Below are positions 1 through 64,000 of a stretch of DNA of 64,000 nucleotides, piece after piece (within the stretch, counting starts at the first letter, position 1; every line of letters begins with the position of its first letter). The notes under the pieces were generated by a model. That model made no database searches. It was not told the DNA's origin and worked only from the letters and a program-made list of their open reading frames with translations. The stretch comes from Desulfomicrobium macestii (GTDB lineage Bacteria; Desulfobacterota; Desulfovibrionia; Desulfovibrionales; Desulfomicrobiaceae), in the NCBI RefSeq assembly GCF_014873765.1, contig NZ_JADBGG010000018.1, positions 1-64,000 of the forward strand. The letters are read 5' to 3'. Made by a program: the position numbers and the translations under genes.

Positions 1-23
1 TCCGAAAATCGAGACTTCTTCAT
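1..23 (-). CDS. possible 5' end of a minus-strand gene cut by the window edge
   Basis: On the minus strand an ATG at 23 reads MKKSRFS to the window edge. A GGAGGG at 33-28 sits about 5 bases upstream, which is a good Shine-Dalgarno. Only seven codons are visible, so no product can be named. If real, it is divergent from the TolC-type gene. Confidence 0.4.
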
Positions 24-341
24 CTTGCCCTCCGTGAGGCAATCTTTACCAGAAATCTCTATTTATCAATGGCTCGGTTTTAGGGGAAGGCTACAATTTC
101 TCCTTGCGATGAAAGGTGGCTCATAGTTTTGCAACAAATGCTGTTATTAGTATATTTTTGTAGATTTTTGTTCAGCTACTTATTCAGATATGTATGTTTA
201 ATTTATGAATATATATTTTAATATGAATTCAGAGCGTTATGGATGCGCAGTAAGAAGTCATGCTGAATCTTTGATTCATACTATCAAACACAGGATAATC
301 GGATGACCCGAACCGGGATTGCACCAAGGAGGAACGGCAAG
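24..341. other. AT-rich intergenic region upstream of the TolC-type gene
   Basis: No supportable gene lies between the left-edge start and the channel gene. The stretch from about 120 to 240 is much richer in A and T than the flanking genes. Its right part holds the promoter and palindrome listed separately. Confidence 0.6.
264..299 (+). promoter_or_regulatory. sigma-70-like promoter with a palindrome over the -35
   Basis: TTGATT (271-276) and GATAAT (294-299) are separated by exactly 17 bases and match the -35 and -10 consensus at 4/6 and 5/6. A perfect palindrome, TGAATC-TTT-GATTCA (264-278), overlaps the -35, which is where a repressor would bind. The predicted start of transcription near 306 leaves a leader of about 36 bases with a strong ribosome binding site. 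That the palindrome is an operator is inference. Confidence 0.55.
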
Positions 342-1772
342 ATGAAAGACAGGCGTTTTGTATACCACGGGATGTTTTGGGTGATGGTTGTCGTGTTTTT
401 GATTCCGGCGCTGTCCCCGGCTCAACTACTCGTGGTCCAGGAGAGAAGCACCGGGATCGAGCCCTTGGGCGCCCCGGGGGTGGAGTCGGTGCTGATGAAC
501 GTGTCCCAGGGCGGCGATTCCCTGAAGGCTTCCATCCAGTCCGCCATGGATTCCAATCCCAAGTTTTTGAGTCAGAAGCACGCGTATTCAATTTCGCACG
601 ATGCATACCGCGAGTCCTACGGCGCGCTTCTGCCGCAGCTGGATTTCATGGCCAGGGGCGGTTATGGCCTGCGACGCAACGACACGACCATCGCCAGGGA
701 GGCTGACGGTCAGGGCGAGGAATGGTCCGACGAGCAGCGTCTGGTCCTGTCCCAGCTGCTCTTCGACGGCGGCCTGACGCGGTCCAGGGTTGAGGCCGAC
801 AAGCTGTACTCCGAGTCCAAGAAGGAGGAGCTCTTCAACACGGCCGAGGATGTCGGTCTCAGCGCCACGCAGTATTTTTTGGATGTGATCCGGGCCCGGG
901 GGCTGGTGGAGCTTTGCGTGCGCAACATCGAGGAGCACGAGAAGCTGCTTGACCTGACACGCATCCGCCTCGGGAGCGGTGGCGGCACGCAGGCTGACGT
1001 GACCCAGGCCGAAGCGGCGCTGCAGGAGGCGCGTTCACGGCTGATCCAGGCCAACCAGGCCCTGGACGACGCCGAGGCGGGCTATGCCCGATTTTTCGGT
1101 GACAAGCCCGGTGTTTTATCCATGCCCGAGCCGCCGTTGCTGGCCATCCCGCAGAGCGAGGCCATCGCCATCAGCATGGCCCGGGACGGCAACCGCGCCC
1201 TGAAGGCGGCCCGCCTGGCCGTGCAGCAGAAGGAACTGGAGATCAAGTCGGCCAAAGGTGCGTATATGCCCAAGCTGCATGCCAAGGTTTCCGCCGCCCG
1301 TTCGGACAACACGGGTGGTTACGAGGCAAGCTACCACGACGCCTCCGCCATGCTGGAAATGAACCTCAATCTTTACCGCGGCGGTTCTGACGCCGCTTCC
1401 ATCCGCAAGTCCAAAAATGAGAAGCTGCGCGCCGAGCAGGATGCCCTGGATGTCGAGCGTCAGGTGGAGGAAGATGTGCGCACGGCGTACAGCTTCTACA
1501 AGGCCACGGGCAAGCTGCTGCCTGTGCTGCGCAACCTGACGAACGAAAATGCGCAGGTGGTTTCGAGTTACACGGATCAGTTTCGCATGGGGCAGCGCAC
1601 TCTTGTCGATCTTGTCTCTGCACAGAAAAGTCTGTTCAGTTCACAGCAGGTGTACCTGAACGGCATGACGGCGCATACTTTTTCATACTATCGACTTTGC
1701 ATGCCCGTTTCCCAGCTCATGAGCGCCCTTGGCGTGGATCTCAAGGTCAAGGACCTTGGCGAGGCCAAATAG
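342..1772 (+). CDS. TolC-family outer membrane channel protein
   Basis: This is a 476-residue outer membrane efflux protein of the TolC type, the trimeric channel of type I secretion and multidrug export. The N-terminus has a basic start and a hydrophobic segment (about residues 10-26) ending near SPAQ, as in a signal peptide. The mature part shows the family's long helical repeats rich in A, E, Q and R, with the second half resembling the first. The ATG at 342 is preferred over the one at 303 because AAGGAGG (326-332) precedes it at good spacing and the predicted transcript starts near 306. No inner-membrane or adaptor partner is adjacent, so the substrate cannot be inferred. A strong terminator follows, so it is probably transcribed alone. 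Confidence 0.88.
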   Translation: MKDRRFVYHGMFWVMVVVFLIPALSPAQLLVVQERSTGIEPLGAPGVESVLMNVSQGGDSLKASIQSAMDSNPKFLSQKHAYSISHDAYRESYGALLPQLDFMARGGYGLRRNDTTIAREADGQGEEWSDEQRLVLSQLLFDGGLTRSRVEADKLYSESKKEELFNTAEDVGLSATQYFLDVIRARGLVELCVRNIEEHEKLLDLTRIRLGSGGGTQADVTQAEAALQEARSRLIQANQALDDAEAGYARFFGDKPGVLSMPEPPLLAIPQSEAIAISMARDGNRALKAARLAVQQKELEIKSAKGAYMPKLHAKVSAARSDNTGGYEASYHDASAMLEMNLNLYRGGSDAASIRKSKNEKLRAEQDALDVERQVEEDVRTAYSFYKATGKLLPVLRNLTNENAQVVSSYTDQFRMGQRTLVDLVSAQKSLFSSQQVYLNGMTAHTFSYYRLCMPVSQLMSALGVDLKVKDLGEAK

Positions 1773-1817
1773 CTGGCCAAGGGCGTTGTCAAGGATACAC
1801 CGTTCCTGTCTCCCTTC

Positions 1818-1862
1818 ATTTTCCCTGAATGGCCGTTTATAACGGCTGTTCAGGGAAAATTT
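1818..1862 (+). terminator. rho-independent terminator after the TolC-type gene
   Basis: Arms 1818-1837 and 1841-1860 pair along about 20 positions, with two G-T wobbles in the middle and a 3-base loop. The arms begin and end in A/T runs, so it may work in both directions. Confidence 0.8.
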
Positions 1863-2139
1863 ATTTGCTGGAGCAAGAAGATCGTTCCGTTGGATCACCT
1901 TATAGTGGCATTAGGGTTCTCCCAACTTTTCACGTGTTCCGGATATGTCCATATTCGTCCGGTTGGCGCCTTGCCGCCGGACGTCTCTGCATGATTCGCG
2001 GCAGCTAAGCCGGTCCCGTCAACATTGGCCGGGTCAAGCTCTTTTCCATATTTTCAGATTACGACGTGACGGAGGATGTACTTGCTTAAATTTGTTCTGT
2101 TGGGTTAATTTGTCGGGAATCAAACAGGAGGTATGGTGC
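1863..2139. other. leader region upstream of the YeeE/YedE pair
   Basis: No gene is supported here. A reading frame open from 1945 joins the next gene but has no ribosome binding site. A mini-ORF at about 2077-2109 (MYLLKFVLLG) follows a GGAGG too closely to trust. No riboswitch was recognised. Confidence 0.5.
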
Positions 2140-2685
2140 ATGCAAATGAAGAAAAAGGATTCCGGTGGATGGAATCCATATCTGGCCGGTGCCCTGGTTG
2201 GCGTGCTGGCCATTTTGTCAGCCTATGCCACGACGGTCTGGCTCGGGAAAACAAGTTATCTGGGAGCTTCCACCACATTTGTGCGCGGCGCGGGTGTGAT
2301 TGAACAGCAGATTGCTCCGGAGCACGTACAGGCCAACGAATATTTCGTTAAACAAAAGGTGAAGATTGACTGGCAGTTCATGCTGGTCCTCGGTATCTTT
2401 GCCGGAGCGTTCATCGCCTCATGCACTGACAAGAGTTTCAAGCTCGAAAGCGTTCCTCCAACCTGGGAAAAACATTTCGGGCCATCAGTTGGAAAACGCG
2501 CCGTCTGGGCTTTCTTGGGCGGGATCGTGGCCATGATGGGCGCGCGCATGGCCAGCGGCTGCCCGAGTGGTCATGGTCTCAGCGGCATGATGCAGCTTTC
2601 CGTCAGCGCTTTTGTGGCTCTGGGCATGTTTTTTGGCGTGGGCATAATCGTGGCGGGGTTCATTTACGGAAGGAGGTCACGATGA
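2140..2685 (+). CDS. YeeE/YedE-family membrane protein, first half (sulfur-compound transport)
   Basis: This 181-residue membrane protein belongs to the YeeE/YedE family, whose members import thiosulfate or related sulfur species. Hydrophobic segments lie near residues 11-31, 81-96, 126-141 and 153-176. The family signature GARMASGCPSGHGLSG, with its conserved Cys, is near residues 130-145. The ATG at 2140 is chosen over 1945 because AGGAGG (2126-2131) sits 8 bases upstream and the extra 65 residues look unlike the family. Its stop overlaps the next start, so the two halves are translationally coupled and probably form one transporter. The substrate is inferred from family only. Confidence 0.8.
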   Translation: MQMKKKDSGGWNPYLAGALVGVLAILSAYATTVWLGKTSYLGASTTFVRGAGVIEQQIAPEHVQANEYFVKQKVKIDWQFMLVLGIFAGAFIASCTDKSFKLESVPPTWEKHFGPSVGKRAVWAFLGGIVAMMGARMASGCPSGHGLSGMMQLSVSAFVALGMFFGVGIIVAGFIYGRRSR

Positions 2686-3212
2686 GCACGGATCAAATCC
2701 TCGGATTGGTGACCGGCATCCTCTTTGGTTTTTTGTTGCAGAAGGGCCGGGTATTGCGCTTCGAGAAACAGGTCGGGGCCATGTTGCTTAAAGACATGAC
2801 CATTCTCAAGTTCATGCTCTCCGCCATCATTGTCGGCATGGTAGGCATTGCCCTGATGTCCAGCGCAGGGATGATCACCCTGGGCCACAAGTCCATGAAC
2901 GTGGGCGCGGTTCTTGTCGGCGGAGCTTTGTTCGGTGCCGGTTGGGCAGTCATGGGCTACTGCCCAGGCACCTCCATGGGGGCGCTTGGAGAAGGACGCT
3001 GGCACGCCATCTTCGCCATTGCCGGCATGTTGGCGGGCGCGGCAATCTACGCGGAACTGTATCCCTTTTTTCAGCGCACGGTTCTGTCTTGGGCCGACTA
3101 CGGCAAGATTGGACTGCCCGAGGCTCTGGGCGTTTCGCCCTGGGTCGTGATTATCGTGTTTATCTGCGTTGTGCTGGGGCTTTTCCGCTGGTTTGAGAGC
3201 CGGGGGCTCTAG
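2682..3212 (+). CDS. YeeE/YedE-family membrane protein, second half
   Basis: This 176-residue polytopic protein starts inside the stop of its neighbour (ATGA overlap) behind GGAAGGAGG. It carries the second family signature, GAGWAVMGYCPGTSMGAL, with a conserved Cys (about residues 86-103). In larger YeeE/YedE proteins the GCxSGHG and GYCPGT halves sit on one chain. Here they are split into two coupled genes, like the PmpA/PmpB arrangement. The likely role is uptake of thiosulfate or another sulfur compound across the inner membrane, which suits a sulfur-metabolising host, though the substrate is not shown by the sequence. Confidence 0.78.
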   Translation: MSTDQILGLVTGILFGFLLQKGRVLRFEKQVGAMLLKDMTILKFMLSAIIVGMVGIALMSSAGMITLGHKSMNVGAVLVGGALFGAGWAVMGYCPGTSMGALGEGRWHAIFAIAGMLAGAAIYAELYPFFQRTVLSWADYGKIGLPEALGVSPWVVIIVFICVVLGLFRWFESRGL

Positions 3213-3240
3213 GCGTTTTCAATTCGATATTTTTCGGCAA

Positions 3241-3502
3241 GCGGCCCGGTGCCGTCATGGCCTTGCGGCCCGCCGGAACTCCTTCTCCGGCCTCGTAGAG
3301 TTGAATCGTTGCGTGCCGGACGGAAATCGAGGGCGCTCACAGGCAACGATTCAACAAACGATGCCTGGATCAGTCAGACAGCCGACGGGCCCCAAGACCA
3401 TGACAGCCCCGGGCTTTGTGGCGTCGATGGGGTACGATTTTGATTTTAAGGATTGGTTTGACGGTGTTTCGCTGAGAGTTTGGAAGAGTTTTTTTGCGGG
3501 AA
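3241..3502. repeat. structured repeat, copy 1 of a tandem pair
   Basis: This is the first 262-base unit of a head-to-tail pair, with about 15 differences from copy 2. It contains an inner perfect inverted repeat, GTTGAATCGTTGC (3300-3312) and GCAACGATTCAAC (3343-3355). An outer inverted repeat (3254-3272 with 3386-3404) pairs at 17 of 19 positions. An A/T-rich tail of about 90 bases ends in a T-run. The unit has no credible coding potential. A third relative is at 18144-18309. Confidence 0.85.
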
Positions 3503-3764
3503 GCGGCCCGGTGCCGCCATGGCCTTGGGGCCCGCCGGAACTCCTTCTCCGGCTTCGTAGAGTTGAATCGTTGCGTGCCGGACGGACAATCGAGGCCGCT
3601 CACAGGCAACGTTTCAACAAACGATGCCTGGTTCAGTCAGACAGCCGACGGACCCCAAGACCATGACGGCCCCGGGCCTTGTGGCGGCGATGGGGTAAGA
3701 TTTTGATTTTAAGGATTGGTTTGAGGGTGTTTTGCTGAGAGTTTGGAAGAGTTTTTTGCGGCAA
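3503..3764. repeat. structured repeat, copy 2 of a tandem pair
   Basis: This second unit keeps the inner arms (3562-3574 with 3606-3618, one mismatch) and the outer arms (3516-3534 with 3649-3667, 16 of 19 paired). Together the two units fill the gap between the convergent YeeE/YedE pair and glpX. An IS element is unlikely because there is no transposase and no obvious target duplication. Confidence 0.85.
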
Positions 3765-3773
3765 GTACAGAAA

Positions 3774-3813
3774 TGAAAAAAGCGCCTCCGGCCGGGTTTC
3801 GGCTGGAGGCGCT
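3774..3813 (-). terminator. terminator after glpX
   Basis: AGCGCCTCCGGCC (3781-3793) pairs with GGCTGGAGGCGCT (3801-3813) around a 7-base loop. On the minus strand the stem is followed by TTTTTC, so it ends the rpiB-tkt-glpX transcript. Confidence 0.85.
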
Positions 3814-3836
3814 TGATGTTTTGTGAGCGTGCGAGT

Positions 3837-4817
3837 CTAGTACTTGATGGACGAAAAACGCATCAGTTTGTCCCACTGGTGGGTAGAGGTGATGCGGCGG
3901 ATGGTGCCGGTCTTCCCGCGCAGGACCAGAGAGTGCGTGGTAGCTCCCGTGCCGGTGTAGGAAACGCCGCCCAGGAACGTGCCGCCCGAAATGCCCGTGG
4001 CCGCGAAGAAGACGTTGTCGTCGCGGATGAGCGTGTCCGTGGTCAGCACCTGGTTCAGGTCCAGTCCGAATTCGAGCACGTTCTTGCGTTCGGATTCGGA
4101 CTGGGGATCGAATTGGGCCAGGATCTCTCCGCCAAGAGCCTTGATGGCGCAGGCCGCCAAAACTCCTTCGGGAGTGCCGCCGGTGCCGAACATCATGTCC
4201 ACGTTGGATGATGGATCGACGGCCATGAGCGCCCCGGCCACGTCACCGTCGGTGTGCAGCTGGATGCGCGCCCCGGCGGTGCGGATCTGGGCGATGAGGT
4301 CTTTGTGGCGGGGTTTGTCCAGAACGAAGATGACCAGATCCTCGACCTTTTTGCCAAGGGCCCTGGCCGTGGCCTCAAGATTGTGGGCCACGGGGGCGTT
4401 CATGTCGACCACGCCCTTGGCCGGAGCCGGAACCACAAGCTTCTTCATGTAATAGCTCGGGCCCGGATTGAACATGGTTCCGGCTGGAGCCAGTCCGACC
4501 ACGGCAATGGCGTTGGGCCGTCCGTAGGCCAGCAGATTGGTGCCCTCGACAGGATCGACAGCCACGTCCACGGCCGCGCCACGGCCCGTGCCGATGTGCT
4601 CGCCGTTGTAGAGCATGGGAGCTTCGTCCTTCTCTCCCTCGCCGATGACGATGCGGCCATCGATATCCAGGGTGTTGAAGGACAGCCGCATGGCGTCCAC
4701 GGCAGCTCCGTCGCCCTCGTTCTTGGCGCCCTTGCCGAGCCAACGGGCCGAGGCCAGAGCCGCGGCTTCAGTGACCCGGACCAGGTCCATGGCCAGATTT
4801 CGTTGCGGGGCTTCCAT
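3837..4817 (-). CDS. glpX: class II fructose-1,6-bisphosphatase
   Basis: GlpX hydrolyses fructose 1,6-bisphosphate to fructose 6-phosphate, the committed gluconeogenic step, in the cytoplasm. The 326-residue length is normal for the family. Signature stretches are IVIGEGEKDEAPML near residue 56, the metal- and phosphate-site motif DPVEGTNLLAYG near residue 87, and GTGGTPEGVLAACAIKALGG near residue 212. The ATG at 4817 lies one base past the tkt stop, so the two are translationally coupled. Position after tkt and rpiB makes a sugar-phosphate set supplying pentose and hexose phosphates. A terminator follows immediately. Confidence 0.95.
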   Translation of the reverse strand: MEAPQRNLAMDLVRVTEAAALASARWLGKGAKNEGDGAAVDAMRLSFNTLDIDGRIVIGEGEKDEAPMLYNGEHIGTGRGAAVDVAVDPVEGTNLLAYGRPNAIAVVGLAPAGTMFNPGPSYYMKKLVVPAPAKGVVDMNAPVAHNLEATARALGKKVEDLVIFVLDKPRHKDLIAQIRTAGARIQLHTDGDVAGALMAVDPSSNVDMMFGTGGTPEGVLAACAIKALGGEILAQFDPQSESERKNVLEFGLDLNQVLTTDTLIRDDNVFFAATGISGGTFLGGVSYTGTGATTHSLVLRGKTGTIRRITSTHQWDKLMRFSSIKY

Positions 4818-4818
4818 G

Positions 4819-6792
4819 CTATTCCTTGATGAACTTGATCAGGTTGGCGGTGGTGAATCCGTATTTTTCCTTCAGCACGCCAGCCGGAGCTGAAGCTCCG
4901 AAGTGGTTGATTCCCCACACTTTTCCGTCCAGGCCGACGTATTTGTACCACAGGTCCGAGCGTCCGGCCTCGATGGCCACGCGGCGGGTGATGGAGCGGG
5001 GCATGACGGATTCGCGGTACTGTGCGCTCTGTTCGTCGAAAAGTTCCATGCTCGGAACGGACACGACGCGGATTTTCAGCTCCGGGCACGCCTCGGCGGC
5101 TTCCAGTGCCAGGTGCACTTCCGAGCCGGAGGCCAGGATCAGCATCTGGGGAGCTGCATCTTCAGGGTCGCGGACAACGTATGCGCCCTTGCTCACGTGT
5201 TCTTCCAGCGGGTTCGGCAGGTCGAGCACGGGGAGGCCCTGGCGGGTGAAGATCAGCACGGAGGGCCGTGATTTCTGTTTCAGGGCCACCGCCATGCAGG
5301 CCGCGCTTTCGCGGGCGTCGGCGGGGCGCAGCACCAGAAGGTTCGGGATGAGACGCAGGGAGCTGACATGCTCGATGGGCTGATGGGTCGGGCCGTCCTC
5401 GCCGACGAAAAAGGAATCGTGGGTGAAGACGTGCAGGACCGGCAGATGCTGCAGCGCAGACATGCGGATGGCGTTTCTTTCATAATCCGAGAAGACGAGG
5501 AAGGTCGCACCGAAGGGAACGATGCCGCCGTGCAGGGACATGCCGTTCAGGATCGCGCCCATGGGGAATTCGCGCACGCCGAAGCAGAGGTTGCGGCCCT
5601 TTGCGTTGCTGGCGGCATTGAAAATCCCTGCAAACTCGCGGAATTTGACGGTCTGGTTGGACGGATCAAGGTCGGCCGAACCGCCCATGAGCGTGGGCAG
5701 TTGCTCCATCATGGCCCCCAGGCAGGCGCCAAAGGCCTTGCGTGTGGCCACGCTGGATCCGGACTCGAATTCCGGCCAGTTCAGGCTGCGCTGGCAGACC
5801 GGAGTGGTCGCGTTTTCCCATCTGGCCGCGAAGTCAGCATCCGAAAGCCTGGCTGTGATCAGCTTGTCCCAGTCATTGCGGGCCGCGCCCAGGGAGGCGA
5901 AGCGGGCGCGAAAGTGCGAGAGTACGTCTTCGGGGAGATAAAAACTCTCGTCGGGCAGTCCGAGCTTGGCTTTGGTGGCCGTGATTTCCGCCTCGGGCAA
6001 CGGAGAGCCGTGGGTGGATTCGCTGCCTTCCAGAGTGGCGCAGCCCTTGGCCATGGTCGTGTGACCGAGGATCAGGGTCGGCTTTGCCGTTTCGGCCTGG
6101 CCTTCAAGGATGGCTTTTCGGATCTGCTCGTGGTCGTGGCCGTCGATCTCGATGACCTGCCAGTGCATGCTCTCGAAAAGAGCCTTGTGGTCGATTTTGT
6201 CCGCCCGGCAGGTGGGACCGGCCAGCTGGATCTTATTGCTGTCATAGTAGGCGATGAGCCTGCCCAGTCCCCAATGGCCGAAGAGGGCGGCGCTGCCAAG
6301 GCAAATGGGTTCCTGAACGTCGCCGTCGGAAACCAGCGCGTAGGTGAAGTGCCCTGCGCTCTGGGCGTCCAGATAGTCGCGCAGGAACGCCTCGGCCACG
6401 GCCATGCCGCCGGCCATGGCAAAACCCTGGCCGAGTGGGCCGGTGGTGGCCTCGACGCCGTCGGTCATGTCGTGTTCGGGGTGTCCGGGGGTCTTGCTGC
6501 CGAACTGGCGGAATGCCTTGAGGTCATCGACGCTCAGACTGCCCTGCAAGGTCAGGATGGCGTAAAGCAGGGCGGATTCATGACCAGCGGACAGTACGAA
6601 GCGGTCGCGGTTGAACCACTTGGCGTCCTTGGGATCGAAGTTGAGGAATTCCTTGAACAGGACATAGGCAAAGTCGGCCGAGGACATGGCTCCGCCGGGA
6701 TGCCCGGAGTTGGAGGCCCGGACGGTGTCCATGATCAGGCCCTTGATGACGTTGACGGCTTTGGTATCTATCTGGGAAGCGTTGGTGGTCAT
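4819..6792 (-). CDS. tkt: transketolase
   Basis: Transketolase moves two-carbon units between sugar phosphates in the non-oxidative pentose phosphate pathway, using thiamine diphosphate. At 657 residues it is a full-length single-chain enzyme. The N-terminal domain has GHPGGAMSSAD (about 31-41), the GPLGQG stretch and the thiamine diphosphate/magnesium motif near SDGDVQEP (about 155-162). The pyrimidine-binding and C-terminal domains follow, with DSFFVGEDGPTHQPIEH near residue 460. It is sandwiched between rpiB and glpX on the same strand. That order supports joint expression of pentose-phosphate and gluconeogenic steps. Confidence 0.96.
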   Translation of the reverse strand: MTTNASQIDTKAVNVIKGLIMDTVRASNSGHPGGAMSSADFAYVLFKEFLNFDPKDAKWFNRDRFVLSAGHESALLYAILTLQGSLSVDDLKAFRQFGSKTPGHPEHDMTDGVEATTGPLGQGFAMAGGMAVAEAFLRDYLDAQSAGHFTYALVSDGDVQEPICLGSAALFGHWGLGRLIAYYDSNKIQLAGPTCRADKIDHKALFESMHWQVIEIDGHDHEQIRKAILEGQAETAKPTLILGHTTMAKGCATLEGSESTHGSPLPEAEITATKAKLGLPDESFYLPEDVLSHFRARFASLGAARNDWDKLITARLSDADFAARWENATTPVCQRSLNWPEFESGSSVATRKAFGACLGAMMEQLPTLMGGSADLDPSNQTVKFREFAGIFNAASNAKGRNLCFGVREFPMGAILNGMSLHGGIVPFGATFLVFSDYERNAIRMSALQHLPVLHVFTHDSFFVGEDGPTHQPIEHVSSLRLIPNLLVLRPADARESAACMAVALKQKSRPSVLIFTRQGLPVLDLPNPLEEHVSKGAYVVRDPEDAAPQMLILASGSEVHLALEAAEACPELKIRVVSVPSMELFDEQSAQYRESVMPRSITRRVAIEAGRSDLWYKYVGLDGKVWGINHFGASAPAGVLKEKYGFTTANLIKFIKE

Positions 6793-6821
6793 GATGATTC
6801 TCGTGATGTGCGGAAAAGGCG

Positions 6822-7271
6822 TTATGATTGTTTATGTGCAGGAGTCTGCCGGTCGATCAGGTCTACACGGCGCTGATGCCGCCCGCCCTCGAACTCGGTG
6901 TCCAGGAAAGCGTCGGCGATGGCCTTGGCCAGATCGACTCCGATGATGCGTTCGCCCATGCACAGCACATTGGCGTCGTTGTGCATACGGCTCATGCGGG
7001 CCATGTATTCGTTGGCGCACAGGGCGGCACGGATGCCCTCGAAGCGGTTGGCGGTGATGGACACGCCGATCCCGGAGCCGCAGATGAGTATGCCCGTGGC
7101 TTCAAGATTCAGCACCTCTTCAGCCAATTTGCCCGCGATATTGGGGTAGTCGCAGCTCTCAAGAGAGTGCGTGCCGACATCGATGGTTTTGAAGCGCCCC
7201 GCGAGGTGCTCCATGAGAATGTTCTTGAGGCCGAAACCCGCGTGGTCGGAGCCGAAGACGATGGTGCGCAT
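6822..7271 (-). CDS. rpiB: ribose-5-phosphate isomerase B
   Basis: RpiB interconverts ribose 5-phosphate and ribulose 5-phosphate. The 149-residue chain has the family N-terminus (FGSDHAGFGLK), and the catalytic-Cys region ILICGSGIGVSITANR near residues 63-78, followed by IRAAL and HNDANVL. The start ATG at 7271 directly abuts the stop of the upstream small gene, so expression is coupled. It precedes tkt by about 30 bases. Together rpiB, tkt and glpX form a coherent carbohydrate module at the end of the rpoH transcription unit. Confidence 0.94.
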   Translation of the reverse strand: MRTIVFGSDHAGFGLKNILMEHLAGRFKTIDVGTHSLESCDYPNIAGKLAEEVLNLEATGILICGSGIGVSITANRFEGIRAALCANEYMARMSRMHNDANVLCMGERIIGVDLAKAIADAFLDTEFEGGRHQRRVDLIDRQTPAHKQS

Positions 7272-7598
7272 CTAGACCTCGGCGCCGCGTTTTTCCGCGC
7301 GGTTCTTGATGTATTCTGCCCGGGTGGAGGCCAGTTCCTGCTCCAGATGGGCGATTTCTTCCTGCAGGAAGCTGATCTGCTTCAGGGTCAGGTCGTTGTC
7401 GCTGGCCTTGGGGTCGAAGGATTCGCCCTTGTTCCGGCTTGCGGCATAGCTGCGGCCAAGGTTCTGGAATTCTTCGGCCAGACGTTTTTCCATCTGCCGG
7501 ATTTCCCAGCGCCGAAAGCCCTTGATGAATACCCACTTGCCCTCGCTGGCAAGGAGCTTGAATCCGTTGGTGACGGGTTTTAACGTGTCCTTGAGCAT
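7272..7598 (-). CDS. small coiled-coil protein of unknown function
   Basis: This 108-residue protein is not recognised. It has GGAGGG about 8 bases before its ATG at 7598 and is wedged between a lipoprotein gene and rpiB with no gap on the rpiB side, so it is very likely real. The first half is basic and aromatic-rich (KWVFIKGFRRWEIRQMEKRL). The second half, from about residue 70, is a predicted coiled coil rich in E, Q and L. There is no signal peptide and no membrane span, so it is probably cytoplasmic. Its place in the operon gives no clear functional clue. Confidence 0.72.
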   Translation of the reverse strand: MLKDTLKPVTNGFKLLASEGKWVFIKGFRRWEIRQMEKRLAEEFQNLGRSYAASRNKGESFDPKASDNDLTLKQISFLQEEIAHLEQELASTRAEYIKNRAEKRGAEV

Positions 7599-7618
7599 TC
7601 ACTCCCTCCAATGAAGTT

Positions 7619-8389
7619 TTAGTTGTTCCGAGGCGTGGATGTGATGCGCATCCATTGCACGTCCTGGGGTAGACTTAAGTCCAGGTCGCGGTTTTGCCAT
7701 TCTCCGCCGGCGTCAAGGGATTTGACCCTGAGCACGGCCTTGCCATCCCTGGGGGATGAAAAAGTGTGTTTGTCATAGAGGACATGGTCGGGAAATGCCG
7801 GTGCCGAGTAGGCCCCTTCGCAGGTCAGCGTCCAGCCCTGCCTGCCGCCAAGGATCAGCATTTCCATGTTTTCCGGGGTTTCCATGTAGGCTACGTCGCC
7901 CGAGGAAAAATTGAAACGGATGCGGCCTTCCCGGGTACCCTCTACAGAGGTGTATTCCGGCGGCAGGACCGGCCCGAGATCTCCGCCGAGCAGGCTGCCG
8001 ATCTGTCTGGCGTCGAACGGCACGGGAATCTGGAAAAGGGCCAACCCGGCCCGGGCCTGGGCGTGGTGGTAGGCCTTGTTTTCCGACGGGATGAAGGCGG
8101 TCCAGAGGTCCGGGGTTTCACGAATCATGGCCACCGATGCACCGGTGCCCGAGGACAGATCCATGCGGATGACGGAAGCAGGATAGCCCCAAAGCTGCCC
8201 CACCAGGCGCCCCGTGCGCTCGCTGGTCGCCACGTGCATGGAAAAGCGGGCCGTGATGCGGTCCGCGGCCGAGGATCTGGGATGCAGGGTGGACCATATG
8301 CGCGAAACCGCTTCCGGGTCCCGGATCGGTATTTGCGGGGCGCATCCCCCAAGGACGGCAAGCAGGATGAACAGAGCAAAAGCTCTCAT
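7619..8389 (-). CDS. outer-membrane lipoprotein, possibly LolB-like
   Basis: This 256-residue protein has a lipoprotein signal ending in the lipobox LGGC (Cys at about residue 16), so it is exported and lipidated. The rest is a single soluble domain of alternating strands, with the early stretch DRITARFSMHVATSERTGRLVGQLWGYP. That pattern, and its size, recall the LolB/DUF4292 lipoprotein fold, but the match is by shape rather than by a diagnostic motif. Its ATG overlaps the stop of the TPR lipoprotein (ATGA), so the two are made together and may act together at the outer membrane. No catalytic residues are visible. Confidence 0.7.
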   Translation of the reverse strand: MRAFALFILLAVLGGCAPQIPIRDPEAVSRIWSTLHPRSSAADRITARFSMHVATSERTGRLVGQLWGYPASVIRMDLSSGTGASVAMIRETPDLWTAFIPSENKAYHHAQARAGLALFQIPVPFDARQIGSLLGGDLGPVLPPEYTSVEGTREGRIRFNFSSGDVAYMETPENMEMLILGGRQGWTLTCEGAYSAPAFPDHVLYDKHTFSSPRDGKAVLRVKSLDAGGEWQNRDLDLSLPQDVQWMRITSTPRNN

Positions 8390-10083
8390 CGCGTCCGGCC
8401 CAGGGAATTGAGTTTGGTTCGCACTGTCTCGGCATTTTCGCCTTCAAGATCCAGCGAGTTTGCATAGCCTTCGCGGGCCTGGGAGATGAGACCCATGGCG
8501 CGGGCGATGTCTCCGTAGTGCTCCCAGATGACCGGGTCCGAATCCACGAGCTGGACGGCGCGCCTTATTTCCTGCCAGGCAAGCGTGTTCTTGCCCTGCT
8601 TGAAGTAGACCCAGGCCAGGGAGTCGACAAAGTAGCCGTTGTCCGGTTTGACCTTGAGGGCGCTTTCGATCAGCAGTTGCGCCCTTTCCAGATCGAGGCC
8701 CTGTTCCGCCAGGGTGTAGCCGAGGTAGTTGAGCGCGTCCGCGTGTTCGGGATCCTTGGAGATGACCTTTTCCATCATGATCATGGCCTGGTCCCGGTGT
8801 TCCATGCGATCGTAGATCAGGCCCAGGCGGTAGAGGATGGTCGTGTTCTCCGGCCAGAGGGCCGTGGCCTTAAGCAGTACGTCCAGCGCCTGCTGGTACT
8901 CTTTTTCAAACTCGTGCATCTCCGCCATGATGATGCGAAATTCCGGCTGTCTGGGAAAAAGCGTCATGGCCGACAGGCACAGCTCCCTGGCCGTTTCCCT
9001 CTGGTTTTTCTGGTAGAGAAGATGAATGCGGAATATCAGGCTGCGCTCATAGTGCTGATGGCTTGTGGGTATGGCTTCCAGATAGGCCATGGCCTTGTCC
9101 GCATTGTCGCGGCCTTCGTATTCGAGCACGGCCAGGAAAAAAAGCGCGTCGCTGGGGATCGGATTTTCCCGGGCCATGGGGTCCAGAAGCTCCGCCGCGT
9201 GGTCGAAGAAATCCTGGTTGAGCAGCAGATTGGCCGCTTCCAGGACCAGCGACTGGTCATCAGCGCCCTGTTGTACATAGGCAAGAGCCTGATCGGGATT
9301 GTTGAGCTTCAGGTTGAGTTCGATCAGGCGAAAGAGAATCTGCTGGTTCCCGATTCCCGAATCCACGAGTTTGGCGAAGACGCGTTCCGCGTCGATATAG
9401 TTTTTCTGGACCTCGTAGGTCAGGCCGAGCTCTATCCACGCATTGTAATACTCAGGGTCCGCGGCTACGGCCTGCTGGTAGGCGGTGATGGCCTTGTCAT
9501 AGAGTTCGAGGCCGAAAAAGCCCTTTCCAAGGAGAAATTTCGTTGTCGCGTTGGCGTCTTTTTGGGGGATGGCGTTCAGCCTGTCCACGGCTTCGCCGAA
9601 CTCTCCCTGCTCAAGACGATAGAGCGCGGCTTCATGGGCCAGATCGATCTGCTCGGGGTGCTTCTCGCGGTAGTCGTCCAGAACGAGCACTGCGTCGTCA
9701 AAACGCCCCTGGGCCGCATAGGTCTTGGCCAGGGTGCTGACCAGCGCTTCAAAATCAGGGTATCTGGCCAGACCCTGATTGAGGACAACCAGGGCATCGG
9801 CAAACTTGGAGGCGCGCCAGTGCAGGTTGCCCAGTTCAAGGTAGAGCTCCGGCGTGGGTGCGAGGGCGATGGCCTGCTCAAGCGCCTGGGCTGCCTGGTC
9901 TTTTTTGTCTTCCTGTAGCAGTTCTCGGTAGGCCAGATAGGAATAGATGGCCTCGGCTTCGGCAGAGGCCGGCACTGGCGTGGGCGGCATGGGCAAAGGC
10001 GTCGATGCCGCCTGATGGGTGCACCCCAGGGAAGCCGCTAGGGCGGCGGGAAGAAGGAGCCGTTGGACAAGCTTTCTGATCAT
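8386..10083 (-). CDS. tetratricopeptide-repeat lipoprotein
   Basis: This 565-residue protein has a lipoprotein signal (Cys in LAASLGC, about residue 21) followed by roughly a dozen 34-residue TPR units from about residue 45 to 555. Recognisable units contain A-x-x-x-Y-x-x-A and W-x-x-LGLTY patterns such as YYNAWIELGLTYEVQKNY and DALNYLGYTLAEQGL. TPR arrays are protein-interaction scaffolds. With the lipid anchor it likely organises partners at the periplasmic face of a membrane. It overlaps both neighbours by ATGA junctions, so it is co-translated with the HD protein and the LolB-like lipoprotein. No enzyme domain is present. Confidence 0.85.
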   Translation of the reverse strand: MIRKLVQRLLLPAALAASLGCTHQAASTPLPMPPTPVPASAEAEAIYSYLAYRELLQEDKKDQAAQALEQAIALAPTPELYLELGNLHWRASKFADALVVLNQGLARYPDFEALVSTLAKTYAAQGRFDDAVLVLDDYREKHPEQIDLAHEAALYRLEQGEFGEAVDRLNAIPQKDANATTKFLLGKGFFGLELYDKAITAYQQAVAADPEYYNAWIELGLTYEVQKNYIDAERVFAKLVDSGIGNQQILFRLIELNLKLNNPDQALAYVQQGADDQSLVLEAANLLLNQDFFDHAAELLDPMARENPIPSDALFFLAVLEYEGRDNADKAMAYLEAIPTSHQHYERSLIFRIHLLYQKNQRETARELCLSAMTLFPRQPEFRIIMAEMHEFEKEYQQALDVLLKATALWPENTTILYRLGLIYDRMEHRDQAMIMMEKVISKDPEHADALNYLGYTLAEQGLDLERAQLLIESALKVKPDNGYFVDSLAWVYFKQGKNTLAWQEIRRAVQLVDSDPVIWEHYGDIARAMGLISQAREGYANSLDLEGENAETVRTKLNSLGRTR

Positions 10084-10853
10084 GCAGTGATGTGTCCGGA
10101 GCAGTCATTTTTTCTACAAAATGCCTGGATTATTTGGTAAATTTTTTTTCCCATGTCGAGGCCCAACTCTATGAATTCCGGACCGTAAATTTTTCCGGCG
10201 GAAGTGCGGAACGTGTTCTGGATGGAAGCCACGACCTCAAGCCCGGCAGGAAATTTATCCAGAATCTGTTCGAGGGTCCACTCCTGATAATTGCATATTT
10301 CCCACAGGGTGGTGATGAAATTGTCGGGTCCCCATCGAAATTTGTCTGCGTCATAGAGCGCGTCGGCCAGGACCTGCGTCCCGTGGTGGGCAAATTCGGC
10401 CGGAGGCGAGAAGGCTTCGTGGCAGCGCACCGCGTCGGCGATCATCTGCTTTTCCTCGTCCGTGAGGGGATAGTCCCGGAGGATCAGCAGCGCAAGGTCG
10501 GCGCCGCGCGTGGCGTGATCGCCTTCGAGGCGGCAGGTGTCATGCAACAGGCCCGCGAGCATGGCCAGAAGACTCAGCCGCCGCGCCTGCTCCAGCCCCA
10601 GCGCCTCTGCCTCGCCAAGGATCAGCGCGCTGCATTCGATGGCGACTTTTTTCGAATGGTCGATGCCGTGTCCGAATTCGTCGTTCAGAAAGGGCAGCAC
10701 GTCCTCGCGGCACCGCAGGACCATGGGGTGCGAAAAGAAGGTGTCCCGGGCGGAGGCGAGCTCCGCGCTCATGGCCGTATAAAAGCTGGGCAGGGCGTCA
10801 GGGGTGACGGCTGCACTTTCCTGTTTGATGCGAAGGAGAGTTTCATTCTTCAT
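10080..10853 (-). CDS. HD-domain phosphohydrolase family protein
   Basis: This 257-residue protein carries an HD metal-binding domain. HGIDHSKKVA (about residue 62) and LLHDTCRLEGDHATRGADLALLIL (about residues 100-123) supply the His, His-Asp and downstream His/Asp ligands typical of metal-dependent phosphohydrolases. A third conserved block is VRCHEAF. The substrate cannot be read from sequence; nucleotides or (p)ppGpp-like compounds are family possibilities. The ATG at 10853 is preferred to a TTG two codons upstream. It overlaps the end of rpoH and the start of the TPR gene, so it is coupled to both. Confidence 0.78.
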   Translation of the reverse strand: MKNETLLRIKQESAAVTPDALPSFYTAMSAELASARDTFFSHPMVLRCREDVLPFLNDEFGHGIDHSKKVAIECSALILGEAEALGLEQARRLSLLAMLAGLLHDTCRLEGDHATRGADLALLILRDYPLTDEEKQMIADAVRCHEAFSPPAEFAHHGTQVLADALYDADKFRWGPDNFITTLWEICNYQEWTLEQILDKFPAGLEVVASIQNTFRTSAGKIYGPEFIELGLDMGKKIYQIIQAFCRKNDCSGHITA

Positions 10854-11880
10854 GTTCAATCCATTCTGCGGAGAAATCTTGGATGGTGCTCGACATCTGG
10901 GCCTTTATCTTTTGCAGCAGGCGGGCTTCGATCTGACGTACCCGCTCGCGGGTGATCCCGTACTTGTCGCCGATTTCACGCAGGGTGATGGGCGAATCGG
11001 CCAGAAGACGCTGCTCAAGGATGTCGAGTTCCTTTTCGTTCAGGCCGTCCCGTATGGCATCAATATTGTCATGGATGAGCACACTGATCTCGTCGGCGGC
11101 CATCTGCTCCTCGATTCCGGCTTCAAGGGCCGGTATGAAGTCCATGGGCGTGAAGCTCGAATCGTCCCCGATCTTCATGTCCAGGGACACGTCGTGCTGA
11201 CCCAGGCGCTGTCCCATCTCCACGATGTCGGCTTCGGAGACCTGCAGATTCTTGGAGAGGGTCGATGTGCTCGGGTCAAAACCCTGGGCCTGCAGGCGCT
11301 GGCGCTCCTTGCCCAGGTTGTAGAAGAGTTTGCGCTGGGCCTGGGTGGTCCCGATCTTGACCATGCGCCAGTTGTCCATGATGAATTTCAGGATGTAGGC
11401 CTTGATCCAGAACGAGGCATAATAGGAAAATTTGATGCCCTTGTCCGGGTCGAATTTCTGGACCGCCTTCATGAGGCCCACGTTGCCTTCCTGGATCAGG
11501 TCGAGCACATTCTTCATCCATCGCCGCTGGAAGTCCATGGCTATCTTGACCACCAGCCGCAGATTGGAGGTGATGAGGATAAAGGCCGCCTGCTCTTCCT
11601 TTTCATCCCGGTAGCGCCGGGCCAGGTCGAATTCTTCGTCCTGTTCCAGCGGTTTGAACTTCTTTATTTCCTGAAGGTAGATGTGCAGCGGGTCCAGGGT
11701 CGCGACTTCCCGTTTGGGTACGGTGGCCAGGACCAGCGGGGCGATTTCGTCGATATCGACAGTGTCGATCTTGTCGGAATCGTCGATATCATCGTCGTCG
11801 AATTCTTCGGTATCCTCTGACAAGGGTGTTTCGAGCTCTTCATCCAGAGCATTGTCTTCGGGTCTTTTATTGGGATTCAT
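10843..11880 (-). CDS. rpoH: heat-shock type sigma factor RpoH (sigma-32)
   Basis: This is an RNA polymerase sigma-70 family protein. Regions 2 and 4 are intact: LIQEGNVGLMKAVQKFDP and FSYYASFWIKAYIL for core binding and -10 recognition, and the C-terminal helix-turn-helix TLREIGDKYGITRERVRQIE. The sequence QRKLFYNLGKERQRL matches the RpoH-specific box (Q-R-K-L-F-F/Y-N-L) that separates sigma-32 from sigma-70. At 345 residues it is longer than the usual 280-300 because of an N-terminal stretch of about 60 residues that is strongly acidic (EEFDDDDIDDSDK). The start is uncertain: ATG 11880 lacks a clear Shine-Dalgarno and upstream TTG/ATG codons exist. It heads the long minus-strand operon. Confidence 0.9.
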   Translation of the reverse strand: MNPNKRPEDNALDEELETPLSEDTEEFDDDDIDDSDKIDTVDIDEIAPLVLATVPKREVATLDPLHIYLQEIKKFKPLEQDEEFDLARRYRDEKEEQAAFILITSNLRLVVKIAMDFQRRWMKNVLDLIQEGNVGLMKAVQKFDPDKGIKFSYYASFWIKAYILKFIMDNWRMVKIGTTQAQRKLFYNLGKERQRLQAQGFDPSTSTLSKNLQVSEADIVEMGQRLGQHDVSLDMKIGDDSSFTPMDFIPALEAGIEEQMAADEISVLIHDNIDAIRDGLNEKELDILEQRLLADSPITLREIGDKYGITRERVRQIEARLLQKIKAQMSSTIQDFSAEWIEHEE

Positions 11881-12092
11881 GATGGTGCGTGAATGGAGGT
11901 GGTTCTTGGGCATCACGTGCTGCAATGGTGAAAAAAATGTGCCCGGGGCTGTTCCGCGAGAAGCTCTCTGGAGAAGCTATCCGTTATTTCGGAGTTTTCC
12001 ATCATAGAGTTTTTGTTTGTCCTTTTCAATGATTTTCAGTAGGGCCCTTCGTTCACCGGAGTGTGAATTTTTGAACTACGTGAGGTGTTGAA

Positions 12093-14504
12093 ATGCGCGA
12101 TTTTCGCCAGGCACTCAAGGGCGGAAACGTTCTTATTTTTGACGGGGGCATGGGTAGCCTGCTCCAGCGTCGCGGCCTTCAGGCCGGACAGTCCCCCGAG
12201 GAATTCGGTATGGCGCGACCGGATGTTGTCGCGGCGATCCATGCCGAATATGCCCGTTCCGGGGCGCATGTGGTCACCACCAACACGTTTGGAGCGACCC
12301 GCTACAAGCTTCCACACGGCCTGGACGTGTTCGAAGTCAATGAGACCATGACCCGCGCCGCGCGTCAAGCCGTGGGTGACGCGGTTTTCGTGGCCGGCAG
12401 CGTCGGGCCCACGGGCAAGATGATCGAGCCCTTGGGCGACATCTCCTTTCGCGGGCTGGTGGACGTCTTCAAGGAGCAGATTCGTGGCCTGGCGGCAGGC
12501 GGCGCGGACCTGATCCTGGGCGAGACCCATTTCGATCTGGCCGAGGCCAGGGCGGTGGTCGTGGCCGCGCGCGAAGTCTGCGATCTGCCCGTGGGCATCA
12601 GCATGACCTTCGAGGGCGGAGTCAGCCTGACCGGAACCACCCCGGAAATCTTTGCCCAGACCATGGAAAACATGGGCGTGGACCTCATCGCCTCCAATTG
12701 CAGCGCCGGACCAGAGCAGCTGATCGAGGTCGCCAGGGCCATGCTGCGCGTAAGCCGGACTCCGGTGCTCATCGAGCCCAACGCGGGCCTGCCCGAACTG
12801 GTGGATGGGGCCACGGTTTTTCGCCTGCCCCCGGATCCTTTCGCGGCCACGGTCTCGACCCTTGTGGAAGTGGGCGTTTCCTGCCTCGGCGGGTGTTGCG
12901 GCACCACGCCTGAGCACATCCAGGCCCTGAACGCGCTTTGCACCGGCAAGAGCGTGTCGCGTCCCGAGATTTCCGATCCTCCCTGCCTGATCGTCACCTC
13001 CCGTTCCCGGGCGGTGGAGTTCGGGTTTGATCGTCCCTGCCGCATCATCGGAGAGCGGATCAACCCCACGGGCAAGGCCGAGCTCGCGGCCGAGCTGCAA
13101 CGCCTTGAGACCCGTCGCCTCATGGTCTACGCCGAGGAGCAGGTCGAGCGCGGAGCCGATCTTCTGGACGTCAACGTGGGCGCACCCATGGTCGAGGAGG
13201 CGCGCATGCTGCCTTTGGCCGTGCGCACCCTGACCAGCGCCCACTCCATCCCCCTGTGCCTGGACTCCAGCGACATATCGGCGATCCGGGCGGGCCTTGA
13301 GGCCTATCCGGGTTCGGCGCTGGTCAATTCCATCAGCGGCGAGGAAGAGCGGATGGATATCCTTGGCCCGCTCTGTCGCGACTACGGCGCGCCGTTCATC
13401 CTGCTGCCGCTCAAAGGCCGCAAGCTGCCCGTCACGGCGGCCGAGAGGCTGGCCATCATTGAGGAACTATTGATCAAGGCCGAAAGCCTGCGCATCCCGA
13501 GGCGCCTCATCCTGGTCGATGCCCTGGCCCTGACCGTATCCTCCAAGCCCGAGGCGGCCAAGGCCTGCCTCGATGTCATCCGGCACTGCCGTGAGCGCTG
13601 GGGCCTGGGTTCGACCATGGGCCTGTCCAACATCTCATTTGGCCTGCCTGCGCGGGATCTGATCAACTCGACCTTCCTGGCCATGGCCATGGGCGTCGGC
13701 ATGACCTCGTTCATCGCCAACCCCAACGCCGTGCGCCTGCGCGAGAATCTGGCGGCGGCGGAGGTGCTCCTTGGCCGGGACCGCCAGGCTGCGGGCTTCA
13801 TCGCCTCCTATGCCGGATGGAATCCTGGAAATCCGGTGGCCGCGGCCGTTTCCGGACCGGCCGAAGAGGAAGGCAGCCCTGTCGCGCTGGCGGTGATCAA
13901 GGGCCAGAAGGATCGCATCGTCGAGATGCTGCGCGAGCGCATCGCGGCGGGCGAGGATCCGTTTGTCCTTGTCGACGGAGAGATGATTCCGGCCATTGCC
14001 AAGGTGGGGGAAAAGTACGAGAAGAAAGAGTATTTTCTGCCGCAACTCCTGCTCTGCGCCGAAACCATGCAGATCGGCTTCGAGTCCATCAAGCATCTGC
14101 TCGTGCGCGAGGGGCAGGAGGTCAAGGCCACCATTGTCATGGCCACGGTGGAGGGCGACATTCACGACATCGGCAAGAATATCGTCTGCCTGATGCTCAG
14201 GAATTTCGGCTACAATGTCGTCGATCTGGGCAAGGATGTTGCGGCCGTGGACATCGTCGCGGCGGCAGTGGCCCACAAGGCCTCGGTCATCGGCCTGTCC
14301 GCGCTCATGACCACGACCATGGTCCGCATGGAGGATACCGTGCGCCTGGTCCGCGAGCAGGGCCTTCCCTGCCGGGTCATGGTCGGTGGCGCGGTGGTCA
14401 GCCAGTCCTATGCGGACCTGATCGGCGCCGACGGCTATGCCGACGACGCGGTGGCGGCGGTGCGCGTGGCCACCCGGTTGTGCGCCGAGGTCCGGTCGGC
14501 CTGA
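12093..14504 (+). CDS. metH: cobalamin-dependent methionine synthase without reactivation domain
   Basis: MetH transfers a methyl group from methyltetrahydrofolate to homocysteine through cobalamin. Domains in order are the homocysteine/zinc domain (about 1-290), with Cys in LIASNCSAG and the GGCCGT pair. Then comes the folate-binding barrel (about 305-570, starting CRIIGERINPTG). Last is the cobalamin cap and binding domain (about 600-800) with the base-off motif DIHDIGKN and the GLSALMTTTM loop. The chain ends at 803 residues, so the C-terminal AdoMet reactivation domain of the E. coli enzyme (about 1200 residues) is absent. A separate reactivation protein is expected elsewhere. TGAGG precedes the ATG. 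It is divergent from rpoH, with a 212-base gap holding no recognised riboswitch. Confidence 0.95.
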   Translation: MRDFRQALKGGNVLIFDGGMGSLLQRRGLQAGQSPEEFGMARPDVVAAIHAEYARSGAHVVTTNTFGATRYKLPHGLDVFEVNETMTRAARQAVGDAVFVAGSVGPTGKMIEPLGDISFRGLVDVFKEQIRGLAAGGADLILGETHFDLAEARAVVVAAREVCDLPVGISMTFEGGVSLTGTTPEIFAQTMENMGVDLIASNCSAGPEQLIEVARAMLRVSRTPVLIEPNAGLPELVDGATVFRLPPDPFAATVSTLVEVGVSCLGGCCGTTPEHIQALNALCTGKSVSRPEISDPPCLIVTSRSRAVEFGFDRPCRIIGERINPTGKAELAAELQRLETRRLMVYAEEQVERGADLLDVNVGAPMVEEARMLPLAVRTLTSAHSIPLCLDSSDISAIRAGLEAYPGSALVNSISGEEERMDILGPLCRDYGAPFILLPLKGRKLPVTAAERLAIIEELLIKAESLRIPRRLILVDALALTVSSKPEAAKACLDVIRHCRERWGLGSTMGLSNISFGLPARDLINSTFLAMAMGVGMTSFIANPNAVRLRENLAAAEVLLGRDRQAAGFIASYAGWNPGNPVAAAVSGPAEEEGSPVALAVIKGQKDRIVEMLRERIAAGEDPFVLVDGEMIPAIAKVGEKYEKKEYFLPQLLLCAETMQIGFESIKHLLVREGQEVKATIVMATVEGDIHDIGKNIVCLMLRNFGYNVVDLGKDVAAVDIVAAAVAHKASVIGLSALMTTTMVRMEDTVRLVREQGLPCRVMVGGAVVSQSYADLIGADGYADDAVAAVRVATRLCAEVRSA

Positions 14505-14532
14505 TCTTTCAAGGAATCACGCGGGAGCAAGC

Positions 14533-15000
14533 ATGGAAAAATATATACTCAGAAAGGCGACAATCGCCGATGTCAAAGCCATTCACCGGCTACTCATGGA
14601 TTGCGCCACCAAACGGTTGCTTCTGCCCCGATCCTTCGGTGAACTCTATTCCCACCTGAGGGATTTCATCGTGGCCGAGGATGAAAAGTCCGGAACCGTG
14701 GTCGGCTGCTGCGCCTTGACCATCACCTGGGAAGCCTTGGCCGAAGTCCGGTCGCTGGTGGTTGCCGAGAGCGCCCAGGGCCAGGGCCTGGGGCGCAGGC
14801 TGGTGGAGTTTTGCGTCAGCGACGCCGTGACCTTTGGTGTTTACAAGGTATTCGCCTTGACCTATCAGGTCCCCTTTTTTCAGAAACTGGGTTTTTCGGA
14901 AGTGAGCAAGGACATCCTGCCGCAGAAGGTGTGGGCCGATTGTCTCAAATGCCCCCAGTTTCCCGAATGTGACGAAGTGGCCATGATGATTGAATTGTAA
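14533..15000 (+). CDS. argA: GNAT acetyltransferase, short ArgA type (N-acetylglutamate synthase)
   Basis: This 155-residue GNAT protein has the acetyl-CoA loop near QGQGLGRRLVEF (about residues 86-97). It ends with QKVWADCLKCPQFPECDE, whose three cysteines are typical of the short, stand-alone ArgA enzymes (for example the Mycobacterium Rv2747 type). Those catalyse the first step of arginine synthesis, acetylation of glutamate. The ATG at 14533 follows CGGGAG at good spacing. An in-frame start at 14437 lies inside metH and is rejected. It is 28 bases after metH and 30 before hpt. A general GNAT role cannot be excluded. Confidence 0.72.
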   Translation: MEKYILRKATIADVKAIHRLLMDCATKRLLLPRSFGELYSHLRDFIVAEDEKSGTVVGCCALTITWEALAEVRSLVVAESAQGQGLGRRLVEFCVSDAVTFGVYKVFALTYQVPFFQKLGFSEVSKDILPQKVWADCLKCPQFPECDEVAMMIEL

Positions 15001-15030
15001 GTTTGACATATCGGTTCTCCGGGAGAATTC

Positions 15031-15555
15031 ATGAAATTTGTACAGCTTTTCGACCGTTCGCAAATTGAAGCACGGGCCCAGGAATTGGGTCGGGAAATAT
15101 CCAGCCATTATGGCGACGAGCCCTTGGTTTGCGTATGCGTGCTTAAAGGCGCCTACGCATTTTTTACTGATCTGATGCGTAATTTGAGCATCCATCCAAG
15201 CATGGATTTTGTTCGTCTTTCCAGTTATGCGGATCAGACTTCACGCAAATCGAAGATGGTTTTCTCCAAGGACAAGGAAATCGATATCAGGGACAAGCAT
15301 GTGCTCGTGGTCGAGGATATCGTCGATACGGGCCATTCCATGGGCTTTCTGACCAAGGTTCTCGAGGCGCGTGGTCCCAAATCCATCAAGATCGCGGCCA
15401 TGATCGACAAGAGAGAGCGCCGCGAGGTTGATGTGAATGTGGATTTTGTGGGTTTCCCACTGGATAAGGGATACATCGTCGGCTATGGACTTGACTACGC
15501 CGAGCAATACAGAGAACTTGACGGTATATACGATCTCAAATTCTCGGAAGCATAG
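15031..15555 (+). CDS. hpt: hypoxanthine phosphoribosyltransferase
   Basis: This enzyme salvages hypoxanthine (and guanine) to the nucleotide using PRPP. The 174-residue length fits the family. The PRPP-binding signature VLVVEDIVDTGHSM is at about residues 91-104. LVCVCVLKGAYAF (about 31-43) forms the N-terminal loop and VDFVGFPLDKGYIVGYGLDYAE (about 137-158) the purine-binding end. GGGAG sits 7 bases before the ATG. It follows the acetyltransferase by 30 bases and may share its transcript. Confidence 0.93.
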   Translation: MKFVQLFDRSQIEARAQELGREISSHYGDEPLVCVCVLKGAYAFFTDLMRNLSIHPSMDFVRLSSYADQTSRKSKMVFSKDKEIDIRDKHVLVVEDIVDTGHSMGFLTKVLEARGPKSIKIAAMIDKRERREVDVNVDFVGFPLDKGYIVGYGLDYAEQYRELDGIYDLKFSEA

Positions 15556-15593
15556 ACCCCTGCCTCCAGACTGAACTTTTTCAAGGAAAGGCC

Positions 15594-16718
15594 ATGCTCG
15601 TTCAATGCCCTGAGTGCACCACCAAATACAATCTGGATGAAAGCAAGATCGGACACGACGGCAGCAAGGTCCGTTGTACGCGTTGCAAGAACGTGTTCAC
15701 CGTGTTCCGCCCCATCTCCGAGGATGTCGTGACGCCGGAGGTTCCCGAACCAGCCTCCGCGGCCGGCGCATTCGAGGACGATTCTTTTGATGACGATCTG
15801 GCGTCGGCTTTCGAGGATAAAAAAGGTGCTCCCCCGGCCTCAAAGGATTCCTTCGAGGAAGAGTTCGCGGCCATGTTCGAGGATGTGAAGCCTGCGGCCG
15901 CCCCCAGGAAGTCTGCCGATGCCGACGCTTTTGAAGATGATCTGGCGGCCATGCTGGATGGGAAAAAGTCTCGGCCCGCGCCGAAATCCGCCGCAAACGA
16001 GTCCTTTGAAGACGACCTGACGGCCATGCTGGAAGAAAAAAGCACCAAGGCCGGATCGAAGTCCTCGGCGGATCAGGAAATGCTGGCCGATCTTCAGGGC
16101 GCCTTTCAGCAGCCTTTGACCGATCAGCTCGATCACGATTTGCGATCCGCCGACAGTTCTGCCCGCAAGTCCCGAAAATCCGGGGCCGCAGGCCTGATCA
16201 TCGGCCTTGTTGTCCTGCTTCTGGCCTGCGGCCTGGGCGGAGTCTATTTCTTCCAGCCGGGCCTGCTCGGGCTTGCGCCCTCGGTTCCGGACGCTCCCGC
16301 GACCCAGGAAACCGTCGCGCGTGAAGGTGCGGCCCAGATCGCCTTGGAGAACGTGCGCCAGTACTTTGTCCCCAACGAAAAGGAAGGCCAGCTTTTCATC
16401 ATTGAAGGCAAGGCCGTGAATCGTTTTCCCGAGGCGCGTGAGCTCATTCGCATCAAGGCCTCCCTCTTCGACAGACAGGGATCCGAGGTCGCCACCCAGG
16501 AATTCATGTGCGGCAATGTCGTTTCCCTGTACCAGCTTCAGGTTTCGACCCGGGCGGACATCGAGACGGCCCTTACCGCCAAGGTCGGCATTCTGACCAA
16601 CAACACCAATATCCAGCCCGGCGCGTCCGTGCCGTTCATGGCCGTGTTTTTCCAGACCCCGGACTCTGTCGAGGAATTCGGGCTGGAAGTGATTCAATCC
16701 AGCGTCCCGCAGCAATAG
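15594..16718 (+). CDS. MJ0042 zinc-ribbon/DUF3426 membrane protein with acidic repeats
   Basis: This 374-residue protein begins with a zinc ribbon (CPEC at residues 5-8 and CTRC at 28-31) of the MJ0042 type. It then runs through a long acidic linker (about 45-185), one membrane span (about 200-223) and a periplasmic DUF3426 domain (about 235-374). The linker holds at least four degenerate copies of an F-E-D-D-L-x-A-M module spaced about 30-38 residues apart. A zinc-binding cytoplasmic head tethered by an acidic tail suggests a sensor or scaffold role, but no function is established. AAGGAAAGG precedes the ATG. A terminator follows directly. Confidence 0.8.
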   Translation: MLVQCPECTTKYNLDESKIGHDGSKVRCTRCKNVFTVFRPISEDVVTPEVPEPASAAGAFEDDSFDDDLASAFEDKKGAPPASKDSFEEEFAAMFEDVKPAAAPRKSADADAFEDDLAAMLDGKKSRPAPKSAANESFEDDLTAMLEEKSTKAGSKSSADQEMLADLQGAFQQPLTDQLDHDLRSADSSARKSRKSGAAGLIIGLVVLLLACGLGGVYFFQPGLLGLAPSVPDAPATQETVAREGAAQIALENVRQYFVPNEKEGQLFIIEGKAVNRFPEARELIRIKASLFDRQGSEVATQEFMCGNVVSLYQLQVSTRADIETALTAKVGILTNNTNIQPGASVPFMAVFFQTPDSVEEFGLEVIQSSVPQQ

Positions 16719-16736
16719 CACAACTTTTGACCCACG

Positions 16737-16763
16737 AAAGGCAGGCGCAAGTCTGCCTTTTTT
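16737..16763 (+). terminator. terminator between the zinc-ribbon gene and radA
   Basis: AAAGGCAGGC pairs with GTCTGCCTTT (16737-16746 with 16751-16760) around a GCAA tetraloop, followed by more T. It ends only about 9 bases before the radA ATG. Confidence 0.85.
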
Positions 16764-16771
16764 ATTCCCTC

Positions 16772-18103
16772 ATGAAAACAAAGAGCGCTTATGTGTGTAC
16801 GGCCTGCAAGGCTGTCAGTCCCCGCTGGCAGGGGCAGTGTCCCAAATGTCTGGCCTGGAACACCCTGGAGCCGGCAATACGACAGTCCGGTTCGGCCATG
16901 GACATGCCCCTGAACCGTCCCGTCGATCTGCGTGAGCTGCCGACACTCCTCGAAGACCGTGTCAGCTCTCAGCTGTCCGGGCTTGACGGAATTCTCGGCA
17001 GCGGGTTCGTGCCCGGAGGCGTCATCCTGCTCGGCGGGGAGCCGGGCATCGGCAAGTCCACGCTGCTCTTGCAGGTGGGCGCGTCCATGGAGCGCTCCGG
17101 CAAGGGCGTCATCTATGTTTCCGGCGAGGAGTCCCTGTCCCAGATCCGCGGCCGAGCCGAACGCCTGGGCATGCTCGGAGACAGGCTGACCGCTCTTGCC
17201 ACCAACCAGGTCGACGATATCCTGGCCTGCATGGAGGACGCCCCGGCGCTCATTGTCGTGGACTCGGTGCAGACCATGATTTCATCCAGGGTCGAAGGCC
17301 TGCCTGGTTCCGTCAGCCAGGTCCGGGCAGTGGCCACGGCCCTGACCGAGCGGGCCAAGCAGACCGGGGTCACGGTCATCCTGGTCGGGCACGTGACCAA
17401 GGACGGCCAGATCGCCGGCCCCAAGCTGCTGGAGCACATGGTCGACACGGTGCTGTACCTCGAAGGCGACAAGGAGCACCTTTTCCGCATCCTGCGCGTG
17501 GTCAAGAACCGTTTTGGTCCGTCCAACGAGATCCTGCTTTTCGAGATGCGGGAAAAGGGCATGAGCGTCATCGAGGACCCCTCTACCTTCTTCCTGCAGG
17601 CCCGGGACACGGCGCTCTCCGGCACGGCACTGGTCATGTCCATGGAGTCCCAGCGGCCCTTTGTGGTCGAGGTGCAGGCGCTGGTCACGCGCACCTTCCT
17701 GGCCTTTCCCCGGCGTACGGCCCTGGGCTTTGACGCCAACCGCCTGCATCTTCTGATCGCGGTCATGGAGAAGCGCCTGCAAATCAGTCTGGGGCAGGTC
17801 GATGTCTACGCCAAGGTCGGCGGGGGGCTGCGCATGAAGGACCCTGGCCTTGATCTGGGCATTGTCGCGGCCATTTTGTCGTCTTTTTATGACCGCTCCC
17901 TGCCCGAGGGCGCGGTGTTCTGGGGCGAGGTGGATTTGAACGGCCAGATCAGGCCGGTCACGGGGCATGATGTAAGGCTGCGCCAGGCCGCGAACCTGGG
18001 CTATGCGCCCATGGTCCACCCCAAGACCGGAGCCAGGGGGAAGGGATGGTCGCGGCTCGGGGATGTGCAGAGGATGCTGTTCGGGCAGACTGGGAAGGAG
18101 TGA
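16772..18103 (+). CDS. radA: DNA repair protein RadA
   Basis: RadA (Sms) is a RecA-like ATPase that drives branch migration in recombinational repair. The 443-residue chain has the N-terminal C4 zinc finger (CTAC at residues 9-12 and CPKC 27-30), the Walker A GGEPGIGKSTLLLQ near residue 91, the RadA-specific KNRFG motif, and the C-terminal Lon-like domain. The ATG at 16772 is chosen because the protein then begins just before the zinc finger, as in the family. No Shine-Dalgarno is visible, because a terminator hairpin occupies that space. A longer frame from 16508 lies inside the preceding gene and is rejected. Confidence 0.94.
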   Translation: MKTKSAYVCTACKAVSPRWQGQCPKCLAWNTLEPAIRQSGSAMDMPLNRPVDLRELPTLLEDRVSSQLSGLDGILGSGFVPGGVILLGGEPGIGKSTLLLQVGASMERSGKGVIYVSGEESLSQIRGRAERLGMLGDRLTALATNQVDDILACMEDAPALIVVDSVQTMISSRVEGLPGSVSQVRAVATALTERAKQTGVTVILVGHVTKDGQIAGPKLLEHMVDTVLYLEGDKEHLFRILRVVKNRFGPSNEILLFEMREKGMSVIEDPSTFFLQARDTALSGTALVMSMESQRPFVVEVQALVTRTFLAFPRRTALGFDANRLHLLIAVMEKRLQISLGQVDVYAKVGGGLRMKDPGLDLGIVAAILSSFYDRSLPEGAVFWGEVDLNGQIRPVTGHDVRLRQAANLGYAPMVHPKTGARGKGWSRLGDVQRMLFGQTGKE

Positions 18104-18143
18104 GGATTTGATGCGTTAACGGATCGAGGAGTGGCGGTCGCGG

Positions 18144-18309
18144 TGCCGGCTCAGCCGGACGGGGGCCTCCGAAACTCCTTCGTGGGCCTCGTAATGCCGA
18201 ATCGTTGCGTGCCGGGTCGGGAAGTCGGGATGAGACGAGCGGCAACGGTTCGGCAAACGATGCCTGACTCAGTCAGACAGTCGGCGCCCCCCGTCCGGCT
18301 GAGCCGGCA
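18144..18309. repeat. structured repeat, diverged third copy
   Basis: The core shares blocks with the tandem copies at 3.2-3.8 kb: AACTCCTTC, CCTCGTA, GAATCGTTGCGTGCCGG, CAAACGATGCCTG and CAGTCAGACAG. The inner arms are GCCGAATCGTTGC (18196-18208) and GCAACGGTTCGGC (18242-18254). The outer arms (18144-18166 with 18286-18309) pair along 23 bases with one extra base, yet their sequence is unrelated to the outer arms of the other copies. The copy lies between convergent radA and rarA and lacks the A/T-rich tail. Confidence 0.82.
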
Positions 18310-18336
18310 ACGCGCGGATCGGGATTTGGCATTCTT

Positions 18337-19587
18337 TCATCTCGTCCAATCCTTTGCGTCCTTGGATTTGGGCTTGCTGCGCGAGGCTTTGAGCTTGCGG
18401 GTCCACAGGGACAGACGTTCCTCGTGGCCGCTGGTTTTGGCCTGGTAGAAAATGCGTCCCTTGAGTTCAGGGGGCAGGTAATCCTGTTCGACCCATGCCT
18501 CTGGGTAGGCGTGGGGATATTTGTAGCCCTGGCCGTAGCCCCACTCCTTTTGCAGGCTTGTGGAGGCGTTGCGCAAATGCAGCGGCACGGGCCTTGCGCC
18601 ATTGGTCCGGACTTCCTTCATGGCCGCGAGATACCCTGCGTAGGCCGAGTTGCTTTTGGGCGCCAGGGCCAAATACACGGTCGCTTCGGCCATTGGAATC
18701 CAGCCCTCGGGCATGCCGATGCGTTCCACCGCCTGTTCACATGATACGGCCAAGGGCAGGGCCATGGGGTCGCCCAGGCCGACATCCTCGGCTGCCGAGA
18801 GAATCAGCCTGCGGCAGATGAAACGCGGGTCCTCGCCCGTCTCCACCAGACAAGCCAGATAATACAGGGCCGCATCCGGGTCCGAGCCCCTGATGGATTT
18901 GATCAGCGCCGACGCCAGTTCGTAATGCGAATCACCTTCCCGGTCTCCGCGCAGCACGATCTCCGGCAATCGGGTCTTGAGCTGGTCAGGTTCCAGGTCC
19001 TTTTCCTCAAGCCCCGCCGCGAACTCCACCAGATTGAGCATGGTGCGCGCATCCCCGCCCGAGAGGGTGGCCAGAAGCTCCAGGCTTTTTTCCGGGATGC
19101 GAGGGCCCAGCTTCTCCATGCCCCGTTTGCCTACATCCACCAGTTCGGCCATGCCGAGCGAGCGCAGACGCAATACGTGCAGCCGTGAAAGAAGCTGCCG
19201 TGTGACGCTGAAGGACGGGTTTTCCGTGGTCGTGGCAATGAGCGTCAGTTCACCCGTCTCAAGGAGCGGCAGGAAGAAATCCTGCTGGGCCTTGGAATAG
19301 CGGTGCAGTTCGTCCAGGATGAGGATTTCCTTGTCCTGAATCTGTTTGCGCAGGGCGGTTATGCCCACTTCGGGCGCGCTGACCCGCACGAAGGGCTTGC
19401 CCGCATGTCTGGCCAAAAGAAGGGCCACCGTGGATTTGCCGCAACCGGGAGGACCGAAGAGCAGAAGGCTCGGCAGGTCCTTGGACTGCATCAGGGTGCG
19501 CAGGCGCTGGCGAAAATGGCTTTGCCCGATGAAGTCGTCGAGGGACTCCGGGCGCAGGGATTCGGCGAGAGGTCGTTTTTGGGACAC
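18337..19587 (-). CDS. rarA: replication-associated recombination factor RarA (MgsA), AAA+ ATPase
   Basis: RarA/MgsA is a clamp-loader-like AAA+ ATPase acting at stalled replication forks. The 416-residue chain opens with the family's PLAESLRPESLDDFIGQ. It has Walker A GPPGCGKST (about residues 43-51), Walker B LILDELHRYSKAQQD, sensor 1 ATTTENPSFSV, and the C-terminal tetramer domain with YPHAYPEAWVEQDYLPPE. The GTG at 19587 is chosen because residues upstream of it do not resemble the family and GGAA lies about 8 bases before. It is 14 bases after tsaE on the same strand. Confidence 0.92.
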   Translation of the reverse strand: MSQKRPLAESLRPESLDDFIGQSHFRQRLRTLMQSKDLPSLLLFGPPGCGKSTVALLLARHAGKPFVRVSAPEVGITALRKQIQDKEILILDELHRYSKAQQDFFLPLLETGELTLIATTTENPSFSVTRQLLSRLHVLRLRSLGMAELVDVGKRGMEKLGPRIPEKSLELLATLSGGDARTMLNLVEFAAGLEEKDLEPDQLKTRLPEIVLRGDREGDSHYELASALIKSIRGSDPDAALYYLACLVETGEDPRFICRRLILSAAEDVGLGDPMALPLAVSCEQAVERIGMPEGWIPMAEATVYLALAPKSNSAYAGYLAAMKEVRTNGARPVPLHLRNASTSLQKEWGYGQGYKYPHAYPEAWVEQDYLPPELKGRIFYQAKTSGHEERLSLWTRKLKASRSKPKSKDAKDWTR

Positions 19588-19601
19588 GATGATAATTCCG
19601 G

Positions 19602-20078
19602 CTAAATGCTTGTGGCCTGTTCCAGACACCCAAGAAGGGCCAGGGCTTCGGGTCCGTGGGCGGTGATCTCCACGGTCCTGGTCTCTCCCTCGGCCGTCCA
19701 GGACATGTCGATATGGGAGTCGGGCATGCAGTCCGCAGGGAGGTATTCGGCCCATTCCAGCAGGCAGAAATGGTCCGGGGCGAAGAGGGTTTCTTCCAGA
19801 TCGGGATCAAAGTCCCGGCCCTCGGTGCGGTAAAGGTCGAAATGCCCCACGGGCGGCGTCGTGGGGTAGAGGTTCAGGATGTTGAAGCTGGGGCTGCTGA
19901 CCTCGGCGTTCTCGCTTCCAGGCAGGGCCTGGACCAGCTCGCGGATGAAAGTCGTCTTTCCGGCCCCGAGCTGTCCGCGCAGGAGCACGGGGGGCAGGGC
20001 CGGACTGTCGGCGATGCATTCCGCGAAGGCCCGAGCCAGGGCTGCCGTGGCCTCCAGAGAGGTCAGAACAAGGATCAT
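19602..20078 (-). CDS. tsaE: tRNA threonylcarbamoyladenosine ATPase TsaE
   Basis: TsaE is the small ATPase of the t6A37 tRNA modification complex (TsaB-TsaD-TsaE). The 158-residue chain shows Walker A LLRGQLGAGKTTF near residues 33-45, then SSPSFNILNLY and HFDLYRTEGRDFDPDLEE. It ends with the family's short acidic tail after LLEWAEYLP. The ATG at 20078 overlaps the stop of the CBS gene (ATGA), so they are coupled. TsaB and TsaD are not in this window. Confidence 0.93.
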   Translation of the reverse strand: MILVLTSLEATAALARAFAECIADSPALPPVLLRGQLGAGKTTFIRELVQALPGSENAEVSSPSFNILNLYPTTPPVGHFDLYRTEGRDFDPDLEETLFAPDHFCLLEWAEYLPADCMPDSHIDMSWTAEGETRTVEITAHGPEALALLGCLEQATSI

Positions 20079-20530
20079 GAACGCGGGATCAGGGTTTTGA
20101 GGACGTCCTTCTTGCCGACAATGCCCAGCAGCTTGCCGTTGTCCGCGACAGGCAGGGTGTGGAATTTCTTGTCGACCATGAGGGCCGCGATTTCGTCGAT
20201 GGTCATGTCCGGGGCGATGGTGACCACTTTGGTGCTCATGGCGTCGGAAACCTTGGAAGCGGCAATGCGTTTGACCTCCGCTTCGAGCAGCGCCGAGGAG
20301 GACAGGGGCACGAAGCCGTCCAGCAGGGTGAAAAGAGAGGGGATGGGCAGGCTTTTCTGCATGCGGACCAGATCGCTCTGGCACAGAATGCCGACCAGAT
20401 GACCGCTTTCATCGACCACGGGGAGTCCGTTGACGCCCTTGTCGAGCAGGATCTTCACGGCTTCGGTTATGTCTGCATCGGGGCTGATGGTGATGACCTC
20501 GGCGGTCATGATATCTTGAGCTGTACGCAT
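20075..20530 (-). CDS. CBS-domain pair protein
   Basis: This 151-residue protein is two CBS domains with nothing else. The first runs about 6-60 (DIMTAEVITISPDADITEAV and GVNGLPVVDESGHLVGI) and the second about 92-148 (VSDAMSTKVVTIAPDMTIDEIA and LPVADNGKLLGIVGKKDVL). Such pairs bind adenosine nucleotides and act as energy sensors for partner proteins. The ATG at 20530 is used because GAAGGAG lies 8 bases upstream; a GTG three codons earlier is too close to it. It overlaps nnrD/E by 25 bases and tsaE by 4. Confidence 0.85.
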   Translation of the reverse strand: MRTAQDIMTAEVITISPDADITEAVKILLDKGVNGLPVVDESGHLVGILCQSDLVRMQKSLPIPSLFTLLDGFVPLSSSALLEAEVKRIAASKVSDAMSTKVVTIAPDMTIDEIAALMVDKKFHTLPVADNGKLLGIVGKKDVLKTLIPRS

Positions 20531-22062
20531 TTTTTCCACTCCTTCAGGGCGGTTGGCAGGTGATCGGCGATTTCCATGGGGGTGTTGCCCCGGTACGGGA
20601 AATCATTGGCGAGCTGAGTGCCCGCATATCCATGCCAGTACACGCCGATCCGGGCGGCGGTCAATGGCGGGTGCCCCTGGGCCACGAGGCTGCCGATGAT
20701 CCCGGAGAGCACGTCGCCCGATCCGGCAATGGCCAGATTCGGGGCGCAGAACGGCGAGATGGCGATGGGATCTTCGTGTCCGGCGACGATTGTCGCCGCG
20801 CCCTTCAGGACCAGGTTGACGCGGTGTCCGAAAGAAAATTCCCTTGCGTAGCGGGCTCTGGCCAGATTGATGGCCCCGGCCGTGACGCCGAAAAAATTGG
20901 CCATCTCACCGGGATGCGGGGTCAGCACGGCGTCCTGCCCGACCAGGGCTAAAAGGTCGGGGCGCTGGGCCAGGAGAAAGAGGGCGTCGGCGTCGTAGAG
21001 GGTTTTGGCGTGCGGATTGGCCAGATAGCGTTCCAGGAATGCCATGGCTCCGTCACTGCGTCCAAAACCGGGTCCGAAGACCACGGCCGAGAAGCGCGAA
21101 AGGTGCGGCTGCAGGGAATCGAAACACTCGGAGCTCCATTGGTCCGAATTGCCAAGGCCCAGGGTCATGACTTCGGGGAAGCTGCCGTAGGCCGGGGTCA
21201 GGGCCTTGGGGCAGGCGATGCTGACCAGCCCCGCGCCGGAGCGGAAGGCCGCGCGGGCCGCAAGCATGGGCGCGCCGGTCAGTCCGGGGGAGCCGCCCAG
21301 GACCAGGATGTGTCCCGCCTCTCCCTTGTGCATGGTCGAGCCGGGTTCGGGCAGCAGGTTGGCAAGATCCGGCCCCAGGGCGATGTGGGCTGTGGGGTGT
21401 CGGTCCTTGATGTGCCGGGGAATGCCGATCTTGGACGTGACCAGCTTGCCCACATGGGCTTTGGCGGGAGGCAGGAAAAGCCCGAGCTTGGCCTCCTCGA
21501 AGGTCACGGTCATGTCGGCCTCGACCGCGATCGGCATGGGCTGGCCCGTGGTGCCGTTCAGCCCGGAGGGGATGTCCAGGGACAGGACATGGGAATGCAT
21601 GCCCAGTTTGTTGATGGATTTGATCCAGCCCTGCATGTTGGGGCGCAGCGGACCCTCGAAGCCGGTTCCGAGCAGGCCGTCCACGACAATGTCGATCCTC
21701 GGCACCAGGTCCATTTCGTATTCGGGCAGGTAGGAGCAGGGGATGCCCATGTCCATGGCCAGTTTCAGGTGGTAGGCGGAGTCATGGGTGTACTGCGCGA
21801 GGTGCTTGGCGTGCAGGATGAGCACAGTCGCTCCGAGATTGACCAGATGCCTGGCCAGGGCGAAGGCGTCACCGCCGTTGTTGCCGGGACCGGCAAAAAC
21901 CATGACCGATGCGTCACGCAAGGGCCCGAATTCTTTTTTGAGGGCGTAAAGAGCGGCCCTGCTGGCGTTTTCCATCAGGATTTGTCCGGAAAGTCCGAAT
22001 TCATCGATGGTCAGTCTGTCCCAACGGGACATTTCCTCGGGAGTGGGCAAAAGGGTAACCAT
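20506..22062 (-). CDS. nnr: bifunctional NAD(P)H-hydrate epimerase/dehydratase
   Basis: This repairs damaged nicotinamide cofactors: the N-terminal YjeF_N domain epimerises NAD(P)HX and the C-terminal kinase-like domain dehydrates it using ADP. In the 518-residue chain, residues 1-215 contain GPGNNGGDAFALARHL. Residues 230-515 contain GGSPGLTGAP, VFGPGFGRSDG, LTPHPGEMANFFG and the phosphate-binding AGSGDVLSGIIGSL. The ATG at 22062 follows GAAGGAGATCAA at ideal spacing; a longer frame from 22170 is rejected. It heads a minus-strand set with the CBS protein, tsaE and rarA, and is divergent from potA. Confidence 0.94.
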   Translation of the reverse strand: MVTLLPTPEEMSRWDRLTIDEFGLSGQILMENASRAALYALKKEFGPLRDASVMVFAGPGNNGGDAFALARHLVNLGATVLILHAKHLAQYTHDSAYHLKLAMDMGIPCSYLPEYEMDLVPRIDIVVDGLLGTGFEGPLRPNMQGWIKSINKLGMHSHVLSLDIPSGLNGTTGQPMPIAVEADMTVTFEEAKLGLFLPPAKAHVGKLVTSKIGIPRHIKDRHPTAHIALGPDLANLLPEPGSTMHKGEAGHILVLGGSPGLTGAPMLAARAAFRSGAGLVSIACPKALTPAYGSFPEVMTLGLGNSDQWSSECFDSLQPHLSRFSAVVFGPGFGRSDGAMAFLERYLANPHAKTLYDADALFLLAQRPDLLALVGQDAVLTPHPGEMANFFGVTAGAINLARARYAREFSFGHRVNLVLKGAATIVAGHEDPIAISPFCAPNLAIAGSGDVLSGIIGSLVAQGHPPLTAARIGVYWHGYAGTQLANDFPYRGNTPMEIADHLPTALKEWKKCVQLKIS

Positions 22063-22329
22063 TTGATCTCCTTCGTGTGAGGTCGTCGTCGCTGCCTTCA
22101 AAAGTGGAAGGCGAGGCCCGGTTGTGGCCTTATGTATATGAGAGGGCTCTGTGCCATTATTTTTTGTCACGCGCCACCCATGTCCTTTTCCTCACGATCT
22201 TGCGTCGAGACCATGCCGATTTCGGGAAAATTGTCCTTGACTCGGCACTCTATCTTCTCCAAAAAAAAGGGCTTGCTGGGAAGTGTCGCCATGTCCGCGC
22301 CCCGGCTGAATTATTTGTCCGGAGGGGTC

Positions 22330-23464
<1,135 letters not shown>

Positions 23465-23475
<11 letters not shown>

Positions 23476-24316
23476 CGGCTTCTTCAAGCTTACCGTCATA
23501 GTTGGCGTCATCTCCTGGATGGCGATTTTCGCCTTTGTGCCCAATGTCCTGGTATTTTTGGCCAGTTTCAGCTCCACCTCGTCCGCGAATTTCATCGAGC
23601 CCGGCTTTTCCCTGAACAATTACGCCCGGCTGATGGACACGACACATCTCGACATTCTGCTGTCATCCCTGCGGCTTTCTGGGCTGGTCACGGTCATCTG
23701 CCTGGTCACGGCCTATCCCTTCGCCGCCATCCTGGCCCGGACCCGCAAGCCGCTGCGCAACACGTTGCTCCTGCTGGTGGTCATCCCCTTCTGGACGAAT
23801 TCCCTGGTGCGCACCTACGCCATGACCGCCATGCTCAACTCCAGCGGCATCGTGAACAACGTACTGCTGTTTCTGGGCGTCATCGATGCGCCCCTGGCCA
23901 TGATGTACACCCCCGGCGCCGTGGTCCTGGGCCTTGTGTACACGCTGCTGCCGTTCATGATCCTGCCCCTGTACGCCGCCCTTGAGCGCCTGGACCGCCG
24001 TTATCTCGAAGCGGCCCGGGACTTGGGCGCGAGCCCCTGGCGGGCGTTCTGGAAAGTGGTCGTGCCCCTGACCATGCCCGGCATTGTCTCCGGTTGCATG
24101 CTGGTCTTCCTGCCGGGCATCGGCATGTTCTACGTGTCCGACGTGCTTGGCGGGGCCAAGGCCATGCTGCTTGGCAACTTCATCCGCGACCAGTTCCTGA
24201 CCACCCGCGACTGGCCTCTGGGCGCGGCGGCCAGCGTGACCCTGACCGTGCTCATGGGGCTCATGCTGCTCCTGTACTGGAAAAGCGCCGCCCGGCTGGG
24301 CAGGAAGGAGGCATGA
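23465..24316 (+). CDS. potB: polyamine ABC transporter permease PotB
   Basis: This 283-residue inner-membrane permease has about six spans, the first at residues 12-33. The cytoplasmic EAA loop that docks on PotA is EAARDLGASPWRAFWKVVVPLTMPG (about 179-203). It starts inside the 3' end of potA and its stop overlaps the potC start, so translation is coupled. With PotC it forms the membrane pathway for polyamines delivered by PotD. Confidence 0.93.
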
Positions 24317-25080
24317 TGCGGAAATTGCGCATTCTCTACGCCACGCTGGTCTTTTTTTTCCTGTATTTGCCGCTTGGCGTCATGATCGCCTATTCCTTCA
24401 ACTCGTCCCGGTTTTCCATGGCCTGGAAGGGCCTGACCCTGGACTGGTACGTCAAGCTCTTCAGCAACACCGCGCTCATGCAGGCGGCCCTGCACTCGCT
24501 TTTCATAGCGGCTCTGGCGGCGACATGCTCCAGCATCCTGGGCACGCTCATAGCCATGGCGTTGCAGCGCTGGCGCTTTCCGTCGCGCAAGGTCATCCGC
24601 ACCTCGCTTTTTGTCATGATGATGTCTCCGGACATCGTCATCGGCATTTCGCTTCTGGTGCTCTTCATGGCCCTGTCCCTGCCCCTGGGCTTCTGGACCC
24701 TGCTCATGGCCCACGTCACCCTGTGCGTGCCCTTTGTCGGCATCACGGTTTACGGCAGGCTCCAGGGGTTCGACCCGCATGTGGTGGAGGCCGCGCGCGA
24801 TCTCGGAGCGGGGGAGTACGAGGTCTTTCGACACGTGGTCCTGCCCATGGTCTTTCCCGCCGTTCTGGCCGGGTGGTTTTTGAGCTTCACCCTGTCCATC
24901 GACGACGTCATCATCAGTTTCTTCACCACCGGACCCACGTTCGAGGTACTGCCCTTGCGCATCTATTCCATGGTCCGACTGGGGCTCAAGCCCGAGGTCA
25001 ACGCCCTGTGCGCGATCATGATTCTTATAACCGCTGTGGCGGTCTTCGCGTCCCAGCGCTTTTTGAAGGAGAAATCATGA
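24313..25080 (+). CDS. potC: polyamine ABC transporter permease PotC
   Basis: This 255-residue permease has the PotC N-terminus (a hydrophobic span followed by PLGVMIAYSFNSSRFS) and the EAA loop EAARDLGAGEYEVFRHVVLP at about 157-176. DDVIISFFTTGP near residue 196 is a further family block. GAAGGAGGC precedes the ATG at 24313. The frame extends upstream to 24094 inside potB, but only the later start has a ribosome binding site. It overlaps both potB and potD by 4 bases. Confidence 0.93.
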   Translation: MMRKLRILYATLVFFFLYLPLGVMIAYSFNSSRFSMAWKGLTLDWYVKLFSNTALMQAALHSLFIAALAATCSSILGTLIAMALQRWRFPSRKVIRTSLFVMMMSPDIVIGISLLVLFMALSLPLGFWTLLMAHVTLCVPFVGITVYGRLQGFDPHVVEAARDLGAGEYEVFRHVVLPMVFPAVLAGWFLSFTLSIDDVIISFFTTGPTFEVLPLRIYSMVRLGLKPEVNALCAIMILITAVAVFASQRFLKEKS

Positions 25081-26105
25081 AAAGATTGGTATTGACGGTC
25101 CTGTGCCTCATGCTGGCCACCCAGGTTCTTGCGGCATCCAAGGAACTCTATGTCTACAATTGGTCCGAATACATGCCGGACAGCGTGCTTGAGGATTTTA
25201 CGAAGGAGACCGGAGTCAAGGTCATCATGTCGACCTATGACAGCAACGAGGCCCTGTACGCAAAGATACGGATGGTCGAGGCCAAGGGGTACGATATTAT
25301 TGTGCCGTCCACCGATTTCGTGGCGCGCATGCACAAGGAAGGCCTGCTCATGAAGCTGGACAAGTCCAAGCTGAGCAATCTTGGCAACCTCAATCCAAAG
25401 CTGATGAATCAGTCCTTCGATCCGGACAACAACTACAGCGTGCCCTACATGTGGGGATCGACGGCCATCGCCGTGAACACCAAGGATCCGGCCGCGGCCT
25501 CGGTGACGTCGTTCGCCGACCTGTGGAAGCCTGAGCTGGCAGGAAAGATTCTTTTGCCCAACGACATGCGCGGCGTGCTCGGCATGGGCCTCAAGCGCCT
25601 GGGCTATTCCCTCAACGAGACCGATCCGGCCAAGGTCGCCGAGGCCTGCGAGCTTCTGCAGCCGCTCATGTCCAGCGTGCGCGTCTTTGATTCCGATTCG
25701 CCCAAGCAGGCCATGCTCAACAACGAGGTGCAGGCGGCGGTGCTCTGGAACGGCGAGGCGTACATCGCCACCGGCGAAAATCCGGATATCCGCTACATCT
25801 ATCCGACAGAAGGCTACAGCCTCTGGATCGACAATCTCTGCATCCCCAAGAACGCGGGCAACGCGGACAACGCCCATCTCTTCATCGACTACCTGTTGCG
25901 TCCCGAAGTGGCGGCGTTCATTTGCCAGGAGATGGGATATTCCACCCCGAACCTTGCGGCCCAGGCGATCCTTCCCGAGGACGTGCGCGGCAACGCCATC
26001 GTCTATCCCGGGGCCGAAGACATGGCCCGGGGCGAATTCGAGACCGATCTCGGACCCGCCGTGAAGGCCTACGAGGAATGCTGGATGCGGCTCAAGACCA
26101 GGTAG
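25077..26105 (+). CDS. potD: polyamine ABC transporter periplasmic binding protein
   Basis: PotD binds spermidine or putrescine in the periplasm. The 342-residue precursor has a signal peptide (about 1-20, ending QVLAAS). The family opening ELYVYNWSEYMPDSVL and the ligand-site blocks STDFVARM, YMWGSTAIAVN and AVLWNGEAYIA follow. The ATG at 25077 follows GAAGGAG and overlaps the potC stop. A terminator is just downstream, so potABCD ends here. Which polyamine is preferred cannot be read from sequence alone. Confidence 0.94.
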   Translation: MKRLVLTVLCLMLATQVLAASKELYVYNWSEYMPDSVLEDFTKETGVKVIMSTYDSNEALYAKIRMVEAKGYDIIVPSTDFVARMHKEGLLMKLDKSKLSNLGNLNPKLMNQSFDPDNNYSVPYMWGSTAIAVNTKDPAAASVTSFADLWKPELAGKILLPNDMRGVLGMGLKRLGYSLNETDPAKVAEACELLQPLMSSVRVFDSDSPKQAMLNNEVQAAVLWNGEAYIATGENPDIRYIYPTEGYSLWIDNLCIPKNAGNADNAHLFIDYLLRPEVAAFICQEMGYSTPNLAAQAILPEDVRGNAIVYPGAEDMARGEFETDLGPAVKAYEECWMRLKTR

Positions 26106-26130
26106 CGACAAAGGTTCGGATGAATGTTCG

Positions 26131-26161
26131 CGGCGCGTCCCGGTGGGGCGCGCCTTTTTTT
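26131..26161 (+). terminator. terminator after potD
   Basis: GGCGCGTCCC pairs with GGGGCGCGCC around a short loop and is followed by seven T, about 30 bases after the potD stop. Confidence 0.85.
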
Positions 26162-26308
26162 GTCTTGTCGTTTCCATCGATCGCGTTTCAAAGCGGCTTT
26201 TCGCAGGTTTGGCGTTGGAATTCGTGTCTGGTCATGGTAACAGGCTTGGCGAATGCACCAACGCGGCGAAGCTTCTTTGCCGGACTGGAATTTAATCTGG
26301 GGGTGACC

Positions 26309-26500
26309 ATGGATTCCGAATTGCGCAAGCGTCTGGATGACTTTTTCGATGTGGGTTTCGGCAAGACCACCGGCATCGACACGGCTCTGGAGATCACCAA
26401 GATTTACGCCGGATCGGCCGCCGCCGATCCGGACAAGATTCCGGACCTCTTTGTACGGCTGGTTCAGCTTTTCGAGCCCCGGCTCGAAGTCCGCGACTAG
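26309..26500 (+). CDS. small protein of unknown function (63 residues)
   Basis: A 63-residue frame starts at ATG 26309 behind GGGGGTG and ends at 26500. It reads as a soluble, mostly helical protein with the acidic/basic pattern MDSELRKRLDDFFDVGF at the start and DLFVRLVQLFEPRLEVRD at the end. There is no signal peptide, metal motif or known domain. It sits between the potD terminator and the desulfidase-like gene on the same strand. Codon use resembles its neighbours, which supports a real gene, but no family is recognised. Confidence 0.6.
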   Translation: MDSELRKRLDDFFDVGFGKTTGIDTALEITKIYAGSAAADPDKIPDLFVRLVQLFEPRLEVRD

Positions 26501-26569
26501 CGTTGAATTGACAGCCCCGGGCAAGTCGGCCATGAACTCGGCTTTTGCGAACATTTTCGTGAGGCGGCA

Positions 26570-27877
26570 ATGAGCTTTTGTGTCAAGGATATTCTGCGCA
26601 TGCAGGTCGCGCCGGCATTGGGCTGCACCGAGCCCGTGGCCGTGGCCCTGGCTGCCGCCGCTGCCACGGCTGTTCTGCCCGGCAGACCCGAGCGGCTGGA
26701 TTTGTGGGTCGATCCCAATATTTACAAGAACGGTCTGGCCGTCATCATTCCCGGCACGGGAGGTCTGAGCGGTCTGGATCTGGCCGGGGCGCTGGGCGTT
26801 TTCGGCGGGGACGCCGCGCTGGGCCTGGAAGTCCTCGAACCGCTAAACGACGAGTCCGTGCAGGCCGCCCGGACCCTGGTGCGTGACGGAAGGGTGACCC
26901 TCAACCTGCTGCATGAGCAGCGGGGGCTTTTCATCCGCGCCGAGGTTTTCGACGGCTCGCACGTGGCCGAGGCGGTCGTTCGCGACATGCACGACAACGT
27001 GGTCAGCGTGAGCCTTGACGGCACCCTGTTGCCTCGCGCCCAGACTTCCGGGAAAGTCGCCGCCTCAAGCGAGATGCCGCGTCTGGAGGCATGGATCAAG
27101 GGCCTCGCCCTGGAGGATCTGGTCCGCCTGCTCGACGATCTGGACGACGAGGACCGCGAATTTCTGATGGAAGGCGTGCGCACCAACGTGCGCCTTGCCG
27201 AGCATGGTCTGAAATTCGGGCCCGGCCTTGGCATAGGCAAGGCCCTGGACCGATTGGTCCGGCAGAAGCTCGTCTGCCGGGACATGATCCTGGCCGCGCG
27301 CATCCTGACCTCCGCCGCCTCCGATGCGCGCATGGGCGGAGTCAAGCTTCCGGCCATGAGTTCCGCCGGAAGCGGAAATCACGGTCTGACCGCCATTCTG
27401 CCCATCTGGGCCATCCGCGAATTCATCACCTGCGAGGAAAAGGACGTGCTTGAAGCCATGGCGCTCAGTCATCTGGTCACGGCCTACGTCAAGGCCCACA
27501 CCGGACGGCTTTCCGCCGTCTGCGGCTGCTCCGTGGCGGCCGGGGCCGGAGCCAGCGCCGGGGTGGCCTATCTGCTGGGCGGCAATCTGGCGCATATCGC
27601 AGGGGCCATCAAGAACATCATCGAGGACCTGGCCGGAGTCATCTGCGACGGGGCCAAGGCCGGCTGCTCCCTGAAGCTGGCCACGGCCGCGGGAACGGCC
27701 GTACAGGCCGCACTTTTTTCGCTGCAAGGCGTCAATGTCATGGACACCGACGGCATCATCGGCGCTTCGCCCGAGCAGACCATGCAGAACATAGGCATGC
27801 TCAGCACCGAAGGCATGATCGAGACTGATCGGACCATTTTAAAAATAATGCTGGCCAAACGCTTCTCCGGATTCTGA
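26570..27877 (+). CDS. UPF0597/CyuA-type L-cysteine desulfidase or serine dehydratase-like protein
   Basis: This 435-residue protein belongs to the UPF0597 (YhaM/CyuA) family, related to the iron-sulfur L-serine dehydratase alpha subunit. CyuA breaks L-cysteine into pyruvate, ammonia and sulfide. Visible blocks are the N-terminal ALGCTEPVAVALAAA (about residues 16-30) and the Cys-rich stretches VCGCSVAAGAGASAG and GVICDGAKAGCSLKLA. The last two are expected to hold the [4Fe-4S] ligands together with the N-terminal Cys. The substrate is inferred from family. It precedes ugd by 32 bases, and a shared transcript is possible. Confidence 0.82.
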   Translation: MSFCVKDILRMQVAPALGCTEPVAVALAAAAATAVLPGRPERLDLWVDPNIYKNGLAVIIPGTGGLSGLDLAGALGVFGGDAALGLEVLEPLNDESVQAARTLVRDGRVTLNLLHEQRGLFIRAEVFDGSHVAEAVVRDMHDNVVSVSLDGTLLPRAQTSGKVAASSEMPRLEAWIKGLALEDLVRLLDDLDDEDREFLMEGVRTNVRLAEHGLKFGPGLGIGKALDRLVRQKLVCRDMILAARILTSAASDARMGGVKLPAMSSAGSGNHGLTAILPIWAIREFITCEEKDVLEAMALSHLVTAYVKAHTGRLSAVCGCSVAAGAGASAGVAYLLGGNLAHIAGAIKNIIEDLAGVICDGAKAGCSLKLATAAGTAVQAALFSLQGVNVMDTDGIIGASPEQTMQNIGMLSTEGMIETDRTILKIMLAKRFSGF

Positions 27878-27909
27878 TACCGGACGCCGGCCAAAAGGAG
27901 TACATACCA

Positions 27910-29235
27910 ATGAACATATGCATTGTCGGAACGGGGTACGTCGGACTGGTGTCCGCGGCCTGCTTCGCCGAGATGGGCAACGCGGTGACCTGCGTCGACA
28001 TCAACCCCGACGTGATCGAGCGGCTCAAGAAGGGCGAGGTGCACATCTACGAGCCTGGCCTTGAGGCCATGGTCCGCCGCAATTTCCAGGAAGGCCGCCT
28101 GACCTTCACCACGGATCTGGCCGAAGGCCTGAAAGACAGCCTCTTCGTTTTCTGCTGCGTGGGCACCCCCGAAGGCGAGGACGGCACCGCCGATCTGCGC
28201 TACGTCCATCAGGTGGCCCGCGACGTGGGCCGTCAGATGAACGATTACAAGATCATCGTGGACAAATCGACCGTGCCCGTGGGCACCGCCGACAGCGTGC
28301 GCGCCACCGTGCAGGAGGAGCTGGACAAGCGCGGGCTCAATATCGAGTTCGACGTGGTTTCCAACCCCGAGTTTCTGAAGGAAGGCGACGCGGTCAACGA
28401 CTTCCTGAAACCCGACCGCGTGGTCGTGGGCACCGATAACGTGCGCACGGCCGAGCTTCTGAAGAGCCTCTACGCCCCCTACGCCCGCAGTCGCGAGAAA
28501 ATGATCATCATGGGCGTGCGCAGCGCTGAGATGACCAAGTACGCAGCCAACTGCATGCTGGCCACCAAGATCTCCTTCATCAACGAAATCGCCAACATCT
28601 GCGAGAAGGTCGGAGCCGACGTGCGCGACGTGCGCCACGGCATCGGGGCGGATCATCGCATCGGCTACCAGTTCATCTATCCGGGCGTCGGCTACGGCGG
28701 GTCCTGCTTCCCCAAGGACGTGAAGGCGCTCATCGGCACGGCCCAGGGCGTGGGCTACGAGCCGCAGCTCCTGAATGCCGTGGACGAGGTCAACGATCGC
28801 CAGAAGACCGTCATCGCGCGCAAGATCGAGACCTATTTCGCCGAGCAGGGCGGTGTGAAGGGCAAGACCTTGGCCTTGTGGGGTCTGGCCTTCAAGGCCA
28901 ACACCGACGACATGCGCGAGGCCCCCTCCCTGGAGCTGATCCGGCACCTGACTGATCTTGGCATGCGCGTGCGCGCCTTCGATCCGGTGGCCGGTCCCAA
29001 TGCACGCCGCATCCTTCAGGACAACCCGCTGGTGGAGATATGCGAGGATCAGTACGAGACGCTCAATGGCGCCGAGGCCCTGGCCGTGGTCACGGAATGG
29101 AACCAGTTCCGGAATCCCGAATTCGCCAGGATCAAGGCGGCCCTGGCCGCTCCCATCCTCTTTGACGGCCGCAACCTCTATTCGCCGGCGCTCCTTGCAG
29201 CCGAAGGGTTCGCCTATTTTTGCGTGGGCCGCTGA
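27910..29235 (+). CDS. ugd: UDP-glucose 6-dehydrogenase
   Basis: Ugd oxidises UDP-glucose to UDP-glucuronate with NAD, feeding surface polysaccharide synthesis. The 441-residue chain has the Rossmann start MNICIVGTGYVGLVSAACF, the VDKSTVPVGTAD block, and the catalytic Cys loop GVGYGGSCFPKDV at about residues 257-269. The C-terminal UDP-binding domain holds GLAFKANTDDMREAPS. AAAAGGAG precedes the ATG. No other polysaccharide genes are nearby. A terminator follows. Confidence 0.95.
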   Translation: MNICIVGTGYVGLVSAACFAEMGNAVTCVDINPDVIERLKKGEVHIYEPGLEAMVRRNFQEGRLTFTTDLAEGLKDSLFVFCCVGTPEGEDGTADLRYVHQVARDVGRQMNDYKIIVDKSTVPVGTADSVRATVQEELDKRGLNIEFDVVSNPEFLKEGDAVNDFLKPDRVVVGTDNVRTAELLKSLYAPYARSREKMIIMGVRSAEMTKYAANCMLATKISFINEIANICEKVGADVRDVRHGIGADHRIGYQFIYPGVGYGGSCFPKDVKALIGTAQGVGYEPQLLNAVDEVNDRQKTVIARKIETYFAEQGGVKGKTLALWGLAFKANTDDMREAPSLELIRHLTDLGMRVRAFDPVAGPNARRILQDNPLVEICEDQYETLNGAEALAVVTEWNQFRNPEFARIKAALAAPILFDGRNLYSPALLAAEGFAYFCVGR

Positions 29236-29267
29236 GGCTCCGGCGCAAAATCGCCTCTCATAACAAG

Positions 29268-29303
29268 CAAAGCCCCGGCCGGAACTCTCCGGTCGGGGCT
29301 TTG
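29268..29303 (+). terminator. terminator between convergent ugd and sucCD
   Basis: CAAAGCCCCGGCCGGA pairs with TCCGGTCGGGGCTTTG with one G-T wobble and a short loop. The A/T ends allow use in both directions, which fits the convergent genes. Confidence 0.85.
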
Positions 29304-29335
29304 TCGTCTGCATGTGGATACGTCGTGACGCGGGG

Positions 29336-31405
29336 CTAGAGCACCTGCGCCACCGCCCCCGCGATCTGGTCCAGGTCGTCGATGAGGTGGAAGCCGGAGT
29401 CGGCCATGGCCTGGAGTTTGACCTCTATGCCGCCAGCCCCTTTTTCGAGGATGGCTCCGGCGTGGCCAAGGCGCTTGCCAGGAGGGGCCGTGCGCCCTGC
29501 GATGAAGCCGAAGACCGGGAGTTCGAAGCCGCTTTCCCGCATGTATTGCCCAAGCTCCTCCTCGGCCTTTCCGCCAATCTCGCCCAGGATGACCACGGCG
29601 CGTGTCTGCGGATCGTGGCGCACCAGTTTGCACAGGTCCGTGAAGGAGGTGCCCACGAAAGGATCGCCGCCGATGCCGACGCACACGGATTGTCCGATCC
29701 CCGCTTTGGTCAGCCGGTCCACGCATTCATAGGTCAGGGTGCCGCTGCGCGAGAAGACGGCCACCGGGCCGGGGGTGAAGATGTCGCCGGGCATGATGCC
29801 GATCTTGGTCTTGCCGGCCATGACCAGGCCGGGACAGTTGGGCCCGATGACTCGTGTCGGGCTGCCTTTCAGGCGCTCCAGGGCGCGCAGCATGTCGAGC
29901 TGGGGGATGCCGTCGGTGATGCAGACCACCCAGCCGATCCCCGCGGCAGCGGCCTCCAGCACCGCATCCGGAGCCATGGCTCCGGGCACGAAGATGATGG
30001 ACGCGTCGATGCGCATGGCTTTTACGGCCTCGCGCACGGTGTCAAAGACCGGGACTCCAAGGACCTCGGTACCGCCCTTGCCGGGGGTCACTCCGGCCAC
30101 GACCTTCGAACCGTATTCCTGCATCAGGCGGCAGTGCAGTTGCCCCTGCTTGCCGGTCAGGCCCTGGACCAGGATGCGGCAATCGTCGGGCAGGGGGAAG
30201 GGCGTGCTCGTCTGGCGCGGCCGGGCCGGGAGCAGGGGGGCCGTGGACGGGACGATCAGGGGCTTGTGCCGGGCTTCGGGCCTGTCGCCCTTGAGTTTTT
30301 CCAGGGCGGCGCGGGCCGAGGTCAGATCGGGGCACAGATGCAGTCCGTTCAGGGCTGCCTGGTTCAGGAGTTCCAGCCCCTGGACCGAGCCGTTGCCCGC
30401 GAAGCGGACCACGATTGGTTTGCGCGGCTCCTGCCCGTCCAGCGCTTCGAGCATGGACCGGGCTACCTTGTGGCAGGACAGGATTCCGCCGAAAATGTTG
30501 ATGAAGACCATGCCCACGCGGGAGTCGTCAAAAAGGATGTCCAGGGCCGTGCGCATGGCTTCGCTGTCCGCGCCTCCGCCCAGATCCAGGAAATTGGCCG
30601 CCTCCAAGCCCGAGTAATTGAGGATGTCCATGCTGGCCATGGCCAGGCCCGCGCCGTTGACCATGAGCCCGACATAGCCGTCGAGTTTGTGGTAACTGAG
30701 GCCCGCCTCGCGGGACCTGTTTTCCTCGTCGCTTAAGTGCGCGGCCTCGAAAAAGCGGTTCAGGGAAGGATCGATGCCGATCCTGTGTCCGTCGATCTCG
30801 ACCTTGCCGTCCAGGGCCAGAAGCCCTCCGTCCGTGGTGATGACCAGGGGGTTGATTTCGGCCAGGAGCAGACGATGGCGCAGGCAGCAATCGAAGAGGT
30901 TTGTGAGCAGGGCATGGAAGGGTTTGGAAAGTTCCTTGGGCAGGCCCAGGTGGAAAAAGATGTTGCGGATCTGAAAGGGGGCCAGTCCGGTGTCGGGGGC
31001 GGCGTGTTCGATCAGCAGGGTTTCCGGGGCGCAGGCCTCGATGTCCACCCCGCCGAAGCGTCCGGCGGTGATGACGAAAGAGCGGCTTTGACGGTCCAGG
31101 GTTATGGAGAGATACAGTTCGCGAGTGTACGCGGCCTTGGGTTCGATGCGCACCAGCTTGACTTTTTCGCCCTTGATGGCGAGCGTGAAGAGCTTGGTCA
31201 GTTCGCTTTCGGCCTGCTCAAGGGTATCCGCCATGCGGATGCCGCCGGCCTTGCCCCTGCCGCCGCTCAAGACCTGCGATTTAAGGACCCAGGGCAGCGC
31301 GAAAGGGGGGGCCGGTTCGTCTCCCGGCCCGAGAAGCGTCCCTCGGGGGACAGGAATGCCCGCCTCCTCGAAAAGTCGCTTGCTGTTGTGTTCATTGAGC
31401 TTCAT
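29336..31405 (-). CDS. sucCD: fused succinyl-CoA synthetase-like beta-alpha protein
   Basis: This 689-residue chain joins both subunits of an acyl-CoA synthetase. Residues 1-390 match the SucC (beta) ATP-grasp half: NEHNSKRLFEEAGIPVPRG, SGGRGKAGGI, NPLVIT, ANFLDLGGGAD and FINIFGGI. Residues 410-689 match the SucD (alpha) half: LVQGLTGKQGQLH, VTPGKGGTEVLG, IGPNCPGL, FSRSGTLTYE and the phospho-His site KRLGHAGAI. A proline-rich linker of about 25 residues lies between. The likely reaction is succinate or a related acid plus CoA and ATP to acyl-CoA; exact acid and nucleotide are not readable. Separate subunits are the rule in E. coli. GCGAGGAGAG precedes the ATG. Confidence 0.88.
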   Translation of the reverse strand: MKLNEHNSKRLFEEAGIPVPRGTLLGPGDEPAPPFALPWVLKSQVLSGGRGKAGGIRMADTLEQAESELTKLFTLAIKGEKVKLVRIEPKAAYTRELYLSITLDRQSRSFVITAGRFGGVDIEACAPETLLIEHAAPDTGLAPFQIRNIFFHLGLPKELSKPFHALLTNLFDCCLRHRLLLAEINPLVITTDGGLLALDGKVEIDGHRIGIDPSLNRFFEAAHLSDEENRSREAGLSYHKLDGYVGLMVNGAGLAMASMDILNYSGLEAANFLDLGGGADSEAMRTALDILFDDSRVGMVFINIFGGILSCHKVARSMLEALDGQEPRKPIVVRFAGNGSVQGLELLNQAALNGLHLCPDLTSARAALEKLKGDRPEARHKPLIVPSTAPLLPARPRQTSTPFPLPDDCRILVQGLTGKQGQLHCRLMQEYGSKVVAGVTPGKGGTEVLGVPVFDTVREAVKAMRIDASIIFVPGAMAPDAVLEAAAAGIGWVVCITDGIPQLDMLRALERLKGSPTRVIGPNCPGLVMAGKTKIGIMPGDIFTPGPVAVFSRSGTLTYECVDRLTKAGIGQSVCVGIGGDPFVGTSFTDLCKLVRHDPQTRAVVILGEIGGKAEEELGQYMRESGFELPVFGFIAGRTAPPGKRLGHAGAILEKGAGGIEVKLQAMADSGFHLIDDLDQIAGAVAQVL

Positions 31406-31596
31406 GACTCTCTCCTCGCTTCAGCTGTTGTCAAATACCATGCCTTGGACTATCACCGCGAAATGACATTCGGGACGGGGCTTCCGGGTGGTGACTGCCC
31501 GGGCCTCGCGATTTTGTCTGTTGCATACCTGCCTTGGGTTGAAAATCAAGAAAAATTACGACAACACTCTTTTTTTATTCATGTAATCCGTCAAAA

Positions 31597-32163
31597 ATGC
31601 AAAAATTAAGAATTTTAATCACCATCGGATTGGCCTTGACGTTGAATCTTTTTTCGGCGTCGGTGCTGCGGGCCGATTCCATCGCGCTTACGGATCTCGG
31701 GGTGGATAACGCCCAAGGCTCCGTCTCAGTGGGTTTCAGCGTCGTGATCAATGAAATAGCCCCCCTGATGGAGGCCTTGCAGAACGGCGGACAATACGAG
31801 GTGCGCTGTTCCGGCAAGCTTTACAAGCGCCGCCTTGGTTTCTGGGATGCCTTCCTGGCCGAGGCAGAGTACTCATGCACCGTGGCGAGCAAGCCCATCG
31901 CGCGTGAATGCGTGGTCACGGATCACCGGGGCAGTCATACCTTTGAGTTCACGGGCCTGGAGGACGAACTGAACCGTTTCTGGTCGCGACTGTCCTTGCC
32001 CATGGGCAGTTGGGACGCCATCGAGCGCGGAAAGGCCTACCGCGTCGTGCTCACGTTCAGCGTCACGCGCACCAATGTTCCGGGCTGGGTCAGCAAGCCG
32101 CTCTTTTTCGTCAGCTGGGACCTGGTCCCCGAAGTGGTGTACGTACTGGATTTCGATTTCTGA
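31597..32163 (+). CDS. DUF4390 exported protein
   Basis: This 188-residue protein has a signal peptide (about residues 1-26, ending SVLRAD) and one beta-rich domain of the DUF4390 kind. Typical features are the early NEIAPLMEALQNGGQYEVRCSG-like stretch and the terminal VSWDLVPEVVYVLDFDF. The family commonly lies just upstream of NtrY-like kinases, as here (21 bases). A periplasmic or outer-membrane role in signalling to that kinase is inferred from context only. The 191 bases before it hold no recognised element. Confidence 0.8.
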   Translation: MQKLRILITIGLALTLNLFSASVLRADSIALTDLGVDNAQGSVSVGFSVVINEIAPLMEALQNGGQYEVRCSGKLYKRRLGFWDAFLAEAEYSCTVASKPIARECVVTDHRGSHTFEFTGLEDELNRFWSRLSLPMGSWDAIERGKAYRVVLTFSVTRTNVPGWVSKPLFFVSWDLVPEVVYVLDFDF

Positions 32164-32184
32164 TTTCAACCAGCCGCGAGGAGC

Positions 32185-34391
32185 ATGGACAAGTCATCTC
32201 GTCACATTCCCGTGCAGGAACGCACCGCGCATGAACGTCGCAAGCGGCAGCGGGAAATCACCCTGGCCGCCGTAGGCATCTTCCTTATCGTCATCCTGAC
32301 CTGGATCGAGCTGCGCCTGCTGGGTCTCAATTCCTACCTTTTCTTCGCCCTCTTCAACGTCAATCTGATCCTCCTCATTCTGGTTCTCTTCCTGGTCCTG
32401 CGCAATGTCATTAAACTCGTGCTGGATCGGCGCAGGAGGGTGCTCGGGTCGGGCCTCAGAGCCAAGCTGGTCCTTGTTTTCGTCACCCTGTCCATGGTCC
32501 CGACCTTCATCATGTTCGTTCTTTCGACCTGGTTCGTGCAGACCTCCGTCGATTATTGGTTCCAGGCCCAGGTCGAGACGTCCATGGATCAGGCATTGAG
32601 CGTGGGGCAGGATTTTTATGCGTCCGCCGAATCTGGTCTTGAGATCAAGGCACTGGGAATCCTTGAGCATTTGCGGGAACGGAAGCTGGATTTCAAGGCC
32701 AAGGGGGCGGACGAGGCCCTGCGGAAAAAAAGCCGTGAGTACAGACTGAGCCTGAGCGGCGTGATCACCGGCACCATGCAGCAGAAACACTGGGAGTCCA
32801 CTCCGGTCTGGAACGACATCTGGCCCCGGATCAGAAGCGAAGTGCCTTTTGCCGAGCTGGCCAAGGGCGCCCGGTATTGGAGCACCCTCTGGCCGCATGC
32901 GGATTCGGATCTGGTGATCGGGGTCATGCCCGTGGACGAGGCCGGGTCGGCCTTTCTTGTCGTAGGCGCGGAGGTGGGAGCGGGTTTTCTGGACCGGCTG
33001 GAACTGATCGCCCAGGGCGTGGGCGAGTACAAACAGCTGCGCAGTCTCAAATATCCATTGAAAATGACCCTTTACATGGTCCTTGGACTCATGACCATGC
33101 TCATCTTTCTCGGGGCGACCTGGTTCGGGTTTCGGCTGGCCCGGGAACTTAGCGCCCCCATCCAGGCGCTGGCCGCTGGAACCCAGCGCATCGCCCAGGG
33201 TGACCTTTCGGTCCGGCTCATGGACGAGTCCCGCGACGAGCTCGGTCTTCTGGTCCAGTCATTCAACAGCATGGCCGAGGATCTGGAGCAGAGCCGCACG
33301 CACCTGACCCGCGCCAATCTACAGCTCGAAGAGCAGTATCAGGCGCTTATCGCCAAGAATCACTACGTACAGGCCATTTTGGAGAATATCACCGCGGGCG
33401 TTGTTTCCTTGGACAGGGCCGGACGGATCACGACCATGAACCGCGCGGCCGAGGGCATTCTCGGGCTTGAAGCCGGTGCGCTCATCGGCGAGTCCGCCCT
33501 GGACCTGATGGGCCCGGCCCATCGTGGGCTGGTGCAGGAAGTCAGTCAGCTGCTGCGCGGCAGTCCGGGATCCCAGTGGCAGCGCAGGCTCGACCTGGAG
33601 GTCGGCGGCGAAACCATCAAGCTTCTGATCAACGCGGTGGCGCTGATGGACAACGAAGGTGGGGACAGCGGCATCGTCGCGGTTTTCGAGAACATTTCGG
33701 AGCTTGAAAAGATGCAGCGTCTCGACGCCTGGAAGGAAGTGGCCCGGCGCATCGCCCATGAGATCAAGAATCCGCTCACCCCCATCAAGCTCTCGGCCGA
33801 GCGGCTGGAGCGCAAGTTCGGGCCCGTGGTGGCGGACCCCGTCTTCACCCAGTGCACGGGGCTCATCGTCAAGCAGGTCGAGCATCTGCAGGAAATGGTG
33901 CGGGAATTTTCAAGCTTTGCCAAACTGCCCGAGGTGATGCTTTCCGCCGGTCGCGTCGAGCCCCTGCTGCAGGAGGCCATCTCGGTTTTTTCGAACAGTC
34001 ACGCTTCCATTCGCTGGGTCCTTAGGGCCGAGGATGTCCCTGCGGTCATGCTCGATCGCGAAGCCATGGGCCGTGCCATCTACAATATCCTGCTGAACGC
34101 GGCCGAAGTGTTGGCCGATCAGGAAGACGGACGGGTCGAGACCGTTCTCTATGCGCGCAAGCGCAAGGGCAGGATCTACATAGAGATCAGCGACAACGGC
34201 CCTGGCATCAAGCCCGAGGAACAGTCGCGCATGTTCGAGCCCTACTACTCGACCAAGCGCAGCGGCACCGGCCTTGGCCTGGCCATCGTCAAATCCATCA
34301 TCAGCGACCATCACGGGCATATCCGGGTCAAACCCAACGAACCGGCCGGCACCACCTTTGTCATTGAACTTCCGGCCGCACGCGGCGAGGC

Positions 34392-34395
<4 letters not shown>
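32185..34395 (+). CDS. ntrY: NtrY-like membrane sensor histidine kinase
   Basis: This 736-residue kinase has three N-terminal spans (about 26-46, 50-73 and 92-114), a periplasmic sensor region, a fourth span (about 291-312) and a HAMP linker. A PAS domain follows (about 385-490), then the HisKA box with phospho-accepting His525 in RRIAHEIKNPLTPIKLSAER, and an ATPase domain with NILLNAAE, DNGPGIKPEE and GTGLGLAIVKS. This layout is that of NtrY, which responds to nitrogen or redox conditions in other bacteria; the signal here is unknown. It overlaps the regulator by 4 bases, so the pair is made together. Confidence 0.9.
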
Positions 34396-35777
<1,382 letters not shown>

Positions 35778-35805
35778 CGCGGCAGGCGAATGTGCTTCCC
35801 GGCTT

Positions 35806-37167
35806 CTAGACGCCCAGCTTGCCGCGTCTGTACCTGAAGGTGTCCCTTGAGACTCCCAGCAGTCTGGCGGCCTGGGATTCGTTTCCTTCCGCCAGGGCCA
35901 GCGCCTGCTCGTAATACCCGCGTTCCAGATCGTGCAGCAGGGCTGGCAGATCCACTCCTTCCCGCGTGAGCGGCGCCCGGTTTTCAGCGACCGGCGCGCA
36001 GTCCGTCGCAAGCCCGAGATCCCCGGCATCCAGCTCCGGCCCGCAGGCCATGAGTGTGGCCCGCTCCATGATGTTGCGCAGTTCGCGCACGTTGCCCGTC
36101 CATGAATGGTCGAGCAGGGCGGTGCGGGCGCTCTGGGTGAGATCATTGAATTTCTTGCCGAATTTTTCCCCGTATTGATGCAGGAAGAGCCGTGCCAGAG
36201 GCAGGATGTCTTCCTTGCGGCGGGCCAGCGAGGGCACGCGGATGCGGACCACCGCCAGGCGGTAGAAGAGGTCCTGCCGGAACGTCCCGGTGCGGACCAT
36301 CTCTTCGAGGTCACGGTTGGTAGCGGCCACGACCCGGGTGCGCACCGTGCGCTTGGCCGTGGAGCCCAGGGGGTAGAATTCGCCCTCCTGCAAAAAGCGC
36401 AGCAGCTTGGCCTGGGCGCTGCCCGGCAGTTCTCCGATTTCGTCCAGAAAGAGCGTGCCTCCAGCCGCTTCCTCCACCAGTCCCGTCTTGCCCCTTTTTC
36501 CGGCGCCGCTGAAGGCTCCCGGCGCGTAGCCGAAGAGCTCGCTCTCGATCAGTTCAGCGGGGATAGCCGCGCAGTTGACCGTGATCAGCGGGCCGCGAAA
36601 ATTCGGGCTGCGGTAATGGATGGCGCTGGCGATGAGCTCCTTGCCCGTGCCCGTGTCGCCTTCGACGAGCACCGGCGTGTCCGGGCTGACCGCGACCTTG
36701 GCCACGGTCTGGACCACATCGGTCAGGGCCTCGCTCTCGGCCACGAAAAAGGGAATCTGTTCCCTGAGGGCCTTGTCCTGCAGGAGCCGGATTTCCTTGC
36801 CGAGGCGGATGGAACTCCCCGCCCGTTCCAGGCAAAGCTTGAGGGCATCCATGCGCAGTGGCTTCAGAAGGTAATCGAAGGCGCCGCGCTTCATGGCCGA
36901 GATGACCGTGTCCAGATCCTCGAAGGCCGTGATCATGATCACGGCGGCGTGAGGCGCCTGTCCTCGGATGTGATCCAACACCTCTAGGCCGCTGATGTCG
37001 GGCAGTCCGATGTCCAGGAGCACGAGGTCCGGGGCCAGGGCGGGCAGCGATTCCAGGGCTTCCTTGCCGCTGGCCAGGGCGCTGACCTTGTAGTGGCGGC
37101 CGAGGGCCATGGACAGGCTGTCTCGGATGGATTCTTCATCGTCGATGATGAGCAGGGAGTAGTTCAT
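35806..37167 (-). CDS. sigma-54 response regulator with GAFSGA loop
   Basis: This 453-residue regulator has a receiver with Asp52 ([10 protein letters not shown]). The AAA+ domain has Walker A GDTGTGKE (170-177), Walker [12 protein letters not shown] (237-247) and the arginine-finger region. A short C-terminal helix-turn-helix follows ([21 protein letters not shown]). The sigma-54 contact loop reads GAFSGA (217-222) instead of GAFTGA; the Ser codon at 36508-36510 is AGC on the coding strand. Its ATG overlaps the stop of the sensor kinase, so they are a two-component pair. The ATG at 37167 is chosen; residues upstream of it read through the kinase gene. Confidence 0.9.
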
Positions 37168-39548
37168 TGGTGCTCCGGGGCCGGGAGAGGGAATTCGAGT
37201 CTGAATTCCGCTCCGCCCGAGGGGCTTTCGCCCACGTGGATGGTGCCGCTGTGGTCGGCGACGATGCGTTGCACGATGGACAGGCCGATGCCGGTGCCGT
37301 CGTTCGCGGTGGTGTAGAACGGGTCGAAAATGCGTTCCCGATCGGCCGGGGCTATGCCCGGCCCGTTGTCCGCGATGCACAGACTGAGCCGGTCCTGGTC
37401 GGACAGGACGCGCAGCGAGATGTTCTTGGCTCCCTCGTTGTGACGCAATGCCCGGGCCGCGTTATCCACGATGTTGATGACCGCCTGCTCAAGCTGCATG
37501 CGGTCTCCGAGGATGGCCGGCGCGGCGGTGAGATCCGTATCCACGGTAATCCCGGCCTTGCGCAGGGTCGGGAGCATGAGGCTCAGGCCCTCCTGCACCG
37601 GAACGGACAGGTCGAGCAGTTCGAGGCGCGGCGTGCCGGGTTTGGAGAAATCCAGCACCCTGCGGATGACGGACTCCATCTTGCCGGCGGCCTTGCGGAT
37701 CTTGGCGATGGTCTGGCGCAGGACCGAGGCGGGCTCTGTGGCCGGAAGGTCGTCGCAGATCTCGTCCATGGCGTAGAGATACCCGTGGATGCCGGTCAGG
37801 GGGTTGCGGATCTCGTGGGCGATGCCGGCGGCCATGCGGCCCAGGGAATTGATCTTGTCGAGGAGCATGATCTGCCGGGCCATGCGCCGGGCTCCCGTGA
37901 CGTCGGCCATGAACACGGCCACGCGCGTGACCTGTCCGAGATCGTCCAGGACGGGGTAGAAGCGCAGGTCCAGATCGCGCTCTTCCCCGTACTCGTTGAT
38001 GGAGCGAACTTCCCCGCTGGCGAAGACCTTGTCCACGGCCTGCCGAAATCGCTCGGCGCGTGTTTCGGGCAGCAGGGCATACAGGGACAGCCCGTAGAGG
38101 GACTCCCGGTTTCTGCCCAGGCGTGATGCCCCGGTTTCGTTGATGTCGAGGATGATTCCGGCCTGATCCATGAGCAGCAGGGTTTCTGTCGGGGCATTGA
38201 TGAGCGCCCGGGCCTTGGCCTCGCGGTCGCGGATATGGGCCTCGGCCAGGCGGCGCTGTTCGATCTCGAAGCGCAGATCGGTGGTGCGGCGGTCCACCTC
38301 GATCTCCAGGCTGGCGCGCGCCTTGCGCAGATCGCCTTCGGCCCGGATGCGCTCGTGGACTTCGCGTTCAAGTTCGTCATTGGCTGTGCGCAGATGCTCG
38401 GTGCGGGCGCGGACCGCCTCTTCGAGCTGCTCCTTGTGACGGCGCAGCACGGCCTGGGCCTCCTGACGGCGGCGGATGGAGCTCAGGAGCATGGCCAGGG
38501 CGGCCAGAAGTACTGCCACGCCCACGGTGGCGGTCCAGATGTAGCGTTTGTCGATCTGGTAGAAACGGGCGGGCTGGTTGAGAACGAGGCTGCCTGCGGG
38601 CAGGGCCTTCTCGCTGATTCCAAGGCGCTGCAACTGGATGTAGTCGAAGATGAAGCGCGAAGGGGTCTTCGTGTGCACGGGGATGTCGTCGGGATCGGTT
38701 CCGCCGAGGACCTCCATGGCCAGCCGGGCCGCGCGTTCGCCCTCGGTGCGCCCCTGAACCATCTTGCCGCCCACGCAGCCCGTGCCCATCTCGAAATCCC
38801 AGAATCCGTAAATAGGCACTTTGGTGTGGGTGGAGAGGAAGAGATTCTTGCCGCGATAATCGACCAGTACCCCTTCCTCGTTGCGCATGACTCCGTGGAT
38901 GAGGATGACCTGGCCGGGGCCCAGTTCCTTGAGCCTATCACGCAGTTCCAGCGCGTCGAGGTTGTTCCAATAGGTGAAGCGGATGCCCGGAAACTGCCGT
39001 TCCAGGGCGTGCAGGGAACGGTCCGTGAGCAGGTCGGTGATGGACTGATCCGCGCCGATGACCACGAACTCCCGTGTGCCGGGATGGAGCGAGAGGGCCG
39101 AGAGCATGGTTTCGGCAAAGGCCGGGTTTTCGGCCAGGCCGGTGATGTCCTTCTGGCCGCGCAATTGTCCGGGTGTGAAATCGTTGACGCCGCAAAAGAC
39201 GACGGGCGCGCCGCGGAAGATGCTGTCACGATATTCGAGCACGAAGTCCAGGGCGTCGTTGTCCGTGGTGAGGATGAGGTTGAAGGTGCTCTCGGCGAGT
39301 TTGTGCCGCAGAAGCGCGGCCTGCAGGGAGAGATAGGATGTGTCGGTGTTGCGCTTGGTGTCTAGGTATTCAACCCAGAGCAGTGCTCCGGGCATTTCGG
39401 CGCGAAACGTTTCGCTGATGCCCGTGTTCAGGGTGTCGGTCCAGGACAGGCCCGGATGATAGGAGTGCAGAACGAGCACGCTTGGCGGTGCGGCCAGGAG
39501 CGGCAAGGGCGGCAGGAACAGCAGGAGAAAAAGAATGATGCGCGTCAT
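37164..39548 (-). CDS. sensor histidine kinase with periplasmic binding-protein-like domain
   Basis: This 794-residue kinase has a signal/anchor (about 1-20) and an ABC-type binding-protein-like domain of the ABC_sub_bind kind (about 24-300, opening SVLVLHSYHPGLSWTDTLN). A span (about 340-362), a long coiled coil (365-450), a PAS domain (about 455-565), the HisKA box in AGIAHEIRNPLTGIH and an ATPase domain with DNGPGIAPADRE and GTGIGLSIVQR follow. Such sensor domains bind small ligands directly, but the ligand is unknown. The ATG at 39548 is preferred to a GTG two codons earlier; neither has a strong Shine-Dalgarno. It is co-translated with the sigma-54 regulator. Confidence 0.88.
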   Translation of the reverse strand: MTRIILFLLLFLPPLPLLAAPPSVLVLHSYHPGLSWTDTLNTGISETFRAEMPGALLWVEYLDTKRNTDTSYLSLQAALLRHKLAESTFNLILTTDNDALDFVLEYRDSIFRGAPVVFCGVNDFTPGQLRGQKDITGLAENPAFAETMLSALSLHPGTREFVVIGADQSITDLLTDRSLHALERQFPGIRFTYWNNLDALELRDRLKELGPGQVILIHGVMRNEEGVLVDYRGKNLFLSTHTKVPIYGFWDFEMGTGCVGGKMVQGRTEGERAARLAMEVLGGTDPDDIPVHTKTPSRFIFDYIQLQRLGISEKALPAGSLVLNQPARFYQIDKRYIWTATVGVAVLLAALAMLLSSIRRRQEAQAVLRRHKEQLEEAVRARTEHLRTANDELEREVHERIRAEGDLRKARASLEIEVDRRTTDLRFEIEQRRLAEAHIRDREAKARALINAPTETLLLMDQAGIILDINETGASRLGRNRESLYGLSLYALLPETRAERFRQAVDKVFASGEVRSINEYGEERDLDLRFYPVLDDLGQVTRVAVFMADVTGARRMARQIMLLDKINSLGRMAAGIAHEIRNPLTGIHGYLYAMDEICDDLPATEPASVLRQTIAKIRKAAGKMESVIRRVLDFSKPGTPRLELLDLSVPVQEGLSLMLPTLRKAGITVDTDLTAAPAILGDRMQLEQAVINIVDNAARALRHNEGAKNISLRVLSDQDRLSLCIADNGPGIAPADRERIFDPFYTTANDGTGIGLSIVQRIVADHSGTIHVGESPSGGAEFRLEFPLPAPEHQ

Positions 39549-39601
39549 GGGCACGGTGTAAGCGCAATCCGTGCGACCTTCAAGTCTGAGGGCCGCTATC
39601 C

Positions 39602-39669
39602 TTGACAGGCTGGGAGGATGGGAATAACGATCCTTGTTTCCTTGCTCCCCCGAATGGAATGGGGTGGGC
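39602..39669 (+). promoter_or_regulatory. rpsF operon promoter and possible S6:S18 leader hairpin
   Basis: TTGACA (39602-39607) is followed after 17 bases by TAACGA (39625-39630), a perfect -35 with a weak -10. Further down, GCTCCCCC (39644-39651) can pair with GGGGTGGGC (39661-39669), leaving a loop near CCGAA. Ribosomal S6:S18 complexes are known to bind CCG-containing leader elements in rpsF operons. The resemblance here is loose and needs covariation support. Confidence 0.4.
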
Positions 39670-39693
39670 TTTTACCCGTAAGGAGGATTTATA

Positions 39694-40011
39694 ATGATGA
39701 CCAGGTACGAGGAATTGATCCTGCTCAGCCCTGAGCTGGGTGTGGAAGAATGTCGCGAAATCGTGAACAACTTCAGCGCCATTGTCGAGCGCGAGGGCGG
39801 CACCGTCCTCAAGATCGATGACTGGGGCGTCAAGGATACGGCATATCCGGTGCGCAAGTTCAATCGTGGCCGGTACGTCCGCATGGAACTGAACATGCCC
39901 GGCAAGGCTGTCGCGGAATTGGAACGCAATGTCCGCATCACCGATGGCGTGTTCAAGTTCATCACCGTCAGACTCGCCGAGACTCCTGTTGCGGCAACCG
40001 AGGAGGCATAG
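39694..40011 (+). CDS. rpsF: 30S ribosomal protein S6
   Basis: S6 is a small-subunit protein that pairs with S18 on the platform. The 105-residue chain has the family opening [13 protein letters not shown] and the blocks [21 protein letters not shown] and [21 protein letters not shown] lies about 10 bases upstream. It begins the conserved rpsF-rpsR-rplI-dnaB order, one base before the next gene. Confidence 0.96.
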
Positions 40012-40012
40012 C

Positions 40013-40276
40013 ATGTCCTTTAAGAAGAAATTCGCACCCCGGAGAAAGTACTGCCGTTTCTGCGAGAATCCCGAGATCCTGCTTGATTACAAGCATCCCG
40101 AAGTCCTGAACGATTTCGTGACCGATCGCGGCAAGATCATTGCCAGCCGCATCACCGGCACCTGCGCCAAGCACCAGCGGGCTCTCACCCGTGAAGTGAA
40201 GCGCGCCCGCCAGATGGCTCTGATGTTCTACACGGCTACCCACAGCACCGACGTGCTCAAAAAATCTAGAGTCTAG
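40013..40276 (+). CDS. rpsR: 30S ribosomal protein S18
   Basis: The 87-residue S18 has the signature stretch [18 protein letters not shown] and the basic tail [23 protein letters not shown] near residue 14 and the TCAKH at about residue 50 give a CxxC...CxxH set, so this is probably a zinc-binding form. GAGGAGG overlaps the end of rpsF. The start is fixed by that site. Confidence 0.96.
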
Positions 40277-40287
40277 GAGATTTGATC

Positions 40288-40797
40288 ATGAAGGTCATTT
40301 TGAGAGCAGACGTGGATAATCTGGGCCGACTTGGCGACATCGTCGCGGTCCGTCCCGGTTATGGCAGAAATTATCTGTTGCCTCAGGGTCTTGCCTCCAT
40401 GGCAACTCCCGGCAACCTGAAGGTCTTTGAACAGGAACGCCGCAAGCTGCAGGCCATGAACGACGCCGTCAAGGCCGAGGCAGCCGCTTTGGCCGCCAAG
40501 ATCGAGGCCGCCAAGGTCGTGATCGAAGTGCGCGTGGGCGACGGCGACAAGCTTTACGGCTCCGTCACCACTCCCCAGATCGCCACGATCCTGGAAGAGC
40601 AGGGCGTGGAAGTGGATCGCCGCAAGATCCAGCTCGAAGACGGCATCCGCTCCCTGGGCGAATACGTCATCGACGTGAAGCTGCACCCCGAAGTCGTGGC
40701 CAAGCTGACCGTGAACGTGGTCAAGTTTGGTCGTCCTGAGCAGGTGAACGAACCCGAACCGCAGGCCGATGCAACCGAAGAAGCCGCCGCGGAATAA
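40288..40797 (+). CDS. rplI: 50S ribosomal protein L9
   Basis: L9 binds 23S rRNA at the base of the L1 stalk. The 169-residue chain has the diagnostic N-terminal GDIVAVRPGYGRNYLLPQGLA, a central helix rich in A, E and K, and the C-terminal domain, with a slightly long Glu/Ala-rich tail. The ATG at 40288 follows AGGAGA; a TTG two codons earlier is less likely. It overlaps dnaB by 29 bases. Confidence 0.96.
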   Translation: MKVILRADVDNLGRLGDIVAVRPGYGRNYLLPQGLASMATPGNLKVFEQERRKLQAMNDAVKAEAAALAAKIEAAKVVIEVRVGDGDKLYGSVTTPQIATILEEQGVEVDRRKIQLEDGIRSLGEYVIDVKLHPEVVAKLTVNVVKFGRPEQVNEPEPQADATEEAAAE

Positions 40798-42217
40798 GTT
40801 CGGGCAGCGCCTCGAAACTCGAATCCAACCAGAGGAGGCCTTGCAAAAGGCCTCTTCTGATTTGTTGCGCCGAGTCCCCCCGCACAACACCGAAGCCGAA
40901 CAGGCGGTGCTGGGCGGGGTTTTTCTGCGTAACGACATTTTTCATACTCTGGTCGACACGATAAACGACGAGGATTTCTATTCTCCGGTGCACCGCACCA
41001 TCTATCAGGCCTTCCAGGAACTCTACCGCCGCCGCGAGCCCGTCGATCTGGTCACGGTGGCCGAATATCTGCAGACCAAGGGCCAGCTCGACGAGGTCGG
41101 CGGCACGGTCTATCTCGCCTCCCTGGCCGAGTCCGTGGCCTCGGCGTCCAACTCAGTCTTTCACGCCCAGATCGTGCGCGACAAGTCCGTGCGGCGCAGG
41201 CTCATCCAGACCTCTTCCGAGATCCTGACCAGTTGCTTCGAAGCCGGCGAGCAGACAGAATCCCTGCTGGATCAGGCCGAGCAGCAGATTTTCTCCATCG
41301 CCGAATCCAAGGGCAAGCCCGTCTTCATGAGCAGCAAGGACCTGGTCCAGCGGGTCTTCGAGCAGCTTGAGACGCGGGCCGGGCAGGGCGAGCTGGTCAC
41401 GGGCGTGCCCACGGGCTACACCGATTTCGATCAGATGACCGCCGGACTGCAGAAGTCCGACCTGATCATTCTCGCGGCCCGCCCGTCCATGGGCAAGACC
41501 GCCCTGGCACTGAACATGGGCATGCGCGCCGCCATTCAGCACGATGTACCCGTGGCGGTCTTCTCGCTTGAAATGTCCATGGACCAGCTCATGATGCGCC
41601 TTCTGGGTTGTCACGGACGCGTGGACCTGAGCCGTCTGCGCAGCGGCTATCTGAACGACGAGGACTGGAGCAGGCTCTATCAGGCCGCCGAGGATCTTTC
41701 CCGGGCGCCCATCTACATCGACGACACTCCGGCCCTTTCGACCATGGAAATACGGGCCCGCAGCCGGCGCCTCAAGGCCGAGAAGGGCGTGGGGCTCATC
41801 ATCGTCGACTATCTGCAGCTCATGCGCTCTTCCCACAAGAGCGACTCCCGCGAGCAGGAAATTTCGGATATCTCGCGTAACCTCAAGGCCCTGGCCAAGG
41901 AACTTGAGGTGCCGGTCATCGCCCTGTCGCAGCTCAACCGCAAGGTCGAGGAGCGTTCCGACAAGCGGCCCATGATCTCGGATTTGCGCGAATCCGGAGC
42001 CATCGAGCAGGACGCCGACGTCATTGTCTTCATCTACCGCGACGCGGCCTACAACAAGGCCGAGGACAATCCGAACAAGAATATCGCCGAGATCATCATC
42101 GGCAAACAGCGTAACGGCCCTGTCGGGGCCATCCGTCTGGGCTATTTCGGTCAGTACACTGTTTTCGAGAATCTTACGGAAGTGGGGTTGCCGTCCGAGA
42201 ACGGCGGCGTGTACTGA
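40769..42217 (+). CDS. dnaB: replicative DNA helicase DnaB
   Basis: DnaB is the hexameric fork helicase. In this 482-residue chain the N-terminal domain opens with RRVPPHNTEAEQAVLGGVFL (about 34-53). The RecA-like motor has Walker A ARPSMGKTALALN (about 238-250), LEMSMDQLMMRL, GLIIVDYLQLM and ISDLRESGAIEQDADV. The ATG at 40769 lies inside rplI with no strong Shine-Dalgarno, implying coupling to L9 translation. A TTG at 40841 is too close to its AGGAGG. The rpsF-rpsR-rplI-dnaB order is widely conserved. Confidence 0.95.
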   Translation: MQPKKPPRNKFGQRLETRIQPEEALQKASSDLLRRVPPHNTEAEQAVLGGVFLRNDIFHTLVDTINDEDFYSPVHRTIYQAFQELYRRREPVDLVTVAEYLQTKGQLDEVGGTVYLASLAESVASASNSVFHAQIVRDKSVRRRLIQTSSEILTSCFEAGEQTESLLDQAEQQIFSIAESKGKPVFMSSKDLVQRVFEQLETRAGQGELVTGVPTGYTDFDQMTAGLQKSDLIILAARPSMGKTALALNMGMRAAIQHDVPVAVFSLEMSMDQLMMRLLGCHGRVDLSRLRSGYLNDEDWSRLYQAAEDLSRAPIYIDDTPALSTMEIRARSRRLKAEKGVGLIIVDYLQLMRSSHKSDSREQEISDISRNLKALAKELEVPVIALSQLNRKVEERSDKRPMISDLRESGAIEQDADVIVFIYRDAAYNKAEDNPNKNIAEIIIGKQRNGPVGAIRLGYFGQYTVFENLTEVGLPSENGGVY

Positions 42218-42256
42218 CCAATCCCGCGCACCTTCAACTCAAGAGCGGACAAACCC

Positions 42257-43549
42257 ATGAAAGCCTATTGCCCGGAAGAATTTTTTTCGCGCAGCGAATT
42301 GGACAAGGTTCAGAAAACGCGTCTTGCAACCACTCTCGAACGTGCTGCCAAGTCCGAATTTTATGGCCACCGCTTCGCCGAAACGGGAATACGCCCCGAG
42401 GCGATCACTTCCGCCGCCGACATCACGCGCCTCCCCTTCACCACCAAGGATGACCTGCGCAGCGCCTACCCCGCGCGCATGCTGACCCGGCCCGTGACCG
42501 ACATGGTCCGCCTGCACGCATCCTCGGGTACCACGGGTTCGGCCACGGTCATCTACTACACCAGAAACGACATCGATTCCTGGGCCGATCTCATGGCCCG
42601 GTGCATGCACATGGTCGGAATCAGGGCCGAGGACACTTTTCAGAACATGTCCGGCTACGGCCTCTTCACCGGCGGTCTTGGCATTCACTACGGAGCCGAG
42701 CGGCTGGGCTGCCTGACCATCCCGGCCGGGGCGGGCAATTCCAAGCGCCAGCTCAAGCTGCTGGAAGATTTTCAGGTTTCCGTCGTCCATATCATCCCGT
42801 CCTATGCCCTGCATCTGGGCACGGTCAAAGACGAGCTTGGCTACACTCCCGATCGCCTGAACCTGCGCGTGGCCCTCATCGGTGCGGAGCCGCACACCGC
42901 GGCCATCCGGCAGCGCATCGAGGAAGTCTACGGAATCAAGGCCTACAACTCCTACGGGCTGTCCGAGATGAACGGTCCGGGCGTGGCTTTCGAGTGCCTT
43001 GAGCAGAACGGCATGCACATCTGGGAGGACGCCTACCTGGCCGAAATCGTTGATCCGGAAACGGGCGAGCAGTTGCCGGACGGCGAAGTCGGCGAGCTGG
43101 TCATCACCACACTGTGCCGCGAGGGCATGCCGCTGATTCGCTATCGCACCAAGGACCTGACCCGCTTCATTCCCGGCGACTGCGCCTGCGGCCGCGCGCA
43201 TCGTCGCCTGGACCGCATCATGGGCCGCGCCGACGACATGATCATCCTGAAGGGGGTCAATATCTACCCCATGCAGGTCGAGCAGGTGCTGATGAGCATT
43301 CCGGAGGTCGGGCAGAATTATCTGATCGTGCTGGAGCGTGACGGCTATCTGGACCAGATGCGCGTCAAGGTGGAGGTCAAGGAAGAGTACTTCGTGGAAG
43401 ACATGCGTGAACTCAAGAGCCTGCAAAGTCGCATCAGCTCCAGGCTGCGCGACGAGATCCTCATTACCGCGCGCATCGATCTGGTGGAGCAGAACTCCTT
43501 GCCCAAGTCGGAAGGCAAGGCACAGCGGGTTCTGGATCTGCGCGAATAA
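42257..43549 (+). CDS. paaK: phenylacetate-CoA ligase family protein
   Basis: This 430-residue adenylate-forming enzyme activates an aryl or related acid to its CoA thioester with ATP. Motifs are the P-loop-like HASSGTTGSATVIYYT (about residues 89-104), NSYGLSEMNGPGVAFEC (about 231-247), and the hinge YRTKDLTRFIPG. PaaK-type proteins in anaerobes act on phenylacetate or indoleacetate formed from amino acids. The exact acid is not shown by the sequence, and no other phenylacetate genes are nearby. A strong terminator follows. Confidence 0.85.
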   Translation: MKAYCPEEFFSRSELDKVQKTRLATTLERAAKSEFYGHRFAETGIRPEAITSAADITRLPFTTKDDLRSAYPARMLTRPVTDMVRLHASSGTTGSATVIYYTRNDIDSWADLMARCMHMVGIRAEDTFQNMSGYGLFTGGLGIHYGAERLGCLTIPAGAGNSKRQLKLLEDFQVSVVHIIPSYALHLGTVKDELGYTPDRLNLRVALIGAEPHTAAIRQRIEEVYGIKAYNSYGLSEMNGPGVAFECLEQNGMHIWEDAYLAEIVDPETGEQLPDGEVGELVITTLCREGMPLIRYRTKDLTRFIPGDCACGRAHRRLDRIMGRADDMIILKGVNIYPMQVEQVLMSIPEVGQNYLIVLERDGYLDQMRVKVEVKEEYFVEDMRELKSLQSRISSRLRDEILITARIDLVEQNSLPKSEGKAQRVLDLRE

Positions 43550-43584
43550 AGAGCAGTCGGCAACTGATTTCAGATCAGACGTTC

Positions 43585-43625
43585 GGGACGACCCTGGCCG
43601 CAAATGGCTGGGGTCGTCCTTTTTT
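43585..43625 (+). terminator. terminator after paaK
   Basis: GGGACGACCCTGGCC pairs with GGCTGGGGTCGTCCT around a 6-base loop, followed by a T-run. It overlaps the end of the convergent P-loop/SPOR gene. Confidence 0.88.
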
Positions 43626-45142
43626 CATTCGTATTGCGTGACCGCGCAGGACAGCCCTTTTTCCTCGGCGCGGGTGCAATGCGCCAGGGCATCGTCGCGG
43701 GACCGTTCGAGGGCGAACTGGATCTCAATGCCGCTGACCAGCTCGCGTTCGAAAATGTTCAGCTGCTCTGGCAGTCCAAGGCTCATGCTTGCGCGGTCGA
43801 TCTGCTGCTGATCCGTGAGCGGGCCCACCGTGGCCACAAATGGCCTGAAGACCACCGGCGTATCGGCCAGGCTGTTTTGGGATGCGAATCTTCCGGCCTG
43901 CTCGAAACTTTCGAAGCGGCCCACGAACAGGGTGAAGGGGGCTTCGCCGCTTTGGTCCTGGTTCCAGAACAGGGGTTGTTTCTGGTCCATGAAGCGCGGC
44001 AGGTGCAGCAAGAGGGATTCCATGGTCGGATAGGCGCCGAGCTGGAGTGAATAGGGGCCGTCGGTGGTGCGCTTGCGGAAGACGGTTTTGGCCACGCTCT
44101 GCCAGTGTACGGACCCGGACGCCGTGTGGATGTTTTCCGGGAGGGCGGGAGCGCTCGGAGCGGGCTCGACAGTCGTTTCCCGTGGCGTTCCGGTGAAGGC
44201 ATGGAAAAGGTCGCTCATGCGCGCCTCCGGCATGAGCCAGGAAAAAAAGAATAAAAATGTTCCGATGATTGCCGCCATGCTCAGGGCCAGGACCACGCCT
44301 GCCATCCAGGAGTTGCCGGAGGCCATGTTCTGGGTCGGCATGGCTTCGTCCGGCATCGGGGCCTCAGTGTCCGGGCAGTTGGTTTTGAAATTCAGGGCCT
44401 CTTCGGCATCGCAGCATTGATCCGAATGCAGGGCCTTCAAGGCGAGCGTCATGGTCAGCATGCGCAGGATGCCGATCACTCCGGCCGCGCGTTTGGCCAC
44501 CGCTTCGGGATTGCCGATGAGGTCTGTCGCCAGCCCGGCCCCGTCGAGGAGAAAGCGGATGTAGGCCAGCGACTGTTCGCGGGTCAGTTTGGGAAGAGTC
44601 CAGATGGCTCCGAGCATGTTGTAGATGGGCCGGTTTTCGGGTCGGGCCAGCCGGTGCACGATCTCTCCGTTTCCGACCAGGACAACCTGGAGCACTGTTG
44701 TGAGGTGCTTTGTCAGGCTGAAAAGACCTCCAAGAAAGGCGAAATCCGCATCCGTGAGCAGATGGGCATTGTCGACAAAGAGAATGACGTGCTTCTTTTC
44801 GCGAAGCAGTTGGGTCAAAGCCGCTTTATTTTCTTTCTCGGGTGACAAATTTTCATTTATCGTTTGAGAAAGTGTCAGTCCGGATGATGCGGTGATGCTT
44901 AACGTGTGGGCGCTTTGGGCAGACTTTAGGCGGTTCAGAAAAAAAGTCTTGCCTGATTTTGGAAATCCGATCACACAGCTCAGCAGACGATGGCTTTGTA
45001 TGTCGCTCAAGACAGATTGAAAAATGTCTTCAAGCTGCGGAGTACTGAAGTGCTGTGCAGTTTCGGACATGTTTTCAAAAGGTGAGTCGTGCATGGAATG
45101 TCTGCTTTTCGAAAAGTTATCGGGGTGGCGTCTGATACTCAT
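43625..45142 (-). CDS. P-loop ATPase with membrane span and SPOR domain
   Basis: This 505-residue protein has an ExeA/GspA-like AAA ATPase (about 33-245) with Walker A GFPKSGKT (about 59-66) and Walker B HVILFVDNAH. A proline-rich linker, one span (about 281-303) and a C-terminal SPOR-like domain follow (about 360-445, DGPYSLQLGAYPTMESLLLHL and FTLFVGRFESFEQAGRFA). SPOR domains bind denuded peptidoglycan at division sites, so this may couple ATP use to the cell wall, as in DamX-like proteins. The start is uncertain: ATGs at 45142, 45094 and 45070 all lack a good Shine-Dalgarno. Confidence 0.78.
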   Translation of the reverse strand: MSIRRHPDNFSKSRHSMHDSPFENMSETAQHFSTPQLEDIFQSVLSDIQSHRLLSCVIGFPKSGKTFFLNRLKSAQSAHTLSITASSGLTLSQTINENLSPEKENKAALTQLLREKKHVILFVDNAHLLTDADFAFLGGLFSLTKHLTTVLQVVLVGNGEIVHRLARPENRPIYNMLGAIWTLPKLTREQSLAYIRFLLDGAGLATDLIGNPEAVAKRAAGVIGILRMLTMTLALKALHSDQCCDAEEALNFKTNCPDTEAPMPDEAMPTQNMASGNSWMAGVVLALSMAAIIGTFLFFFSWLMPEARMSDLFHAFTGTPRETTVEPAPSAPALPENIHTASGSVHWQSVAKTVFRKRTTDGPYSLQLGAYPTMESLLLHLPRFMDQKQPLFWNQDQSGEAPFTLFVGRFESFEQAGRFASQNSLADTPVVFRPFVATVGPLTDQQQIDRASMSLGLPEQLNIFERELVSGIEIQFALERSRDDALAHCTRAEEKGLSCAVTQYE

Positions 45143-45243
45143 GATTATTTATGAGCCTTCGCTTAATACGTAGGTGCAGCCTTAATTCTATGCAAGCTTT
45201 TTTTTAAAATATACTGCTATTATGCATGGTTTGGTGGATCACG

Positions 45244-46245
45244 ATGACATTTTTTCCAGCCCTTCCCTTTATTTCACTCTTTGTCGGCATGCTGCTTTGG
45301 GGCAGCTCTTTTGTGGCCTTCAAGTATGCCGTGATGTTTTTCGATCCCATTGTCGTCGTCTTCATGCGCATGGCTCTTTCAGCCTTTCTGTTTCTGCTCG
45401 TGCTGCCGCGCTGGCGTCCCCGGAACCTGCGCAGGGAGGATCTGGGGTTCATGGTCTTCATGGCCCTGTGCGAACCGTGTTTCTATTTTGTGTTCGAGGG
45501 CCAGGCCCTGACCCTGACCTCGGCTTCCCAGGCAGGCATGGTCGCGGCTACGCTGCCGATTCTGGTGGCGGTCTGCGCGGGCTTTTTTCTTGGGGAGCAA
45601 CTGAGCTCGCGCTCATGGACCGGGCTTGTCCTGGCCTTGGCCGGAGTGGTCTGGGTCAGCATCTCGGGAGTTGCCACGGAAGCGGCTCCACGTCCGCTTT
45701 TGGGCAATTTTCTTGAGCTGCTGGCCATGTTCTGCGCGGCTGGCTACACCGTGAGTATGAAAAAGCTCTGCGCCCGCTATTCCCCATGGTTTCTGACCGC
45801 CGTGCAGTCCATGGTAGGCACGGTTTTCTTTTTTCCGCTTCTTTTTCTGCCATCGACGGCCTTGCCGGTGGCCTTTCCCGTTGGTCCAAGTCTGGCCGTG
45901 CTCTACCTGTGCGTGTTCATAAGCATCGGCGCGTACGGTTTCTACAATTACGGGATCAGCAAGCTTCCGGCCTGGCAGGCTTCGGCTTTTGTCAACCTCA
46001 TCCCGGTCTTCTCCATGCTCCTGGGCTGGCTTTGCCTTGATGAACGGCTCAATTTTTCGCAACTTGCGGGAGTGGGAGTGGTTTTTGCCGGGGTGCTGCT
46101 GTGTCAGCAGTGGCCGGAGACTGAAAACAGAAACACCCTCGTCCGCGATCTGGCGGAAGAGGGTGCCCTGGTTGAATCCGTGACGGTATCCCTCGACGGG
46201 ACGTCTCTTGAAAGTGTCCTTGTTCCGGTGCGCGGCAAGGATTGA
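45244..46245 (+). CDS. EamA-family drug/metabolite transporter
   Basis: This inner-membrane protein of about 333 residues has ten predicted spans in two EamA halves (about residues 5-135 and 150-280). Family blocks are MLLWGSSFVAFKYAV and PWFLTAVQSMVGTVF, with GLCLDE-like VFSMLLGWLCLDERLN near residue 255. A hydrophilic C-terminal tail of about 50 residues is extra. The ATG at 45244 follows GGTGG; an in-frame ATG at 45226 is possible. A weak promoter, TTAATT (45182) with TAAAAT (45205), lies upstream. The exported compound is unknown. Confidence 0.85.
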   Translation: MTFFPALPFISLFVGMLLWGSSFVAFKYAVMFFDPIVVVFMRMALSAFLFLLVLPRWRPRNLRREDLGFMVFMALCEPCFYFVFEGQALTLTSASQAGMVAATLPILVAVCAGFFLGEQLSSRSWTGLVLALAGVVWVSISGVATEAAPRPLLGNFLELLAMFCAAGYTVSMKKLCARYSPWFLTAVQSMVGTVFFFPLLFLPSTALPVAFPVGPSLAVLYLCVFISIGAYGFYNYGISKLPAWQASAFVNLIPVFSMLLGWLCLDERLNFSQLAGVGVVFAGVLLCQQWPETENRNTLVRDLAEEGALVESVTVSLDGTSLESVLVPVRGKD

Positions 46246-46296
46246 TTGGACGGGCGCCCGGTTCAAGGGGATGCGTCGTGAACCGGGCGGGTGAGT

Positions 46297-47106
46297 CTAG
46301 AGCCGGGTCAGTCCTGCGGGAGCCGCCACGGCGGGAGTAAACGCTTCTTCGGTGGTCTTGCCGTCCCGGCCCACGATGGCCCGCACGCAAGGGATGTTCT
46401 TGCCGCTTCCGGTCAGGGCCTGGGCGACGATGCGCGAAAGTCCGGAGCAGCAGGGCACTTCCATCTCCAGGATGGTCACGGACTTGATTCTGTTCTGGGC
46501 AAAGACCTGCGTCAATTTCTCCACGTATTCCCCGGCGTTGTCGAATTTCGGGCAACCGAGCATGATGGTCCTCCCGGCCAGGAACCGAGCGTGGAAGTCC
46601 GGGGCCGCCACAGGGCAGCAGTCGCCAGCGATCAACAGGTCCGCGTCCTGCAGGAAGGGCGCGTGGGGCGGGATCAGACGAATCTGAACCGGCCAGTGGG
46701 TCAGGGCGGAGCCGACCTGTCCGGCGGGCACGTTGGCCTGCTCGCAGGGGCTCATCTGCATCATGCCGGCCGAAGGGCAGCCGCCGTGGCCGGGCGTGCG
46801 GGTCGAAACTTGGGCCGATGGGCAGCCACCATGTCCCGCTCCGTGAACCAGGGCCTCGACGCCGCCCACCTTGCGCACATGCTCCATGGCGGCTTCCTCG
46901 TCGAATTCGTCTGCTTCGCGCTCTATGATATGCAGCGCGTCCTCCGGGCAGTGCCCGATGCAGGCCCCAAGCCCGTCACAAAACATATCCCTTACGATCT
47001 TGGCCTTGCCGTCGATGATGGCCAAAGCGCCCTCGGCGCATCCAGTCACGCACTGGCCGCAGCCCGTGCATTTTTCTTCGTCTATCTCGATGATTTTTCT
47101 TTTCAT
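46297..47106 (-). CDS. 2[4Fe-4S] ferredoxin-like protein with Cys-rich linker
   Basis: Residues 1-65 of this 269-residue protein are a bacterial 2[4Fe-4S] ferredoxin (CTGCGQCVTGC near 13-23 and CDGLGACIGHCP near 43-54). The linker holds two copies of GHGGCPSA (about residues 91-115). The C-terminal half has further cysteines in AGDCCPV, MLGCPKFD and VPCCSGL, as in iron-sulfur proteins linked to hybrid-cluster protein systems. GGAGG precedes the ATG. An FNR/HcpR-like palindrome lies about 60 bases upstream. A role in redox or nitrosative stress is inferred. No other redox gene is adjacent. Confidence 0.82.
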   Translation of the reverse strand: MKRKIIEIDEEKCTGCGQCVTGCAEGALAIIDGKAKIVRDMFCDGLGACIGHCPEDALHIIEREADEFDEEAAMEHVRKVGGVEALVHGAGHGGCPSAQVSTRTPGHGGCPSAGMMQMSPCEQANVPAGQVGSALTHWPVQIRLIPPHAPFLQDADLLIAGDCCPVAAPDFHARFLAGRTIMLGCPKFDNAGEYVEKLTQVFAQNRIKSVTILEMEVPCCSGLSRIVAQALTGSGKNIPCVRAIVGRDGKTTEEAFTPAVAAPAGLTRL

Positions 47107-47164
47107 GTGTTCCTCCGCTGTTTGTTGCGTGAGTCCTGTCTATGGGTTTTGGGATATGCCCGCT

Positions 47165-47178
47165 TTGAGCCATGTCAA
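47165..47178. promoter_or_regulatory. FNR/HcpR-like binding site upstream of the ferredoxin gene
   Basis: TTGAGCCATGTCAA is TTGA-N6-TCAA, the half-site layout of CRP/FNR-family regulators. Extended to TTTGAGCCATGTCAAA it agrees at most positions with the Desulfovibrio HcpR motif as I recall it (TTTGACC-NN-GGTCAAA). It is about 60 bases before the ferredoxin ATG, a normal activator distance. Confidence 0.5.
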
Positions 47179-47194
47179 AAAAATGCAGGAAAAC

Positions 47195-47248
47195 GCATCT
47201 GGCGACCTCCGACGAGCTCTGGGTGGCCCATTCTCGGTCGCCAGATGC
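47195..47248. repeat. long inverted repeat in the gap upstream of the ferredoxin gene
   Basis: GCATCTGGCGACC (47195-47207) and GGTCGCCAGATGC (47236-47248) are a perfect 13-base inverted repeat with a 28-base loop. A second small hairpin, AGCATA-CCCGT-TATGCT, follows at 47252-47268. There is no T-run, so it is not a normal terminator. Confidence 0.6.
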
Positions 47249-47302
47249 TTGAGCATACCCGTTATGCTGTGGAAGAATTTGCAGAACTTGACGCACACAA
47301 CT

Positions 47303-47339
47303 AAAAAAAAGCCCGCTCGAACCTTTCGGTCCGGCGGGC
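47303..47339 (-). terminator. terminator after the 161-residue gene
   Basis: GCCCGC (47311-47316) pairs with GCGGGC (47334-47339), with an inner ACC-TTTC-GGT. On the minus strand eight T follow the stem. Confidence 0.82.
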
Positions 47340-47360
47340 ATTCTTGCGTTTAAGCCGGGA

Positions 47361-47846
47361 TCAATCTTCCAGCGAAATGGGTGGGGCTTTGGGGGTTGGT
47401 TGGGGTTTGGGGGCTGGTTTTGCCGGGGTCTTGCGGCTGATGCGTTCCTGCAGCTTCTGGGCTGCCAGCCTGGTCTCGTTCGGGGCCGCCAGGAAGAGCA
47501 TTTCGCCCTTGGGTGTGAACCAGTGCCAGCCTTCGGGTTTGGTGAGCAGGATGGCGCCTTTCTTTTCGAGGTATTCGAGGTCCTTGCCGGCTTCGGCAGC
47601 GTGCTGGAGCTGCTCCTGCAGGTTGTCCGTCTCAAGGACGATGGAGGCGGTGCGGAAGAGCTCGAAGGCGCCGTGGGAGATGTCCATGAGCAGACCCTGG
47701 TCCGGGGTCTTCTTGGTACCCAGGGCTTTTTCCAGTTCCAAGAGGTCTTTTTTCAGATCCTTGAGTTCCGCGATGGCCATGTCCCGGGCCATGTCCCCCT
47801 GTTCCTTGATGGTCTTGGCCAATTGATTCTGTAGCGCCTTGCTCAT
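47361..47846 (-). CDS. unknown helical protein with proline-rich tail
   Basis: This 161-residue soluble protein is not recognised. The first 45 residues are a charged helix (AKTIKEQGDMARDMAIAELK). The middle (about 55-130) reads as a compact domain with GWHWFTPKGEMLFLAAP. The last 25 residues are a lysine- and proline-rich tail. There is no signal peptide or membrane span. GAGGAAGGAGC precedes the ATG at 47846, and a terminator follows, so it is a well-formed gene. It lies 31 bases after the amino-acid transporter ATPase on the same strand and may share its transcript. Confidence 0.7.
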   Translation of the reverse strand: MSKALQNQLAKTIKEQGDMARDMAIAELKDLKKDLLELEKALGTKKTPDQGLLMDISHGAFELFRTASIVLETDNLQEQLQHAAEAGKDLEYLEKKGAILLTKPEGWHWFTPKGEMLFLAAPNETRLAAQKLQERISRKTPAKPAPKPQPTPKAPPISLED

Positions 47847-47877
47847 CTCGCTCCTTCCTCGGTTTGTCGTTGTCAGA

Positions 47878-48624
47878 TCAGAGAATTTGCCCCAAAAACT
47901 CCTTGGTTCGTTCCAGGGTGGGCGCGGTGAAGAAATGTTCGGGCGCGCCCTGTTCCAGAATTTCGCCTTTGTCCATGAAGAGGACCCGGTCCGCCACCTC
48001 ACGCGCGAAACCCATTTCGTGGGTGACCACGACCATGGTCATGCCTTCGCGGGCCAGGTTCTTCATGACGTCGAGAACCTCGCCGACCATTTCCGGATCG
48101 AGGGCGGAAGTGGGTTCGTCGAAAAGCATGATCTTTGGATCCATGGCCAGGGAGCGCGCGATGGCCACGCGTTGCTGCTGGCCGCCGGAAAGCTGCTCGG
48201 GCCGGGCCGCGAATTTTTCGGCGATGCCGACCTTTTCAAGGAGCGCCATGCCCTTGGCCTCGGCCTCTTTTTTGGAACGCCCGCGGACCGTCATCTGGGC
48301 CATGGTCAGGTTTTCCAGCACCGTCTTGTGCGGGAAGAGGTTGAAGGACTGGAAGACCATGCCCACCTCGGCGCGAATCGCGTTGATATCGCATTTGGGA
48401 TCGAGAATGTCCACGCCGTCGATGATGATGTGGCCGGTATCGGCGTATTCCAGCCGATTCAGGCAGCGCAGGAAGGTTGATTTGCCGGAGCCGGACGGTC
48501 CGATGATGACCACGACCTCGCCGTGCGCCACGGTGCAGGAGACGCGGTTCAAGGCCTGAAGGCGCTCCGGGGTGTAGAAGAACTTGTCGATGCTTTGTAC
48601 GTCGATGATGGGCTGCTTGTGCAT
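47878..48624 (-). CDS. polar amino-acid ABC transporter ATP-binding protein
   Basis: This 248-residue ATPase of the GlnQ/HisP class powers uptake of a polar amino acid. Walker A is GPSGSGKST (about 39-47), the signature is [14 protein letters not shown], Walker B is [15 protein letters not shown], and the switch His is in THEMGFA. It is 9 bases after the permease gene. With the permease and binding protein upstream it completes a three-part importer. The substrate is not set by this subunit. Confidence 0.93.
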
Positions 48625-48633
48625 GAATATCCT

Positions 48634-49638
48634 CTAGATGGCCTTGCGTTCGAGATATTGCACGAACATGGACAGGGTAAAGGTCAGGACCAGGTACAGG
48701 ATGGCGCACACGATCCAGATTTCAAAGGGCTGCAGAGACGAGGACACCACCTCGCGGGAGGCCTTGGTCAGTTCGCGGATGGAGATGACGCCGAGCAGGG
48801 ACGAGTCCTTGACCAGGCTGATGAACTGTCCGGCCAGGGGCGGCAGTATGCGGCGAAAGGCCTGGGGCAGGATGACCTTGCGCATGGCCAGGGGGTAGGT
48901 CATTCCAAGAGAGCGCGCGGCCTCCATCTGGCCTCGGTGCACGGACTGGATGCCCGCGCGCACGATTTCTGCGGTGTAGGCGCCGGTGAAGATGGCCAGG
49001 GCCATGACGCCGAACCAGAGCGGAGGAATCTGGCCGATCCCGTATTGGGACAGCATGCTGTTGATGACCGTGCCGACCACGAAATACCAGAGAAAAATCT
49101 GCACCAGAAGCGGTGAACCGCGAATGAGCTCGATGTAGGCGATGGCTCCCCAGCGCAAGGCCGGGTTGTCGGAGATGCGGGCCAGGCCCGTGAAGAGGCC
49201 GAGCAGGATGCCGAAGACGATGGCCAGAGCGCTGACCTCAAGAGTCAGCAGCAACCCCTCGATCAGGATTCCGGGCTTGGTCTGGGTGTAGAATCCGATG
49301 TTGTCGCCCGCATAGACATAGTCGCCCTGGGCCAGCAGCAGCGAGGTGCCGGGCAGGGTGTGGCTTTCCTCTCCGTCGTCGCCTTGCACCGTAACAAGCA
49401 CGTTCTCGCCGGACTTGGTTATCGAGGTGATGGTGCCTTCCATTTCGGCGCGGATGTTCACCTTTTCGTCGTAGATGAAATACTGTGGCACGCGGTTCCA
49501 TCTCCACGTGTACTCCACTTTTTTCGTGGAGTAGTAGAGCAGGGCCATGGCGCCGCAGAGCCCTATCACGAAGGCGAAACTCCAGAACTGGTAATAAAAC
49601 TTGCTTTTGGGCCGATCGAGTCCGGTGTAGGTGGCCAT
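48634..49638 (-). CDS. amino-acid ABC transporter permease with extra periplasmic domain
   Basis: This 334-residue permease has the HisM/GlnP core from about residue 120, with IELIRGSPLLVQIFLWYF and the EAA loop EAARSLGMTYPLAMRKVILPQ. Unlike the usual 220-240 residue proteins, it has a first span at about 17-36 and then about 80 residues of hydrophilic, strand-rich sequence before the core. That insert (VNIRAEMEGTITSITKSGEN to AGDNIGFYTQT) resembles a small beta-barrel or lipoyl-like fold. It may contact the binding protein. It lies 9 bases before the ATPase gene. Confidence 0.87.
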   Translation of the reverse strand: MATYTGLDRPKSKFYYQFWSFAFVIGLCGAMALLYYSTKKVEYTWRWNRVPQYFIYDEKVNIRAEMEGTITSITKSGENVLVTVQGDDGEESHTLPGTSLLLAQGDYVYAGDNIGFYTQTKPGILIEGLLLTLEVSALAIVFGILLGLFTGLARISDNPALRWGAIAYIELIRGSPLLVQIFLWYFVVGTVINSMLSQYGIGQIPPLWFGVMALAIFTGAYTAEIVRAGIQSVHRGQMEAARSLGMTYPLAMRKVILPQAFRRILPPLAGQFISLVKDSSLLGVISIRELTKASREVVSSSLQPFEIWIVCAILYLVLTFTLSMFVQYLERKAI

Positions 49639-49671
49639 TATCCGTCCTAGTGATGCTTAAGTCATGAAAAC

Positions 49672-49701
49672 GAGGAATCCGGCGTGAAAGCCGGATCCCT
49701 C
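49672..49701 (-). terminator. attenuating hairpin between binding-protein and permease genes
   Basis: GAGGAATCCGGC pairs with GCCGGATCCCTC around GTGAAA with one mismatch, followed on the minus strand by GTTTTC. Such hairpins often raise binding-protein mRNA above permease mRNA. Confidence 0.7.
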
Positions 49702-49713
49702 AACATTGCTTGA

Positions 49714-50535
49714 TTACTGGATTTCCTTGAGCCACTCGGTGCCCTTGATCCATTTGTCGTAGATGCGGTCGAAGCGGCCGTCGGCCTTGATCTGGGTCAG
49801 GAAGTTGTCCAGCCAGTTCAGGAAATCGGGGTCGCCCTTCTTCACGCCGAAGCCCAGGGGCTCGTAGGTGAAGACCTTGTCCAGCAGGACGAGGTTGGCG
49901 CCGCCCTGCTGGGCCATGAAGACCGCGCAGAAGGGCAGGTCGTAGACAAAGGCGTCGGCCTGTCCGTTGACCACTTCCATGGCGCCGTCGGATTCCTTCT
50001 CAAAGCTCTTGTACTGGGCCTTGGGGATCATGCGCTTGGCGGCCTGCTCGCCGGTGGTGCCGATGCGGGAGGCGACGATGTATTTGGGATCGTTCAGGTC
50101 CTTGTAGGAGGTGATCTTGCCTTCGTGCTTCTTGGACAGCAGGATGGCCTGGCCGACAACGATGTACGGATCGGCGAAGTTGATCTGCAGGTTGCGTTCC
50201 TGGTTCACGGTCATGCCGCTGATGATGATATCGAACTTGTCGGCCATCAGCGCGGGGATGATGCCGTCATAGTCGGTGTTGACGATGGTCAGCTTGACGC
50301 CCATGGCCTTGGCCATTTCCTTGGCCATGTCGACGTCGAAGCCGACGATGTCGCCTTTCTTGTCCGTCATCTCGAAGGGCATGTAGCCGGCATCGAGACC
50401 GACACGCAGTTCGCCGCGCTTGAGAATCTGGTTCAGGGTGGATTTCTGGGCGAGTTCATGGTCCGCGGCCATGATCGGCATGGCCGCGAAGGCGACCAGG
50501 AGCAGGGCCAAAACAATCTTCGTCATAAAACGCAT
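49714..50535 (-). CDS. polar amino-acid ABC transporter substrate-binding protein
   Basis: This 273-residue periplasmic protein has a signal peptide (about 1-23, ending IMAAD) and a type 3 solute-binding domain. Family blocks are LRVGLDAGYMPFEM (about 43-56), GFDVDMAKEMAKAMG, DGIIPALMADKFDIIISGMT and the ligand-binding ASRIGTTGEQAAKR. The ATG at 50535 follows GAGGAGG at good spacing; the longer frame to 50679 is rejected. It lies upstream of the permease behind an attenuating hairpin. A polar amino acid is likely; the exact one is not readable. Confidence 0.92.
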   Translation of the reverse strand: MRFMTKIVLALLLVAFAAMPIMAADHELAQKSTLNQILKRGELRVGLDAGYMPFEMTDKKGDIVGFDVDMAKEMAKAMGVKLTIVNTDYDGIIPALMADKFDIIISGMTVNQERNLQINFADPYIVVGQAILLSKKHEGKITSYKDLNDPKYIVASRIGTTGEQAAKRMIPKAQYKSFEKESDGAMEVVNGQADAFVYDLPFCAVFMAQQGGANLVLLDKVFTYEPLGFGVKKGDPDFLNWLDNFLTQIKADGRFDRIYDKWIKGTEWLKEIQ

Positions 50536-50570
50536 AAAGCCTCCTCTTTGGTTACAAGGCTTGCCAGGGG

Positions 50571-50735
50571 TCAATATTTTCCCTCGGTCAGAACCTCTTT
50601 GATGTTCATCTTCACTTTGCAGTATTCGCAGGTGGGTATCTCCTCCTCGGGCAGGCAGATGATTTTGGTCTGCTTGCATTTGGGGCAGGCGACTTCGACG
50701 AATTCACGCTTGTACCGATTTTTGAACAGTTCCAT
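50571..50735 (-). CDS. small zinc-ribbon protein (54 residues)
   Basis: On the minus strand, ATG 50735 to TGA 50571 encodes 54 residues with two CxxC pairs: CPKC (residues 17-20) and CEYC (36-39). This is a classic zinc ribbon. GAGGGGG lies about 8 bases upstream. The protein is basic at the start (MELFKNRYKREFVEVA) and has no signal peptide. It sits 35 bases upstream of the amino-acid binding-protein gene and may share its promoter. The function is unknown; nucleic-acid or protein binding is the usual role of such ribbons. Confidence 0.78.
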   Translation of the reverse strand: MELFKNRYKREFVEVACPKCKQTKIICLPEEEIPTCEYCKVKMNIKEVLTEGKY

Positions 50736-50798
50736 TATATATCCCCCTCGCGTTGATTCCCCTACGCCGTGATGGCTGAAAACTCAAGAAACAGGGCT

Positions 50799-51557
50799 TT
50801 AGAGACGCAGTGACAGGCAGGTCAGGCCGCCGTCCATCTTGCGGTATTCGCTGGTGTCCAGTTCCACGATGGGCAGACTCAGGGATTCGAGCAGGACCCT
50901 GGTCCGGGGATAGCCCGTGGGCATGATCAGGGTGCCGTTCACGAGCAGGGTGTTGGCCGCGTACTCTTCGCCTTCGGGGCAGATGATCTGCCTGAAATTG
51001 GAGATGGCCGGATGCCCGGCGAAATCACGGGTGACCAGCATGGTGTTTTCGCCAACGAAATTAAGGCTGGATTTGAGGTGCAGGCCGGCTGCGACCTTGA
51101 TGATGCTGCTTTCGTAGCCGTGGCCTGCCAGAATGGCGGCCAGCTGCCTTGCGCCTTCCTCGTTGGTGCGATCGGAGACGCCGATGAAAAAGCGCTTTTC
51201 AACCTGCAGGATGTCACCGCCGTCGAGGGTGCCCGGATCTTCGATGCGGGCCAGGGGGCGGTGAGCGGACAGCGGGCCGATCGTGGACAGGATTTCATCG
51301 CGGCGGGAGGGCGCGCCGGGCCGGGAGATGACCGCGATCTCGCGGGTGACCACGGCCGTGTCCTCGACAAAGCAGGCGTCGGGAAAGCCGGGCGCGGCGG
51401 GCAGGACTTCTACGGTCAGCCCCAGGGATTCGAGGCAGCGCACGTATGCGCCGTGCTGCCGGAGCGCCAGCTCAAGGTCCGGAGCGGGCAGGGTGGAGGT
51501 GGTCAGACCTTTGGAGTAATCGGGGCCGGGAATGCGGGTGATGGCATGAGAGAACAT
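50799..51557 (-). CDS. dimethylargininase/arginine deiminase-family hydrolase
   Basis: This 252-residue protein matches dimethylarginine dimethylaminohydrolases. It opens with the substrate-lid region near RIPGPDYSKGLTTS and has PGFPDACFVEDTAVV (about 56-70), LDGGDILQ, the catalytic His in HLKSSLNFV (about 159-167) and the nucleophile Cys near the end in GGLTCLSLRL. Such enzymes release citrulline from methylated arginine or related compounds. AAGGAT precedes the ATG. It is just upstream of the small zinc-ribbon and amino-acid importer genes, hinting at a link to arginine-like substrates, which is inference. Confidence 0.85.
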   Translation of the reverse strand: MFSHAITRIPGPDYSKGLTTSTLPAPDLELALRQHGAYVRCLESLGLTVEVLPAAPGFPDACFVEDTAVVTREIAVISRPGAPSRRDEILSTIGPLSAHRPLARIEDPGTLDGGDILQVEKRFFIGVSDRTNEEGARQLAAILAGHGYESSIIKVAAGLHLKSSLNFVGENTMLVTRDFAGHPAISNFRQIICPEGEEYAANTLLVNGTLIMPTGYPRTRVLLESLSLPIVELDTSEYRKMDGGLTCLSLRL

Positions 51558-51625
51558 GGGATATCCTTATATGCTTGATGTTCGAAGCGGAAATCCCAAG
51601 CAAGAAAAATCTTCTTTGGCAAGTA

Positions 51626-52864
51626 TTATTGTCCGTTCAAAGTGCGGTTTTTTTGGGATAAAAGGTCCTCGATGGCTTCCGTTTCCCTGACCGCGGCCTC
51701 AGCTCGGAGGATGCTCGTGCTTCCGAATTTGTCCCGGATGCGGTCCATGGCCTGGTCCAGCTTTTGACTGCGCTTGCGGTTTGCATCGGGCATGAGCGGC
51801 AGTTCGGCCTGCACGAAGCGGAAATTGGAGACCCCGATGCCGATGAGTCGAACGGGCTGGGGGAGTTTTTCGGCCGCCAGGAGTTTGCGCGCGGCTTCGA
51901 GGATTTCCGTGGTGATGTCCGTGGGCCGGGTCAGGGTCCTGCTGCGCGTGATGGAAGAGAAATCCTTGAATTTGATCTTGAGGGTCACGGTCAGCCCTTT
52001 TTTTCCGAGCCCGCGCAGCTCCCGCCCGATGCGTTCCGCCTGGATGAGCAACCACCGCTCAAGCAGGGTCCGGTCCAGCGTGTCCCGCTCCAGCGTGTTC
52101 TCCGCGCTGCAGGACTTGGGGTCGTGCCCGGGAACCACCGGCGAATCATCGATGCCGCACGCCCTGTCGTGCAGAAACGCTCCGCGTTTGCCCATGGTCT
52201 CGCTCCAGTAGGCCCGGGGGCGGGCCAGCACGTGGGGAACCGTGGTCACGCCGATTCGGCGAAGCTCCTCCTGGAAGTGTTTTCCAACCCCGGGGATTTT
52301 GCCCAGCGGGAGCTCGTGCAGGAACGTGGGCACGTCGGCGGGGCGGATGCTTGTCAGGCCTCCTGGCTTGTCCCAGTCCGAAGCGATCTTGGCGAGAAAC
52401 TTGTTGGGGGCGATGCCCACGGAGCAGGTCAGATTGGTGTCGGACAGAATCTCTGCCTTCAGACGTCGGGCGAGGTTTTCCGGAGGTCCGAAGATTCGAA
52501 GCGTGCCACTTATATCCGCATATGCTTCGTCGACGGAGGCCTGCTCGACCACGGGACACAGCGCGCGCATGATGTTCATGATCTTGCCGGAGATTTCACG
52601 GTAGCGGGACATGCGGCCCGGCAGAAACACTGCGTGAGGGCAGAGTTTTTTGGCCTGTACGATGGGCATGGCGGATCTGATGCCGTATTTCCTGGCTTCG
52701 TATGACGCTGCCGAAGCCACTCCGCGCAGGGATTGTCCGATCACTACAGGTTGTCCCTGCAGCCTCGGATCGTCGGCCTGTTCCACGGAGGTGAAAAACG
52801 CGTCCATGTCCAAGTGCAAAATGACCCGTTTAAAGTCCGGGGCATCATTGAGAGGATCTTGCAT
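51626..52864 (-). CDS. dinB: DNA polymerase IV (DinB)
   Basis: DinB is a Y-family polymerase for translesion synthesis. The 412-residue chain has the catalytic start VILHLDMDAFFTSVEQ, SYEARKYGIRSAM, the second active site in SVDEAYADISG (about 114-124), the helix-hairpin-helix region KIPGVGKHFQEELRRIGV, and a little-finger domain. The ATG at 52864 is preferred; a TTG 12 codons earlier has no better site. I saw no LexA-type box in the 200 bases before it. Confidence 0.93.
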   Translation of the reverse strand: MQDPLNDAPDFKRVILHLDMDAFFTSVEQADDPRLQGQPVVIGQSLRGVASAASYEARKYGIRSAMPIVQAKKLCPHAVFLPGRMSRYREISGKIMNIMRALCPVVEQASVDEAYADISGTLRIFGPPENLARRLKAEILSDTNLTCSVGIAPNKFLAKIASDWDKPGGLTSIRPADVPTFLHELPLGKIPGVGKHFQEELRRIGVTTVPHVLARPRAYWSETMGKRGAFLHDRACGIDDSPVVPGHDPKSCSAENTLERDTLDRTLLERWLLIQAERIGRELRGLGKKGLTVTLKIKFKDFSSITRSRTLTRPTDITTEILEAARKLLAAEKLPQPVRLIGIGVSNFRFVQAELPLMPDANRKRSQKLDQAMDRIRDKFGSTSILRAEAAVRETEAIEDLLSQKNRTLNGQ

Positions 52865-52965
52865 ATTGTTGATTGTCGGCGCTGCCCAGTCCTGGGTCAA
52901 GTCGTATTTGTCGCGGTGCCGCCCTTTGCCGAAGGCGATTTTATATTTCTTTCATTTTTCTGTCT

Positions 52966-52994
52966 TTGACAATAAAATGTGATAGAGCTAAAGA
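52966..52994 (+). promoter_or_regulatory. promoter of the OmpA/von Willebrand gene
   Basis: A perfect -35, TTGACA (52966-52971), is followed at 17 bases by TAAAGA (52989-52994), with A/T-rich DNA upstream (52940-52965). The leader to the ATG is about 65 bases. Confidence 0.55.
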
Positions 52995-53066
52995 TAATGA
53001 GACACGTTTTTAGAGAATTGTCCCTTTTTCATCTGAGTAGCAATATCAACCCGAGGAGTAGGACGT

Positions 53067-54191
53067 ATGAAAGTTAAAAAATTGGTTCTTCTGGCACTGC
53101 TCGTGGCCATGTTTTCCGCCTCCGTGGCGGTGGCCGCCGAAAATTACGTGCGCAAGGTCGACAACTTCATAATCCTGGTGGACCGCTCCGGTTCCATGGA
53201 TGAAAAGTATGTAGGCACCAAGGACAAGAAAATCGTTCTGGCCAAGGCCCTGCTTGAGCGCATGAACGGCATGATTCCCGAGCTTGGTTACATGGGCGGC
53301 CTGAATACTGCCGCTCCGGTAGGTGAACTCCAGGGTATGGAAGCATATTCCAATGCCGGTTACGGTGCTTCCCTGGCCAAGGTTCCTACACTGATCGGTT
53401 CCAATCCCACCCCTCTTGGCCATGGACTCGCCGCTCTTGAGCCTGCCCTGCAGAGCGCCGTGGGCCGCAGTGCGGTTATCATTGTGTCGGACGGACGTGA
53501 GAATGTCGGCGAAGGCTCCTTGCAGGTTGCCGCCGCCTTGGCTGAAAAATACGGCGTGTGTTTCCACACCATCAGCTTTGCCGACACTGTCAACGGCAAC
53601 CAGGCCCTGCTTGATGCCATCACCGCTCTGAAGCCTTGCGGCGTTGGAGCTTCCGCTGCCCAGTTGGCCGATGACGCCGCTCTGAAGCAGTTCGTGCAGG
53701 ACGTGTTCTACGATACGGCCGCGGTTGACCCTTGCTCCCTTGACGACGACAACGACGGCGTGAACAACTGCATCGACAAGTGCCCCGACACCATCAAGGG
53801 TCTGGCTGTTGACGCCGATGGTTGCCCTGTTGCCGATATCGTGACCCTCAAGATCAACTTCGACTTCGACAAGTCCGACATCAAGCCCGAGTACTACCAG
53901 GAACTGGCTGATTTCGCCTCCTACATGAGACAGCAGCAGTCCTTCACTGTTGTTGAAATCGCCGGTCACACCGATTCCGTGGGTTCCGATGAATACAACC
54001 AGAAGTTGTCCGAGCGTCGCGCCAAGGCCGTTCGCGACTATATGGTCAATGAACTCGGCATGGACGACAAGCTGTTCTCCGCCGTAGGCTATGGCGAGAG
54101 CAAGCCCATTGCCAGCAATGACACCGACGCAGGCCGCGCCGAAAACCGTCGCATCCTCGCCGAACTGAAGGGCGTCTTCAAGAAGAAGTAG
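53067..54191 (+). CDS. OmpA-family protein with von Willebrand A domain
   Basis: This 374-residue exported protein has a signal peptide (about 1-23, ending AVAAEN). A von Willebrand A domain follows (about 30-220) with the metal-site motif DRSGSMD. A calcium-binding thrombospondin type 3 stretch comes next (DDDNDGVNNCIDKCPD, about 228-243). The C-terminal OmpA peptidoglycan-binding domain (about 255-370) has FDFDKSDIKPE, IAGHTDSVGSDEYN and AGRAENRR. No OmpA beta-barrel is present. Likely role: a wall-anchored, calcium- or metal-dependent binding protein in the periplasm. GAGGAG precedes the ATG, and codon choice looks biased as in abundant proteins. Confidence 0.9.
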   Translation: MKVKKLVLLALLVAMFSASVAVAAENYVRKVDNFIILVDRSGSMDEKYVGTKDKKIVLAKALLERMNGMIPELGYMGGLNTAAPVGELQGMEAYSNAGYGASLAKVPTLIGSNPTPLGHGLAALEPALQSAVGRSAVIIVSDGRENVGEGSLQVAAALAEKYGVCFHTISFADTVNGNQALLDAITALKPCGVGASAAQLADDAALKQFVQDVFYDTAAVDPCSLDDDNDGVNNCIDKCPDTIKGLAVDADGCPVADIVTLKINFDFDKSDIKPEYYQELADFASYMRQQQSFTVVEIAGHTDSVGSDEYNQKLSERRAKAVRDYMVNELGMDDKLFSAVGYGESKPIASNDTDAGRAENRRILAELKGVFKKK

Positions 54192-54215
54192 TCTTTCAGG
54201 ACGTTTGAAATCGTC

Positions 54216-54245
54216 AGAGGCGGTCCCTTGCGGGGGGCCGCCTTT
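54216..54245 (+). terminator. terminator after the OmpA/von Willebrand gene
   Basis: GGCGGTCCC pairs with GGGGGGCCGCC around TTGC with a small offset, followed by TTTT, about 25 bases after the stop codon. Confidence 0.85.
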
Positions 54246-54362
54246 TCTATTTGTCAGCGGCGCGAAAGGTGACTACGCAAGGCGTGTTGTGATGAGAGTG
54301 AGCATCTTTGGCTGGTTTGCGGATTTGAGCGCGGTCGATGACGGTCTAAATGGGAAGGTTGC

Positions 54363-55943
54363 ATGCAGGAATACGTGGAAAAGGTTGGCGTCACGGACGT
54401 CGGGCAGCGTCTGGATGTTTTCTGGCAGGCTTGCCTTGAAGAGGAGGGCGTGGCCAGAAGCCGCGTCCAGGCCTGGATCAAGGACGGACGGGCGCGTATC
54501 AATGGGCAGGTCTGCACCAAGGCGGCAACCCGGCTCACACCCGGCCAGACCCTGACCTTGGCCCCGGAATACATCGATTCGAGCATCGTTCCCGATGACG
54601 GCCCCCTGGACGTTTTATTCGCCGATGACGACCTGGTCGTGATCAACAAGACTCCGGCCATGACCGTGCATCCGGCGCCGTCGGTGGCTGAACCGACGCT
54701 TGTGCACCGCGTGGCCCACCATTTTCCGGCCTTGCTGTCCCAGTCCGGGGAGCGTCCCGGTGTCGTGCATCGCCTGGACAAGGACACTTCCGGGCTTATC
54801 GTGCTGGCGCTGTCCGAGTCGGCGCGTCTGAGCCTGACCCAGGCCTTCGCGTCCCGCGAGGTCTACAAGGAATATCTGGCCCTGGTCGCCGGAGTGCCCG
54901 ATTCTTCCGGTACCGTGAATCTCGCCCTGGGGCGGCATCCGAGCATCAAGACGCGCATGGCCGTGGTCGAACGTGGGGGACGCGCGGCCGAGACCCGCTA
55001 CGAGCTGCTCTGGAGCGCTTCGGACAGGAGCGCTTCCCTGGTCCGGGTTCGCATCATGACGGGCCGCACTCACCAGATCCGCGTGCATATGGCCGCGCTG
55101 GGGCACCCCCTGCTGGGGGACTCGGTCTATGCCGACAAGACGACCGCCGCGCGCGCCCCCCGGCAGATGTTGCATGCCTGGCAGCTGCGTTTCGAGCATC
55201 CCCGGGGACTTGAGCCCCTGGAGTTTTGCGCTTCCCCGCCGGAAGATTTTATGCAGGTGCTGCGCGGGCTTTGCCGCGAGCGGGCCTGCATCGGTCTGAC
55301 CGGAGCAGTGGGCAGCGGCAAGTCCACCGTCCGCGCGGTGGCCGAGGAGATGGGCGTGCCGGTTTTCTGCGCGGATCGGGTGGTGGCCGAAGCCTACGCC
55401 AGGGGCGGGGAGGGCTGCGCCATTCTGGAGCATCATTTCGGAAGCCGCTTCACGCAACCCGGAGGTGGCGTGGACAAGGACCTGCTGCGTGACGCCCTGG
55501 CCGAATCCGACAGCCTGCGCCGTGAGGTGGAGCGCCTGGTTCATCCCCTGGTGCGACATGCCCTGCATGCCTTTCGGGCCGCGCATGACGAGGACGTGAC
55601 CCTGGCCGAGATCCCCCTGCTTTGCGAAGCCGGGCTAGCCGGCGAGATCGATCTGCTGGCGGTGGTCTACTGCCCGGATTCCCTGAGGCATGCCAGGCTG
55701 CAGGGCCGGGGATGGAGTCCGGAGCGGATAGTCATGGTCGATGCCTGGCAGTGGCCCCAGGCCAGAAAGGTGGGCATGGCGCAGTTCGTGGTCGACAACT
55801 CCGGCTCCCTGGAGGAACTTGAGTCCCGCGCGCGGGCCCTGATCCGGGTCGTGCATGGGATGCTGCTCGGCCATGCCGAGCGGTGCATGGAGGAGTTGCA
55901 GGACATTTTTGAAAATCCGGACACCATGGAAGAGGGGAGCTGA
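54363..55943 (+). CDS. fused RluD-type pseudouridine synthase and dephospho-CoA kinase
   Basis: Two enzymes lie on one 526-residue chain. Residues 1-305 are a RluA/RluD-family rRNA pseudouridine synthase: an S4 domain (about 14-75), then the catalytic motif VHRLDKDTSG with Asp139 and the RTHQIRVHMAALGHPLLGD block. Residues 308-505 are CoaE, the last step of coenzyme A synthesis: P-loop GLTGAVGSGKST (about 311-322), FCADRVVAEAYA, and the CoaE lid block RHARLQGRG. The join is in frame with no stop or overlap, so it is a true fusion. The two activities have no known functional link. Rhomboid starts 3 bases after its stop. Confidence 0.9.
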   Translation: MQEYVEKVGVTDVGQRLDVFWQACLEEEGVARSRVQAWIKDGRARINGQVCTKAATRLTPGQTLTLAPEYIDSSIVPDDGPLDVLFADDDLVVINKTPAMTVHPAPSVAEPTLVHRVAHHFPALLSQSGERPGVVHRLDKDTSGLIVLALSESARLSLTQAFASREVYKEYLALVAGVPDSSGTVNLALGRHPSIKTRMAVVERGGRAAETRYELLWSASDRSASLVRVRIMTGRTHQIRVHMAALGHPLLGDSVYADKTTAARAPRQMLHAWQLRFEHPRGLEPLEFCASPPEDFMQVLRGLCRERACIGLTGAVGSGKSTVRAVAEEMGVPVFCADRVVAEAYARGGEGCAILEHHFGSRFTQPGGGVDKDLLRDALAESDSLRREVERLVHPLVRHALHAFRAAHDEDVTLAEIPLLCEAGLAGEIDLLAVVYCPDSLRHARLQGRGWSPERIVMVDAWQWPQARKVGMAQFVVDNSGSLEELESRARALIRVVHGMLLGHAERCMEELQDIFENPDTMEEGS

Positions 55944-55946
55944 CCC

Positions 55947-56660
55947 ATGTTTCCTCTGCGCGACAACATCCCCTCCCGGCATCGATCCTACATGATGTGG
56001 ACCCTGCTGGCCCTGAACATCGCTTTTTTTCTGGCCGGGCTTGGCCTGAGCAATGCCCAGGAGTTCAGGCTCTTTCATCTTTACGGCGTGGTCCCGGCCC
56101 GCTATTTCGATTCTCAGTGGGCCATGTTCCAGGGCTATCCCGAAGGGCTGCTCTTGCCTCTTGCAACGCACATGTTCCTGCACTCCGGCTGGCTGCACCT
56201 CATCGCCAACATGTGGACGCTCTGGATTTTCGGGGACAACGTGGAGGACGTGATGGGCCCCTTCAAGTTTCTCCTTTTCTACCTGCTGTGCGGTCTTGGA
56301 GCGCTGGCGGTGCACATGCTCACCAATTCCTCTTCCACCATGCCCGTGGTTGGGGCTTCCGGGGCCATCGCCGGGGTCATGGGCGCCTATTTCTTTTTGT
56401 ATCCGCATGCCAAGGTGGTCACTTTCCTGCCCATCCTGATCATTCCCTTCATCTTCGAGCTGCCCGCCGTGTTTTATCTTGGAGCCTGGTTCATGACCCA
56501 GGTCTTCTCCGGTATGCTTGCTCCGGCCGGCGGCGGGGGAGTGGCCTGGTGGGCGCACATCGGCGGCTTCGTGGTCGGCATGCTCCTGCTGCGTTTTTTT
56601 CGCGACGATTCGCGCTGCTATTATTGCTACCGTTCCGAAACCTGGAAGGAGTGGAAGTAG
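55947..56660 (+). CDS. rhomboid-family intramembrane serine protease
   Basis: This 237-residue membrane protein has six to seven spans. The catalytic Ser138 is in GASGAIAGVMG and the catalytic His204 in WWAHIGGFVVG. The oxyanion-helix HMFLHSGWLHLIANMW (about 75-90) holds His84 and Asn88. Rhomboids cut substrates within the membrane; the substrate here is unknown. It starts 3 bases after the RluD-CoaE stop, so the two are probably co-transcribed. Short C-terminal cytoplasmic tail. Confidence 0.9.
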   Translation: MFPLRDNIPSRHRSYMMWTLLALNIAFFLAGLGLSNAQEFRLFHLYGVVPARYFDSQWAMFQGYPEGLLLPLATHMFLHSGWLHLIANMWTLWIFGDNVEDVMGPFKFLLFYLLCGLGALAVHMLTNSSSTMPVVGASGAIAGVMGAYFFLYPHAKVVTFLPILIIPFIFELPAVFYLGAWFMTQVFSGMLAPAGGGGVAWWAHIGGFVVGMLLLRFFRDDSRCYYCYRSETWKEWK

Positions 56661-56747
56661 GGCGACTGGACATTTGGCCCTGCCTCAATTAAGCGCTGAT
56701 TCTTGTTTTGTCGCGCCGTCCTGCCTTTCATACCACAAGGATACCAT

Positions 56748-57515
56748 ATGCTTCAGATTGAAAACCTGCATGTCAGTATCGGTGACAGGGAAGTCTTGAA
56801 AGGGATCAACCTGAACATCGACGAAGGAGAGACGTTCATTCTCTTCGGTCCCAACGGTTCCGGAAAAACCACCCTGCTCATGACGCTCATGGGTTTTGGC
56901 GGCTACACCGTGACCGCGGGCAAGATTGTCTTCAAGGGTGTCGATATCACCGCAATGCCCACCTACGAACGGGCCCGGCTTGGCATCGGCATGTCCTTCC
57001 AGCGGCCGCCGACCATTCATGGGCTCAAAACCCGCCATCTTGTCTCCATGTGCGCCCGTGGCCGTGAGATTGACGTGGACGGCATGGCCAAGACCGTCAA
57101 TTTTCAGGACTTTCTGAATCGTGACATCAATTCGGGCTTTTCCGGAGGCGAGATCAAGCGCTCCGAGCTTTTGCAGCTCATGGCCCAGAATCCGGACCTC
57201 ATCCTCTTCGATGAGCCGGAATCGGGCGTTGATCTGGAGAACATGGTCCTGATCGGCAACACGGCCCGCGCCCTGCTCGACGGCGCGGCGGCTCCGTCGC
57301 CCGAAACGTGCATGCGCGACCTGCGTCGCCGCAACAAGACCTCGGGCCTCATCATCACCCACACCGGCTATATCCTCGACTACGTCAACGCCGACCGTGG
57401 CCAGGTCATGTACAACGGTGTGTTGTGCTGCGACACGCGGCCGACCAGACCCCGCGACATTCTTGATCACATCAGCAAGTACGGCTACAAGGAGTGCATC
57501 AGATGTCTGAACTAA
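56748..57515 (+). CDS. sufC: SufC-like ABC ATPase of a two-gene Fe-S cluster system
   Basis: SufC powers the SufBC scaffold that builds iron-sulfur clusters. The 255-residue chain has Walker A GPNGSGKTT (about 34-42), a signature region SGGEIKRSELLQL, Walker B LILFDEPESGVD, and the switch His in ITHTGYI. AAGGAT precedes the ATG at 56748. It overlaps sufB by 13 bases. No sufD, sufE, sufS or sufU is nearby, so this is the minimal CB arrangement found in archaea and some anaerobes (called SMS in recent work). Confidence 0.9.
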   Translation: MLQIENLHVSIGDREVLKGINLNIDEGETFILFGPNGSGKTTLLMTLMGFGGYTVTAGKIVFKGVDITAMPTYERARLGIGMSFQRPPTIHGLKTRHLVSMCARGREIDVDGMAKTVNFQDFLNRDINSGFSGGEIKRSELLQLMAQNPDLILFDEPESGVDLENMVLIGNTARALLDGAAAPSPETCMRDLRRRNKTSGLIITHTGYILDYVNADRGQVMYNGVLCCDTRPTRPRDILDHISKYGYKECIRCLN

Positions 57516-58684
57516 GCCCAACCCTGGTCGATCTGAACTCCTATTCCTTCACCGGTCGCCAGAGCCCCGAGCTGCCCGATTTTTCCTCCCTGTCCGAAGA
57601 GAGCAAGCATGAGCTGCGCATGGTCGGGGTGGACGTCGACGCCACCGGCGAACGTGCGGGCACGTTTGTGCAATTTGACCACTCCACCGTGCATTGCAAG
57701 AGCTCGGGCAAGGGTGTGGAGGTGCTGGGCATTCGTCAGGCGCTCAAGAAATACGACGGCCTGCCCGAATATTTCTGGAAGGCCATGGACCCGGAAAAGG
57801 ACGATTTCACCCGCACGGCGGCCAAGGAAGAGCTGCACGGCGGCTATTTCATCCGCACCGAGAAAGGGGTCAAGGTCGCCGAGCCGGTCCAGACCTGCCT
57901 GTTCATAAAAGGCCAGAACGTGGGCCAGAACGTGCACAACATCGTGGTCGTGGAGGAGGACTCCGAGGTTCACATCATCACCGGTTGCGCCACTTCCCAC
58001 GACGTGACTTCGGCTCTGCATCTGGGCATCTCCGAATTCTACATCAAGAAGGGCGGCAAGCTGACTTTCACCATGGTTCACAACTGGGGCGAGGACGTCA
58101 TGGTCCGGCCGCGCACGGTGGGCATAGTGGAGGAGAACGGGGTTCTTCAGAACAACTACGTCCTTCTGAAAAAGGTCAAGTCCGTGCAGTCCTATCCGAC
58201 GATATATCTGAACGGCGACGGAGCCGTGGCCCGCTTCAATTCCGTCATCGTCACGCCCACCGGTTCCCATGTGGACACGGGCAACCGCATCGTGCTCAAC
58301 GCCCCGAACACGCGCGGCGAGATCATTTCGCGCACCATCACTACCGGCGGGACCATCGTCGCGCGCGGCGAGATCATCGGCAATGCGGTTCCGGCGCGCG
58401 GACATCTGGAGTGCAAGGGCCTGATCCTCGGCGGCGGACTGATCCACGCCATCCCCGAGTTGCAGGGCTGCGTGACCGGTGTGGAGCTGTCTCATGAGGC
58501 GGCCGTGGGCAAGATCGCCCAGGAGGAGATCGAGTATCTCATGGCGCGCGGCCTGGACGAGGACGAAGCCACCTCGACCATCGTGCGCGGCTTTCTGAAC
58601 GTGGAGATAATGGGGCTGCCCCAGGAACTGCGCGAGTCCATCGACCGGACCATCGCCGAACTGGACGCCAGCGACGCCATGTAA
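57503..58684 (+). CDS. sufB: SufB/SufD-family Fe-S scaffold protein
   Basis: This 393-residue protein is the single scaffold partner of the SufC ATPase. It has the family's C-terminal right-handed beta-helix, with SVIVTPTGSHVDTGNRIVL and GGLIHAIPELQGCVTGVELSHEAAVGKIAQEE. The latter holds a Cys, His and Glu expected at the cluster site. It is shorter than E. coli SufB (about 495). AAGGAG lies 8 bases before the ATG at 57503; a GTG at 57494 is less likely. A terminator follows. Confidence 0.9.
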   Translation: MSELSPTLVDLNSYSFTGRQSPELPDFSSLSEESKHELRMVGVDVDATGERAGTFVQFDHSTVHCKSSGKGVEVLGIRQALKKYDGLPEYFWKAMDPEKDDFTRTAAKEELHGGYFIRTEKGVKVAEPVQTCLFIKGQNVGQNVHNIVVVEEDSEVHIITGCATSHDVTSALHLGISEFYIKKGGKLTFTMVHNWGEDVMVRPRTVGIVEENGVLQNNYVLLKKVKSVQSYPTIYLNGDGAVARFNSVIVTPTGSHVDTGNRIVLNAPNTRGEIISRTITTGGTIVARGEIIGNAVPARGHLECKGLILGGGLIHAIPELQGCVTGVELSHEAAVGKIAQEEIEYLMARGLDEDEATSTIVRGFLNVEIMGLPQELRESIDRTIAELDASDAM

Positions 58685-58706
58685 TCGTCTTTATTCATTC
58701 GCAATG

Positions 58707-58727
58707 GCCCGGCTTGACCGGGCTTTT
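58707..58727 (+). terminator. terminator after sufB
   Basis: GCCCGG-CTTGA-CCGGGC followed by TTTT, about 20 bases after the sufB stop. Confidence 0.75.
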
Positions 58728-58745
58728 GCATTTCTGGAGGATGCC

Positions 58746-59198
58746 ATGCCCGGATACAAGGGACATCTGGTCGGCGGGGTGCTGACGGGAGGCGCGGTGC
58801 TGGGGGGATTGTTCTGGACCGGGACGTATGTCCCGGAAATGCCGCAGTTGGCCGTGCTCGGCGCGCTGGTGCTGCTGGGGAGCCTCTTTCCGGACGTCGA
58901 CACGGACTCCAAGGGCCAGCACATCTTTTATCTGACTCTGGCCGTGCTCGATTTCGCCCTCATCGTGCAGGGCTATTACAAGTGGGCGGCGGTGCTGGGG
59001 TTTGCGGCCATGTTCCCGGCCATCGGCCCGCATCGCGGCTGGACCCACACCTGGTGGGCCATGCTCGCCGTACCCCTGCCCCTGGTGCTGCTTCCGGTCT
59101 GGCTGTACGGCGCAACACCCAAGGCCATGGCGCCTTTTTACGGGGCGGCCGTGCTGGGGTATTTTTCGCACCTGATGATAGACAGGAAGTGGAGTTGA
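58746..59198 (+). CDS. YdjM-like membrane-bound metal-dependent hydrolase family protein
   Basis: This 150-residue inner-membrane protein has four or five spans. It carries the family's motifs: GHLVGGVLTGG at the start, LLGSLFPDVDTDSK (about 43-56), and GPHRGWTHTWWA near residue 94, whose Asp and His residues would bind metal. The YdjM family is named for a likely hydrolase activity that is not well proven; a role near LexA control in E. coli is known. GGAGG precedes the ATG at 58746. Its link to the suf genes upstream is not evident. Confidence 0.78.
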   Translation: MPGYKGHLVGGVLTGGAVLGGLFWTGTYVPEMPQLAVLGALVLLGSLFPDVDTDSKGQHIFYLTLAVLDFALIVQGYYKWAAVLGFAAMFPAIGPHRGWTHTWWAMLAVPLPLVLLPVWLYGATPKAMAPFYGAAVLGYFSHLMIDRKWS

Positions 59199-59318
59199 AG
59201 AGGCGGGAGCCTGCGCCCTCGGGTGCCCTTGAACAATTCAACCATCCGGGCGGGCGCAAGCCTTTGCAACCTGTGCAGGAAAAACGTTCGCGGGATTGAG
59301 TCGCCGAATCCGCCTCGA

Positions 59319-59348
59319 CGTCATTCCCGCGAAGGCGGGAATCCAGGG
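59319..59348. repeat. REP-like palindrome
   Basis: ATTCCCGC (59323-59330) and GCGGGAAT (59335-59342) flank a GAAG loop. The surrounding sequence, CGTCATTCCCGCGAAGG, resembles short dispersed repeats common in many proteobacterial genomes. It lies between convergent genes. Confidence 0.65.
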
Positions 59349-59394
59349 TGCTTCAGCTCTCCATGTCCGCTCAGATCCGGATCTCTGATTCTCT

Positions 59395-62300
59395 TCAGCG
59401 CAGCCTGCGGCTGCTCCCCATCTTTTCCACCTCCCGCAGGTATTCATCCGACCTGTCCAGGTAGAAGGCCAGGGCCCGGGAAAAGTTCTTGCCTACCAGA
59501 CCGTCCACGAACATCTGGCTGATCTCGCGGTAGCGTTTGAGAACGTACTGGGAGCGCAGAAAGATGAGCCATTCCTCCTTGCTCATGTCCTGGGATATGA
59601 ATTCCAGGGCTTTGGAGGCGCGGGGTTGGTAGAGCCAGAAATACATCAGGTCCAGGGCGTTGACGATGAGCACCTTTTCCAGGTCGCGGGCTTCGTAGGA
59701 AATCGTTTCCATGAACATTTTGGGCGACTGGAGCATGTCCAGCACGTCTTCTTCCGGGAAAAGGACATCCAGGCGGGCAAAGGCGTCAAACATGGCGATG
59801 AGTTTGGCACGGTAGTCGGCCAGGCGCACCCTTACATTGTTGTGACGGTCGCCCAGCCCTTCGATAACCGCCGCCACGCAGTCCGAGGCGAATTTGGAGA
59901 TGATGGCGGCCCATTTCTGCAGAGCCTGCTCCACCCCGGTCATTCCGGCCAGGTGCATGCTGCCGGCTATGCCGCTGTTGAAGAGAACGGCCAGGGGGAT
60001 GGACAGGATGCTGCGGAAGAAGTTGGCCAGGACCACGGCACGCGGCAGGCCGCGAAAGGTGTTGTGGCTGGAGATGTAGATGCCGTTGGCCAGGGCCATG
60101 GACGCGAAAAGCAGGACCGGCTCCGTGGCCGTGGTGATGCCCAGGCCACGATCCAGGATAATGGTCTTGACCAGGAGGTCCAGCAGGGGGACGGAGAAGC
60201 CTGTGTACAGCAGATCGTCGGCAACGCGGCTCCAGCTGATCAGGGAATTCCACTGCAAAAGAGGTGAGCGCGTCAAGCCGCCCCCGCCGAGCACTGCCTG
60301 CAGGATGTTGCGCACTCCGGTGATGGCGAACCAGATCAGTCCTCCGAAATAGGCCAGGACCCACCAGTCCTTGGTCAGGGCAAAGGTCAGGAAGGCCGGA
60401 ATGAATCCGACCAGTATCTTGAGGACGTTTTTCAGCCCCGTGTTCAGGTACTTCAAGGAAAGATGGTTATCGCCGGCCGCACCACTTTTTTTGGTGATGC
60501 GTAGCCCGTTGTCGTGCTCAAGCTGCACGCCGCCCAAGGTGACGATATTGCCACGGCGTTTGGGATGGATGTCGATGCTGTCGAGAAACCATTCCTGCTC
60601 CCGGCAGCATCCGGCCAGTTCCATTCCTGGGATCTTTCGCGCCAGCCTCAAAAGGAAAGTATCTTCATTTTTTGCGTGACAGCGGGTGCGGAAATGGACC
60701 GTCATCCTGGCGGTGACCGGAAGCTGCTTGCGCTGCCTTTGAGACTGGTTCAGCGCGATTTTCTGGGCTCGCTTGGGCAGAGTTTCAAGCACCACCACGC
60801 CCATCCCGTATTGGTGCCTGGACTGGCCCGTGGAGCCGCTTCCGATGCGCGAGCCGAGGGGCCGCTTCTTGTAGTACTTATGGAATGCTTCGATGTTGAA
60901 AAGAATGTCGAGGAGTTTGTTTTTGCGCGCCTCCATGAGCAGTAGTTCGCGTTCAAGCTCGGTCGCGTGTGAAAGGGCATTCTTGTTTCGCGAATGGGCC
61001 ACTGTGTTTTCCAGGGCCAGGCGGTCTTCCTCGAAGGACCATATCACGGCACGGATGGCCCGCTTCAAGGCGATGACGTTGTCCTCGTTCAGGGCTTTTT
61101 GCAGCTCAGCGATCTGGGCGCAGGTTCGCTCCGGACTGATGGCGTCCACGGCATCGCCGGGACAGACCAGTTGCGAGGACACGGGCATCGACCATTTGCC
61201 CCTGGATGCGTCTTTGAGATTGTAGAGTTCGATGTTGCTGATATGTCCCTGGCAATCATACAGGATTTCCAGGGCATCGGCCGTGGAGAGATTGCTCAGG
61301 TTCAGCGTGAAATGTGACGATGAGTGAAATTTGGCCAGTCTCGGCAACAGTTCCCCGACCTTGAGGCGCAGCAGGGGTGGAACCTCGGGAGTGTCCTGGG
61401 GAATGGTCGGGTCGTGCAGTTCCGGGTTGCGGCATGGTTGCAGGTAGCGGTTGATGAGCAGTTCCGAGTCGATGGAGTTCAGGGCGTCGAGGCGTTCAAT
61501 CAATTCCTTGCGCCTTTTTGGCGTGGCGGTTTCGTACTCCTGGGCCATGACCTGCGCGATCTGCTTGAGCTTTGGCTGCATGCCGCTCTGGATGTATTTG
61601 GCCAGGTGCAGGAGGGACGGCTGGCCCGTGCCCACGAAGGTGGCGAAGGCCTTTTCGTCGAGCAGGTCGAGTTCCAGTCCGTACTCCTGGGCCAATTCTC
61701 CGCGGTGGATGCGGTTGTATGCCTGCAACGCCTCGAATACGTATTTCTGCTGGTAGGCGGAAACCATCCGCCCTTCCTTCATGAAGGCCTTGACCGGCTG
61801 TTCCTCCAGAAAGGCGCGGAAGGACTTGGGGTCGGTGTAGCTCTGGGGTTCCCAGATCACGCGTACGTACTTGCCCCGAAAACGCGAGGACACATCGATG
61901 CCGATGCGAATGTGCATGCCCAGTATGCAGCCCGCTTCCAGAAGTTCCTCGGCCACCTCGGCGTCCACATAGTTGTAATAGACAACGGTCAAAAAGCGCA
62001 CGCCCTTGATCCATGCGTCCATGACAAGATGGGTCGGGGATTTGCGGCCCTTGGTGTTGGCGTCGTGGACATGGTGGTCGAAGGCGAGCTGATTCCACTC
62101 CTCGGGCATTTCCAGAAGGTGGTATTTGTCGAGTTCGGCCCGGACCACGCGGGGCTTGCCGGAGGAAGCCATGCGGAAGTCGTGGGCGAGGCGCAGCTGG
62201 GTTTCCTCGTCTTCCCGGTGGCGTATGAGCTCCTTCATGATCTGCAGGAGCACCCGCGACGTGTTTTTCTGCAGGTAGGCGTTGCCCGCGAGAAGCACCT

Positions 62301-62553
62301 CGTCCTTGAGCGCGCGCAATGCGTTGAGGCGGTCGGAGGACATGCCCACTTCCAGGGAGCCGAGGAGGCTCGCGATGGCATAGGCGATGCGCAGTACCCG
62401 TGGCGCGGCCATTTCCTTGATGCCGTGCGGATGCATGCACGAATCGAGCAGGGAACGGATATTGGTGTTTTGCGCCGTGCGGTCCAAAACATCGTTGACG
62501 ATGCGCAGCAGCGTATAGTCGTTGGAATCGAAGAAGAGCCGGGAATGCGCCAC
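59395..62553 (-). CDS. large unknown membrane protein with PHP-like HxH motif
   Basis: This 1052-residue protein is not recognised with confidence. The GTG at 62553 follows AGGA at 7 bases; the longer frame overlaps the receiver gene. Residues 155-230 contain DHHVHD (159-164), then KSPTHLVMDAWIKGVRFLTVVYYN and GMHIRIGIDV. That order recalls PHP phosphoesterases (HxH, then SPxxL, then a hydrophobic strand), but later metal ligands are not obvious. Residues about 230-700 are soluble and helical, about 705-870 hold four or five membrane spans, and about 900-1052 form a helical cytoplasmic tail. It follows a lone receiver gene by 28 bases, so it may be its output or partner. Confidence 0.75.
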   Translation of the reverse strand: MAHSRLFFDSNDYTLLRIVNDVLDRTAQNTNIRSLLDSCMHPHGIKEMAAPRVLRIAYAIASLLGSLEVGMSSDRLNALRALKDEVLLAGNAYLQKNTSRVLLQIMKELIRHREDEETQLRLAHDFRMASSGKPRVVRAELDKYHLLEMPEEWNQLAFDHHVHDANTKGRKSPTHLVMDAWIKGVRFLTVVYYNYVDAEVAEELLEAGCILGMHIRIGIDVSSRFRGKYVRVIWEPQSYTDPKSFRAFLEEQPVKAFMKEGRMVSAYQQKYVFEALQAYNRIHRGELAQEYGLELDLLDEKAFATFVGTGQPSLLHLAKYIQSGMQPKLKQIAQVMAQEYETATPKRRKELIERLDALNSIDSELLINRYLQPCRNPELHDPTIPQDTPEVPPLLRLKVGELLPRLAKFHSSSHFTLNLSNLSTADALEILYDCQGHISNIELYNLKDASRGKWSMPVSSQLVCPGDAVDAISPERTCAQIAELQKALNEDNVIALKRAIRAVIWSFEEDRLALENTVAHSRNKNALSHATELERELLLMEARKNKLLDILFNIEAFHKYYKKRPLGSRIGSGSTGQSRHQYGMGVVVLETLPKRAQKIALNQSQRQRKQLPVTARMTVHFRTRCHAKNEDTFLLRLARKIPGMELAGCCREQEWFLDSIDIHPKRRGNIVTLGGVQLEHDNGLRITKKSGAAGDNHLSLKYLNTGLKNVLKILVGFIPAFLTFALTKDWWVLAYFGGLIWFAITGVRNILQAVLGGGGLTRSPLLQWNSLISWSRVADDLLYTGFSVPLLDLLVKTIILDRGLGITTATEPVLLFASMALANGIYISSHNTFRGLPRAVVLANFFRSILSIPLAVLFNSGIAGSMHLAGMTGVEQALQKWAAIISKFASDCVAAVIEGLGDRHNNVRVRLADYRAKLIAMFDAFARLDVLFPEEDVLDMLQSPKMFMETISYEARDLEKVLIVNALDLMYFWLYQPRASKALEFISQDMSKEEWLIFLRSQYVLKRYREISQMFVDGLVGKNFSRALAFYLDRSDEYLREVEKMGSSRRLR

Positions 62554-62581
62554 GTCTGGTCCTGTTGTAGACGAGCCTGGC

Positions 62582-63001
62582 CTAAGCCGGTTCGTTGTTC
62601 GTGGGGGAGGAGGCCTTGCGGCTGTCGTTGACGCACTTCTTGCGGTACGCGTCCTCAAGCTTGTAGAGCAGGTCTTCCAAATCGGCTGGCTTCATCAGGT
62701 AGTCGAAGGCGCCACGATTCATCCCTTCCATGGCCGCGTCGATGCTGGCATGGCCGGTAAGCATGATCACTTCGGTACTGGGCCAGTTGGCCTTGATTCT
62801 TCTCAGGACCTCCAGTCCGTCCATGCCCGGCATCTTCACGTCCAGGACAACCACGTCCCGGGGTTCCTCGGCCAGCATGGCCAGCGCCTGCTCTCCCCGC
62901 GACGCGCCCTGGGCCTTCAGGCCCCGCTTGGCCAGCCTTTTTATGATAGTGCGCAGGAAGTCTTCCTCGTCATCCACAAGCAATACAGAAAATTCTTCCA
63001 T
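62582..63001 (-). CDS. single-domain response regulator (receiver only)
   Basis: This 139-residue protein is a receiver domain with no output domain. The acidic pocket is VDDEEDF near residues 9-15, the phosphorylation site Asp54 is in VVVLDVKMPG, the Thr site is in MLTGHAS, and the conserved Lys is in DYLMKPADL. The last 20 residues are a loose tail. AAGGAG precedes the ATG. It is the first gene of a two-gene unit with the 1052-residue membrane protein. No kinase is adjacent. Confidence 0.92.
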   Translation of the reverse strand: MEEFSVLLVDDEEDFLRTIIKRLAKRGLKAQGASRGEQALAMLAEEPRDVVVLDVKMPGMDGLEVLRRIKANWPSTEVIMLTGHASIDAAMEGMNRGAFDYLMKPADLEDLLYKLEDAYRKKCVNDSRKASSPTNNEPA

Positions 63002-63065
63002 TTGGGCTCCTTGAAGTCTTTCGAACAGGCACCGACATCACGTAATTGCCTATAGGCATACATAG

Positions 63066-63149
63066 CCCGAGATGCGGCCGGGAGGCAACGCCCTTGTTGG
63101 TCCTTTGTCGCCGATAATACGGACTTTTACGTACGACACCCGAGATGCG
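63066..63149. repeat. 11-base direct repeat upstream of comEC
   Basis: CCCGAGATGCG occurs at 63066-63076 and 63139-63149, 73 bases apart (about seven helical turns), in the 170-base gap between the divergent receiver gene and comEC. A palindrome, GCCTATAGGC, lies nearby at 63047-63056. Whether either is a regulator site is unknown. Confidence 0.45.
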
Positions 63150-63231
63150 TTTTGCTAGTTTGTCCGTTTAGGAGGAACAGCGTACGCGCATTCAAGGCCC
63201 CATCCCCCCACTTCCCTGGCAACTTGGCGTA

Positions 63232-64000
63232 ATGGGCTATCTCGGCGGTATTCTGGTCTGGGCCCACGCCCTCCCCGTCGTGATCGCCTGCATGTTGACC
63301 GCGCTGGCATTTGCCCGTCGCGGCCGCACCATTGCGCTCATGGTGTCGTGTTTCGGGCTCGGGCTGCTCGCGGGGATGCCAGGGGTGGAGGATGATCAGA
63401 TGGCGCTCTTGAATGGTCAGTTTCGAATGCAGGGAGTAGTGGATGCGGTGCGCACGCATCCGGGGCGCAGGATCAGTGTTCTGGTCCGCGATGTGGTGGA
63501 GCTGGACACAAACGCGACCCTGCCAGGCAGGCTGCTCTGGAGCTGGACGGATCCGCCCTTCATTCCGCAGGCTGGCCTGAAATTCACGGCCGATCTGCGC
63601 ATCCGCGAACTGCGCTCAAGGGCCAATTTTGGTCTTTCATCGAGTGAGGCATACTGGAAGCGAAAGGGCGTTCGGCACCGCGCGTACTCACGAGGAGCCG
63701 CCCACGTAACCTGGGAAGAAGGACGGATCAGCCCTCGGGCCTGGCTGTTGAATCTGGCCAGTCCGCTGATGCCTGATACCCAGGGCGGGGCGGCGGTCCG
63801 GGCTCTGCTTTTCGGGGACAGGTTTTTGCTTGAGGCAGACTTCATGGACCGCATCCGCAGGGCCGGGCTGTCCCACAGCCTGGCTCTGTCGGGGCTGCAT
63901 CTGGCGCTGGTCGCGAGCTTTGGCCTGGGCGCGGCCTCGGTCTTGAGCCGGGTCTGTCCCTGGCTGCTTCTGATCCTGCCGCGCCGGAAACTGGCCGTCC
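63232..64000 (+). CDS. comEC: ComEC/Rec2-type DNA uptake channel, 3' end cut by the window
   Basis: The frame runs off the right edge, giving about 256 residues. It has N-terminal hydrophobic segments (GYLGGILVWAHALPVVI), then a soluble domain of the DUF4131 kind, and near the end the ComEC signature GLSHSLALSGLHLALVASFG. ComEC carries single-stranded DNA across the inner membrane in natural transformation. The first normal start codon is ATG 63232, which lacks a Shine-Dalgarno. The same frame stays open back to 63172, beside a strong AGGAGG (63170-63175), and its upstream residues (PIPPLPWQLGV) look family-like, so the true start may be earlier and unusual. Confidence 0.85.
   Translation, partial: MGYLGGILVWAHALPVVIACMLTALAFARRGRTIALMVSCFGLGLLAGMPGVEDDQMALLNGQFRMQGVVDAVRTHPGRRISVLVRDVVELDTNATLPGRLLWSWTDPPFIPQAGLKFTADLRIRELRSRANFGLSSSEAYWKRKGVRHRAYSRGAAHVTWEEGRISPRAWLLNLASPLMPDTQGGAAVRALLFGDRFLLEADFMDRIRRAGLSHSLALSGLHLALVASFGLGAASVLSRVCPWLLLILPRRKLAV

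What the first reader, a model, noticed from the sequence alone, without database searches (positions are those of the whole stretch)
3241..3764. Repeat family with paired stems that change sequence together (tandem copies)
Three related elements occur in the window, two in tandem here and one at 18144-18309. Seen: the inner arms read GTTGAATCGTTGC/GCAACGATTCAAC in copy 1 but GCCGAATCGTTGC/GCAACGGTTCGGC in copy 3, so a TT-to-CC change on one side is matched by AA-to-GG on the other. The outer arms of copies 1 and 3 are unrelated in sequence, yet each pairs over about 19-23 bases. The core between them is conserved. Selection for folded RNA or DNA, not for sequence, is the simplest reading. It could be an uncharacterised structured RNA, a REP-like element, or a non-autonomous mobile element. 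I do not recognise it as a known family.
Basis: partly seen in the sequence, partly recalled or inferred. Interest (0 to 1): 0.78.

Follow-up and report, generated by a model that had tools for sequence, protein, structure and literature searches.

The report
Strand-specific folded repeats between genes
This sulfate-reducing bacterium and its relatives carry about fifty copies of a roughly 200-letter noncoding element that folds into the same complex shape although its letters keep changing; the copies sit at the same gene ends in different species and mostly point against DNA replication, and no described RNA or repeat family that I could find matches them.

Summary
The three window copies belong to a family with about 50 complete copies in this genome, in single sites and tandem arrays. 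On 126 distinct copies the four-helix core keeps 95.5% of pairs, with changes on both sides at 20 pairs. The folded strand is the reverse of the one read: it carries G·U where the other strand carries A·C and folds better in 83 of 94 copies. There is no Rfam, phage, plasmid or viral match. In the genomes searched, clear matches are confined to Desulfovibrionales, mainly Desulfomicrobium and Desulfonatronum. Two properties are unexpected. Copies occupy orthologous intergenic sites in four species, and the best match is the ortholog in 112 of 128 comparisons. The folded strand runs against the replication fork in 33 of 41 and 31 of 37 arrays of two complete genomes. It is not a REP or a currently hopping MITE. 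Best reading: an anciently dispersed, vertically inherited, selected structured element at gene 3' ends. What it does (RNA insulator, retained relic, or DNA site) is unproven.

The parts
3243..3414 (-). Copy 1, whole element with outer arms 3243-3276 and 3382-3414; covariance-model core 3265-3389
   Evidence: model match 132.6 bits
3506..3678 (-). Copy 2, tandem neighbour 262 nt away, outer arms 3506-3538 and 3645-3678; core 3527-3652
   Evidence: 130.8 bits
18139..18314 (-). Copy 3, outer arms 18139-18172 and 18281-18314; core 18161-18288
   Evidence: 122.2 bits
3300..3355 (-). P3 hairpin of copy 1, arms 3300-3312 and 3343-3355, variable terminal loop
   Evidence: I4; helix 4
3562..3618 (-). 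P3 hairpin of copy 2, arms 3562-3574 and 3606-3618, one mismatch
18196..18254 (-). P3 hairpin of copy 3, arms 18196-18208 and 18242-18254
3415..3505 (.). Spacer of the tandem unit (G-poor on the folded strand), repeated at 3679-3764
3780..3814 (-). Terminator-like hairpin with T-run of the upstream minus-strand gene (fructose-bisphosphatase GlpX-like by reading, ORF 3837-4817), conserved in three relatives; the tandem array starts beyond it
   Evidence: (I6)

Best explanation
An ancient family of chromosomal structured elements that was dispersed before these species split and is now inherited vertically. It lies at gene 3' ends, and selection acts at individual loci on one folded strand (shown). 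Inferred mechanism: the element acts as RNA. When RNA polymerase runs past a gene end, or in antisense, head-on to the replication fork, the nascent transcript folds into a long outer stem around a four-helix core with an invariant internal loop. That folded, probably protein-bound RNA limits read-through, R-loop formation or 3' decay at the border of the transcription unit. The fold, the folded strand, the placement, the replication orientation and the vertical inheritance are shown. The RNA-level action and the binding factor are inference.
For: Covariation over 126 copies. G·U 148 versus A·C 33 on the folded strand, with 99 of the 148 at three P1 positions; copies in the reverse replication orientation keep the same asymmetry, 23:1. 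Sense fold more stable in 83 of 94 copies. At orthologous sites the P2 and inner helices are 98.8% identical and the internal loop 94.7%, while the P3 terminal loop is 69.8%. Double changes keep a pair in 75% of cases against 38% in a slid control. Placement: 22 convergent, 20 tandem, 2 divergent gene pairs against a background of 38/99/47. Orientation against the fork in 33/41 and 31/37 arrays although genes are split 189/188 leading/lagging. G-poor flanks on both sides.
Against: There is no promoter signal above shuffles and no conserved leader. Several copies lie beyond an intrinsic-terminator-like hairpin, so routine transcription through them is doubtful. There is no T-run after the outer stem in most copies (present in 7 of 88). 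In 6 of 20 tandem intergenic regions the folded strand is antisense to both neighbours. No expression data were available. Most of the G·U excess sits at few positions.
Confidence: 0.33

Rival explanations
1. Relic of a non-autonomous mobile element spread in the past by a strand-specific (for example HUH/Y1 or RNA-templated) machinery. The present orientation bias is survivorship: copies whose more stable hairpin lay on the lagging-strand template were deleted by replication slippage or excised.
For: About 50 dispersed copies in g1 genomes and patchy counts among relatives, 0 to 72. Sense hairpin is the more stable one and is mostly kept off the lagging-strand template. Core-deleted remnants and truncated array units. 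Y1-DnaA_C transposase genes occur in most high-copy genomes of the genus.
Against: Copies are mostly orthologous and locus-specific across species. No transposase, reverse transcriptase or Y1 locus examined is flanked by the element. RT presence does not track copy number. No target-site duplication or clean insertion border was found. Locus-level conservation of the core suggests selection beyond parasitism.
Confidence: 0.3
2. A DNA-level site, for example a gyrase or nucleoid-protein site or a replication- or segregation-oriented element that works as a single-stranded hairpin or cruciform between converging transcription units.
For: Strong orientation with replication and only weak orientation with genes. 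Location beyond terminators, between convergent genes. In-place inversion of a core.
Against: The core is strand-asymmetric with an invariant internal loop and G·U bias on one strand. Copies in the reverse orientation persist across species. G024 of another family gives only 7 against 4 by GC skew.
Confidence: 0.22
3. A set of small noncoding RNA genes, each copy transcribed from its own promoter and acting in trans, for example as a protein sponge, with tandem arrays giving dosage.
For: Conserved structured core in many copies, tandem arrays, unstructured linkers.
Against: No promoter enrichment and non-conserved leaders between species.
Confidence: 0.1
4. The pairing is maintained mainly by mutation: template switching at quasipalindromes copies one arm onto the other, without selection on structure.
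For: Outer arms change wholesale while staying complementary, also within ortholog pairs.
Against: It does not explain the invariant unpaired internal loop, the retained wobble pairs on one strand, or conservation confined to the core.
Confidence: 0.05

Closest known systems
REP/BIME/REPIN elements (GTAG- or CGTC-tagged repeats, with RAYT transposases)
   Same: Dispersed extragenic palindromes, mostly between convergent or unidirectional genes, with G·T pairs in stems (PMC3733652)
   Different: About 170-200 nt with a multi-helix core instead of 20-40 bp; no conserved GTAG or CGTC tag; head-to-tail tandem arrays; no Y1 locus examined is flanked by it; orthologous in position across species
MITEs and other non-autonomous transposable elements
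   Same: Many dispersed copies with long inverted outer arms
   Different: Outer arms are not shared between loci; no target duplication or clean insertion seen; vertical inheritance
IS200/IS605-type single-strand elements
   Same: Strand-specific hairpins and a relation to replication direction (PMC6006769)
   Different: No linked Y1 gene; the folded strand lies on the leading-strand template in most copies, whereas these elements act on the lagging-strand template
Candidate structured noncoding RNAs of Rfam
   Same: Strong covariation with an invariant internal loop
   Different: No match among 4227 families even at permissive thresholds; about 50 copies per genome is unusual for such RNAs

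Membership tests
REP (GTAG/CGTC) elements | 20-40 bp palindrome with short stem and loop | tested here: not met
   About 170-175 nt element with four helices plus outer stem; definition from PMC3733652
REP (GTAG/CGTC) elements | Conserved GTAG or CGTC tetranucleotide at the stem foot | tested here: not met
   On the folded strand the site reads CTAC (= GTAG on the other strand) in 68, TTAC in 38, GTAC in 19 of 136 copies (11 without the motif); CGTC in 60 of 136
REP (GTAG/CGTC) elements | RAYT gene flanked by the repeats | tested here: not met
   No core within about 1.5 kb in the fetched Y1 loci; only a subset of Y1 genes was inspected
REP (GTAG/CGTC) elements | Location between convergent or unidirectional genes | tested here: met
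   22 convergent, 20 tandem, 2 divergent
MITE | Shared terminal inverted repeats | tested here: not met
   Outer arms differ between loci
MITE | Target-site duplication and insertion polymorphism | tested here: inconclusive
   Two empty sites found (G015 L166, G001 L265) but flanks too diverged to define a border
Structured RNA | Covariation above shuffled and slid controls | tested here: met
   and in-situ ortholog test; a formal phylogenetic test (R-scape) was not run
Structured RNA | Stable transcript of the folded strand | not testable with these tools
   No RNA-seq available
Group II intron or retron-derived element | Linked reverse transcriptase or intron domain V | tested here: not met
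   RT absent from G001, G006 and G015, which hold about 45-56 copies; no Rfam intron hit in the window
Rfam families | Match at or near the gathering score | tested here: not met

The most novel reading that the evidence does not exclude
A new class of cis-acting, replication-oriented structured element: an order-specific RNA or single-strand fold placed at gene ends to guard against head-on transcription-replication conflict, kept at orthologous sites by selection.
Probability: 0.2. Interest if true: 0.88.

Novelty: new variant of a known kind. Interest (0 to 1): 0.62.

Why it matters
It is a large structured noncoding family that I could not find in the RNA library or the searchable literature. 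It has three properties rarely seen together: rapid compensatory sequence turnover, fixed genomic sites across species, and a strong orientation with replication. It makes testable whether structured extragenic repeats do work at the border between transcription and replication or merely survive there.

Tried and rejected
Rfam at gathering and permissive thresholds: nothing. Phage, plasmid and viral collections: nothing. Reverse transcriptase as driver: presence does not track copy number. Y1 transposases: loose co-occurrence in the genus, but not flanked by the element, and the highest-copy genome outside the genus (G024) lacks the DnaA_C type. sigma-70 promoter upstream: not above shuffles. 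Orientation explained by gene direction: rejected, since tandem regions give 14:6 while replication gives 33:8 and 31:6 and genes are 50:50 leading/lagging. G·U bias caused by replication-strand mutation bias: rejected, since reverse-oriented copies keep it. Integron attC: the GTTRRRY/RYYYAAC order is reversed and the arms vary between copies; not pursued further, and no integrase search was run.

Full report
What is there. Folding of copies 1 and 3 gives z-scores of -6.1 and -5.5 against dinucleotide shuffles. A DNA search of the assembly gave 59 matches, and a covariance model built from 26 copies gave 59 matches too, including weaker partial and reverse-strand echoes; about 50 are complete copies. 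Many lie in head-to-tail arrays with periods of about 260-390 nt, and leading units of some arrays are truncated.

Structure. On 126 distinct copies 95.5% of cells pair, 20 pairs show changes on both sides, and the covariation score is 0.436 against 0.170 in shuffles and at most 0.123 when slid. That alignment was fitted to the model, so it leans toward the structure; the sequence-only MAFFT alignment of 26 copies gave the same picture. Unpaired core letters are strongly conserved across genera.

Which strand. On 126 copies the folded strand has 148 G·U and 33 A·C. This excess is concentrated: three P1 positions supply 99 of the 148, and without them it is 49 to 31. The MFE of the whole element is lower for this strand in 83 of 94 copies, by 9.5 kcal/mol on average. 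Copies lying in the minority replication orientation keep the same bias, 23 to 1, so strand mutation bias is not the cause. This does not separate RNA from single-stranded DNA.

Where it sits. Forty-four placed arrays lie in 22 convergent, 20 tandem and 2 divergent gene pairs, against a background of 38, 99 and 47 intergenic regions. Part of that sample was fetched because it held elements, but gene classes were not selected; genes were called by a simple codon-usage ORF caller of my own. Several arrays start beyond a terminator-like hairpin of the upstream gene, counted by eye in at least eight of 22; at the glpX-like locus the hairpin is conserved in four genomes while the leader between hairpin and element is not. 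No promoter signal was found. Flanks on both sides are poor in G (14-18%) on the folded strand.

Replication. In the two complete genomes of the genus, G009 and G015, the strand of the copies switches near 3.45-3.5 Mb and again between about 1.1 and 1.9 Mb. One dnaA homolog lies at 3.446 and 3.507 Mb respectively (a second lies near position 1 kb), and in G009 the GC skew switches at 3.47-3.51 and 1.42-1.48 Mb; similar boundaries were assumed for G015. The folded strand runs against the fork in 33 of 41 arrays (p = 1e-4) and 31 of 37 (p = 4e-5); the two genomes share sites, so these are not independent. Genes are evenly split (189 leading, 188 lagging). Local GC skew in the window's genome and in G001 agrees. 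In G024 of another family it is 7 to 4, inconclusive.

Inheritance. Flank comparison shows elements at orthologous intergenic sites in G000, G001, G009 and G015, usually in the same orientation, with copy number changing. Many of those stretches were fetched because they contain elements, but the contiguous stretches of G015 and G009 give the same answer: by my count of the output, 6 of 7 G000 sites are occupied in G015, and 6 of 6 in G009. The best match of an element in another genome is its ortholog in 112 of 128 cases. At orthologous sites identity is 98.8% in P2 and the inner helix, 94.7% in the internal loop, 92.6% in P1/P3 and 69.8% in the P3 loop. Changes on both sides of a pair keep pairing in 75% of cases against 38% in a slid control. 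One core is inverted in place between G009 and G015. Two candidate empty sites were found, but their flanks are too diverged to read a border.

Distribution. Model searches of about 700 genomes find clear matches only in Desulfovibrionales: 27 of 297 genomes of the order, and none outside it in a phylum-wide draw of 395. Large draws used stricter filters and can miss weak relatives. Some genomes of the genus have none.

What it is. It resembles REP elements in placement, and Di Nocera et al. (PMC3733652) likewise note G·T pairs and convergent or unidirectional placement for REPs. It fails the size and tag criteria, and no Y1 locus examined is flanked by it. The genus also carries Y1 transposases with a Bac_DnaA_C domain, a subclass described by Quentin et al. 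(PMC6006769); nothing links them to this element. Current mobility is unlikely.

How it may work. Three readings remain. First, an RNA fold acting on transcripts that run against the fork past gene ends; this uses the strand, the placement and the replication orientation together, but lacks expression evidence. Second, a mobile relic whose orientation reflects loss of copies with the more stable hairpin on the lagging-strand template; that hairpins are deleted more readily there rests on my own knowledge of the literature. Third, a DNA site. I put them at about 0.33, 0.30 and 0.22. The description itself (structured, strand-specific, vertically kept, replication-oriented) I hold at about 0.9.

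Literature. Seven searches of the held papers found no description of this family; subscription journals are largely missing, so an earlier description cannot be excluded.

Noticed in passing
window 59320-59344 (-); many more in the genome, e.g. L089, L102, L163: A second, unrelated short palindromic repeat (about GGATTCCCGCCTGCGCGGGAATGAC) that is polymorphic between sister species at shared loci; possibly tied to Y1-type transposases.
   Followed up: partly
G000:C3:12299-13159; G009:C1:3517389-3518249; G015:C1:1116095-1116955: Y1_Tnp proteins fused to a Bac_DnaA_C domain, present in most high-copy genomes of the genus and not detected intact in the zero-copy ones (one of which has a fragment).
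   Followed up: partly
L163 7299-7660 versus L168 215-327: In-place inversion of the element core between sister species at one orthologous site, apparently between its inverted outer arms.
   Followed up: partly
L089 (G000:C8:9400-9930), L090 (G000:C1:79190-79640): Arrays in which the leading units keep only the 5' half or the 5' half plus P3, and only the last unit is complete.
   Followed up: no
L091 (G000:C10 near 90420) and L180 near 7900: Remnants in which the core is gone and the two outer arms are fused.
   Followed up: no
L071 (G035:C33:12558): A single copy in another family whose flanks carry a further inverted repeat (GCATTTTTGTTCTCA / TGAGAACAAAAATGC) outside the outer arms.
   Followed up: no
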